A DNA stretch of 46,797 nt from Bacteroidota bacterium (GTDB taxonomy: Bacteria; Bacteroidota; Bacteroidia; UBA7662; CANHCV01): NCBI GenBank assembly GCA_947459245.1, contig CANHCV010000014.1:1-46797 (forward strand), read 5' to 3'. Each line of letters opens with the position of its first letter. The first letter of the stretch is position 1. The notes below the pieces were generated by a model. The model saw only the letters and a list, made by a program, of their open reading frames with translations, did no database searches and was not told where the DNA came from. Shown one piece after another: positions 1 to 46,797 of the stretch. Position numbers and translations under genes: made by a program.

Positions 1-1
1 G

Positions 2-541
2 TATTACACGCCTTCTGGCCGGTGCATTCAAAAAGACTTTTCGGATATGGACGCCTTCGAAATGGATGTGAACAAACGATTTGAAAACGGAGAAGCCTTT
101 GGGAAATCGCAATTGCCAAAAGGGAAACCGTATAAAACAAAAAAAGGGCGTACCGTTTACGACGGAGGCGGAATTTCTCCCGATTTTTTCATCCCGCTCG
201 ACACCTCAAACTATAGCAATTTTTGGAGTTCCCTTCTTGATAAGGGTACCATCGTTGATTTTGCCGACGAGTATGTAAATGCAAATAAAAACAGTTTGTT
301 AAACAAGTATCCATCCGATATTTCTTTTGTTAACTCCTTCGAACTGATGGAAACCATGAAAGAATTTAAGAAATACTGCGAAAAGAATCAACTTTCTTGG
401 AACGAAAAGGAATACTTGAAATCTGAAAAACTGATCAACCGATATTTATTCTCACAAGTAGGAAAAAAATTATTTGGACAAGAAGTATATATTCGAGTTT
501 CCAATCAATTCGATCCCGTTATCGTTAAAGCTTTGAACTAA
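2..541 (+). CDS. C-terminal part of S41 carboxy-terminal processing peptidase
   Basis: The reading frame is open from the window edge (position 2) to TAA at 539-541, so only the last 179 residues are present. It begins YYTPSGRCIQ, which matches the conserved YYTPSGRxIQ segment just after the catalytic region of S41 (CtpA/Prc, tail-specific) peptidases. This is followed by a GRTVYDGGGISPD segment, also typical of the family. These enzymes cleave exported proteins near their C-termini using a Ser/Lys dyad. The PDZ domain and catalytic Ser/Lys lie upstream of the window, so activity cannot be judged. The remaining C-terminal part resembles the longer tail of Bacteroidota members. The acyl-CoA ligase starts 5 bases downstream, which suggests co-transcription. 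Confidence 0.85.
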   Translation, partial: YYTPSGRCIQKDFSDMDAFEMDVNKRFENGEAFGKSQLPKGKPYKTKKGRTVYDGGGISPDFFIPLDTSNYSNFWSSLLDKGTIVDFADEYVNANKNSLLNKYPSDISFVNSFELMETMKEFKKYCEKNQLSWNEKEYLKSEKLINRYLFSQVGKKLFGQEVYIRVSNQFDPVIVKALN

Positions 542-546
542 AAACC

Positions 547-2307
547 ATGAAACCAACCCGATTATTTGATTTATCTGAATACCAATATCATCAACGTCCG
601 CTAGACATTTCTTTGGCTTACAAAGAAAATGGCGAATGGAAAACCTATTCTTCCAAAGAGTTTTTTGAAACATCGCAAATGCTAGCCTTAGGCCTACTAG
701 CAGAAGGATTTAAACCCGGTGATCGCATTGCAAATATTTCAAACAATCGGCCCGAATGGAATTTTGCCGACCAAGGAATGCTTTCCATGGGGGCCATTCA
801 CGTGCCCATTTATCCAACCATTTCCGACGATGATTATAAGTTTATTTTACGCGACGCAGGTGTTTCCGGAGTTTTTGTTTCCAATCAAGATTTATTCAAC
901 CGATTGATTCCCATTAAGAATGAAATCAATCCAGATATTAAAATTTACACCTTCGACCGCATTGAGGGTGCTCAGCATTGGTCGCATTTGCTCGAAAGGA
1001 GTAAAGAAACCGATCTAAATCAGTTGTTGGATATCAAAAAGGGGATTTCACCCAACGATTTGGCTACGCTCATTTACACTTCTGGAACAACCGGAAATCC
1101 AAAGGGAGTAATGCTTTCCCACGACAACATCATGCACGATATGCTATCGAGCATTGAAAGGGTTCCGGTGGGATACCAATCAAAAGCATTGAGCTTTTTG
1201 CCGCTCTGCCATAGCTTTGAACGGATGATCACCTACATCTACATGTTCCAAGGAATTTCCATTTATTACGCCGAATCCATGGATACCATTGGCGATAATT
1301 TAAAAGAAATCAAACCCCAGGTTTTTAGTTGTGTTCCTCGTTTGTTGGAGAAAGTTTATGGCAAAATTATGGACAAAGCTCTTGCATTAAAAGGCGTAAA
1401 AAAGGGATTGTTCTTTTGGGCATTGAATCTCGGTTTAAAATTCGATTACAATGTAGCGGGAAGCTCATGGTACAACGCTCAGTTAAAATTAGCCAATAAA
1501 TTGATTTTCAGTAAGTGGCGTGAAGCTTTAGGCGGAGAAGTAAAATGCATTGTTTCTGGTGCTGCTGCACTTCAACCCCGATTGGCCAAGGTCTTTTGGG
1601 CGGCACAAATTCCAGTTTTGGAAGGATACGGACTTTCAGAAACTTCACCCGTTATTGCTGTAAACGATTTGCCTGGAAAGAGGGTAGAAGTTGGTGCCGT
1701 TGGCCCACCCATCTCAAACATTGAAGTAAAAATCGCTGCAGATGGCGAGATCCTTACCCGGGGACGGCATGTCATGCTCGGTTACTACAATAGGCCCGAT
1801 CTAACAGCCGAAGTCATCGACTCGGAGGGTTGGTTACACACCGGCGATATTGGTGAATTCACGGCCTTAGGGAACATAAAAATTACCGATCGCAAGAAAG
1901 AAATGTTCAAAACAAGTGGTGGCAAATACATTGCGCCTCAAGTTCTTGAAAACAAATTCAAAGAATCTCCTTTCATTGAACAAATCATGGTTATTGGAGA
2001 AAATGAAAAGTTCCCTGCAGCTCTCATTTCCCCTAATTTTGACGCATTAAAAGTTTATGCCCAAAACCACAGATTACCGGAACATCCTCAAGAACTGATT
2101 CAACAAAAAGCCATTCAAGACCTATTCAAAACACAAATTGAAAAATTCAACCAAGGATTTGGCGATTGGGAAAGAATTAAAAAATGGGAACTTTGCGATA
2201 AATCTTGGTCGTTGGAAACCGGAGAATTAACACCAACACTAAAACTGAAGCGAAAATTTATTGCAAATAAATTCCAAGGTCTTATTGAAAAAATATACCG
2301 AGGCTAA
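547..2307 (+). CDS. Long-chain fatty acid-CoA ligase (AMP-binding, ANL superfamily)
   Basis: A 586-residue adenylate-forming enzyme that activates fatty acids to acyl-AMP and then acyl-CoA. The phosphate-binding motif TSGTTGNPKG lies at about 178-187, the adenine-binding EGYGLSETSP at about 359-368, and GWLHTGD at about 428-434. The next segment, ITDRKKEMFKTSGGKYIAP, carries the hinge and C-terminal-domain lysine region. Length and motif order match the ACSL-type (FAA1-like) long-chain enzymes common in Bacteroidota. No signal peptide is seen, so it is probably cytosolic or peripheral to the inner membrane. The ATG at 547 is 5 bases after the peptidase stop. Its TAA (2305-2307) abuts the stop of the convergent glycosyltransferase with no spacer. 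Substrate chain length cannot be read from the sequence. Confidence 0.92.
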   Translation: MKPTRLFDLSEYQYHQRPLDISLAYKENGEWKTYSSKEFFETSQMLALGLLAEGFKPGDRIANISNNRPEWNFADQGMLSMGAIHVPIYPTISDDDYKFILRDAGVSGVFVSNQDLFNRLIPIKNEINPDIKIYTFDRIEGAQHWSHLLERSKETDLNQLLDIKKGISPNDLATLIYTSGTTGNPKGVMLSHDNIMHDMLSSIERVPVGYQSKALSFLPLCHSFERMITYIYMFQGISIYYAESMDTIGDNLKEIKPQVFSCVPRLLEKVYGKIMDKALALKGVKKGLFFWALNLGLKFDYNVAGSSWYNAQLKLANKLIFSKWREALGGEVKCIVSGAAALQPRLAKVFWAAQIPVLEGYGLSETSPVIAVNDLPGKRVEVGAVGPPISNIEVKIAADGEILTRGRHVMLGYYNRPDLTAEVIDSEGWLHTGDIGEFTALGNIKITDRKKEMFKTSGGKYIAPQVLENKFKESPFIEQIMVIGENEKFPAALISPNFDALKVYAQNHRLPEHPQELIQQKAIQDLFKTQIEKFNQGFGDWERIKKWELCDKSWSLETGELTPTLKLKRKFIANKFQGLIEKIYRG

Positions 2308-3297
2308 TCATTTAGCATACTTCAACGCTTGCTTGATCACCTCTTCCTCATTTTGAGGAAAATTCTTTTGAATCTTCTCCTCAGAAAGTAACCAATAACG
2401 AAATTTCTTCTCCATGGAAGTCCCAATTCCAGAACTGGATGGGATTTTTAACAAGGCCAGAGCCGCTGCATTGCATTGTTGTTCGTATTGTCCCTTCATG
2501 GGAATTACATACAGCTTTTTCCCCAAAAACAACGCTTCTGCGGGGGTTTCAAATCCGGCGCCACAAAGCACACCGTCGCATGAAACCAAGGATTGAATGA
2601 ATCCCGATGAGGAAATGGGGAAAATGGTCGAGTTGTTATTCTCGACTTGAGTCAGCGATCGTTTTGAAAAAATTTGAAACCGGTATTGGGGAAATCGACT
2701 AAAGAAAGAGAGCAAAATTTCATCCGAATACGATGGAAGGTAAATCGTAATATGTCCCTTATTTTCAGAAACAACATTTCTTATTTCAGGTCGTATGATG
2801 GGTGTTGTTATTTTGGATGAATATTTTTCAAAGTGAACCCCCAAATAGTTGGATGATGGAGCGTAGTTCTTCAAAATCCATTCCCCCAAGAAATTTCTTT
2901 TTAATGGACGAGGAGTTTCTTCTTCCCAAAAGGAGGCCTGATGGCTGACGGAAAAGACAGGAATGTTTCTTTTCTTTCCAATTCGAGCAGAAATGGGCTC
3001 AAAATCATTGATAATCAAATCAAAACCTTGGTAAGGAAAAGCATTTACCTGTTTCCTTATTCCACAAATTTTTGATTTTCGAAAAGATTCAACCCAATCA
3101 ATCCCGCCATTTCTTCCAAACACAAAAACTGGCGCTTGGAAATAAAAATCGATCGGAAATGGGAAATCGATTTCATTTTCTGATCCGCAAATGGCAATTT
3201 TCACTTCTGCAACCTTCATCAAAACAGGCAACAATACCAAAGCTCTGCTAGCATGTCCGTTCCCCGTTCCTTGAAATGCATAAAGGACTTTTTTCAT
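2308..3297 (-). CDS. Glycosyltransferase family protein (MurG-fold, MJ1255-like)
   Basis: A 329-residue protein with an N-terminal VLYAFQGTGNGHASRA segment, the Gly-rich first loop of GT-B fold glycosyltransferases of the PF13528/MJ1255 type. A C-terminal acceptor/nucleotide-sugar region follows (CDGVLCGAGFETPAEALFLGKK), like the GG-E loop of MurG relatives. The donor and acceptor are unknown. The upstream gene encodes an LpxH-like phosphoesterase and its stop overlaps this ATG (ATGA, 3294-3297). The pair is therefore translationally coupled and probably acts in envelope glycolipid or glycan metabolism, which is inference from context. The stop codon (2308-2310) directly abuts the stop of the convergent acyl-CoA ligase. 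Confidence 0.8.
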   Translation of the reverse strand: MKKVLYAFQGTGNGHASRALVLLPVLMKVAEVKIAICGSENEIDFPFPIDFYFQAPVFVFGRNGGIDWVESFRKSKICGIRKQVNAFPYQGFDLIINDFEPISARIGKKRNIPVFSVSHQASFWEEETPRPLKRNFLGEWILKNYAPSSNYLGVHFEKYSSKITTPIIRPEIRNVVSENKGHITIYLPSYSDEILLSFFSRFPQYRFQIFSKRSLTQVENNNSTIFPISSSGFIQSLVSCDGVLCGAGFETPAEALFLGKKLYVIPMKGQYEQQCNAAALALLKIPSSSGIGTSMEKKFRYWLLSEEKIQKNFPQNEEEVIKQALKYAK

Positions 3298-4136
3298 TTG
3301 ATCAGTTCAATAAAGTCAGCAATTTCGGAAACTTTTGGTGCTTTACGTTTTATTTCTTCCTCTTCCTCATCAGCATCATGAAAATCAATTTCTGACTCTT
3401 GGTACTTCATCAGCTTCCATTCCCCTTGGTTGAATTCCAATGCCGTTAAGTTTTCTATCCAATCTCCCGAATTCAAGTACATCACTCTCCCATTTGAATT
3501 GGTATATTCTTTCATCTGGGGTTGATGAATGTGCCCACAAATAACCACCTCGTACCCTTTTTCTATGGCAATATCGCATGCCGTTTTTTCGAAATTATCG
3601 ATGAACTTAATGGCTGATTTTACAGAATCTTTGATTTTTTTGGACATGGAAAACGGTTTTCTCCCAAAAAGTTTCAAGTTCCAATTAATGAACCGATTTA
3701 AAAGAATGAGAAAATCATAACCAAACCCTCCCAACTTGGCTAAAGGTTTTGAAAACTGCATGCTTACATCGAAAATATCTCCGTGAAAAATCCAAACCTC
3801 ATTGCCATGGATGTCGAGCAACAACTTATTTTTTAGTTCAAAACCGCCCATTTCAAACCCAACAAATCGCCGAAAGGCTTCGTCGTGGTTTCCGGTAATG
3901 TAAGAAACACGCGTACCCTTTTGAATCAGTTTCATCAGGTAACGAATGACCTTCATGTGGTTGGTAGGGAAGTACTTCTTTGAAAATTGCCACACATCGA
4001 TGATATCGCCATTCAAAACCAAATGTTGAGGATCAATGGATTTGAGGTAATGCAAAAGTTCTTTGGCATGGCAACCAAATGTTCCCAAATGAACATCTGA
4101 AATAACCACCAATTCAACTTTTCGTTTTTCCTTCAT
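3294..4136 (-). CDS. LpxH-like UDP-2,3-diacylglucosamine diphosphatase / calcineurin-type metallophosphoesterase
   Basis: A 280-residue calcineurin-fold phosphoesterase with all metal motifs in order: SDVHLG (13-18), NGDIID (42-47), GNHDE (82-86), HGDIFD and, near the C-terminus, GHIHQP. LpxH relatives hydrolyse UDP-2,3-diacylglucosamine to lipid X in lipid A synthesis. Bacteroidota homologues with this exact pattern are usually annotated that way, but the substrate is not proven from sequence. The frame extends upstream to a TTG at 4152-4154. I prefer the ATG at 4134-4136 because it begins directly before the first beta strand. The C-terminus has an acidic run (DADEEEEE) followed by a basic one. 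It overlaps the downstream glycosyltransferase by 4 bases. A weak -7-like element (TTCCTTTG, 4142-4149) lies 5 bases before ATG. Confidence 0.82.
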   Translation of the reverse strand: MKEKRKVELVVISDVHLGTFGCHAKELLHYLKSIDPQHLVLNGDIIDVWQFSKKYFPTNHMKVIRYLMKLIQKGTRVSYITGNHDEAFRRFVGFEMGGFELKNKLLLDIHGNEVWIFHGDIFDVSMQFSKPLAKLGGFGYDFLILLNRFINWNLKLFGRKPFSMSKKIKDSVKSAIKFIDNFEKTACDIAIEKGYEVVICGHIHQPQMKEYTNSNGRVMYLNSGDWIENLTALEFNQGEWKLMKYQESEIDFHDADEEEEEIKRKAPKVSEIADFIELIK

Positions 4137-4197
4137 ACCAACAAAGGAAACCAATGAAAGAGAAGTAATTGTGGTGTTAACTTGAATAAAAAGTAAA

Positions 4198-4953
4198 TCA
4201 ATATTCTCCGTAACCGCCTGGTTTATAAACCAAATCGGTTCGGTCTTTGATGAGGTAGTACCTCAAGTCAAGGGTTAAATAATTCCCTCTGAGTTCAAAT
4301 TGCTTTTCTGCCTTTTTTGCGAAAGGAGGAAGATCATTTTGATGGGTAACATACGATTTATACAACCACGAAAAAGGAAGCGAAATGCTCGCACCTAAAT
4401 AGGTTGAATGCCCGTTTTTCAACTCTTTCTGCCACCCCACATTTCCCATTACCCCAGGCATAATACCAAAATGCCGGCTAACGTAATTCTTGAAATACGC
4501 CTCGGAAAGGCCGGCAGTTAATGCTGGATAATTGTAATCTCGATTCGTGATGTTGAAATTCAACCCAATTGCTCCTTGCAAAAAATTGGTTTTATTTAGG
4601 TTGACCTGCGTTTGAAGCAAAACTGGAATTTCAAAACTATTAAAGCGGAAATTACTCGTTTTATTCATGAAAGAGTCGCGAATGTTCAATTGAAAATTCC
4701 TTTGCGACATGAGCAAGCCAAATTCCAAAGATAGTCGCTCCTTGAATTGGTTTTTCAACGTAAATCCCAAAGAAAACCCCGGAGTTTGGGTAACCGTAAA
4801 CCTTGAAAAATTAACCGAATCGGTTTGAGGTCCTGTTCGTAAAAAAGAAGAAGCAAGAATGGGTTTTACCTGAAATCCACCCGTAAGCGTGTAGGGCTGC
4901 GAAAATGCGACCCACGCCAAAAGTAAAAAACTCAAAGTAAAACCCGTTCTCAT
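4198..4953 (-). CDS. Exported outer-membrane beta-barrel-like protein, function unknown
   Basis: A 251-residue protein with a clear signal peptide (MRTGFTLSFLLLAWVAFSQ, cleavage probably after Ser-Gln). Alternating hydrophobic/polar strands follow, with aromatic-rich turns (FSLGFTLKN, LSLEFGLLM, GIMPGVMGNVGW), as in small PorT/OmpA-like outer-membrane barrels of Bacteroidota. No family can be named securely. The frame is open further upstream, to 5055, but that extension runs into the M49 peptidase gene and would mask the signal peptide. The ATG at 4951-4953 lies 1 base after the peptidase stop (4955-4957), so it is the start. This is the last gene of the minus-strand block. Confidence 0.72.
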   Translation of the reverse strand: MRTGFTLSFLLLAWVAFSQPYTLTGGFQVKPILASSFLRTGPQTDSVNFSRFTVTQTPGFSLGFTLKNQFKERLSLEFGLLMSQRNFQLNIRDSFMNKTSNFRFNSFEIPVLLQTQVNLNKTNFLQGAIGLNFNITNRDYNYPALTAGLSEAYFKNYVSRHFGIMPGVMGNVGWQKELKNGHSTYLGASISLPFSWLYKSYVTHQNDLPPFAKKAEKQFELRGNYLTLDLRYYLIKDRTDLVYKPGGYGEY

Positions 4954-4954
4954 T

Positions 4955-6984
4955 TTAGTTATTGATGGGTAAAGTTTGGTATTGTTCTCCCAATCGCAAC
5001 ATTTGTTGCAAAAATGTTTCATCGTGTTTGTAGGTAACATCCACCAATTTTCCATTTTTCATCACAGGAACCAATCGAGGTTGGATGAAACCACTGTAGG
5101 GTTTGGTTGGGATTTTTTCAAAGCGTTTCTTCACTTCAGCCAACATCTTTTGGTCGATCTTAACGCCGTAGTTTTCAACCAACGCCTTCGCTGCCGGATA
5201 ATCGCCCTCGCTTTTGATGCGTTGGATTTCAGATAACAACTGACCAAATAACGTTCTCAGAGCTTCGTAATTGCGCACCACGAAAAATGTTTTTCCATCT
5301 TTCGTAACTTTTTCAATGACGTTGGACGACTTTCCTTTTTCGTAAACCCAAGCTGCCACCAACTGACGGTTGCGCATGTGATCTTCTTCCAAACTTTGTC
5401 CCGCTTCCATTCTGCGCAATTGGATCATCAATCCATTTCGGATGTAACGATCGTATTCCGATTTACCACAATCCAAATGAGGCATTACGCCCATTTGTAC
5501 CAATTTGGGATCAAGTAAATAATACAAAGCTACCAAATCTGCACGTGCCTCTTCCAAAGTTGAAGCATAACTACGAAGCGTTGTACTTGGATTGTCAACG
5601 CCATCTTTCAATTTCCCAGAAGCGTGTCCAATTACTTCGTGAAGAGCCGTGTGTAACTTATCGCTAAGCTCACCGTATTTTTCGGCTCTTTCCATTTCGG
5701 CCGCATCGAAAGCAAACTCTTTAAGGGCACCTGGTCCGGCCGCCCGGTCGTAAGCCAAAATGATGTTGTTCAGGGAAACCGACTTAGATCCGTGTTTCTC
5801 GCGAATCCAATCGGCATTGGGCAAGTTAATTCCAATGGCAGTAGAGGGAGCTGCATCCCCGGCCTCCATGGCAACATTGATCACGTTGTAACTGATTCCA
5901 GTTACTTTAGATTTTTTGTAAGCCGCAGGAATAGGAGATTGATCTTCAAACCATTGGGCATTTTCTGCAATCACCTTCATTTTCTTTGTTGCTTCTGGAT
6001 CGCGGTATTGAATGGCCGATTCAAACGATCCCTTTTTCCCAATTGGATCGATGTAAACTTCAATAAAACCATGAATGAAATCCACCACGGTTGAGTTATC
6101 CGAAACCCACGCAATGTTGAATTCATCGAATTTCTTTAAATCTCCCGTTTGGTAATATTCAATCAAGATTCCAATGGCTTTGGCTTGACTTGGATTTTCA
6201 GCAACATTTTGCGCTTTTTTGAGGTATTCAACGCATTTTTCAAGAGCTGCCGAATACATTCCACCCACTTTCCAAACTTTCTCTACCAACACTCCATTTT
6301 GCTTGGTGAGTTTGGAATTCAATCCAAAACTAGGGACTTCTTTTTGTTTTGTTGGATTCATCTTTTGGTAGAAACTTTGGGCTTCTTCAACCGTAACGCC
6401 TTCATAAAAATTCATGGACGAAGCCAAAAGCATATCTACGCCTTCTGCCTTATTGGTTCGCTTCAGAAATTTATTTCCAAAAATGACCTCCGTTGTAGGC
6501 GGAATTGGATTGTAATCTTTAGAGATCAAAGCTGCATCTGTAAGAACTTTTGCCCAGTACTCTTTTGAAAATCCGGGCTCTATCTTCACTTCATTGTAGT
6601 GGTGATGAATACCATTCGAAAAGAAAACCCGTTTAGCATAGGTTTCCAAAGCTGGGTATTCCCTAACCGACTTATCGATATTTGGTGATGTTAAGATGGC
6701 TTCCAAACACTTGCGAACAAGTAAGTTTTCCTTGCAATTCTGATCCCAAATGATGTCTCGACCGTAATTGGCCGCTTCGCTGAGGTAATAAATCAACTCT
6801 TTTTGTTTGGGAGTTAACTCTTCCCAACCTGGAAGGTCGTACTTCAAAACCTGAATATCAGCAAAAGTGTCGATGACAACCGAATTTTGATTGGTTTTTG
6901 AGGACGCCGAAATGGTAGATTCTGAACGTGAACAGGATGTTGATGTTGCGGCAATGATGCCTAATCCAAGGATGAATACGTTTT

Positions 6985-6988
<4 letters not shown>
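4955..6988 (-). CDS. Dipeptidyl peptidase III-like zinc peptidase (M49), predicted lipoprotein
   Basis: A 677-residue protein carrying the M49 zinc motif HEVIGH at 450-455 (family pattern HExxGH), followed by ASGKL. The second metal motif is EEARAD at about 479-484. M49 enzymes remove dipeptides from the N-terminus of short peptides. The N-terminus is a lipoprotein signal with a candidate lipidated Cys19 (STSC-SRSES), so the enzyme is probably anchored in the periplasm or on the cell surface, unlike the cytosolic animal DPP III. The lipobox is relaxed (Ser at -3), so lipidation is likely but not certain. The start ATG overlaps the dapA stop (ATGA, 6985-6988), and the outer-membrane protein follows after 1 base. 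A role in peptide scavenging is inferred. Confidence 0.87.
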
Positions 6989-10378
<3,390 letters not shown>

Positions 10379-10391
10379 GCTAGCTTTTTGC

Positions 10392-10811
10392 TCAAAGATA
10401 TTGAATTTCCCAGTGAACTGGGCAAACCTTTTTAAGCATTTCGCTCACTCCGCAGTATTTTTCTTGGGACAGCTTTACCGCTTTCTCAATTTTCGGATAA
10501 TCTTCCTCTTTGGCTTTGAATCGATACAAAAGTCGAATTTCGGAGTAAACCTTGGGATGCTCATCGGTTAAATCGGCTTCGCAATTCATGGTAAACGACT
10601 CTACTTCAACCTGCATTTTTTTCAAAAGGGCGGCAACGTCCATTCCTGTACATCCCATGAGTGAGGTGAGCAACAACGCTTTCGGACGAGGGCCTGCATT
10701 TTCTCCGCCATCGGCTTCGGCCACGTCTAGAAACAATTCGTGTCCGTTAATTTCTGATTTGAATTTCATTCCGCCTTCGTAGGAGGTGGAAACTTGATGT
10801 GTGGCGCTCAT
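10392..10811 (-). CDS. OsmC/Ohr-family peroxiredoxin-like protein
   Basis: A 139-residue OsmC-family protein with the two conserved reactive cysteines: Cys54 in LMGCTGMD and Cys120 in KYCGVSEML. These families reduce organic hydroperoxides or handle persulfides with thiol partners. The overall pattern (GPRPKALLLTSLMGCTGMD) fits the broad OsmC group (YhfA-like) better than classical Ohr. The frame is open to a TTG at 10842-10844. The ATG at 10809-10811, which overlaps the rhodanese stop as ATGA, is the natural start. It is flanked by rhodanese, thioredoxin and exported thioredoxin genes, which supports a thiol-redox role. The 3' end of the gene contains a palindrome and the candidate promoter of the next gene. 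Confidence 0.9.
   Translation of the reverse strand: MSATHQVSTSYEGGMKFKSEINGHELFLDVAEADGGENAGPRPKALLLTSLMGCTGMDVAALLKKMQVEVESFTMNCEADLTDEHPKVYSEIRLLYRFKAKEEDYPKIEKAVKLSQEKYCGVSEMLKKVCPVHWEIQYL
10393..10426 (-). promoter_or_regulatory. Candidate internal promoter for exported thioredoxin-ligA-dapA genes, with palindromic spacer
   Basis: On the minus strand, -33 TTTG (10423-10426), a 22-base spacer and -7 TATCTTTG (10393-10400) match the consensus at every fixed base. The spacer contains the perfect inverted repeat CCCAGT-TC-ACTGGG (10409-10422) directly after the -33 element. The start would be near 10389, 10 bases before the thioredoxin ATG. All of it lies within the last codons of osmC. Confidence 0.6.
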
Positions 10812-11131
10812 TGGGTTTTCAATATTTTTTGCAAAGAGTTCCAAGCGCCACCGTTGATGGATTGAATTCCGTTGCTTTTCAACAAGGATGTTGCAGAACC
10901 GGAACGCATTCCGGAGGCACAGCAGGTGATGATCGGTTTGCCTTCTTTTTTCAAGTTAGCAATTTTTCCGTTTAGTACTTGAAGGGGAATATTTTTCGCA
11001 CCGGAAATGTGGCCATTGCTAAACTCGGCCGAAGTGCGAACATCTACAATTACTGCTCCTTGTTGCATCAATTGATGGATGGCTTGGTGTTTGTTTTTGT
11101 TCGAAAACAAATTGGAAAGGAATCCAAACAT
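10808..11131 (-). CDS. Rhodanese-like sulfurtransferase domain protein
   Basis: A 107-residue single-domain rhodanese. The HISGAKNIPL segment (41-50) is typical, and the active-site loop C71-A-S-G-M-R-S has the CxxGxR pattern with catalytic Cys71, preceded by another Cys at 70. Such proteins carry a persulfide sulfur from thiosulfate or other donors. The N-terminal stretch MFGFLSNLF is weakly hydrophobic and may associate with membrane. It lies 2 bases after trxA and overlaps osmC by 4 bases. The tight linkage with thioredoxin and OsmC suggests one enzyme set that makes, carries and reduces persulfides, which is inference. Confidence 0.92.
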   Translation of the reverse strand: MFGFLSNLFSNKNKHQAIHQLMQQGAVIVDVRTSAEFSNGHISGAKNIPLQVLNGKIANLKKEGKPIITCCASGMRSGSATSLLKSNGIQSINGGAWNSLQKILKTQ

Positions 11132-11133
11132 GA

Positions 11134-11430
11134 TTAAATAAATTTTTTAACGGTTTCTGAAATTTGATGGGCCGACATGGTTCCCGCTTTCCTCCAAAGC
11201 AATTGCCCATTTTTGAAAATCATCAAGGTTGGAATGGATTGAATTTTGTAGGCTTGGGATACGGCTGGATTTTTATCGACATTGATTTTCAATACTTTGG
11301 CCGAATCCCCCAATAGTTTTGCGGCCTTCTGAACTTCAGGTGATAAAACTCTACATGGGCCGCACCAATCGGCATAAAAATCAATCAATACGGGTACATC
11401 ACTATTGATGATGCTCTTAAACTTACTCAT
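11134..11430 (-). CDS. trxA: Thioredoxin
   Basis: A 98-residue cytosolic thioredoxin with WCGPC at 22-26 (Cys23, Cys26), an FYADWCGPCR context and the cis-proline segment SIPTLMIF. No signal peptide is present. It reduces disulfides, and here possibly persulfides formed on the adjacent rhodanese or OsmC proteins (inferred). It is slightly shorter than E. coli TrxA (109) at the N-terminus, as is common. The ATG overlaps the stop of the upstream DUF6132 gene (ATGA, 11427-11430). A second, dedicated thioredoxin may exist elsewhere in the genome, so this copy need not be the main one. Confidence 0.93.
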   Translation of the reverse strand: MSKFKSIINSDVPVLIDFYADWCGPCRVLSPEVQKAAKLLGDSAKVLKINVDKNPAVSQAYKIQSIPTLMIFKNGQLLWRKAGTMSAHQISETVKKFI

Positions 11431-11612
11431 TTCTTACGATTTATCATTTCAAATACGAATCCTCCACTCAAGTAACCCATCATTGCCCCCCAAAGAGTAG
11501 AGAAATAAATATTGCTGGTTAACGGACACCCGTCAGGAGTACATTGAGGATTGTAGATCCAAAAATAACTTCCAATTGCTCCACCAACCAACCCAATTAA
11601 CTTGTATTTCAT
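11427..11612 (-). CDS. Small membrane protein, DUF6132-like
   Basis: A 61-residue protein with two predicted membrane helices (LIGLVGGAIGSYFWIY and ISTLWGAMMGYLSGGFVF-like segments) separated by a loop, NPQCTPDGCPLTSN. The paired cysteines and Thr-Ser-Asn motif match the DUF6132 family that I recall from Bacteroidota. Function is unknown. The frame begins with a GTG at 11613-11615, but the adjacent ATG (11610-11612) is the likely start. It heads the minus-strand block ahead of trxA and rhodanese, so the two loop cysteines may be redox-active or bind metal at the membrane surface (speculative). No good promoter was found upstream. A weak -7-like TTGGTTTG lies at 11646-11653. Confidence 0.75.
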   Translation of the reverse strand: MKYKLIGLVGGAIGSYFWIYNPQCTPDGCPLTSNIYFSTLWGAMMGYLSGGFVFEMINRKK

Positions 11613-11705
11613 CACGATTTCTTTTCTTTTCGGAATATTTTTTCACAAACCAATCCCGGAGAAATTGAAATTTCTTCGAAACAGATTCTTCGGATTAATG
11701 GCAAA

Positions 11706-11731
11706 AATGGAATTGAATGGAATTGGTTCCA
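11706..11731. repeat. Tandem 10-bp repeat with overlapping inverted repeat upstream of speB
   Basis: The unit AATGGAATTG occurs twice in perfect tandem (11706-11725). The second copy overlaps an inverted repeat TGGAA-TTGG-TTCCA (11718-11731). This lies in the 184-base divergent gap between the DUF6132 block and speB, about 65-90 bases before the speB ATG. It looks like an operator, but no regulator gene is nearby. The rest of the gap is AT-rich with no other clear feature than the speB -7 candidate and Shine-Dalgarno. Confidence 0.45.
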
Positions 11732-11768
11732 AATACAAAAAAAATTAGGATTACGCCCTTAATTTCTC

Positions 11769-11776
11769 GAACTTTG
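11769..11776 (+). promoter_or_regulatory. Candidate -7 box for speB operon
   Basis: GAACTTTG matches the Bacteroidota -7 consensus TAnnTTTG at all but the first position. Transcription would start near 11780, giving a leader of about 16 bases that carries the Shine-Dalgarno. No TTG is found at the expected -33 distance, so support is weak. Confidence 0.35.
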
Positions 11777-11784
11777 CAATCAAT

Positions 11785-11792
11785 TAGGAGGT
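11785..11792 (+). promoter_or_regulatory. Strong Shine-Dalgarno for speB
   Basis: TAGGAGGT at 11785-11792 has the full AGGAGG core, 5 bases before the ATG at 11797. Most genes here have no such sequence, as expected for Bacteroidota, where the anti-Shine-Dalgarno is usually sequestered. The site fixes the speB start and is unusual for this genome. Confidence 0.8.
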
Positions 11793-11796
11793 AAAA

Positions 11797-12669
11797 ATGA
11801 AAAGAAAAACAAAAACGTATGCTGGTATACCAGAAAAATACGGAAGGTTAAAAGATGCAGCCATTGCTTTAATTCCGGCCCCCTTTGATGGAACCTCCAC
11901 GTGGGGGAAAGGTGCTGATTTAGGACCTGAGGCGTTTTTAGAAGCGTCTGAAAACATGGAATTGTACGATATTAAGACCGAGACTGAGGTTTATAAAAAA
12001 GGAATTTACTTGGCTCCTGCCATTAAGGAAAAAGTAGATCCTGCAAAAATGGTTGAAGAGGTTTTTACCGCAACCAAAAAATACCTTGAATTGGGTAAAT
12101 TCACCACCATCTTCGGAGGTGAACACAGCATTTCAATCGGTACCATTCGTGCATTTGCAGAGAAATACGAAAACCTAACTGTGGTTCAACTCGACGCTCA
12201 CACCGATTTGCGGCCTGACTACCACGGAACTCCCTACAATCACGCTTGTGCGCTGTTTGAATCATCACAAAAACATAACCTCATCCAGGTCGGAATTCGA
12301 TCCATGGATGTGGAAGAAGTTCAATATTTGAACCGCGATCAAACGTATTTTGCCCATGAAATTTGGGAAAACGACAAATGGATGAAAAAGGCGGTGAATC
12401 AAATGACCGAAAATGTTTTCATCACGATAGATTTGGATGTTTTTGAATCGAGTTTAATGCCTTCAACGGGTACTCCTGAACCAGGAGGTATGCCTTGGTA
12501 TCAAGTGATGACCTTTATTGAAAAGATCATCAAAAAGAAAAATGTCGTTGGATTTGATATCGTTGAATTGGCTGCGAAAGACACCAATCGTGCTCCTGAT
12601 TTTCTAGCAGCCAAGTTGTATTACCGCATGTTAAGTGAAATTTTTGCTAAAAAAGACAAGAAAAAATGA
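11797..12669 (+). CDS. speB: Agmatinase / arginase-family ureohydrolase
   Basis: A 290-residue ureohydrolase with the dimanganese motifs GGEHS (His110), DAHTD (Asp133, His135, Asp137) and IDLDVFESSL (Asp212, Asp214), then TGTPEPGG. Agmatinase splits agmatine into putrescine and urea. Arginase or guanidinobutyrase cannot be fully excluded because specificity is set by small loops, but length and the TPEPGG segment fit agmatinase. The gene is preceded by a strong Shine-Dalgarno and overlaps a deoxyhypusine synthase-like gene by 4 bases (ATGA). This supports a polyamine role: this enzyme could supply putrescine as acceptor for the next. It is the first gene of a 12-gene same-strand block and is expected in the cytosol. 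Confidence 0.88.
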   Translation: MKRKTKTYAGIPEKYGRLKDAAIALIPAPFDGTSTWGKGADLGPEAFLEASENMELYDIKTETEVYKKGIYLAPAIKEKVDPAKMVEEVFTATKKYLELGKFTTIFGGEHSISIGTIRAFAEKYENLTVVQLDAHTDLRPDYHGTPYNHACALFESSQKHNLIQVGIRSMDVEEVQYLNRDQTYFAHEIWENDKWMKKAVNQMTENVFITIDLDVFESSLMPSTGTPEPGGMPWYQVMTFIEKIIKKKNVVGFDIVELAAKDTNRAPDFLAAKLYYRMLSEIFAKKDKKK

Positions 12670-13640
12670 GCCAAAAACCAATTTCAGATTTCATTGAAAA
12701 ATATTACCTGCATTTTAACGCAGCTACCGTTGTAGATGCTGCAAAAGGATATGTTCAACACCTTGAAGAAGGTGGAAAAATGATGGTTACCCTTGCAGGT
12801 GCCATGAGTACCGCAGAAATGGGTAAAATTTTAGCCGAGATGATTCGTCAGGATAAAATTGCCATCATTTCTTGTACCGGCGCTAACCTGGAAGAAGATA
12901 TCATGAACTTGGTAGCTCATGATTTTTATGAAAGAATTCCAAATTACCGCGATTTAACGCCACAGCAGGAATGGGATTTGTTGGAACGCGGCTTAAATCG
13001 CGTTACCGATACGTGTATCCCAGAGCATGAGGCTTTCCGTCGTTTGCAAAAGCACTTGGAAAAACTTTGGAAAGATGCCGAAGCCCGTGGCGAACGATTT
13101 CTTCCCCACGAATTCATGTACAAAATGTTGCTCTCTGGCGAATTGGAACAATACTATCAAATTGATCCTAAAGACAGTTGGATGATTGCCGCAGCAGAAA
13201 AAAACCTTCCCATTGTTGTTCCCGGTTGGGAAGATTCTACCATGGGTAACATTTTTGCGAGTTACGTTATCAAAGGTGAACTAAAAGCTACCACCATGAA
13301 GTCGGGTATTGAGTACATGACTTACCTGGCTGATTTTTACACCAAAAATTCGGATGGAAAAGGCATCGGATTTTTCCAAATTGGCGGTGGAATTGCGGGA
13401 GATTTCCCCATTTGCGTGGTTCCAATGTTGTACCAAGATATGGAAATGCATGACATTCCGTTTTGGAGTTATTTCTGTCAAATTTCAGATTCTACAACGA
13501 GTTATGGATCCTATTCAGGGGCAGTACCCAATGAAAAGATCACTTGGGGAAAATTGGATATTCACACTCCAAAGTTCGTGATTGAATCGGACGCGACCAT
13601 TGTTGCACCATTAATCTTCGCCTACATTTTAGGCATGTAA
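12666..13640 (+). CDS. Deoxyhypusine synthase-like protein (possible homospermidine synthase)
   Basis: A 324-residue member of the deoxyhypusine synthase fold family. Recognisable NAD-binding segments include VTLAGAMSTAEMG, ISCTGANLEEDIMNLVAHD and GFFQIGGGIAGDFPI. Near the C-terminus is ITWGKLD with Lys296, aligned with the lysine that forms the enzyme-butylamine intermediate in the eukaryotic enzyme (SWGKI). Eukaryotic enzymes modify eIF5A, which bacteria lack, and some bacterial homologues instead make homospermidine from spermidine and putrescine. The conserved lysine argues for real aminobutyl-transfer chemistry. Its coupling to speB suggests polyamine metabolism. The actual acceptor (putrescine, agmatine or a protein) cannot be told from sequence. 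Confidence 0.85.
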   Translation: MSQKPISDFIEKYYLHFNAATVVDAAKGYVQHLEEGGKMMVTLAGAMSTAEMGKILAEMIRQDKIAIISCTGANLEEDIMNLVAHDFYERIPNYRDLTPQQEWDLLERGLNRVTDTCIPEHEAFRRLQKHLEKLWKDAEARGERFLPHEFMYKMLLSGELEQYYQIDPKDSWMIAAAEKNLPIVVPGWEDSTMGNIFASYVIKGELKATTMKSGIEYMTYLADFYTKNSDGKGIGFFQIGGGIAGDFPICVVPMLYQDMEMHDIPFWSYFCQISDSTTSYGSYSGAVPNEKITWGKLDIHTPKFVIESDATIVAPLIFAYILGM

Positions 13641-13643
13641 TTC

Positions 13644-14363
13644 ATGGAGAAGTTGGATATTCTTGCTTTTGGAGCGCATCCCGATGATGTTGAGCTTTCC
13701 TGCTCGGGAACAATTATTCGGGAAGTTCGCCAAGGAAAGCGGGTAGGGGTAGTTGACTTAACCATGGGAGAACTTGGAACCAGAGGTTCTGCAGAAATTC
13801 GAATGAAGGAAGCAGCGCTTGCAGCCGAAATCATGGGATTATCCTATCGAACCAATTTGCAATTGAACGATGGATTTTTTGAGGAGAACAAGGAAAGTAT
13901 TACCCTCATCATCCAACAAATTCGACATTGTCAACCCGACATCGTTATTGCAAACGCGGTTCAAGATCGTCATCCCGACCATGCGAGAGGATCAAATTTG
14001 GTTTCGAGAGCCTGTTTTTTAGCAGGATTATCAAAAATTGAAACGGTTTTTGAAGGAATACCGCAAAACGTATGGCGACCAAAAGTTGTTTATCATTACG
14101 TTCAAGACAGGTATATCCAACCGGATGTGGTGATTGATATTTCTGATGTTGTGGAAGAAAAAAAGAAAGCAATTTTAGCCTATTCCACCCAATTTTTCAA
14201 TCCAGAAAGCAAGGAACCAGAAACTCCCATTTCTTCGCCCGATTTTTTCGAATACATTTTTGCAAAGGACCGTATTTTTGGTCGACAAATTCATGTTACA
14301 TTTGCTGAAGGATTTACTGCTGAAAGAGCAGTGGGTTCTTCATTTTTAACCCATCTTTTATGA
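13644..14363 (+). CDS. bshB1: Bacillithiol biosynthesis deacetylase BshB1
   Basis: A 239-residue LmbE/PIG-L-type zinc deacetylase. The first metal motif is AHPDD (11-15) in LAFGAHPDDVELSCSGT. The second is HPDH (110-113) in DRHPDHARGS. BshB1 removes the acetyl group from GlcNAc-malate in bacillithiol synthesis. The GELGTRGS segment and Bacteroidota context favour this over mycothiol or general LmbE enzymes. It starts 3 bases after the deoxyhypusine synthase-like gene and overlaps the DUF3127 gene by 4 bases. A low-molecular-weight thiol pathway agrees with the thiol-redox cluster on the opposite strand about 2 kb away. bshA and bshC are not in the window. Confidence 0.92.
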   Translation: MEKLDILAFGAHPDDVELSCSGTIIREVRQGKRVGVVDLTMGELGTRGSAEIRMKEAALAAEIMGLSYRTNLQLNDGFFEENKESITLIIQQIRHCQPDIVIANAVQDRHPDHARGSNLVSRACFLAGLSKIETVFEGIPQNVWRPKVVYHYVQDRYIQPDVVIDISDVVEEKKKAILAYSTQFFNPESKEPETPISSPDFFEYIFAKDRIFGRQIHVTFAEGFTAERAVGSSFLTHLL

Positions 14364-14752
14364 ATCAATTTACTGCTGTTGGACGTTTAGTTCAAGTGTT
14401 GGAAGAAGTTTCCGGTGTTGGAAAGACTGGAAATTCTTGGAAAAAACAAAGTTTTGTTGTTGAATTGGACGGAAGTTCAACCTATCCTAAGAAGGTTTGT
14501 TTAACTGCTTGGGGAGACAAAGTAGATACCTTGAAACGTTTAACCATTGGCGATCGCATTTCTGCTGCGTTTGACGTAGAATCTCGGGAATACCAAGGCC
14601 GTTGGTACACCGATTTAAAAGCATGGAAAATTGATGTTGAAGCCAATCGCTCAACAGGTGGCGGCGTAGATCCTTTTGATGGGGTAGATGTTCCACCAAT
14701 GGATAACAATTCCCCTGCATCACTTCCTGACGAAAACGATTTACCATTTTAA
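14360..14752 (+). CDS. DUF3127 protein with SSB-like acidic tail
   Basis: A 130-residue protein matching the DUF3127 family of Bacteroidota. The N-terminal 95 residues look like an OB-type fold (FTAVGRLVQVLEE, WKKQSFVVEL, KVCLTAWGDK, GDRISAAFDVESREYQGRWY), which resembles the core of single-stranded DNA-binding proteins. A low-complexity linker follows, and the protein ends in DENDLPF, strikingly like the acidic DDDIPF tip with which bacterial SSB recruits partner proteins. Function is unproven. The ATG overlaps the bshB1 stop (ATGA). The DNA-repair ATPase RarA, a family with SSB contacts, is encoded at the end of the same gene block. Confidence 0.85.
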   Translation: MNQFTAVGRLVQVLEEVSGVGKTGNSWKKQSFVVELDGSSTYPKKVCLTAWGDKVDTLKRLTIGDRISAAFDVESREYQGRWYTDLKAWKIDVEANRSTGGGVDPFDGVDVPPMDNNSPASLPDENDLPF

Positions 14753-14761
14753 TTTTTGATC

Positions 14762-15361
14762 ATGAACAAATCGTTCATTCAATGGGGTATCAATATTTTA
14801 TTAGTGGCGGGAGTATCTTTCGCCATTTTTAATCAGAATACTTCTGAAAAAACTCCAGCAAAAACCATTTCAGGTAATCCCCGTCCAGTAGTTGATTCAT
14901 CGGCCAAAGTCGTTTACGTGAATTTAGACACGTTGTACGAGCATTACAGTTATTACCAGGATTTGTTGAAGCAATTAACTTCCGATTTCAACTCCAAAAG
15001 AAACGGAATCATGGCTAAACAAGAGCAGTTGGCAAAAAAGTACGACGATTACCAACGTGCGGCTTACCGAATGACTCAAGATCAAATCAAGGCTGCTGAA
15101 ACTGATTTGCTGCGAGATGATGAGAATTTAAAAAGACAATTGGGTTCTGCAGAGGAGCAATTTGCAAGCAACCGAGATAACCTCAACAAAAAGTTATACA
15201 ACAAATTAAAAACCTTCTTTGATGAATACCGTAATCAGCATGGTTACGATTACATCTTAGATGGATCCAATGGTGGACCGGTTATTTCGGGTGGAGAAAC
15301 CCTTAACGTAACCTGGGAAATCATTGATGGATTAAACAAAAAAGAAAAAGAACAAAAATGA
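14762..15361 (+). CDS. OmpH/Skp-family periplasmic chaperone-like protein
   Basis: A 199-residue protein with an N-terminal hydrophobic segment (WGINILLVAGVSFAIF), acting as signal anchor or uncleaved signal. A Pro/Thr-rich linker follows, then the Skp-type start VVYVNLDTLYEHY. A long charged helical region comes next (about 70-160, many Lys/Glu/Gln), predicted to form the Skp coiled-coil tentacles. The C-terminus has GYDYILDGSNGG, the usual closing strand. Skp proteins trimerise and hold unfolded outer-membrane proteins. The frame is open from a TTG at 14756, but ATG at 14762 is preferred. The stop overlaps the fhs start (ATGA). Compared with classic Skp, the membrane-anchor plus linker is an extension common in Bacteroidota copies. 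Confidence 0.82.
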   Translation: MNKSFIQWGINILLVAGVSFAIFNQNTSEKTPAKTISGNPRPVVDSSAKVVYVNLDTLYEHYSYYQDLLKQLTSDFNSKRNGIMAKQEQLAKKYDDYQRAAYRMTQDQIKAAETDLLRDDENLKRQLGSAEEQFASNRDNLNKKLYNKLKTFFDEYRNQHGYDYILDGSNGGPVISGGETLNVTWEIIDGLNKKEKEQK

Positions 15362-17040
15362 GTCACGTACCTTCAGATATAGAAATTGCACAAGCTGCGA
15401 AACTTTCCCATATCAATGAAATTGCATTAAAAGTTGGAATTTCATCCGACGATTTAGAACATTATGGCAAATTCAAAGCCAAATTACCGCTTCATTTGAT
15501 CGATGAATCCAAAGTTAAAAACTCGAATTTAATTCTAGTTTCTGCCATTAATCCAACTCCTGCTGGTGAAGGGAAAACTACCACAAGTATTGGATTAACC
15601 GAAGGACTTAATAAAATTGGTAAACAAGCAGTTGTGGTTCTTCGAGAGCCATCTCTAGGACCTGTTTTTGGAGTAAAAGGTGGAGCTGCCGGCGGAGGTT
15701 TTTCTCAAGTGGTTCCAATGGAAGATATCAATTTGCATTTCACGGGCGATTTTTCTGCCGTTGAAAAAGCAAACAACCTTTTGGCTGCATTGATTGACAA
15801 TAATGTTCAAAACAAAGCGGAAAACAACCTGAATATCGATCCAAGAACCGTTGTTTGGAAACGTGTGATGGATATGAACGATCGTTCCTTGCGAAATCTC
15901 ATTGTAGGTTTGGGAGGAAAATCGGGAGGTATTCCACGAGAAGGAGGTTTTAATATTACGGCTGCTTCTGAAATCATGGCTATTCTTTGCCTTTCCAAAG
16001 ATTTAGAAGATCTCAAAAATCGTTGTGGAAACATTTATGTTGGAAATACTTTCGACGGGAAAGCTGTTTTTGCTCGCGATCTAAAGGCACAAGGAGCCAT
16101 GGCTGCGTTGTTGAAAGATGCGGTTAAACCCAACATGGTGCAAACCTTGGAAGGCAATCCTGCCATCATTCACGGCGGTCCGTTTGCGAACATTGCACAA
16201 GGAACCAATACAATCAATGCCACGAAATTAGGAATGTCTGTTGCGCCCTACGTGGTAACGGAAGCCGGTTTCGGTGCCGATTTGGGCGCAGAAAAATTCC
16301 TCAACATCAAATGCGGATTCGCAGGTATTTCACCCAAAGCAGTAGTGATTGTAGCTACCATTCGCGCTTTGAAGTACCACGGTGGCGTGAAATTGGATGA
16401 ACTCAAATCCGAAAATTTGGAAGCGTTGGCCAACGGATTAGAAAACCTCAAAAAACACATTGAAAACATGAAATCCTTCGGTTTACCACCGGTGGTTTCC
16501 ATCAACCGATTCGTTTCCGACACGGAAGCAGAATTGCAATTGGTTTTTGATGCCGTAAATGCGTTGGGAGCTAAAGTAGCCGTTGCTGAAGGCTGGGCCA
16601 AAGGAGGAGAAGGAATGAAAGAGTTGGCTGAACGGGTGGTTGAAGCCATTGAAAGTTGCGAAGGCAACTACATTCCTACCTACGATTGGAACGACACGGT
16701 AGAAAACAAAATCAATGCCATTGCACAAAAAATTTATGGCGCTGCTGGTGTTGAATTTTCTTCCAAAGCGAAAACCGATTTGAAAAAGATTTACAAATTG
16801 GGAATGGATAAATTGCCCATTTGTATGGCTAAAACGCAATATAGCTTTACCGATGATCCAAAAAGATTAGGTCGCCCGACCGGTTTTACACTAACCATTC
16901 GTGAATTTGAATTCGCCGCTGGAGCTGGTTTTATTGTACCCATTGTTGGAGAAATCCTCAGAATGCCAGGCTTGCCTCAAATTCCAAGTGCTGAAGCCAT
17001 CGATGTGGATGCCAATGGAGTAATTTCTGGATTGTTTTAA
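15358..17040 (+). CDS. fhs: Formate-tetrahydrofolate ligase
   Basis: A 560-residue enzyme that makes 10-formyl-tetrahydrofolate from formate, tetrahydrofolate and ATP. The family P-loop TPAGEGKT is at 67-74, followed by LREPSLGPVFGVKGGAAGGG and the DINLHFTGD segment, both invariant in the family. Length is the usual 555-560. It is cytosolic and feeds formyl groups to purine synthesis and to initiator Met-tRNA formylation (fmt lies at 40346-41254 and purB at 35035-36378 in this window, not linked as an operon). It overlaps the OmpH gene by 4 bases and is followed after 3 bases by pgi. Functionally it is unrelated to its immediate neighbours. Confidence 0.97.
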   Translation: MSHVPSDIEIAQAAKLSHINEIALKVGISSDDLEHYGKFKAKLPLHLIDESKVKNSNLILVSAINPTPAGEGKTTTSIGLTEGLNKIGKQAVVVLREPSLGPVFGVKGGAAGGGFSQVVPMEDINLHFTGDFSAVEKANNLLAALIDNNVQNKAENNLNIDPRTVVWKRVMDMNDRSLRNLIVGLGGKSGGIPREGGFNITAASEIMAILCLSKDLEDLKNRCGNIYVGNTFDGKAVFARDLKAQGAMAALLKDAVKPNMVQTLEGNPAIIHGGPFANIAQGTNTINATKLGMSVAPYVVTEAGFGADLGAEKFLNIKCGFAGISPKAVVIVATIRALKYHGGVKLDELKSENLEALANGLENLKKHIENMKSFGLPPVVSINRFVSDTEAELQLVFDAVNALGAKVAVAEGWAKGGEGMKELAERVVEAIESCEGNYIPTYDWNDTVENKINAIAQKIYGAAGVEFSSKAKTDLKKIYKLGMDKLPICMAKTQYSFTDDPKRLGRPTGFTLTIREFEFAAGAGFIVPIVGEILRMPGLPQIPSAEAIDVDANGVISGLF

Positions 17041-17043
17041 TGC

Positions 17044-18531
17044 ATGGCACAAGATCTCAATCAACTTTTTCAATCTGATCCAGATCGATTTTCAAAATTG
17101 ACTCTGGAGAATGATTTTTTGTTGGCTGATTTTTCGAAAAATCACATTGAATCACTCCATTTGCTTAATAAAGAGCAACTTGAACGCATTGAAATAGCTC
17201 GTAATAACTTTTTTGGTGGTGAACGAATCAATCATTCCGAAGATCGCGCAGCCATGCATTTCCGTTTGAGGAGATCAGAAGTTAAGGATGAGATAGATCA
17301 AGAAGTTTTTACTGTTCGCGATCAATTTTTGAATTTTGGAGACCTCGCATTTCATCAAAAAATGAAGGGATTTTCAGGTCAACCGATCAGTACCGTGGTG
17401 AACATCGGTATCGGCGGATCGGATTTAGGTCCCAAATTTTTGTACGACGCACTTCGAGATTTCAGAGGCGGAACCAAGGTTTATTTTGTTTCCAATATTG
17501 ATGGACAAGCCTTGCACGATGTTTTAACGGAAATTAATGCTGAAACTACGTTATTCATCGTTTGTTCAAAGACATTTACCACCCAAGAAACACTTCAAAA
17601 CGCTCTTACCGCGAAGCGTTGGATGATTCAACAATTGGGTGAGAATTGCATTTCACACCACTTTGCAGCGGTTTCAACCCATGTTCAATTAGCCAAAGAT
17701 TTTGGAATTGATGAGTCGAGAATTTTCGGTTTCTGGGATTGGGTAGGAGGGAGGTATTCCCTTTGGAGCGCAGTAGGATTATCCTTGGTTTGTGCAATCG
17801 GCGCTACTCATTTTCGAGAGTTATTGCAGGGGGCCGAATGCGCCGATTTGGCTTTTGAACAAGATCCCATTGAAAAGAACCTACCGGTTATTTTGGCTGG
17901 GATTGACCATCATTATTTTCAAAAAAACGGATTTAACTCCAAAGTTGTAGCCGCCTATTCTCACCGTTTAGCTTTGCTTGTGCCTTTTCTTCAACAATTG
18001 GTGATGGAAAGCAATGGCAAAGGAGTTGATGTTGATGGAAATCCCGTTCATCGTTCTGGAGTTGTTTGGTGGGGAGCTCCCGGAACCGATGCGCAACATT
18101 CCTTTTTCCAGTTGATTCACCAAGGTACAGAAAAATTACATGTTGAATTTATTGGCGTAACCCATCAAACCCATTCCTCTCAAGAACATCAAACCAAGTT
18201 GTTATCGAATTTATTTGCACAATCCAGGGCTTTGATGATTGGTCAGAAATCAACATCGCCGGAAAAGACCTTTTTGGGGAATCGCCCATCAACAACACTC
18301 CTTCTGAAAGCAATTACGCCACGATCGATGGGCTATTTGGTAGCTACCTACGAACACCGCGTATTGTGCGAAGCTGCCTTATTCAACATCAATCCATTTG
18401 ATCAATTTGGTGTAGAATTAGGGAAAAAACTTTGCAATGAGCTGCTTCCCTTTATTCAAAACGCCTCAAATCCACAGAATTTGGATTCCTCAACGGCAGG
18501 ATTGATTCAATATTTACACAAAAATGGGTAA
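17044..18531 (+). CDS. pgi: Glucose-6-phosphate isomerase
   Basis: A 495-residue isomerase interconverting glucose-6-phosphate and fructose-6-phosphate. Visible features are the sugar-phosphate-binding GIGGSDLGP loop, the signature DWVGGRYSLWSAVG from residue 232, the catalytic segment MESNGKGVD, WWGAPGTDAQHSFFQLIHQG with the ring-opening histidine region, and a C-terminal FGVELGKKL. It is somewhat shorter than the E. coli-type enzyme (549) but all signature blocks are intact. The start ATG is 3 bases after fhs. The end overlaps manA by 8 bases. Pairing with manA makes sense since both act on fructose-6-phosphate, one toward glucose and the other toward mannose nucleotides. Confidence 0.96.
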   Translation: MAQDLNQLFQSDPDRFSKLTLENDFLLADFSKNHIESLHLLNKEQLERIEIARNNFFGGERINHSEDRAAMHFRLRRSEVKDEIDQEVFTVRDQFLNFGDLAFHQKMKGFSGQPISTVVNIGIGGSDLGPKFLYDALRDFRGGTKVYFVSNIDGQALHDVLTEINAETTLFIVCSKTFTTQETLQNALTAKRWMIQQLGENCISHHFAAVSTHVQLAKDFGIDESRIFGFWDWVGGRYSLWSAVGLSLVCAIGATHFRELLQGAECADLAFEQDPIEKNLPVILAGIDHHYFQKNGFNSKVVAAYSHRLALLVPFLQQLVMESNGKGVDVDGNPVHRSGVVWWGAPGTDAQHSFFQLIHQGTEKLHVEFIGVTHQTHSSQEHQTKLLSNLFAQSRALMIGQKSTSPEKTFLGNRPSTTLLLKAITPRSMGYLVATYEHRVLCEAALFNINPFDQFGVELGKKLCNELLPFIQNASNPQNLDSSTAGLIQYLHKNG

Positions 18532-19459
18532 AATACTAAAATTTCAGCCCATTTTCTTACCTAAAATTTGGGGAGGAAACCACATTTCAAAAATGAAGGA
18601 ATGGAATGCTCCAATCCCTCAAAACTGCGGTGAAGTTTGGCTGGTTTCCGACGTTTCGAATCAGGAAACGCTGATTTCAAGTACCCATCAAACCCTAAGT
18701 GAACTCATTCAATCCGATCATCAAAACGAGTTTTTTTCTTCATCTTTCAGATCCAAATACAAAAATTTCCCTCTTCTCATCAAAATCATCGATGCCCGAG
18801 AAGACCTTTCCATTCAAGTGCATCCCAACGATGAAATTGCGCTTAGAAAACACAATTGCTTGGGTAAATCCGAATCATGGATCATTCTGGATCATGAAAA
18901 AGATGCCTCTTTGTACCTGGGATGGAAAAAACCAATGACGCATCAAGAAATTCAAATTGCTAGCCAAGAAGGTTGGATCGACGATGAAATTAATCAAATC
19001 AAGGTTAAGAAAAACGATTTGTTTTATATTCCCGCAGGATTGGTGCATAGCATCGGAAAAGGAATTGTATTAGGTGAAATTCAACAATCTTCCGATGTAA
19101 CCTACCGTTTATTCGACTTTAATCGAAAGGATGCAAACGGGAATCTCCGTGAACTTCATCTGGAAGATTCTTTGGAAGCTGTTTCGTTGGAAAAATTCTC
19201 TTCCGATTCTCCAGATTCCTCCACCATCGTTTCAAATTATTTTTCGTATTCCATTCACACCCTAGATGCAAATCAATCGATTTCAATTTCCAACAATCAA
19301 TTGCTGTGGCTTACTGAAGGAGAAGAACTTGTTCTAACCGCTCATGATGAAACCATGATCGTTCAAAAACATGAACCGATCTGGATTCCCAATTCAATTG
19401 AAAAAGTAACCTTGATGTCGATTTCTTCCGTTACGTTTTTAACCATACAAATTCCATGA
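18524..19459 (+). CDS. manA: Mannose-6-phosphate isomerase, class I type
   Basis: A 311-residue cupin-type zinc isomerase. The metal-binding block QVHPND contains Gln98 and His100. GKSESWIIL contributes the glutamate region, and GEIQQSSDVTYRLFDFNR matches the conserved C-terminal metal/substrate block. It interconverts mannose-6-phosphate and fructose-6-phosphate, supplying GDP-mannose for glycans or using mannose. The length is that of the short bacterial class (about 315) rather than the 390-residue E. coli enzyme. It overlaps pgi by 8 bases in another frame and lipB by 4 bases, so translation is probably coupled with pgi. Confidence 0.93.
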   Translation: MGKILKFQPIFLPKIWGGNHISKMKEWNAPIPQNCGEVWLVSDVSNQETLISSTHQTLSELIQSDHQNEFFSSSFRSKYKNFPLLIKIIDAREDLSIQVHPNDEIALRKHNCLGKSESWIILDHEKDASLYLGWKKPMTHQEIQIASQEGWIDDEINQIKVKKNDLFYIPAGLVHSIGKGIVLGEIQQSSDVTYRLFDFNRKDANGNLRELHLEDSLEAVSLEKFSSDSPDSSTIVSNYFSYSIHTLDANQSISISNNQLLWLTEGEELVLTAHDETMIVQKHEPIWIPNSIEKVTLMSISSVTFLTIQIP

Positions 19460-20154
19460 GATCGATTGAATTTATTGATCTAGGTATTCGGGATTATAAA
19501 GAGGTTTGGGACATCCAAGAAAGTTTTTTCAAGGAATCCATTGAAATTAAAATTCAGAATAAAAACAATCACACCAATATTTTACCTACCAACCGATTAC
19601 TTTTTGTAGAACATCCTCCTGTTTACACGTTAGGAAAATCAGGAAAAAAAGAAAACCTTCTTCTGAATGAAACTCAACTTCAAGAATTAGGAGCCACTTT
19701 TTATCCCATTAATCGCGGTGGAGATATCACGTTTCATGGTCCTGGACAATTGGTGGTTTACCCCTTGCTCGACCTAGAACAATTTACACCCAGTTTAAAT
19801 GCATTTGTTTCTTCCTTGGAAAAATGTGTTATTAGGGTTTGCCAACATTACGGAATTACTGCTGAGCCCTACGATGGTTACACAGGGGTTTGGATAGAAC
19901 CAGGAATTGCAGGAAAAGAACGAAAAATTTGCGCCATTGGACTCAAATCGAGTAGATGGTGCACCATGCATGGAATTGCATTCAATATCAATACCCAACT
20001 TGCGTTTTTCGATCATATGATTCCGTGCGGAATCGATGATAAATCGGTAACCTCCATTGAAAAAGAATTAGGGAAAAAAGTAGATTTTGATGAAGTAAAG
20101 TCCCTGTTTTTAGATGCTTTTTTAGAAGAATTTAAGGCCCAGCTCATTTCGTGA
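19456..20154 (+). CDS. lipB: Lipoyl(octanoyl) transferase LipB
   Basis: A 232-residue octanoyltransferase that moves octanoate from acyl carrier protein to lipoyl domains. RGGDITFHGPGQ lies at 87-98. Lys157 in RKICAIG and Cys191 in MIPCGI correspond to the catalytic Lys/Cys dyad of the family. The C-terminal region with SVTSIEKELGKK is also typical. It is cytosolic. It overlaps manA by 4 bases, and its TGA overlaps the GTG start of the following AsmA-like gene (GTGA at 20151-20154). lipA, the usual partner, is not in the window. Confidence 0.95.
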   Translation: MRSIEFIDLGIRDYKEVWDIQESFFKESIEIKIQNKNNHTNILPTNRLLFVEHPPVYTLGKSGKKENLLLNETQLQELGATFYPINRGGDITFHGPGQLVVYPLLDLEQFTPSLNAFVSSLEKCVIRVCQHYGITAEPYDGYTGVWIEPGIAGKERKICAIGLKSSRWCTMHGIAFNINTQLAFFDHMIPCGIDDKSVTSIEKELGKKVDFDEVKSLFLDAFLEEFKAQLIS

Positions 20155-20822
20155 AGTACTTTATTACCATCGGATTTTCCATCCTTTTATTATTGCTCAT
20201 TGCTAGCCAGGCCCTCAATAGCAAACTGGAAAACATATTTAAAGAAGAGCTGAATCAATTGGCCAAGGGAGAACTTCAATATTCAACGTTCACCACATCT
20301 TTTTTTAAAAACTTCCCAGAAATATCGGTAAAATTTTCGCATGTCATTCTTCTCAATGACACTTCAAAAATTGATACTTTGGTGAAATTGGAAAGCATTC
20401 AGGCCAATTTTTCCCCGTTTTCCGTATTTGAAGATCAACTTCAAATTTCAAAAATCAAATTCAACAACCCAGAAATTTTCTTGGATTATCTCGAGAAATG
20501 GAAACTCTTCAATAAGAATTGGAAAGCCGAAAAAATCAATGTTCAGCACACCCAAATCGAAATTCCTTTTTCAAGTTGGATTTATTACCGAAAAAGACAA
20601 AAAATATCCTACTTTCCCACGCTTCCAACCATTGATTTATCCACGTTAAAAACATCCTCAAGAACAAACACACCAGTTTTGGTGAGAAAATCAAATCAGC
20701 CCGATCAATCAAAAATGGAATCTATTGCGATTGATCTCAGGGAAGGAACCTTAATTTTTGAAGATTCTGTTGGCGTTTTTGGTAGGGAAGGGCTAAAAAA
20801 AATCATGTTTTATGAGCAGTAA
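20151..20822 (+). CDS. Short AsmA-N-terminal-like membrane-anchored protein
   Basis: A 223-residue protein starting at GTG, overlapping the lipB stop (GTGA). An N-terminal hydrophobic helix (FITIGFSILLLLLIAS) is followed by SFFKNFPEISVKFSHVILL and SIQANFSPFSVFEDQLQISKIKF. That arrangement of beta strands is typical of the N-terminus of AsmA-family proteins in Bacteroidota (phosphate- or lipid-transport bridge-like proteins of the envelope). Full AsmA proteins are usually over 600 residues, but here the frame ends after about 220. The end, GREGLKKIMFYEQ, overlaps the next gene by 11 bases, so this is not an obvious frameshift of a longer gene. It is either a minimal family member or an old truncation. 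No catalytic residues are evident. Confidence 0.6.
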   Translation: MKYFITIGFSILLLLLIASQALNSKLENIFKEELNQLAKGELQYSTFTTSFFKNFPEISVKFSHVILLNDTSKIDTLVKLESIQANFSPFSVFEDQLQISKIKFNNPEIFLDYLEKWKLFNKNWKAEKINVQHTQIEIPFSSWIYYRKRQKISYFPTLPTIDLSTLKTSSRTNTPVLVRKSNQPDQSKMESIAIDLREGTLIFEDSVGVFGREGLKKIMFYEQ

Positions 20823-22035
20823 ACGAATAGCCATTGTAGGTGGTGGAGCATCTGGGTATTTTACAGCAATTCAAGCTGCTCAAAATTCAAGTCAGTCCAA
20901 AATTTTTATTTTCGAAAAATCAAAGGATGTTCTTCAAAAAGTGCGTATTTCAGGTGGAGGCAGATGCAATGTTACCCACGCATGTTTTGATCCAAAGGAA
21001 TTGACAAAATTTTACCCCCGTGGTGAGAAAGAACTCTTGGGTCCATTCCATAAATTCTGCACCGGAGATACCATGGATTGGTTTGAAAAAAGGGGAGTAG
21101 ATCTTAAAATTGAAGACGATTTACGGGTTTTTCCCGTTTCCGATTCCAGTGAAGACATTGCCCAAGCCCTTATCCAAGAAGCTAGAAATCATCACGTGGA
21201 AGTGTTTACCCAAATGCCCGTGGTTGATATTCGGAAAAAAGACGAAGGATTAATCATCGAATTTGCAAATGGACAGCAAAGTTTCTTCGATGAAGTGGTG
21301 ATTTCATCAGGATCTTCGGGTAAGATTTGGGAAATTCTCGAAAATTTAGGACATACCATCATTCAACCCGTTCCAAGTTTATTCACGTTTAATATCAAAG
21401 ATACCCGATTGAATAATCTTCAAGGAGTCTCGGTTCCTTTGGTTCATTCGAAAATAGAAGGAACCTCGTTTGAAACAACTGGCCCACTGTTAATTACCCA
21501 TTGGGGTGTTTCTGGCCCTGGAATTTTAAAATTGTCGGCCATTGGAGCTCGAAAGTTGGCGGAAATGAATTACGAGGCAACCATTGTTTTAAATTGGTTA
21601 GGAGAAATGGAAGAACGTGATGCCTTTTCAACCTTAGAAGATTGGAAAAAAGAAAATCCGAAAAAGCAGATTATTTCGGGTCCATTTCCTGCAATTTCCA
21701 AAAGGTTATGGACGAAACTAATAGAACATGCCCATTTGGATGGAGATGATACCTGGGCCAACGTGCCTCATGCCTCAGTTCAACGTTTGGCTCATCAACT
21801 AACCCATGCGAAATTTTCCATGAAAGGTAAAAGCACCAATAAGGAAGAATTTGTAACCGCTGGAGGTGTTGAATTGAAAGAAATTGATTTTAAGAATTTC
21901 CAAAGTAAAATTGTCCCCCATTTATTTTTAGTGGGCGAATGCATCAACATTGATGCAGTTACCGGTGGATTTAACTTTCAAGCTGCTTGGACCGGTGGAT
22001 TTTTAGCCGGAAATTATCTTTCTCAAAATCCATGA
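20812..22035 (+). CDS. BaiN/RdsA-family (HI0933-like) FAD-dependent oxidoreductase
   Basis: A 407-residue flavoprotein. The dinucleotide-binding motif GGGASG lies at 10-15. The family signature KVRISGGGRCNVTH lies at about 43-56. The C-terminus GGVELKEIDF...LFLVGECINIDAVTGGFNFQ is characteristic of the HI0933/YhiN group. Family members are flavin reductases whose physiological substrate is mostly unknown. Some are linked to bile-acid reduction in gut bacteria, which is not implied here. The ATG overlaps the AsmA-like gene by 11 bases, and its TGA overlaps the rarA start (ATGA, 22032-22035). Confidence 0.9.
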   Translation: MSSKRIAIVGGGASGYFTAIQAAQNSSQSKIFIFEKSKDVLQKVRISGGGRCNVTHACFDPKELTKFYPRGEKELLGPFHKFCTGDTMDWFEKRGVDLKIEDDLRVFPVSDSSEDIAQALIQEARNHHVEVFTQMPVVDIRKKDEGLIIEFANGQQSFFDEVVISSGSSGKIWEILENLGHTIIQPVPSLFTFNIKDTRLNNLQGVSVPLVHSKIEGTSFETTGPLLITHWGVSGPGILKLSAIGARKLAEMNYEATIVLNWLGEMEERDAFSTLEDWKKENPKKQIISGPFPAISKRLWTKLIEHAHLDGDDTWANVPHASVQRLAHQLTHAKFSMKGKSTNKEEFVTAGGVELKEIDFKNFQSKIVPHLFLVGECINIDAVTGGFNFQAAWTGGFLAGNYLSQNP

Positions 22036-23306
22036 ACACCCAAATTCCATTAGCAGAGCGTTTACGTCCGAAAAGCTTGGATGAATTCGTTGGTCAGGAG
22101 CATTTGGTAGGGAAAGGAAAACCCCTTCGAAATATGATTGAAAGCGGAAGCTTTCCGTCCATCATTTTGTGGGGACCTCCAGGAGTTGGAAAAACTACCT
22201 TAGCCCAAATTTTGGCACAATCGGCCAATCGCCCATTCCATTTTCTCTCTGCCATTGAGGCCGGAGTAAAAGATTTAAGGGAAATCATTCAATCGGCCAA
22301 GGGTTTATTTCCTCCCGTTCTATTTATTGATGAGATCCATCGATTCAATAAATCGCAACAAGATGCGTTGCTTGGTGCCGTGGAAAAAGGTCGAATTTCA
22401 CTCATCGGAGCAACCACCGAAAACCCTTCATTTGAGATAAACTCCGCTTTACTATCAAGATGCCAAGTACTTGTTCTCGAACAACATAGACCAGAACATC
22501 TGAACGATTTATTGAATAGAGCCCTTCAATCGGATGATTGGTTGAAAAATCAAAAAATCATCGTATCGGAAACGAACGATCTCTTCAAATTTTCGGGAGG
22601 CGATGCTCGTAAACTTCTCAATTTATTGGAGGCCGTTGTTTTTTCCATTCTACCTGAAAAGAAAAAAAACATTACCAATGCTTTGGTTCAAAAAGTTGCA
22701 GCCAATAATTTTTCCCGGTACGACAAATCGGGAGAGCAGCATTACGATGTTATTAGCGCATTCATCAAATCCATTCGTGGTAGTGATCCTCAAGCTGCCG
22801 TTTATTGGTTAGCGCGAATGATTCATGGAGGGGAAGATCCGAAATTCATCGCACGAAGAATGCTAATTCTAGCGTCGGAAGACATTGGAAATGCCAACCC
22901 AACTGCCATGATTTTGGCCAACAATACGTTTCAAGCGGTTCACCAAGTAGGAATGCCCGAATCCCGCATCATTCTTTCCCAATGTGCTATTTATTTGGCT
23001 TGCAGTACGAAATCCAATTCCAGTTATTTGGCCATCGATTTGGCCTTGGAAGAGGTTCGCAAAAATCCAAATTTGGAAGTTCCTCTTCACCTCCGAAATT
23101 CACCCACCAAATTGATGAAACAATTGGGATACGGAGAAGGGTATTTGTACGCCCACCATTACGAAAATAATTTTGTGAAGCAATCATTCTTGCCATCGGA
23201 ATTGGAAAACCAAGAATTCTTTACACCCGGAAAAAATCCCCGAGAACAAGAGATGCAACAATTCTTAGATAAACGCTGGGGTAAAAACTCTAACGAACCA
23301 AAGTAA
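22032..23306 (+). CDS. rarA: Replication-associated recombination protein A (AAA ATPase)
   Basis: A 424-residue RarA/MgsA ATPase acting at stalled replication forks. The start region PLAERLRPKSLDEFVGQEHL is typical. Walker A GPPGVGKT is at 48-55, Walker B LFIDEIHRF at about 98-106, and the sensor region IGATTENPSFEIN follows. The C-terminal tetramerisation region has SAFIKSIRGSDPQAAVYWLARM and LRNSPTKLMKQLGYG. The frame extends 45 bases upstream, but the ATG at 22032 overlapping the preceding TGA is the start. The 3' end overlaps the convergent adhesin gene by 17 bases (23290-23306). RarA is known to contact SSB in other bacteria, which is of interest given the DUF3127 gene in this block. Confidence 0.95.
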   Translation: MNTQIPLAERLRPKSLDEFVGQEHLVGKGKPLRNMIESGSFPSIILWGPPGVGKTTLAQILAQSANRPFHFLSAIEAGVKDLREIIQSAKGLFPPVLFIDEIHRFNKSQQDALLGAVEKGRISLIGATTENPSFEINSALLSRCQVLVLEQHRPEHLNDLLNRALQSDDWLKNQKIIVSETNDLFKFSGGDARKLLNLLEAVVFSILPEKKKNITNALVQKVAANNFSRYDKSGEQHYDVISAFIKSIRGSDPQAAVYWLARMIHGGEDPKFIARRMLILASEDIGNANPTAMILANNTFQAVHQVGMPESRIILSQCAIYLACSTKSNSSYLAIDLALEEVRKNPNLEVPLHLRNSPTKLMKQLGYGEGYLYAHHYENNFVKQSFLPSELENQEFFTPGKNPREQEMQQFLDKRWGKNSNEPK

Positions 23307-26300
23307 CCAAGCCTTGCCATCGGTAGGTTTTCCCATTTTTTCCTACTGCATTTACCAGATACGGATAAACCCCAACCGTACAAATTTTACCGTTCAATTT
23401 TCCATCCCAAGAAACTTTTTCGCCTTCACCTTTGAAAATCTCTTGTCCCCAACGATCGAAAACATGAACTTCGATGACCGATAAATTAAATCCTTCAAAA
23501 ATCAAATTTTCATTGATCCCATCGTTGTTGGGTGAAAACGCATTCGGAATCACCAATTTCACAGAATCAATAAAAATAAATCGGTATTCAAAAGTATCCC
23601 TACAAACAGGATTTGCACTTTCCACCAAAAGTTTTGGAATGTAAATACCCTCTTTTTGATAGATGTGGGATGGATTTACAACGTTTTTCAGCAGCGTTCC
23701 ATCATCAAAATCCCAATCAAAGCCAACCGCATTGGAGGAGCTTTTATTGAAGAATTTTACTTCTTGTGGTGCATATCCGGTATCAATGTTTACGTCGAAT
23801 TGGGCAGAAATGGACGATCGGTAAATTGCAACGGAATCGGGTTTGCTTTTGCACTTGCCCTGATTAACTACAACGGAATACCATTGAATGGAATCTTTAA
23901 CTGCCACAGAAATGGAAGAAGTTTTCTGACCGGTGCTCCAAACAAACCCTGACCCGCCACTTGCAGTGAGAGTAATGGTAGAACCCGAACAACCAATTAC
24001 ATCTGGCCCAGCATTAGCAATAACCGAGAAAAAGATTTTAATAATTACCGAATCAACCAAAGTGCAACCATCTTTGGTGTTGTATCTAAAATAAACGGTA
24101 TCGGTTGAGTTGGGAGAATAAAAGGGATATGCGTTGGAGTCTAAAAATCCAACCCGTTTACTTTCCCAAATCCAAGTAGAAATGAGGGAAGTATCTTGAT
24201 TTGCCCATAAGCGAATGGAATCTCCCGCACAAATGCTGGTATCTGTTTCAATGATGGGATTGAGTGAGTTGAAAACAATGATTTGAATGGAATCTTTACT
24301 TTTACAGCCGTTGGAATCGGTTCCCAAAACGAAATACTTTCGTGTTAACGGAGGTCGAGCAATGGGATTAAAAATGGAGGTATCGGATAAAGTTGAATCG
24401 GAATTCCAAGAATACGTTGTACCACCGGATGCGATCAACTGAACCGACTGGCCCTGACACATTTTTGGTGGTCCCGAAATCCGAATTTGAGGAGGCGGGA
24501 AAATGGTAACTTCTTTAACAATGGTATCGGTGTTAAAACAATTCTTCACAAAGAGTTTAACGTAATATTTTCGAGGAATGGAAAACGTGTGTTGTGGGTT
24601 AAGTTGGGTTGAGGTGGTGCCATCATCAAAATCCCAATAGAGGCTATCGGGACTTCCAGACAGGCATTGAAATTGAACTTTCACCCCTTGGCATGCCTGC
24701 AAATTTTGAGAGGACTGAATGGTAAAATTGGCCTGAATTCGAACGAATTGAAAATCCAACTTAAAAATGGCCATGTTGCAATTGGTTGAATTGTTCGTTC
24801 GGGAATAGGCATTGGGTGTAGTAGGAAAATCCGAGAATCCGCCACATCCTGCGCAAGCGGCATGGTAAACAACTCCTTGAGGATCAAACCTCGATGTGCC
24901 CCCATCCACGTGCTCCCCACTGATATTTCCACCCAGAAAAGATCCATACAACAAACTATCGGCATCTTTCTCTAAAACAATCAAGTAATAATCATTGCCG
25001 TTGGTAGAATCTTTCAACGCATCGGAGGTCGTTGGTAATCCACGAGTATTTCCTTGGCTTGGATTGGTTCCCAATAAGTTATTCAAATTTCCACCCCATC
25101 CAGCTAAATAAATTCTACCGCATACATCCACTAAAAAAGCCGTTGGTGAAAAATCTGGCCCAGCATGATTTCCACTTCCAATGGTTGTAGAAAGGGTTCT
25201 CTGAGATAAATTAGAAGAAAATCTTTGAGCGAAAACTTTGCCTCCAACATTCCCGTATTTCCCTTGAGAAATTGGAAAATTTCCCTCGGTTTGTCCGGCA
25301 ACAAAAACATTGCCCAATAGATCGGTTTGAATTAAGAAAACCTGATCATAATTCGGAGTTCCAACAAAAGTTCCATGGAGAATTTGAGTTCCCAACGTAT
25401 CGATTTCAAAAACAAACCCATCAACCGTATCCACGAAATTTGCTTGAAATCCACCAGGGAATGCATTCAAATTTCGGCTCATCGTTCCACCACCAACGTA
25501 AACACGGTTTTGATCCGACACGTGAATGGAATAAGCTGCGTCGTAATCATTTCCACCCCAATAGGTGCTGAATCGTAATCGACGCAAATCGGAGCTAAAA
25601 GAAGAGATCACGGCATCTTGCAATCCTCTCAATGTATCTTGAATAGCCGGAGAAACAACCGGAAAATTGGATGATTTTGTATTGGAAACGATGTAAATAT
25701 TTCCATGTTGATCCAAATTAACTTCGCCCCTGCAATAATCACCATAGTTGTAATTCAAGAAATTGGAAGAATTCCAAATGGTACTACTTGAATTATTGAA
25801 GGCATCATCTTCGAATCCACCTAAAAAAGTAGACCCAAGCAAAACGGTACCAGAATCATTAAATTTCGAAACAACGATATCCCAATTTCCGTTATGGGTA
25901 GTATCAAAACCATTGGAATCCACCGGGAAATCAGCACTTAAACTATGACCTAAAATGTACAGTTGTCCCAGCGAATCGGTAATTAAACTCATGGGTTCAT
26001 CATCTTGAACTCCACCCAAAAAGGTACTGTATAGAAGTTGAGATCCAGAACTATCAAATTTGGTAATCACGATGTCATGATTGGAACCTGAACCATTGTA
26101 ATTTGAATCAATGGCACCAAAAGAAACCGGATAGAATGCACCACGAGCAATACCACCAGCATAGGCATTTCCCCATTTATCGTAGGTGGCAGTAAATCCC
26201 CAATTGTCCGATAATCCACCCGTAAAAGTGCTAAACTGCAAAATGGGATCGATCACAATGGGTGATTGTGAAATTAAATTCTGAATGTGAAAACAGAACT

Positions 26301-26919
26301 TGCCGTTTTTTTGCTCGAAACGAGATTTGATGACTTTTTCATTTTGAAATGAAACGGGGGAAGATTCTCGAAATTCAGTAAAACCCAAGTCGGACCAAAT
26401 TCCCGATTGATCCAAGTGGACTTTTTCAAGTCCGAGATACTCCCATTGAATTTGTTTGGCTTTCTTCGGATGACTTACGTAGAAGTTATGTTTTACCTGT
26501 TTGTTTTCGATAAAGATTTCCCAATCGATACCGGGGTAAAAATTTTTGATCCATAGTTTCTTAAAGATAGAAACGCGTGGAACAGCTTTCGGGGTGAAAT
26601 AATTGAAATAATGGGGTAGGGGAGATTCAAATTCGATGGACGGTTGAGGAGATGTCCCAATAAACTGTTGCTTAAGCGCAAAGCGAGGTAAACCACCCAC
26701 AACTTTTTTAGAAAGATGCTCTTCTTCTGTTTTTCGTTGATCAAACAATGAAAAAACCAATCCATCTTTTTCTACAAAAAGGAATCCATTTTCAAGAGAA
26801 ACCGCAGCGATTACTTGTCTAGGGAATTGACCTTTATTTTGAATAAATCCTTCATTTTGAGCTTTTAAATGAATAAAAGTCAAGCCAAAGAGAAAAAAAA
26901 GGAGGATGGATTTCAACAT
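23290..26919 (-). CDS. Large exported beta-propeller/PKD protein with T9SS (gliding) C-terminal domain
   Basis: A 1209-residue secreted protein. A signal peptide (MLKSILLFFLFGLTFIHLKAQ) is followed by an NEGFIQNKGQFP segment typical of the N-terminal domain found before SBBP repeats. Several beta-propeller-like repeats follow, with the recurring pattern LLxSTFLGGxxDD and GxxYxxGxT. Two PKD-like domains have WDFDDG at 762 and 1069, with Ig-like segments between them. The last 86 residues, from Ile1124 (IPNAFSPNNDGINENLIF), are the gliding-motility-associated C-terminal domain, the type B sorting signal of the type IX secretion system. It should be exported through the outer membrane and act in surface adhesion or matrix. 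The ATG lies directly beside the gyrB terminator, and the stop overlaps rarA. Confidence 0.93.
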   Translation of the reverse strand: MLKSILLFFLFGLTFIHLKAQNEGFIQNKGQFPRQVIAAVSLENGFLFVEKDGLVFSLFDQRKTEEEHLSKKVVGGLPRFALKQQFIGTSPQPSIEFESPLPHYFNYFTPKAVPRVSIFKKLWIKNFYPGIDWEIFIENKQVKHNFYVSHPKKAKQIQWEYLGLEKVHLDQSGIWSDLGFTEFRESSPVSFQNEKVIKSRFEQKNGKFCFHIQNLISQSPIVIDPILQFSTFTGGLSDNWGFTATYDKWGNAYAGGIARGAFYPVSFGAIDSNYNGSGSNHDIVITKFDSSGSQLLYSTFLGGVQDDEPMSLITDSLGQLYILGHSLSADFPVDSNGFDTTHNGNWDIVVSKFNDSGTVLLGSTFLGGFEDDAFNNSSSTIWNSSNFLNYNYGDYCRGEVNLDQHGNIYIVSNTKSSNFPVVSPAIQDTLRGLQDAVISSFSSDLRRLRFSTYWGGNDYDAAYSIHVSDQNRVYVGGGTMSRNLNAFPGGFQANFVDTVDGFVFEIDTLGTQILHGTFVGTPNYDQVFLIQTDLLGNVFVAGQTEGNFPISQGKYGNVGGKVFAQRFSSNLSQRTLSTTIGSGNHAGPDFSPTAFLVDVCGRIYLAGWGGNLNNLLGTNPSQGNTRGLPTTSDALKDSTNGNDYYLIVLEKDADSLLYGSFLGGNISGEHVDGGTSRFDPQGVVYHAACAGCGGFSDFPTTPNAYSRTNNSTNCNMAIFKLDFQFVRIQANFTIQSSQNLQACQGVKVQFQCLSGSPDSLYWDFDDGTTSTQLNPQHTFSIPRKYYVKLFVKNCFNTDTIVKEVTIFPPPQIRISGPPKMCQGQSVQLIASGGTTYSWNSDSTLSDTSIFNPIARPPLTRKYFVLGTDSNGCKSKDSIQIIVFNSLNPIIETDTSICAGDSIRLWANQDTSLISTWIWESKRVGFLDSNAYPFYSPNSTDTVYFRYNTKDGCTLVDSVIIKIFFSVIANAGPDVIGCSGSTITLTASGGSGFVWSTGQKTSSISVAVKDSIQWYSVVVNQGKCKSKPDSVAIYRSSISAQFDVNIDTGYAPQEVKFFNKSSSNAVGFDWDFDDGTLLKNVVNPSHIYQKEGIYIPKLLVESANPVCRDTFEYRFIFIDSVKLVIPNAFSPNNDGINENLIFEGFNLSVIEVHVFDRWGQEIFKGEGEKVSWDGKLNGKICTVGVYPYLVNAVGKNGKTYRWQGLVTLVR

Positions 26920-26922
26920 AAA

Positions 26923-26953
26923 AAGAAAGCCCTAATTTAGTTAGGGCTTTCTT
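26923..26953 (-). terminator. Rho-independent terminator of gyrB
   Basis: A perfect 13-base stem (26923-26935 pairing with 26941-26953, AAGAAAGCCCTAA and its complement) with loop TTTAG. On the minus strand it is followed by a T-rich run, TTTCTTTTTATG. It lies 17 bases after the gyrB stop and ends 3 bases before the ATG of the adhesin gene. It is the only strong intrinsic terminator I see in the window. Confidence 0.9.
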
Positions 26954-26970
26954 GATTTTAAAAACTTTTT

Positions 26971-28947
<1,977 letters not shown>

Positions 28948-28948
28948 T

Positions 28949-28980
28949 CAAAGATAGCTTTTAAGCAAAGAAATTGCAAA
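28949..28980 (-). promoter_or_regulatory. gyrB promoter (Bacteroidota type)
   Basis: On the minus strand, -33 TTTG (28977-28980), a 20-base spacer and -7 TATCTTTG (28949-28956) match the consensus TTTG-N17-23-TAnnTTTG at every fixed base. The predicted transcript starts near 28945, leaving a leader of about 19 bases before the gyrB ATG (28924-28926). Confidence 0.75.
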
Positions 28981-29010
28981 GGAATTAAAAGAGAATACCC
29001 AAAAACAAAA

Positions 29011-29044
29011 CATTGAATTTCAATGCATTAATTCAATTATTGAA
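29011..29044. repeat. Two adjacent palindromes with shared half-site, between gyrB promoter and flavoprotein gene
   Basis: CATTGAA-T-TTCAATG (29011-29025) and TTCAAT-T-ATTGAA (29032-29044) are perfect inverted repeats with a common ATTGAA/TTCAAT half-site. They lie 31-64 bases upstream of the gyrB -33 box and 20 bases after the stop of the DAO-type flavoprotein. They may be a regulator site for gyrB or weak, AT-rich 3' hairpins of the flavoprotein transcript. Neither reading is proven. Confidence 0.5.
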
Positions 29045-29064
29045 AAATTGTGGAAAAGGTAAAA

Positions 29065-30186
29065 TCATCGAAAAAGGCGCAAGGCCTCCAAGGCTGCGAA
29101 TGGACCTAAAGTAACTCCCATTCCATTCATTCCGGCGGCAACGACAATTCCATCATCCAATTTCTGAATGATCGGATTTTCATCGGCAGTAAAACCCATC
29201 CAACCGTTCCAGGAATAGTCCCATTCGGGCAAAAAACCCAATATGTTCTCTTTTGTAACCTGATCTATGGCTGAAGAAATGACTTCGTTTTTACCAACTT
29301 CCAGCGTTTCTTCCGATTTTTTATCCAAATTCCGGTAACCTCCAATGAGTAAACGGTTTCCATCGACTTTTCTAAAATAGGTGTAACCACGATCCAAGTG
29401 AAAAGTTCCGTTTGGAAACGGGTAGGAGAGGGGGGAAGAAACCTTCACCAATCCACGTCCCGGAAGAACAGGTTGAACGGTTGGATTTTCAGAAGCAAAT
29501 CCGTTGGTAGCAAAAAGGACCTTTTCGGAAATAAATTCAAAATCATTCCCTTGAAGATGTATTCCGGTTGATTTTCGCTCAAAATTCTCCACCTTCAATC
29601 CGCCTAAAAAATGAATGTTGTTTACCGAGAATTTTTTACGAATTTGATTCAGCAATGATCCAGAATCGAGATTTCCTTCTACCTGTATCGAAATGGAAGA
29701 TTCGTAAAAACGAGGAAAAGGGCAAGCTGATGACGTAAACTGATCCGAAACTTTGGAAACTTTTTTAAACAACTGATTGAGTAACGGAAGATTTTCCAAG
29801 GCGTATTCTGCATTTTCTTTGTTTTGAAAAACTTCAGATCCGCCTTGCATTTTTGCATGAATGGCCGAAGACCCGAACGTTTTAAGCAAAATTTGATGTC
29901 CGTGCCATTTTTTTCGAAGCTGAGACTCCAGAAAATCGATTCCAAAGTTATTTTTCGTTTCTAGCAATTCTGAGGGAGATCCGAAACAAATGAATCCGGC
30001 ATTTTTAGAAGTTGCTCCTAATCCAAATTGAAATTGATCAAGAACCAATATTCTTTTTCCCGGATTTCTTTTTGCAAAGTGAATGGCCGCCGTTGCTCCG
30101 GTAATTCCAGAACCAACAACAATGAGATCAAATTTCTTTTTCCAAATTTTCGATTCCCAATACGATAAATTATTCCATTCCAGCAT
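29065..30186 (-). CDS. DAO-type FAD-dependent oxidoreductase
   Basis: A 373-residue flavoprotein of the D-amino-acid oxidase/glycine oxidase superfamily. The FAD-binding motif VVGSGITG is at 23-30. GLGATSKNAGF is the conserved segment after the first Rossmann unit. The C-terminus has WDYSWNGWMGFTADENPIIQKL and VAAGMNGMGVTLGP, the typical flavin-closing loop. It likely oxidises an amine or amino acid, but the substrate is not predictable from sequence. There is no signal peptide. It is a single gene, divergent from pyrD, with a -7 box 5 bases before its ATG. Confidence 0.85.
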   Translation of the reverse strand: MLEWNNLSYWESKIWKKKFDLIVVGSGITGATAAIHFAKRNPGKRILVLDQFQFGLGATSKNAGFICFGSPSELLETKNNFGIDFLESQLRKKWHGHQILLKTFGSSAIHAKMQGGSEVFQNKENAEYALENLPLLNQLFKKVSKVSDQFTSSACPFPRFYESSISIQVEGNLDSGSLLNQIRKKFSVNNIHFLGGLKVENFERKSTGIHLQGNDFEFISEKVLFATNGFASENPTVQPVLPGRGLVKVSSPLSYPFPNGTFHLDRGYTYFRKVDGNRLLIGGYRNLDKKSEETLEVGKNEVISSAIDQVTKENILGFLPEWDYSWNGWMGFTADENPIIQKLDDGIVVAAGMNGMGVTLGPFAALEALRLFR

Positions 30187-30191
30187 AAGAA

Positions 30192-30199
30192 CAAAGATA
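30192..30199 (-). promoter_or_regulatory. -7 box of the flavoprotein gene
   Basis: TATCTTTG on the minus strand is a perfect match to TAnnTTTG and ends 5 bases before the ATG (30184-30186). The transcript would start within about two bases of the start codon. No clear TTG is present at the -33 distance. Confidence 0.55.
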
Positions 30200-30255
30200 A
30201 GACGGCTTCTTACTTTCTTTACTTAACATAATATAAATTATCGAATAAAATGGGA

Positions 30256-30287
30256 TTGGTAAAAATCAGCCCCAAACCTTAATTTTG
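30256..30287 (+). promoter_or_regulatory. pyrD promoter, predicted leaderless
   Basis: TTG (30256-30258), a 21-base spacer and TAATTTTG (30280-30287) match the Bacteroidota consensus. The ATG of pyrD begins at 30292, only 4 bases after the -7 box, so the transcript is predicted to begin at or next to the start codon. Confidence 0.65.
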
Positions 30288-30291
30288 TTGC

Positions 30292-31320
30292 ATGTACTCG
30301 ATCCTTAAAGCATATTTGTTTTCCCTTGATCCGGAAAAAGCACATCATTTTACCATCAAACTTCTCAAATTTTTCTTTTCAAAACCGGTTTTGAAATTTG
30401 TCTTGAATCCATTTCAAACAAAACTTCAGAAAAAAGATTCGTTCTCTTTGATGGAAATTACGTTTCCGAGTCGACTAGGTTTAGCAGCTGGATTTGATAA
30501 AAACGCTGAATTTTACAACGAAATGTTGGATTTAGGATTTGGTTTTGTAGAAATCGGCACGGTAACTCCATTGCCCCAAGATGGGAATCCGAAACCTCGA
30601 TTATTCCGTTTGGTTGAAGACCAAGCCATCATCAATCGAATGGGCTTTAACAACGTTGGTTTGGAGCAAGTTGTTCGGAATTTAAAATCGAAAAAACCGA
30701 ATCAAATCATCGGTGGAAACATCGGAAAAAACAAAATAACCCCCAATGATCAAGCGATCCAAGATTACATCATTGCTTTCAATGGGATATACGAACATGT
30801 TGATTATTTGGTGGTTAACGTAAGCTCACCTAACACTCCAGGATTAAGAGATTTACAATCGGTTAGTTTTATGGAAACCCTTTTGGAGCGTTTGGACCAA
30901 GAGCGGAAGCGAATGATGAAAAGTAAACCCATTCTCTTGAAAATTGCGCCAGATTTAAACGAAAGCGACTTTCAGGAACTTTGCGTTTGCGTCAAAAATT
31001 CGCCCATCGAAGGAATGATCATTTCCAACACCACCATTGGTCGTAACGGATTAAATACGAGCGAGAAAATGGTGGAAGAACTGGGTGCTGGAGGACTTTC
31101 AGGAGCTCCCCTAACCCGATTAAGCACCCAATTGGTTCGGGATGCGCGAAAAATTCTCGGCAAAGACAAAGTGATCATTGGATCCGGCGGAATCATGAAT
31201 GCGAAAGACGCAAAAGAAAAAATTGAGGCAGGAGCTGATTTAATTCAAATTTACTCCGGATTTATTTACAAGGGTCCGGCTTTGATTCGTGAAATAACCA
31301 AAGCATTAAGATCTCATTAA
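30292..31320 (+). CDS. pyrD: Dihydroorotate dehydrogenase (quinone), class 2
   Basis: A 342-residue FMN enzyme oxidising dihydroorotate to orotate in pyrimidine synthesis and passing electrons to the quinone pool. The N-terminal helical extension (MYSILKAYLFSLDPEKAHHFTIKLL) is the membrane-associating domain of class 2. LAAGFDKNAEF, INRMGFNNVG and NVSSPNTPGLRDLQ follow, with the catalytic serine at 178 or 179. The IGSGGIMNAKDA FMN-phosphate region is also present. The length is normal (about 340). It is probably a single-gene transcript from its own promoter. Its TAA (31318-31320) overlaps the TAA of convergent aroA (31317-31319, opposite strand) within a TTAA. Confidence 0.96.
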   Translation: MYSILKAYLFSLDPEKAHHFTIKLLKFFFSKPVLKFVLNPFQTKLQKKDSFSLMEITFPSRLGLAAGFDKNAEFYNEMLDLGFGFVEIGTVTPLPQDGNPKPRLFRLVEDQAIINRMGFNNVGLEQVVRNLKSKKPNQIIGGNIGKNKITPNDQAIQDYIIAFNGIYEHVDYLVVNVSSPNTPGLRDLQSVSFMETLLERLDQERKRMMKSKPILLKIAPDLNESDFQELCVCVKNSPIEGMIISNTTIGRNGLNTSEKMVEELGAGGLSGAPLTRLSTQLVRDARKILGKDKVIIGSGGIMNAKDAKEKIEAGADLIQIYSGFIYKGPALIREITKALRSH

Positions 31321-32552
31321 TTCACCTCTTCTACCGAAAAACCAGCACGCCTCAAATCATCCCAATAATGGGGATACGACTTCGAAACAACTTCGGGGTT
31401 CTCGATTTCAATGCAATACCCCGCAGCGGCCCAAACCGAAAATGCCATGGCCATCCGATGATCTTCATAGGTTGAAATTCGAATGGGAACCGTTTTATCA
31501 GGAACATCTCCATACTGCAATTCATAGAATCCGGGAGTCGTTTCATTCATTTCTACATTGAACTTTTTCAATTCTTTTTGCAGCGCATCTACTCGATTGG
31601 TTTCTTTGATAAAAAGCGTTTGAAGACCAGAAAAACGAGCTTTAATCCGGTGAGCGGCAGCTAAGCAAACAAACGTTTGAACCTGATCCGGCTCATCTTT
31701 GAAATCGTGTTTAAAGTAATTGGAAACTTGGTGAAAATTGCAGAGAACAACTTTATCCTTTCCAAATCGGGTTTCAATTCCAAAGTTTTTGTACAACTCA
31801 ACGATTTTCTTATCTCCTTGAAAACTTACCAACCGAAGCGTGCTCAATTCCAATTCGGGAAAACTTAAGAAACTGTTTAAAGCGTACCAATAACCTGCTG
31901 CCGACCAATCGCTTTCCACATTGTGGGGTTTGAATTCGTAATGACAAGGAGGAATGATAATTTTTTTACCCGAAAACTGGACTTCAACTCCAAAATCCCA
32001 CAACAAACCAGAAGTCATGGTGATGTAGGGCTGGGAAACAATATCGCCAAATAGCTCAATGGTTAATCCGTTTTTCATGTACGGCGCAACAAGCATGAGG
32101 GCAGAGACGAATTGAGAACTCAACGGATTTTCCAATTGCACTACTCCCCCATCCAATGGTTTTCCTTTGATTTTTAAAGGTGGGTAACCTTCGTTCTCGG
32201 TGTATTCAATTTCCGCGCCCAATTCGCGCAAGCAATCAACCAAACCTTCAATCGGACGTTCGTGCATTCGTTCATCGCCTTCAATGATCCATTCTCCAGG
32301 AGTAATTGCCAATAATGCGGTTAAAAACCGCATGGCTGTTCCAGCTTTCCCAACATGAATGGTTGTAGAATCAAACTTTAAGGCTTTTTCCAAAATGAAA
32401 CTATCGTCGGACTCGCTGGCATTTTTGAAATCAAGCGATTGTTTCAAAAAGTGCTGAATGATCAACAATCGATTGGTTTCACTTTTCGAACCGGGAAGTT
32501 GAATTTGAAGGTGAGAGATGGGAAATTGCGGCTTCTGAATTTGATAAATCAT
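31317..32552 (-). CDS. aroA: 3-phosphoshikimate 1-carboxyvinyltransferase (EPSP synthase)
   Basis: A 411-residue EPSP synthase. The first substrate loop is LPGSKSETNRLLI, and GKAGTAMRFL corresponds to the usual GNAGTAMRPL. LSSQFVSALMLVAPYM, ESDWSAAGYWYAL, KETNRVDALQKEL and YEDHRMAMAFSVWA follow in the expected order. The Asn-to-Lys and Pro-to-Phe differences in the second loop are near the phosphoenolpyruvate/glyphosate site. Variation at these positions is, as far as I recall, common in Bacteroidota. The frame runs upstream to 32618, but the ATG at 32550-32552 overlaps the aroB stop (ATGA) and is the start. It is co-transcribed with aroB and the DAHP synthase fusion. Confidence 0.94.
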   Translation of the reverse strand: MIYQIQKPQFPISHLQIQLPGSKSETNRLLIIQHFLKQSLDFKNASESDDSFILEKALKFDSTTIHVGKAGTAMRFLTALLAITPGEWIIEGDERMHERPIEGLVDCLRELGAEIEYTENEGYPPLKIKGKPLDGGVVQLENPLSSQFVSALMLVAPYMKNGLTIELFGDIVSQPYITMTSGLLWDFGVEVQFSGKKIIIPPCHYEFKPHNVESDWSAAGYWYALNSFLSFPELELSTLRLVSFQGDKKIVELYKNFGIETRFGKDKVVLCNFHQVSNYFKHDFKDEPDQVQTFVCLAAAHRIKARFSGLQTLFIKETNRVDALQKELKKFNVEMNETTPGFYELQYGDVPDKTVPIRISTYEDHRMAMAFSVWAAAGYCIEIENPEVVSKSYPHYWDDLRRAGFSVEEVN

Positions 32553-33523
32553 GACAACAGCGTTTGTACTGTTTGAAGGGATAATTTCATTTCTGGGTTT
32601 ACTTTTCCAACACCGCAAAATTCAACAAAACCAATCAGATTTCCTTCATTTTTTTTATCGTTTTTGAGGTAGGGTAATACTTGAATCCAAGGGATTTGAG
32701 ATTCTTCCTGAATTGGAAATAAATGTTCGATCCACTTAGTCAATTCTGCTTTTTCAGAACTTGCCAATGAACCTAATTTTTCCATGATTTCCATTTCTTT
32801 CAACATGCCCAAAACAACGCATTTCCCATGAGAAAAGGGCATTTTTATTTCATTTTGAAACGATTCCAAGGCATGTCCAAGGGTGTGTCCGAAATTCAAA
32901 ATTTTTCTCCAATTTTGCTCCATCAAATCCTTTTCTACAATTCCTTTTTTGAATTCGATACTTTTTGATACCAAAAAATCAACGTGTTGAAACTGATGCA
33001 GGGTTATTTCATGGTAAAGTTCCGTTGATCCAATGAGCGCATGTTTCACAACTTCCGCCCACCCGTATGCCAGTTCTTCTTGGCCCAGCGTTTGAAAAAA
33101 TGGGGAATGAACAACCAGAAATTGAGGTTCTTTGATTGCTCCAACGGCATTTTTTGAATTCCCAAAGTCGATTCCACCCTTTCCGCCAATGGCTGCATCG
33201 GTTGCAGCGAGGAGGGTGGTTGGGACAAGAATATGGGGAATTCCTCTTTTAAACGTAGCAGCAACAAAGGTGGTAAGATCTGTAATGCTTCCCCCTCCTA
33301 CTCCAATGAGATGATCTGTTTTGGTGAAATGATTTTCCAAAAGACTGGTCCATACCTTTTCAACGATAGACAATGATTTGGCATTGGATGAAGAGACAAA
33401 AAAAATGTGTTCAAAGTTCAAATCATTCAAACATGGATGGTTTTGAAAATATTCGTCAACAATAAGAAAAACCCTATTTTCTTTTGTAATCCCAATCAAT
33501 TCGATCCAATCGATGGTTTTCAT
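32549..33523 (-). CDS. aroB: 3-dehydroquinate synthase
   Basis: A 324-residue enzyme converting DAHP to 3-dehydroquinate with NAD and a divalent metal. The NAD loop GVGGGSITD lies at 74-82, FVAATFKRGIPHILVPTTLL follows, and GGKGG with Lys115 corresponds to GGKTG. Metal ligands are visible as Glu157 (GWAEVVKH), His213 (NFGHTLGH) and His232 (SHGKCV). The protein is about 30 residues shorter than the E. coli enzyme at the N-terminus, consistent across all three ligand positions, so it looks naturally compact rather than truncated. ATGA overlaps occur with the DAHP synthase fusion upstream and aroA downstream. Confidence 0.92.
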   Translation of the reverse strand: MKTIDWIELIGITKENRVFLIVDEYFQNHPCLNDLNFEHIFFVSSSNAKSLSIVEKVWTSLLENHFTKTDHLIGVGGGSITDLTTFVAATFKRGIPHILVPTTLLAATDAAIGGKGGIDFGNSKNAVGAIKEPQFLVVHSPFFQTLGQEELAYGWAEVVKHALIGSTELYHEITLHQFQHVDFLVSKSIEFKKGIVEKDLMEQNWRKILNFGHTLGHALESFQNEIKMPFSHGKCVVLGMLKEMEIMEKLGSLASSEKAELTKWIEHLFPIQEESQIPWIQVLPYLKNDKKNEGNLIGFVEFCGVGKVNPEMKLSLQTVQTLLS

Positions 33524-34629
33524 GGAACTTGATCTTTGTAAGAATCGAAAATTTCCATTTGAACTTGAATGGAAAGTTGGTGAATATTTTGAAGAATTTG
33601 AAGTAAAAATTCGCGATCAAGCCCCAATTCATTTCCAGTTTTTAATCGGTCAACCACCAAACTCCTCCACCGATCAAATTGCATGATGGTTAAATGGTTT
33701 TGTGCTTTTATGGCGCCAATTTCTTGGGAAAGCCGCATTCGATCAGCCAATAAATGAATCAATTGGTGATCTAAATCGTCAATTTTTCTCCTCACTTGTT
33801 CCAAACTTTCATTGCTCGTGAAGGATTGAGGGGCAGATCTCAGTTTAACTTGCTTGAGCAATTCAAACAATTGTTGAGGAGTAATTTGCTGTTCAGCATC
33901 GCTGAGGGCCGAGGTCGGCTGAAAATGGGTCTCGATCATCAACCCATCAAACTCCAAGTCCATGGCCTTTTGTGCGATGTTTTGTAGAATGTCTGTTCTA
34001 CCACAAATGTGGGAGGGATCGTTGATTAATGGAATATTGGGAGCAAGTCGTTTAAGTTCAATGGGAATTTCCCAACGAGGTTCATTTCGGTAAATCAACC
34101 TTTTGCCCGAAGAAAAACCGCGATGAATGGCAGCTAGTTTGGTAATTCCTGCGTGATCAATTCGTTCAAGGGCGCCCATCCAGAGTGCTAAATCGGGATT
34201 AACCGGATTTTTCACGAAAACGGGGACATTGATTCCTCTTAAACAATCGGCGAGTTGTTGAACTGCGAATGGATTTACGGTCGTTCTGGCGCCAATCCAA
34301 ATCATGTCCACACCTGCGGCCAGTGCATTCTCTACGTGGGAAGGAGTTGCGACTTCGACCATGCAAGGGATTTCAACTTTTTTGGAAGCTTGAACCAACC
34401 AGGGAAGTGCGATTTCACCGAAACCTTCGAATGAATTCGGACGCGTTCTTGGCTTCCAAATCCCAGCTCTAATGGCCGAAATGGATGATTTTTTGAAGTC
34501 CTTAACGGTTTCCCAAACTTGTTCTTCTGATTCTGCGCTGCAAGGACCTGCAATAATAAACTTCTCTTGTCCTAACCAATTGTTGTGTTCCAGGTTAAAG
34601 GAGATTCCGCTTCTATTTTCAAACTTCAC
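33520..34629 (-). CDS. Bifunctional DAHP synthase / chorismate mutase
   Basis: A 369-residue fusion. Residues 1-265 form a type I-beta (KDSA-like) DAHP synthase with KFIIAGPCSAES, IRAGIWKPRTRPNSFEG, WIGARTTVNPF and NDPSHICGR. Residues about 275-369 form an AroQ-type chorismate mutase with RRKIDDLDHQLIHLLADRM and later helices. The protein carries both the first shikimate step and the first Phe/Tyr-branch step. In related fusions the mutase domain also serves as a feedback sensor. The start is GTG (34627-34629). No closer ATG exists, and the start overlaps the upstream small gene by 11 bases. It forms a unit with aroB and aroA. Confidence 0.93.
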   Translation of the reverse strand: MKFENRSGISFNLEHNNWLGQEKFIIAGPCSAESEEQVWETVKDFKKSSISAIRAGIWKPRTRPNSFEGFGEIALPWLVQASKKVEIPCMVEVATPSHVENALAAGVDMIWIGARTTVNPFAVQQLADCLRGINVPVFVKNPVNPDLALWMGALERIDHAGITKLAAIHRGFSSGKRLIYRNEPRWEIPIELKRLAPNIPLINDPSHICGRTDILQNIAQKAMDLEFDGLMIETHFQPTSALSDAEQQITPQQLFELLKQVKLRSAPQSFTSNESLEQVRRKIDDLDHQLIHLLADRMRLSQEIGAIKAQNHLTIMQFDRWRSLVVDRLKTGNELGLDREFLLQILQNIHQLSIQVQMEIFDSYKDQVP

Positions 34630-34993
34630 TGATCACAATTTGATTTTCCTTTTTGTATAAGTGAAAATGAGTAGAAAAGTTTTTCTTCATTCTTTTTTTA
34701 GCTTTTCTGTAATTCTTTTTCATTCTTCGAGCGGTTTTTTTGTCCTGCCGATTGGCAGATTCAAAGAAATTAGGAATTAAAGCATTCACTTTAACAATTC
34801 CAAGGCGTTGCAGAAACGGTTTCTTGGGGGCTTTTGCAAATTCACTTTCTCCAACTTGAGCTTTATTTCCGTTGTTCATCTTCTTATTATAAGCCTTCAT
34901 TTCTTTTTTCATGCTGCGCGTAGCATGATCCTGAGACCATCCTAAAAAAAAGAAAAAGCAGAAGAATACCGAGAAAATTACCGATTTTTGCAT
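34619..34993 (-). CDS. Small, highly basic exported protein of unknown function
   Basis: A 124-residue ORF starting at ATG 34991-34993 (a TTG lies 6 bases further upstream). It has a signal peptide (MQKSVIFSVFFCFFFFLGWSQ) and a mature part rich in Lys/Arg/Asn (KKNYRKAKKRMKKNF, MKKEMKAYNKKMNN). The mature protein is probably strongly cationic and partly helical, with no recognised domain. It leads the shikimate block and overlaps the DAHP synthase start by 11 bases, so its translation may affect that of the biosynthetic gene. A -7-like box is 3 bases before ATG. Whether it is a conserved family cannot be judged here. The signal peptide and coupling suggest a real gene. Confidence 0.62.
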   Translation of the reverse strand: MQKSVIFSVFFCFFFFLGWSQDHATRSMKKEMKAYNKKMNNGNKAQVGESEFAKAPKKPFLQRLGIVKVNALIPNFFESANRQDKKTARRMKKNYRKAKKRMKKNFSTHFHLYKKENQIVISEV

Positions 34994-34996
34994 CTG

Positions 34997-35004
34997 CAAT
35001 TTTA
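34997..35004 (-). promoter_or_regulatory. Candidate -7 box of the small basic protein/shikimate block
   Basis: TAAAATTG on the minus strand differs at one position from TAnnTTTG and is followed by CAG and the ATG. The divergent gap to purB is only 41 bases. No -33 TTG at a good distance was found. Confidence 0.35.
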
Positions 35005-35034
35005 AGAAGAAATTTCGGAATCGAAAGCAAAGGC

Positions 35035-36378
35035 ATGCAAGAACTTTTTAACCTCTCCCCTATTGACGGCCGTTATCGAGGAAAAACCAAACATTTATCG
35101 GCTTTTTTCAGTGAATTTGGACTCATCAAATATCGAGTAATCATTGAGATTGAATACCTTATAGCACTGAATAACATGCCATTAGGATGGAAATACAACT
35201 TTACTAAAAACGATATTTCCACATTGCGCGCATTGGTTGCAAATTTTTCTGAACAACAAGCAGCGCGCATCAAAGAAATTGAAACAACCACCAATCACGA
35301 TGTAAAAGCGGTGGAATATTTCCTGAAGGAAGTTTTGGAGAAGGAAATTCCTGAATTTAATTTCGAGTTCATCCATTTCGGATTAACCAGTCAAGACATC
35401 AATAATACTGCTATTCCGCTTTCATTGAAAGATTATTCGCAACAGCATTTCCTACCCCAACTGAAAAAGTTGGTCGAAATCCTGGAACAACATGCGAACG
35501 ATTACCGATCGATTTCCATGTTGGCAAAAACACATGGACAACCAGCGAGTCCGGTAACCCTTGGAAAAGAATTTGACGTGTTTGTAGAACGCCTCCAACG
35601 TCAAATCGAAACCCTTGAATTGGTTCCCATTGCAGCAAAATTTGGTGGAGCAACAGGTGGATTCAATGCGCACAAAGTTGCTTATCCCAACATCCATTGG
35701 CCTTCTTTTGGCAACAATTTCGTTGAAAACCAATTGGGATTAACCCGTTACCAAAAAACGACCCAAATTGAACACTACGACTATTTAGCGGCTTTTTTTG
35801 ATAATGCGAAACGAATCAATACCATCCTCATTGATTTTTGTCGTGATGTTTGGCAATACATTTCCATGGAATATTTCAAGCAACGGGTCATTGCCAATGA
35901 GGTAGGATCCAGTGCCATGCCCCATAAAGTTAATCCCATCGATTTTGAAAATGCGGAAGGAAATTTGGGCATGGCTAATGCGCTGCTTGAATTTTTGTCA
36001 GCAAAGCTACCCATTTCACGTTTGCAGCGCGATTTAACCGATTCTACCGTGTTGCGAAATCTTGGAGTTCCCTTTGCTCACATCGAAATTGCATTGGCGA
36101 GCATTACCAAAGGAATGAGCAAACTATTGGTCAATCCAGCAGCAATTCAACACGATTTGGATGAAAATTGGGCCATTGTTGCTGAAGGAATTCAAACCAT
36201 TCTACGTCGTGAAAATTATCCCAAACCTTATGAAGCCCTTAAGGCATTAACCAGAGGTGGTGGAAAAATTACCCAACAAACCATTTTCGATTTCATCGAA
36301 GGACTCCACGTTTCCGATGAAATTAAAAATGAACTAAAACTTATCACTCCAGCATCTTACGTTGGTTATTCATGTTAA
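35035..36378 (+). CDS. purB: Adenylosuccinate lyase
   Basis: A 447-residue lyase of the fumarase/aspartase superfamily that acts twice in AMP synthesis. The N-terminus NLSPIDGRYRGKTKHL is the E. coli-type signature. TTNHDVKAVEYFL and HFGLTSQDINNTA provide active-site residues, and GSSAMPHKVNP (about 291-301) is the flexible signature loop. The length fits the E. coli-like class (about 455). It is cytosolic and tetrameric in the family. No convincing promoter was found in the 41 bases upstream. Its 3' end overlaps a small DUF5522 gene by 7 bases. Confidence 0.96.
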   Translation: MQELFNLSPIDGRYRGKTKHLSAFFSEFGLIKYRVIIEIEYLIALNNMPLGWKYNFTKNDISTLRALVANFSEQQAARIKEIETTTNHDVKAVEYFLKEVLEKEIPEFNFEFIHFGLTSQDINNTAIPLSLKDYSQQHFLPQLKKLVEILEQHANDYRSISMLAKTHGQPASPVTLGKEFDVFVERLQRQIETLELVPIAAKFGGATGGFNAHKVAYPNIHWPSFGNNFVENQLGLTRYQKTTQIEHYDYLAAFFDNAKRINTILIDFCRDVWQYISMEYFKQRVIANEVGSSAMPHKVNPIDFENAEGNLGMANALLEFLSAKLPISRLQRDLTDSTVLRNLGVPFAHIEIALASITKGMSKLLVNPAAIQHDLDENWAIVAEGIQTILRRENYPKPYEALKALTRGGGKITQQTIFDFIEGLHVSDEIKNELKLITPASYVGYSC

Positions 36379-36542
36379 AAGAAGGAATTGATTTTGTGAT
36401 CAATGAAAATGGACTTTTGGTTTTCACCAAAGAGTATCATTTAAAACGCGGCTATTGTTGCGGTAGTGGTTGTAAAAACTGTCCTTACCCCAAAGATCAA
36501 AAAAATGGAAAACAAAATCCCCCTATACAACCCATTCGATGA
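36372..36542 (+). CDS. Small Cys-rich protein, DUF5522-like
   Basis: A 56-residue ORF starting at ATG 36372, overlapping the purB stop by 7 bases. The sequence has the pattern VFTKEYHLKRGYCCGSGCKNCPY, shortened here to its key residues: a Tyr-His, then Cys-Cys, Cys and Cys within about 10 residues (Cys29, 30, 34, 37). I recall this pattern from the DUF5522 family of Bacteroidota and other bacteria. The clustered cysteines suggest metal binding, but function is unknown. The C-terminal 17 residues are a Lys/Pro-rich tail that overlaps the start of the next gene. The coding signal is strong because the motif is intact and in frame. Confidence 0.78.
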   Translation: MLKEGIDFVINENGLLVFTKEYHLKRGYCCGSGCKNCPYPKDQKNGKQNPPIQPIR

Positions 36543-37512
36543 AATGGATTTTCATTTCGGTAAATGTTTTCTTACCGGAGAGAAAGTAGAAAAGGAAAAT
36601 ATTCAAGAAGTTTTTTTCCCTTGGATGATTCAAAAGTTTGGAATTTCTTCCAAACGCCTATCCTTTCTTTCAGGAGACCAAATGGAATACCAAAATTTTA
36701 AACTTCCCCTCTCTTCCACAGCATTGAGCTCAGGATGGTCAGATATTCTAAAACATGCGGAAGACTTATTGCAAGCCGGTACCGCCGCCATCCCATTCAT
36801 TCAGGAGGATAAGTTGCATGCCTATTTGTGTCAGTTGTGGTATGGCGTTTTGTACCACGAATATTTTTTGGCTAAAAATAAACTGAACGACCGAAATCAA
36901 CAGTTATTCGACGATCGGGTGATTAATCGGGTTCAAATGCTTCACTACGTGTTGCAATCGCACCTGGGGAAAATTAAAATTGAAGGATTTCGTCCATTTT
37001 CCGTGTTTCTTTTCAAGGTTCACGAGGTAAAGGGCTCGAATGGATTTGACTTTAGAACTGGATTAAATGCATTTACGCTGTCGTTGCGGGTGGGTGATTT
37101 AGGGATCATTGTGGCCTTGCTCGACAACGCGGTTCAAAAGAAATTTTACACCGATTATTTCAAAATGTTTCAGGCGGTTACTTTGCATCCCATTCAATTC
37201 GACGAATTGTATTCCATGGTAACTTACAAATCTTTCTTAATGAATAATTTGTATGAATATGGGATCAGTTTACCTACTGATGAAGTCCCTGAAACCGTTT
37301 TAGGCATGCGAATTCCTGAAAATTTAGCAGAAACGCCCGTTTTTCAAGATTGGGATGAAAGCGTTTATGCCCAAGTTCTTCTCAGCAATTTAAATCCTTA
37401 TGGCATGGAAATGAACGACGTTTTCCATCCAGATCATGGAACAGCTACTTTTTTAGAAGATGGAAAAGGAAATGTTTTGGTAATGGATGAAGTTGGTAAC
37501 CCATTGGATTAA
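36505..37512 (+). CDS. Conserved protein of unknown function
   Basis: A 335-residue soluble protein with no family that I can name. The frame is open from a GTG at 36466, but ATG 36505 gives a natural N-terminus. The N-terminus contains FGKCFLTGEKV, like the short Cys-containing knuckle of HNH-type or similar small metal motifs, though with a single Cys visible here. The middle has aromatic-rich helices (AYLCQLWYGVLYHEYFLAKNK broken into shorter runs), and the C-terminus NPYGMEMNDVFHPDHGTATF is acidic. No signal peptide or membrane segment is seen. The start lies inside the DUF5522 gene (38-base overlap), implying translational coupling. The TonB-dependent receptor follows after 9 bases. Confidence 0.72.
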   Translation: MENKIPLYNPFDEMDFHFGKCFLTGEKVEKENIQEVFFPWMIQKFGISSKRLSFLSGDQMEYQNFKLPLSSTALSSGWSDILKHAEDLLQAGTAAIPFIQEDKLHAYLCQLWYGVLYHEYFLAKNKLNDRNQQLFDDRVINRVQMLHYVLQSHLGKIKIEGFRPFSVFLFKVHEVKGSNGFDFRTGLNAFTLSLRVGDLGIIVALLDNAVQKKFYTDYFKMFQAVTLHPIQFDELYSMVTYKSFLMNNLYEYGISLPTDEVPETVLGMRIPENLAETPVFQDWDESVYAQVLLSNLNPYGMEMNDVFHPDHGTATFLEDGKGNVLVMDEVGNPLD

Positions 37513-37517
37513 CTTTG
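37510..37517 (+). promoter_or_regulatory. Candidate -7 box of the TonB-dependent receptor gene
   Basis: TAACTTTG is a perfect TAnnTTTG, includes the stop codon (TAA) of the preceding gene, and is followed by CAGG and the ATG at 37522. The nearest TTG (37493-37495) gives only a 14-base spacer, so the -33 element is doubtful. Confidence 0.45.
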
Positions 37518-37521
37518 CAGG

Positions 37522-40356
37522 ATGCGTTTTTTCGTTTTTCTAATCTTTTGTTTGATTTCAATCGCTTCATTTTCTCAGGACAAAGCGACCATCATGGGTC
37601 GAATTACTGAGAAAACCGATGGAAAACCTATTTCTGGAGTAAGCGTCGTTTGTAAGGGAACCACTTATGGAGCATTCACCGACAACAACGGAAAGTTCAT
37701 GCTTTTTGTAAAACCGGGAACTTACAATGTTGAGATTGGAATGATTGGATACGAAAAGCTATTGTACACCAACATCGTATTAAAAGTCGGTGAAAAAAAG
37801 GATCTCCAGGTACAATTGGCTTCATCAGCCATTACGTTAGATCAAAATTTCAGGATTATTGGTGAAAAGCCGTTGGTTGATATTGATCAAACCAAAACCG
37901 AAACCCGCGTTGACAGATCAACCATTGAAGCCGCTCCAACTCGTCAAGTTCAAGGGATATTAAATACCCAAGCTGGGGTGGTTCTGAATCCAGAAGGAAT
38001 TAGCATTCGAGGTGGAAGAACCTATGAAACAGCTTTCTTAATTGATGGAGTAAACGCCTCAGATCCCATGGCTGGAACCGGGTTTGGGATTGATTTAGGT
38101 TCGAACTCCATCGACGAGATTAACGTGACTACCGGTGGCGGTGACGTTTCAGTTGGAGACGGAACGGCAGGAATCGTTAAAACGAAAACCCGTTCCGGTG
38201 GAGATAAATTTGAGGCTTCGGCTGGTTTTCGGAAAGACCAATTGGGGTTCAACCGCAATTGGAATTCGGTTTGGAACAATTCCAGTTACGAGTATTCCAT
38301 GGGAGGTCCGCTAACCAAAAACAAAAAACTCAAGTTCTTCCATACGTTTAAAACAACTTTCGACGATCAATATTTCCGAACACCAGCCAATCAGGTTATT
38401 TCCTCCCTCTACCCTACTTCAACGTTCCTAGCGCCTACCCAAGATAACCGCTGGGCAACCATGTTGAAATTGGATTACAATTTTTCGTCGAAAACCAAAC
38501 TCTCATTCAATTATTTGAAGAGCATCACCATCAACCAAGATGAAAACATGCTTCGAATTTTTGGAAATGATGCTGCTTTCTCTCCCGGTTATCAATATAA
38601 ATTTTCGTTGCAGCCGGATAACGGCAATACCTACACCCACGATACCAATTTGGAGTCGTTCAACCTTACCCATACCCCCAATTCCAAAATTTCGTTCAAT
38701 GTTACCGCTTCAAGGCTTTTTGTAAAACTGCGAGCTGATGCAAATGGTCGCCCATGGCGCCCACAAAACGTTGATACCGAATTGGATCCGAGGGTGATTG
38801 TTGATTTCCCATCCAGTTTATTCAATCCAAATGATTCCGTTGTTTTCGTGATGCCTGGCCCCGGATTATTCAACAACAACGGCATTGCAACTTTGTGGCA
38901 CGACCACTATTTGGAGGAATATGCAACCAAGTTTACCGGAAATTACTACTATGGAAAAACGGGAAATAGGCTCACTTTCGGAACGGAATTCAAGCGCCAA
39001 GAAATGCAGTGGATTGATATTTCCAGTCCGTGGATTGGAGCACCCATTCAATTGCCCAATGGTACATATACCCAAAGTTTTCGTTTAGGAGATTACTCGG
39101 ATGTGTGGAAGGTTTCTCCTTCACGAGGATCGTTCTTCGTTTCCAATAAAACCAAATACAAAGGATTGGTGGCCGAAATTGGTGGCCGAATGGAATATTG
39201 GTTCCCCGGTAAATTTGTAGATGAAGCCGTTGCTGCCACCAATACCCCCATTCGCGATGAGGTAAGGCAACAATATTTGGATCAAACCTTACAGGTATTT
39301 GGACAGCGAATGAAGATGCGTTTCTTACCGAAAATTTCGGCATCTTTTCCCGTTAAGGACAATCAAATGTTGTTTTTCAACTACAATCACAGCATGAATT
39401 TGCCGCACCCGTCTTTCGTTTATGCCGGATTGAATCCTTTGTACCAAGATCGTTCAACGGTTTCGCGCGTTGGTAATCCTAATTTGAATCCAGAATACGA
39501 CATCTCTTACGAATTGGGATTGAGGACTCAGCTGGATAAAAATGATGCATTAGGAGTCTCAGCTTATTGGAAAGACAAATACGATTTCATCACCTCTGCA
39601 TCGGTTCAAATCAAAGACATTACGGGTCGTGAAATAGCGCGAACCATTCGTATCAACTCCGACTATGCCCGCGTTCGGGGATTGGAAATCACCTATACCA
39701 AAAAAGCGGGCAAATGGTTTTACGGACAAGCAAGTGCCAGTTATATGGTAGCTAGCGGTCAAAGTTCTTCTGCCAATGAAGCGTTGAAAGATATTCTGAA
39801 CAACGGAAACAGAGAAAATACCAAAGAACGACCCATGGCTTGGGATTCTCCGTTGGATCTAAAGGCTTTCGGAACATTTACTTTGGATCAGAAAGAAGGG
39901 TTGTTTGGAACAAAGGCCTTGAATAAATTTCAATTTTACGTAGAAGGAATTTACCGAACTGGGCGCCGATACACCCCGTATGTTTTCATCGGAAACGATC
40001 CGATAACCGGTCGACCTTTGTTCGACGTTGATCCAGATCCAGATGCCGTTTATTCTAAAATTGGACAAGCCAATTATTGGGTTGATTGCAATTTAAAACG
40101 ATGGTGGAACATCAAAAAAGGAATGAAAGTAGAATTGGTCTTTCAACTTACCAACGTATTCAATCGATTGAATACCATTATTCCAAATCCAGTAACAGGA
40201 GTAGCTTATCAATTCGGTGACGATGTGCCGTTATCGTGGAGAGATCCGCGATTTGAAGACCCTAGAAGTGCAACTTCGTTCGGAACTCCCCCATTTGATC
40301 CCAGCCGCTACCGACCTCCACGCCACATGATGTTGGGGGTAAACCTTAAATTCTAA
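37522..40356 (+). CDS. TonB-dependent outer-membrane receptor
   Basis: A 944-residue receptor. A signal peptide (MRFFVFLIFCLISIASFSQ) is followed by a carboxypeptidase-regulatory-like beta-sandwich (about 22-105, ATIMGRITEKTDGKPISGVSV). The plug domain (about 125-235) includes SIRGGRTYETAFLIDGVNASDP. A large beta-barrel follows with repeated aromatic-ended strands, and the protein ends in VNLKF, the expected terminal aromatic. It is a TonB/ExbB/D-powered importer in the outer membrane, but the ligand is unknown. No SusD partner follows, so it is not a standard SusC/D glycan locus. The last 11 bases overlap fmt on the other strand. Confidence 0.92.
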   Translation: MRFFVFLIFCLISIASFSQDKATIMGRITEKTDGKPISGVSVVCKGTTYGAFTDNNGKFMLFVKPGTYNVEIGMIGYEKLLYTNIVLKVGEKKDLQVQLASSAITLDQNFRIIGEKPLVDIDQTKTETRVDRSTIEAAPTRQVQGILNTQAGVVLNPEGISIRGGRTYETAFLIDGVNASDPMAGTGFGIDLGSNSIDEINVTTGGGDVSVGDGTAGIVKTKTRSGGDKFEASAGFRKDQLGFNRNWNSVWNNSSYEYSMGGPLTKNKKLKFFHTFKTTFDDQYFRTPANQVISSLYPTSTFLAPTQDNRWATMLKLDYNFSSKTKLSFNYLKSITINQDENMLRIFGNDAAFSPGYQYKFSLQPDNGNTYTHDTNLESFNLTHTPNSKISFNVTASRLFVKLRADANGRPWRPQNVDTELDPRVIVDFPSSLFNPNDSVVFVMPGPGLFNNNGIATLWHDHYLEEYATKFTGNYYYGKTGNRLTFGTEFKRQEMQWIDISSPWIGAPIQLPNGTYTQSFRLGDYSDVWKVSPSRGSFFVSNKTKYKGLVAEIGGRMEYWFPGKFVDEAVAATNTPIRDEVRQQYLDQTLQVFGQRMKMRFLPKISASFPVKDNQMLFFNYNHSMNLPHPSFVYAGLNPLYQDRSTVSRVGNPNLNPEYDISYELGLRTQLDKNDALGVSAYWKDKYDFITSASVQIKDITGREIARTIRINSDYARVRGLEITYTKKAGKWFYGQASASYMVASGQSSSANEALKDILNNGNRENTKERPMAWDSPLDLKAFGTFTLDQKEGLFGTKALNKFQFYVEGIYRTGRRYTPYVFIGNDPITGRPLFDVDPDPDAVYSKIGQANYWVDCNLKRWWNIKKGMKVELVFQLTNVFNRLNTIIPNPVTGVAYQFGDDVPLSWRDPRFEDPRSATSFGTPPFDPSRYRPPRHMMLGVNLKF

Positions 40357-41254
40357 ACGTTCCTGAATTCCCTCTCAAGAATTCTCCTATTTCCATTTTG
40401 CGCTTTCCTTCTACCTGAATTTCAAGAATTTCCAAGGAACCGTCCAAACAGCCGATCAATAATTTCTGATCCGTTTCCTTGATTTCCCCAGGTTGAAGTT
40501 TTACCGAACTTATTCTTGTACCAAACAACTTCACGGTTTTCCCTTGGAATAGAAAATAAGCACCAGGGAAATAGGCCAAACCCCGAATTTTGTTGTAAAC
40601 GATTTCTACCGATTGACTCCAATCGATCAAACAAGTTTCTTTGAATAATTTTGGAGCCAACGAAACCTCATCTTCTCGCTGAGGAAGAAAATTAATTTCT
40701 TGACTTTCAATCATTTTAGCAGCTTCAGCTAAAGCTTCAGCCCCAACAAACATCATTCGATCGTGAACTTCTGAAGTGGTTTCGGAACGTCCAATTGGAA
40801 TGGTTTTTCGAAGAATGATATCTCCTGTATCGATCTCGTGTTTGAGCTTAAAGACGGTCACTCCCGTTTCTAAATCGCCATTCATTACAGCCCAATGAAT
40901 GGGAGCTGCGCCGCGGTATTTTGGCAACAGAGATCCATGAAGATTATAGGTTCCTAACGGTGGCATGTTCCAAACCACTTCGGGGAGCATTCGAAAAGCT
41001 ACTACAAATTGAAGATCGGCTTTGAATTCTGAAAGTTCTTGAAGAAACTGTGGATCCTTAAGTTTTTCAGGTTGAAGAACTGGAATTCCATGCTTTTCAG
41101 CACACAACTTAACCGGAGATGGGGTTAATTTAAGTCCCCTACCCGATGGTTTATCAGGGGCTGTAACCACTGCTACCACATTGAATTGATGCGCAATGAG
41201 TGCCTCCAATGAGGCAACAGCAAATTCTGGAGTTCCTAGAAATACAATTCTCAT
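40346..41254 (-). CDS. fmt: Methionyl-tRNA formyltransferase
   Basis: A 302-residue enzyme formylating initiator Met-tRNA from 10-formyl-tetrahydrofolate. MRIVFLGTPEFAV is the N-terminal Rossmann strand. YNLHGSLLPKYRGAAPI carries catalytic Asn104 and His106, and HEIDTGDI carries Asp142. The C-terminal OB-like tRNA-binding domain is present but a little short compared with E. coli (315). The start has a perfect -7 box 4 bases upstream, inside the end of the upstream phosphoesterase region. Convergent overlap of 11 bases occurs with the TonB-dependent receptor gene. Confidence 0.96.
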   Translation of the reverse strand: MRIVFLGTPEFAVASLEALIAHQFNVVAVVTAPDKPSGRGLKLTPSPVKLCAEKHGIPVLQPEKLKDPQFLQELSEFKADLQFVVAFRMLPEVVWNMPPLGTYNLHGSLLPKYRGAAPIHWAVMNGDLETGVTVFKLKHEIDTGDIILRKTIPIGRSETTSEVHDRMMFVGAEALAEAAKMIESQEINFLPQREDEVSLAPKLFKETCLIDWSQSVEIVYNKIRGLAYFPGAYFLFQGKTVKLFGTRISSVKLQPGEIKETDQKLLIGCLDGSLEILEIQVEGKRKMEIGEFLRGNSGTFRI

Positions 41255-41258
41255 GCTG

Positions 41259-41266
41259 CAAAGTTA
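41259..41266 (-). promoter_or_regulatory. Candidate -7 box of fmt
   Basis: TAACTTTG on the minus strand is followed by CAGC and the fmt ATG (41252-41254), in the 34-base gap after the phosphoesterase gene. The transcript would start at or next to the ATG. No TTG at -33 is visible. Confidence 0.45.
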
Positions 41267-41288
41267 GGCAAAGGTGGAATGCCGGGTT

Positions 41289-41813
41289 TTATTTTCCTTC
41301 AGAGATTTCCATTTTTCCACGTTCTCCGAGTTCAATCGCCTGAAGATTTGATATTTTTCCAGAATCAATCGTAAACCGGAGTAACGTTAATACCTTATGA
41401 AATCCGTGAACACCCGCTGCACCAGGATTCATGTGCAAAAGACCGGGACGAGCGGGATCAGGCATTACTTTCAAAATATGGGAATGACCGCAAATGAACA
41501 ACGTTGGCTTTTCACGATCGATGAATTGACGAGCATGGGGAGAATATCTGCCGGGATAACCGCCGATGTGGGTAATCAAAACTTTGACACCTTCCACGGT
41601 AAAAATCAAATGCTCTTCGGTTTCTTGTCGTATTTCTTGACCATCGATGTTTCCATAAACTGCTCTTGTTGGTCGAAAATTTCTCAATGATTCCAAAACC
41701 TCGATACTCCCAATGTCTCCAGCATGCCAAATTTCGTCGCACTCTTCAAAGTACTTGAAAACCGAATTCGGAAAATGACCGTGAGTATCAGAAATCAGTC
41801 CAATTCGAATCAT
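41289..41813 (-). CDS. YfcE/MJ0936-type metallophosphoesterase
   Basis: A 174-residue calcineurin-fold phosphodiesterase with ISDTHGH (Asp9, His11), HAGDIGS, YGNIDGQE, THIGGYPGR and GHSHILK in the usual order of five metal-binding blocks. Relatives hydrolyse phosphodiester model substrates, and the physiological substrate is unclear. It is cytosolic, without a signal peptide. Its ATG overlaps the stop of the TrmH-type gene upstream (ATGA, 41810-41813). The length is slightly above that of the 165-residue archaeal homologue. Confidence 0.88.
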   Translation of the reverse strand: MIRIGLISDTHGHFPNSVFKYFEECDEIWHAGDIGSIEVLESLRNFRPTRAVYGNIDGQEIRQETEEHLIFTVEGVKVLITHIGGYPGRYSPHARQFIDREKPTLFICGHSHILKVMPDPARPGLLHMNPGAAGVHGFHKVLTLLRFTIDSGKISNLQAIELGERGKMEISEGK

Positions 41814-42610
41814 CGTCTTTGCCGAAGAGCTTCGTACAACAAAACTGCAGTACAGGTACTTACATTCAAGGAGTCAGCAATTCCGCGCATCGGTACAAAA
41901 ATTTTCTGGGTATTGTTTTTTACCCAAAAATCGGAAATACCGAAAGCTTCTCCTCCCATCACAAAGGCGGTACCTAATCGATAATTGGGAACAAAGGCAT
42001 CCACAGCATCTTCGAAAAACGTTGAGAAAATCTGAATGTTTCTTTCGGTAAGAAATTGAAAAACTTCTTCCTCTGTTCCGCATGCAATTTGTTGCGAAAA
42101 GAAACAGCCCAGGCTTGAACGAATGAGATTGGGATTAAATAAATCAGTTTGAGGACGAGTAATGAGAATGGCATCCGCACCTGCAGCATCGCAAGATCTG
42201 AGGATAGCTCCTAAATTTCCAGGTTTCTCCAAACCATCCAAAACAATAACCAATGGATTTTCTGGCAATGAAATGTCGTGAATATTTTTTTGTTCAATTT
42301 GAAAAGCTGCAACTGCATTCACCACTTCATCGCGGTAGGCCAATTGCTTAAACAAAGGTTGAGATAACGAATAACATTGGGCTGAAGTTAATTTTGAAAT
42401 GATTCCAATGGCTTCATCCCCCTTTTCGGTGTCGGCAACGGTCCAATGATCGATATGATAACCGGAAGCCAGCGCCCGTTCAATTTCTCGAATCCCTTCA
42501 ACAAGAAACAATCCGGTTCTTTTTCTCCCTTTAGAATCCATTAAACTCAAAAGAGTCTTAAATTTTGGGTTGTCTTTGGAGGATATTTTTAATGGAAGTA
42601 CTTCCGACAT
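41810..42610 (-). CDS. TrmH-family (SpoU) RNA 2'-O-methyltransferase
   Basis: A 266-residue SPOUT methyltransferase. The N-terminal region, SSKDNPKFKTLLSL, is a substrate-binding SpoU_sub-like domain with the GLFLVEG start. The trefoil-knot catalytic domain follows with LEKPGNLGAILRSCDAAGA (motif 1), VMGGEAFGIS (motif 2) and PMRGIADSLNVSTCTAVLLYE (motif 3). It should methylate the ribose of rRNA or tRNA, but the target is unknown. The frame is open to a TTG upstream, but the ATG at 42608-42610 is the best start. That ATG shares CATG with a possible start of the divergent methyltransferase gene. Confidence 0.9.
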   Translation of the reverse strand: MSEVLPLKISSKDNPKFKTLLSLMDSKGRKRTGLFLVEGIREIERALASGYHIDHWTVADTEKGDEAIGIISKLTSAQCYSLSQPLFKQLAYRDEVVNAVAAFQIEQKNIHDISLPENPLVIVLDGLEKPGNLGAILRSCDAAGADAILITRPQTDLFNPNLIRSSLGCFFSQQIACGTEEEVFQFLTERNIQIFSTFFEDAVDAFVPNYRLGTAFVMGGEAFGISDFWVKNNTQKIFVPMRGIADSLNVSTCTAVLLYEALRQRR

Positions 42611-42622
42611 GGAAAAAGGCTT

Positions 42623-42638
42623 TTCTTTGCACAAAGAA
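42623..42638. repeat. 16-bp inverted repeat between divergent methyltransferase genes
   Basis: TTCTTTG-CA-CAAAGAA is a perfect inverted repeat lying centrally in the short gap between the TrmH start (42610) and the downstream start at 42654. Each arm resembles a -7 TTTG box reading outward (TTTCTTTG on plus, GTTCTTTG on minus), so it may form a symmetrical pair of overlapping promoters or an operator. Each arm has a mismatch at the TA of the consensus. Confidence 0.45.
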
Positions 42639-42653
42639 CGGAAAGATTTTTTG

Positions 42654-43538
42654 ATGATTCAGGCAATTTCTACTCCACCTTGGCCCGATTACGAGATCAT
42701 CGACTCGGGAGAAGGAGAAAAATTGGAGCGATTTGGTGCGTATGTAACCGCTCGTCCCGAACCCCAAGCTGTTTGGAAAAAATCGCTATCGGATGAAATT
42801 TGGAGAAAAAAAGCCGACGCCTATTTCGAGAAAGGAAACGGACAATCTACCGAAGAACGGGGAACTTGGCATTTGAAAAAAGGGGTTCCTGATGTATGGG
42901 AAATGAATTTCCCAGGCGAACAATTTAGGATAAAATTTAAAATTGCTCTTACTTCTTTCAAACACGTTGGAATTTTTCCGGAGCAGGCCGACAATTGGAA
43001 TTGGTTATTCGATCAAGTGAAGCGTTTAGGAAGGGATTCCAAAGTCTTGAATTTATTTGCTTACACCGGTCTCGCTTCTTTAGCGGCAAAAGCTGCAAAG
43101 GCAGATGTTACCCATGTTGATTCGGTAAAACAAGTGATTTCTTGGTCGAGAACCAACATGGAAATGAGTTCTTTGGACAACATTCGTTGGGTGGTGGAAG
43201 ACGCTTTCAAATTCACTAAAAATGAATGGAAACGTGGGAAAAAGTACAAAGGGGTCATTCTTGATCCCCCAGCTTACGGACGAGGACCTGATGGTGAAAA
43301 ATGGTTGTTAACCCAACAAATTGATGAGCTATTGCAACTCACATCCGAAATTTTGGATCAAGAAAGTGGTTTCCTCCTTTTAAATTTATATTCCATGGGA
43401 TTTTCTCCATTGATCAGCGAAACATTGGTTCGGGTTCATTTTCCTTTCGTTAAAGATTTTGAAATAGGAGAATTATTTGTTGAAGATCAATTTCAGAAAA
43501 AATTACCTTTGGGAACATTTTGTAGAGCATCATGGTGA
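42654..43538 (+). CDS. Class I SAM-dependent methyltransferase (RlmI/RlmK-like)
   Basis: A 294-residue methyltransferase. The N-terminal DYEIIDSGEGEKLERFG and RPEPQAVW resemble the PUA-like start of Bacteroidota proteins related to RlmI/YccW. The SAM-binding domain has LNLFAYTGLASLAAAKAAK-like motif I, VTHVDSVKQVISW motif II and ILDPPAYGRGP as the DPPxYG catalytic motif (motif IV). It probably methylates C5 of a cytosine or a guanine N2 in rRNA. An ATG at 42609 would add 15 residues. I prefer 42654 because it starts next to the conserved domain. The end overlaps the GH3 gene by 7 bases. Confidence 0.86.
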   Translation: MIQAISTPPWPDYEIIDSGEGEKLERFGAYVTARPEPQAVWKKSLSDEIWRKKADAYFEKGNGQSTEERGTWHLKKGVPDVWEMNFPGEQFRIKFKIALTSFKHVGIFPEQADNWNWLFDQVKRLGRDSKVLNLFAYTGLASLAAKAAKADVTHVDSVKQVISWSRTNMEMSSLDNIRWVVEDAFKFTKNEWKRGKKYKGVILDPPAYGRGPDGEKWLLTQQIDELLQLTSEILDQESGFLLLNLYSMGFSPLISETLVRVHFPFVKDFEIGELFVEDQFQKKLPLGTFCRASW

Positions 43539-45034
43539 GTTTAAAAGAATGGATTGCGAAACAGTGGGCAAAAAGGGTTCATCAGAACACCCTTCAATGG
43601 TCTTCAAAAGCTGAAGAAATTCAGAAAAACACCCTAACTTTTTTAGTTTCAAAAGCAGCTTTTACCCAATTCGGAAAAGATCATCATTTTAGTTCAATCC
43701 GAAATTACGAGGACTTCAAAAAAAATGTTCCTATTCGCGATTACGAGGGCTTAAAACCCTACATCGAAAAAATTAAATCTGGAGAGCAAGATGTATTGTG
43801 GCCCGGCAAGCCCTTATATTTCGCAAAAACCAGTGGAACAACTTCAGGTGCAAAGTATATTCCCATCAGCAAAGACTCCATTTCAAATCACATCGGAAGT
43901 GCTAAAAATGCCATCCTACAATACATTTACAACTCTCAAGATGCCTCTTTTCTGAAAGGAAAATTAATTTTTTTAAGCGGTAGTCCCGTTCTTGAAAAAA
44001 TTGCTGGAATTCATACCGGCCGACTCAGTGGAATTAGCAATCATCACGTTCCGGGATACCTCCGAACCAACCAGCTTCCATCCTATTCGACCAATTGCAT
44101 GGAAGATTGGGAAGCTAAGGTTCATAAAATTGCCGATGAAACCTTGAACGAAAACATGACTCTCATCAGCGGAATTCCGCCCTGGGTTCAAATGTATTTC
44201 GATGTTTTAAGCGAAAGAACCGGTAAAAAAATTAACGAACTTTTCCCCCATTTCAACCTTTTCATTTACGGAGGAGTAAATTTTGAGCCGTATCGAAAAA
44301 AATTGGAAGATTCCATTGGCAAAAAGGTGAATTCCATCGAGTTGTTTCCAGCTTCAGAAGGGTTCTTTGCTTACCAAGATCAACTTGAAAACCAAGGGTT
44401 ACTGCTTCTATGCAATGAAAACATCTTCTACGAGTTCATTCCGTTGGAAGAAATTGGAAAAGAAAATCCACAACGATTCATGCTTGAAGAGGTTGAATTG
44501 GATAAAAACTATGCCTTGATCATCAATTCCAATGCAGGTTTATGGGGTTACAACATCGGCGACACCGTAAAATTTGTTTCCAAAAATCCGTACCGCATCA
44601 AGGTTACGGGACGGGTGAAACATTACATCAGTGCTTTTGGTGAGCACGTTATTGGAGAGGAAGTTGAATACGCCATGCATGAGGGATTAAAAAACATGAA
44701 TTCCCAGCTCATCGAATTCCATGTTGCTCCGCAAGTTAACCCAGAAGCTGGGCTCCCATATCATGAATGGTTTGTTGAACTCAATACCATGGATTCCATC
44801 AATATCAATGACTTATCTAAAAAGATTGATGAGGCGCTTCAAACTAAAAACATTTACTACAAAGATTTACGAGTTGGCGGAATATTGCAGGAAGCAAAGA
44901 TTCGGGTGTTAAAGCCACAATCCTTTATTCAATACATGCAAAGTGAGGGGAAATTGGGAGGTCAAAATAAGGTTCCACGGTTGTCCAATGATCGAAAGAT
45001 CGCAGACTGGATGCATCAAAATCAAACATTTTGA
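43532..45034 (+). CDS. GH3-family acyl-adenylate ligase
   Basis: A 500-residue protein of the GH3 family, known in plants for conjugating amino acids to jasmonate or auxin through an acyl-adenylate. The ATP-binding loop TSGTTSG is at 100-106 (FAKTSGTTSGAKYIPI). YGGVNFEPY and ELFPASEGFFAYQ are the second nucleotide motif region, followed by WGYNIGDTVKF and VTGRVKHYISAFGEHV. The bacterial function is largely unknown and the substrate cannot be inferred here. No signal peptide is present, so it is cytosolic. It overlaps the SAM methyltransferase by 7 bases. The outer-membrane gene begins at a TTG inside its TGA stop. Confidence 0.9.
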   Translation: MVSLKEWIAKQWAKRVHQNTLQWSSKAEEIQKNTLTFLVSKAAFTQFGKDHHFSSIRNYEDFKKNVPIRDYEGLKPYIEKIKSGEQDVLWPGKPLYFAKTSGTTSGAKYIPISKDSISNHIGSAKNAILQYIYNSQDASFLKGKLIFLSGSPVLEKIAGIHTGRLSGISNHHVPGYLRTNQLPSYSTNCMEDWEAKVHKIADETLNENMTLISGIPPWVQMYFDVLSERTGKKINELFPHFNLFIYGGVNFEPYRKKLEDSIGKKVNSIELFPASEGFFAYQDQLENQGLLLLCNENIFYEFIPLEEIGKENPQRFMLEEVELDKNYALIINSNAGLWGYNIGDTVKFVSKNPYRIKVTGRVKHYISAFGEHVIGEEVEYAMHEGLKNMNSQLIEFHVAPQVNPEAGLPYHEWFVELNTMDSININDLSKKIDEALQTKNIYYKDLRVGGILQEAKIRVLKPQSFIQYMQSEGKLGGQNKVPRLSNDRKIADWMHQNQTF

Positions 45035-46104
45035 GACGACTTCTACCTATTTTGTTTTCATTTTTCACCCTAACTGTTTGGGCACAAGCCCCCAAATACT
45101 CGAACGATTTTTTAACGCTTGGGGTACATTCGCGGGGTTTAGCAATGGGAGGAGCCATGGTAGCCCAAACCAACGATGTAAGCAGTGGATTTTGGAATCC
45201 GGCAGGTTTGGCAAGAATGGAAAACTACCGCCAAATTTCACTGATGCATGCAGAATATTTCTCTGGCATTGCCAATTACGACTATCTGGGATTTGGATTT
45301 AAGGTGAACGAACAATCGGGAGCAAGCATTAACCTCATTCGGTTGGGCATTGATAATATTCCCAACACGCTTGCGTTGATTGAACCTTCTGGAAACGTGA
45401 ATTACAACAACATTACGTCCTTTTCCGCAACCGATTTTGCACTTCTCGTTGGCTATGGCGCAAAGAGTTATCGGGGCGATTGGAGTTTTGGCGGTAATGC
45501 AAAAATTATTCGAAGGAGGGTTGGGAATTTCGGGGGAGCATGGGGTTTTGGCGCTGACGTTGGTGCTCAGTACCAAGACAAAGATGGAAGAAAATTCGGC
45601 ATAACCATGAAGGACGTTGGTTCAACGGTTAATTTTTGGAGGTATAAAAATCAGGATTCGCTTGCCTTTATTTTCACCACAACGGGGAATGCCATTCCTA
45701 AATCGAGCACTGAAATTACGCTACCACGATTGATTATTGGTGGCGGTTATCGTTGGGAAGCCAACGATTACCTTGGGGTTACGGGTGAACTGGATTTGGT
45801 GGTTACATCCGATGGAAAAAGGAACACGTTGATTTCTGGGAGTCGTTTTGGGGTGGATCCGATGGCCGGCCTGGAGGTTGATTACCAAAGTACCGTTTTC
45901 TTGAGGGCCGGAATCAATCAATTCCAAAGAAACGCCTTACTGAATGTGTCTGCCTTGGCGCCATCAACCACTTTTTCTCCCAATGTAGGCGTTGGAATCA
46001 AGACTCGAATTTTTCAACTGGATTATGCCTTAACCAATGCTGGGAATCAAAATTCGTTCTTTAGTCACATTATTTCCTTAAGTGTGGGATTAGACCCCGA
46101 ATAA
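45031..46104 (+). CDS. PorV/PorQ-family outer-membrane protein
   Basis: A 357-residue barrel with signal peptide (MRRLLPILFSFFTLTVWAQ, first codon TTG). The N-terminus ALG-like segment LGVHSRGLAMGGAMVAQTNDVSSGFWNPAGLA is split here into LGVHSRGLAMGGAMVA and NDVSSGFWNPAGLA. This is the FadL/PorV-type plug motif in which asparagine-rich NPAGLA is diagnostic. PorV is the T9SS shuttle protein that releases cargo to the sugar-ligation machinery, and PorQ-like paralogues exist. I cannot tell which this is. The TTG start overlaps the GH3 stop (TTGA), and no ATG gives a signal peptide. Its presence fits the CHU_C-tagged protein at 23290-26919. Confidence 0.82.
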   Translation: MRRLLPILFSFFTLTVWAQAPKYSNDFLTLGVHSRGLAMGGAMVAQTNDVSSGFWNPAGLARMENYRQISLMHAEYFSGIANYDYLGFGFKVNEQSGASINLIRLGIDNIPNTLALIEPSGNVNYNNITSFSATDFALLVGYGAKSYRGDWSFGGNAKIIRRRVGNFGGAWGFGADVGAQYQDKDGRKFGITMKDVGSTVNFWRYKNQDSLAFIFTTTGNAIPKSSTEITLPRLIIGGGYRWEANDYLGVTGELDLVVTSDGKRNTLISGSRFGVDPMAGLEVDYQSTVFLRAGINQFQRNALLNVSALAPSTTFSPNVGVGIKTRIFQLDYALTNAGNQNSFFSHIISLSVGLDPE

Positions 46105-46154
46105 TTTCAATTTTAGCAATTCTCTTTTTACATTCGCATACTAAACTAATTTCT

Positions 46155-46592
46155 ATGGAAATGCTCAAACATGCACATTCCGGACTCCGTTGGGTGGTTC
46201 TTGGATTGTTGATTTACGCCATTTTTAATGCGCTTTCGAAAAAAGGAAAAGGTACTTTTTCGGCACAAGATGCAAAAGTTAATTCATTCACAACGATGTT
46301 TTGCCACATTCAATTGCTGTTGGGATTTGCTTTGTATTTCACTTCTCCAAAAGTGGTTTTTTCTGAAGCTTGGATGAAAAATGCATCTCAACGTTTTTAT
46401 GGCATGGAGCATTTATTGTTGATGCTTTTGGCCATTGTGTTGATTACCATTGGATCTTCGAAAGCCAAAAGAGCCTCAACCGATGAAAAGAAATTCAAAA
46501 CGACCTATTTGTTTTTCACTTTAGGTTTGGTTTTGATTTTAGCAGGAATTCCTTGGCCCTTCCGCGAAGCATTGGGAGGAGGATGGTTCTAA
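46155..46592 (+). CDS. Small multi-pass membrane protein (cytochrome b-like of Bacteroidota)
   Basis: A 145-residue protein with four predicted membrane helices (WVVLGLLIYAIFNAL, TMFCHIQLLLGFALYF, HLLLMLLAIVLITIG, LFFTLGLVLILAGIPW). Histidines are present near the first (HAHSGLRW), second (FCHIQ) and third (MEHLLLML) helices. Proteins of this kind are often annotated as cytochrome B in Bacteroidota, and the His pattern could bind heme, but this is not proven. The 50-base gap upstream contains only a weak -7-like TACATTCG without a -33. Its TAA overlaps the ATG of the next exported ORF (TAATG). Confidence 0.7.
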   Translation: MEMLKHAHSGLRWVVLGLLIYAIFNALSKKGKGTFSAQDAKVNSFTTMFCHIQLLLGFALYFTSPKVVFSEAWMKNASQRFYGMEHLLLMLLAIVLITIGSSKAKRASTDEKKFKTTYLFFTLGLVLILAGIPWPFREALGGGWF

Positions 46593-46797
46593 TGAAAAAT
46601 ATCTCTTTTCTTTTCCTATTCTTTGTTTCTTTATTTTCGTTCGCCCAAGTCAAACCTACTTTCTCCGAAAAGTTAAACAAAAAGTACAAATTCATTCAAT
46701 TCAACGGTGCTATTGGTGATAAAATAGTTTTTAACCACGCCAATAGCGTAAAAGCTAGTCGCACAAAATTGGGGGTTTTCGATCAAAAAACCTTCAC
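46592..46797 (+). CDS. Exported protein, N-terminal fragment
   Basis: An ATG at 46592 overlaps the preceding stop (TAATG). The frame stays open to the window edge, giving 68 residues. It begins with a signal peptide (MKNISFLFLFFVSLFSFAQ) and continues with a Lys/Asn-rich mature part (FSEKLNKKYKFIQFNGAIG). It is cut by the window end, and no family can be recognised from the visible part. A GGAGGAGG run lies about 10 bases upstream inside the previous gene and may act as a Shine-Dalgarno, though it also encodes Gly residues. Confidence 0.65.
   Translation, partial: MKNISFLFLFFVSLFSFAQVKPTFSEKLNKKYKFIQFNGAIGDKIVFNHANSVKASRTKLGVFDQKTF

Follow-up and report, generated by a model that had tools for sequence, protein, structure and literature searches.

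Canonical single strand DNA binding proteins (SSB; PF00436), such as E. coli SSB and B. subtilis SsbA, consist of an OB fold, a disordered linker and an acidic D-x-P-F tip, and the tip is a main recruitment signal in bacterial DNA repair and replication. The Firmicutes have a second SSB, SsbB, which is not known to have the tip that SsbA carries, and the gene for another relative, PriB, is placed between rpsF and rpsR. In typical SSB clients, the last Phe of the tip is buried in a hydrophobic pocket while its carboxylate is gripped by a basic lip (PMC10164576). The only mention of DUF3127 (PF11325) found in the literature was for a Pantoea phage whose SSB gave a DUF3127 match (PMC8004638).

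A DUF3127 protein encoded in a window of 46,797 nucleotides, the whole stretch of DNA analysed from a Bacteroidota bacterium, was compared with these systems. In common with canonical SSB it has a predicted OB fold, a disordered linker, an acidic D-x-P-F tip and a profile homology that spans the OB domain. It differs in that the best PF00436 score in the family is below the cut-off, the T-x-W-H segment is absent and about 10 residues are deleted between strands; the two proteins coexist in most genomes. PriB resembles DUF3127 in its SSB-derived OB fold and similar domain size, but it has no acidic tip and a different gene context, whereas in DUF3127 the tail and tip are conserved and the gene is not between rpsF and rpsR, its neighbours being bshB1 and an ORF without an NCBIfam match, and varied genes in other genomes. 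The SsbB-type paralogues of Firmicutes are, like DUF3127, a second SSB in the cell, and SsbB structures were among the fold matches; with DUF3127, however, the roles are reversed, in that the paralogue retains the tip while its loss may occur in the canonical SSB. The phage family phrog_4932 and DUF3127 are the same family from end to end, the tail being part of the match, although the name of phrog_4932 was itself given by similarity. Its phage members are accessory, whereas the cellular DUF3127 gene is chromosomal and present once in nearly all genomes of the class that were sampled.

The DUF3127 gene and its neighbours

The features of the locus are given in Table 1. The reading frame starts with the ATG at 14360 and stops at 14750-14752, and its translation ends in SLPDENDLPF, which confirmed the C-terminal DENDLPF reported in the first-pass annotation. 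The Pfam DUF3127 family matched residues 8-91 (E=1e-27, 96.5 bits versus a gathering cut-off of 27), and phrog_4932, named "single strand DNA binding protein", matched residues 8-130 with the tail included (E=2e-17, profile positions 5-117 of 117). The source genome has one DUF3127 copy.

Table 1. Features of the DUF3127 locus, in positions of the window. A1 is an alignment of 45 diverse DUF3127 proteins.
Feature	Coordinates	Strand	Evidence
BshB1 bacillithiol deacetylase gene (bshB1), context only	13644..14363	+	TIGR04001 E=2e-88
DUF3127 (PF11325) protein, SSB-like	14360..14752	+	130 aa; ORF, Pfam and PHROG matches
OB-fold domain, residues 4-93	14369..14638	+	AlphaFold2 model; Foldseek best matches SSB and PriB
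Low-complexity linker, probably disordered, residues 94-123	14639..14728	+	pLDDT about 50-64; length and sequence variable in A1
SSB-like C-terminal tip DENDLPF, residues 124-130	14729..14749	+	P129 and F130 invariant in A1; P-F ends family-wide

The 3' end of bshB1 and the start of DUF3127 share 4 bp, so the two genes are probably translationally coupled, and the next frame begins about 10 bp or less past the DUF3127 stop. Two genes upstream of DUF3127, at 12666-13640 of the window, is a gene for a deoxyhypusine-synthase-like protein, which scored well under the curated cut-offs. No conserved bacterial neighbourhood of DUF3127 was found, as the flanking genes vary from family to family. The one functional hint from the bacterial neighbours was dnaN (DNA polymerase III beta), which adjoins DUF3127 on the opposite strand in a genome of family f12 (L003:221-1345; TIGR00663 E=8e-74).

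E. coli RarA binds SSB via the tip, and the first-pass annotation had named RarA, encoded in the same block, as a possible partner of DUF3127. The rarA gene was found 8 kb from DUF3127 in the source genome (G000) and in G296 only. In the third member of the genus (G297), whose assembly is fragmented, the two genes are on different contigs, and outside the genus they were on separate contigs in every relative in which both were found. As the linkage does not extend beyond the genus and the bacterial neighbours are varied, a special tie to RarA was not supported, and no observation favoured RarA over the other possible clients.

The phage copies tested matched PF11325. The DUF3127 gene adjoins genes for an exonuclease and NinG in phi10:1 and Nekkels_1, RecT in phi13:2 and phi19:3, Erf and exonuclease VIII in Panino, and a primase/helicase and NinG in morran9-1; the neighbours in PF672P2 and LoVEphage were uninformative. 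The phage genes are mostly set among recombination and replication genes. Phage annotators already label the DUF3127 protein as SSB, and one record cites PF11325.

The C-terminal tip and its conservation

In alignment A1, P129 and F130 were the sole invariant columns, with a mean column identity of 35%, and no part of DUF3127 is better conserved than the tip. When the C-termini of the family were compared, as the first-pass annotation had advised, the P-F end was found to be conserved in 128 of 130 bacterial copies and in 8/8 phage copies. Among diverse Bacteroidota (copies from the phylum sample, from relatives and from Weeksellaceae), 122 of 123 copies had a P-F end and, among the eight residues ahead of it, two or more acidic ones; nearly all of these tails fit D/E-x-(L, M, V, I or A)-P-F, preceded by acidic residues. 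Further Weeksellaceae copies ended in P-F in six of seven cases. Loci were sampled by taking the best matches first and then one per genus, picked blind to the tail, which gave a broad, non-random sample; 80 loci found partly via the tail pattern were left out of the P-F count.

The tailless exceptions were L082, the sole copy in G299, and L362, which is the extra copy of G333, where the first copy has the tip. In both L082 (1492-1764) and L362 the OB domain is followed directly by the stop, so that linker and tip are absent, and no tail was found in the frames read past the L082 stop.

Only two of the 63 window frames that reach 100 aa have a P-F end, namely DUF3127 and an implausible plus-strand frame that overlaps a minus-strand gene at 9863-10378. 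The DUF3127 tip is not due to chance. Matches to [DE]-x-[LF]-P-F-stop in a genome scan were as numerous as in the reversed control, and this pattern misses the DUF3127 tail, which has Asn there.

The P-F ends of Bacteroidota DnaB surfaced via the same scan. This replicative helicase ends in P-F in nearly all Bacteroidota genomes sampled, often with acidic residues (L316-L341), and examples are ...DDDDDFPF in Chryseobacterium, ...DDDDDDSDVPF in family f5 and ...PKFGGPAPF in the source genome (L338, C102). The DnaB proteins of E. coli and B. subtilis are not known to have a P-F end. By its sequence, the Bacteroidota DnaB end looks like an SSB-like tip on a helicase, so that tips on other proteins could serve the lineages with a tipless SSB, and the tip network of the phylum extends beyond one protein. 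In G302 (genus g145; L324, L037/L038), SSB (...NDLPY) and DnaB (...GPAPY) both end in P-Y while DUF3127 keeps DDMPF; a change common to SSB and DnaB would point to one reader that recognises both tips.

The DUF3127 tail might also be conserved for a reason unrelated to the pockets of SSB clients, such as clamp or protease recognition, and the P-F end of DnaB in the same phylum raises the possibility of a reader of P-F ends that is specific to the phylum. We consider this explanation very unlikely, since the tail matches the SSB tip in length, acidity and D-L-P-F, is carried on an SSB-type domain, and ends identically to the tip-bearing SSBs of the same genomes.

The OB domain and its relation to SSB

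AlphaFold2 was run on an alignment of 45 diverse DUF3127 relatives. The resulting model has strands at residues 4-20, 26-36, 45-51, 66-78 and 81-93 and a helix at residues 54-59, with pLDDT mostly above 90 throughout this domain, a mean of 84 overall and a low-confidence tail. An OB-like N-terminal half and a flexible linker had been proposed from the letters of the sequence, and both were borne out, the first as a predicted SSB/PriB-type OB fold and the second as a stretch of low confidence and low complexity.

Foldseek returned 127 PDB chains at E<0.001, and the best 50 of the 127 were all SSB, SsbA/SsbB or PriB, with E values of 1.5e-5 to 9e-5 and a TM to target that reached 0.70. PDB sequence searches with the DUF3127 protein and with the family profile gave chance matches only, so the evidence for the fold rests on the model. 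Homology was also seen between profiles: hhalign aligned the DUF3127 profile with a canonical SSB profile from the same phylum over the whole OB domain (95.5%, E=1.5e-8). The window protein had no match to PF00436 (cut-off 26), and weak matches were obtained for 2 of 45 family members (best E=2.6e-4), for the G290 copy (E=9e-4) and for one phage copy (E=0.004). An iterated SSB profile absorbed DUF3127 sequences, and its cross-scores were therefore left out of the homology evidence. Taken from the Foldseek matches to SSB and PriB, the profile alignment and the weak PF00436 matches, the predicted DUF3127 domain is a diverged SSB, more than a generic OB fold.

In a joint alignment with SSB, the T-x-W-H segment, which includes W54 and H55 of E. 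coli SSB, was a gap in all DUF3127 rows, and for this reason neither ssDNA binding nor tetramer formation is to be assumed. Because of this missing stretch and a score below the SSB cut-off, DUF3127 was not filed as a canonical SSB. The short connector that replaces the segment would suit an SSB relative that assembles into a different oligomer, and PriB structures ranked 2, 3, 7 and 11 in the fold search, mixed with SSB. DUF3127 could on these grounds be a PriB-like primosome protein, that is, an OB-fold SSB relative that acts in replication restart with PriA and not as an SSB. This is unlikely, as the window protein matched none of the PriB families and the phage copies beside exonuclease and annealing genes have a location typical of SSB. 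In addition, the PriB protein ends with its OB domain and has no acidic tip (PMC8509808), whereas the tip is what DUF3127 conserves best.

Canonical SSBs and the proposed role of DUF3127

DUF3127 was found in all but one of the genomes sampled from the same class. The only canonical SSB of the source genome (PF00436; G000 C20, L002) ends in GDDSGFDELT, without a tip. The genus mates have the same tipless SSB end (L045, L046), and their second SSBs end in REAEPQEA (L172, L173). Of the 151 canonical SSB sequences read, 80 end in P-F, 8 in P-Y and the remainder in neither. These counts do not give a per-genome rate, as extra SSBs, of which many are likely mobile, are among the sequences. Both DUF3127 and the canonical SSB carry the tip in many genomes of many families, so the tip need not have moved. 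In 13 of 14 sampled genomes without DUF3127, at least one SSB ended in P-F; for G019 the reading covered one of its two SSBs.

The genomes of the Weeksellaceae (family f4) included Chryseobacterium cheonjiense (G012 C2, NZ_JABBGF010000002.1), Cloacibacterium rupense, Epilithonimonas caeni and Planobacterium oryzisoli. DUF3127 was present in 55/55 good-quality genomes and a PF00436 match in 50/55. Of the 51 genomes with SSBs read, 25 had no SSB ending in P-F, and in 40 the best-scoring SSB was tipless, typically ending straight after the OB domain (...EILLLGGK). Second, tip-bearing SSBs were patchy and lower-scoring, and the one in G320 adjoins an integrase-like gene; such second SSBs may be mobile in general. 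Profile searches of five near-complete assemblies (G321, G333, G334, G336 and G350) detected no housekeeping PF00436-type SSB. A second search of these five, with a profile built from 42 Bacteroidota SSBs, found nothing in four, and G336 gave only a diverged SSB adjoining phage-like genes. Where the canonical SSB is tipless, DUF3127 is the obvious tip carrier.

From its sequence and predicted structure, DUF3127 is probably a diverged SSB-type OB protein that binds ssDNA and recruits SSB clients via the tip of its tail, as a second tip-bearing SSB in Bacteroidota. The fold and the tip suggest that the OB domain would bind single-stranded DNA, while the tip on its flexible tail would dock in the SSB-recognition pockets of replication, recombination and repair proteins. 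In Bacteroidota, DUF3127 would thereby stand as a second tip-bearing SSB next to the canonical one. In the lineages with a tipless SSB (the source genus and most Weeksellaceae), the canonical SSB likely coats ssDNA and DUF3127 recruits, and in a few Weeksellaceae DUF3127 may both coat and recruit.

The first-pass annotation had suggested that DUF3127 proteins imitate SSB or compete with it in recruiting partners. Imitation is well supported by the conserved C-termini and the predicted SSB/PriB-type OB fold. Competition misfits the source genome, because the only canonical SSB there has no tip, and a protein that supplies the tip would fit better. A competitor of SSB is also what DUF3127 would be if it were a Bacteroidota-specific recombination mediator or regulator, which would not coat ssDNA in bulk and whose tip would occupy the SSB pockets. 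Such a protein would agree with the coexistence of DUF3127 and tip-bearing SSBs in many families, with the single copy, and with the loss of part of the canonical SSB OB domain, but it would leave the retention of DUF3127 unexplained where SSB is tipless or missing and there is nothing to compete with. We regard a mediator as improbable.

The homology, the fold, the conservation of the tip, the presence of DUF3127 where SSB tips are missing and the phage gene context are directly supported. We infer that DUF3127 is an SSB-like ssDNA binder that supplies the recruiting tip and is its main or only carrier in some lineages. A handover in parts of the Bacteroidota is a more tentative possibility; here DUF3127 would be the one SSB-type protein of the cell with an SSB tip, the canonical SSB would be a tipless coat, and DUF3127 would be the sole chromosomal SSB in some Weeksellaceae. 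If the proposed role is true, DNA coating and partner recruitment are separable between two proteins. DUF3127 would then be a near-universal second tip carrier in a large phylum, and a function would be assigned to a domain that has barely been mentioned.
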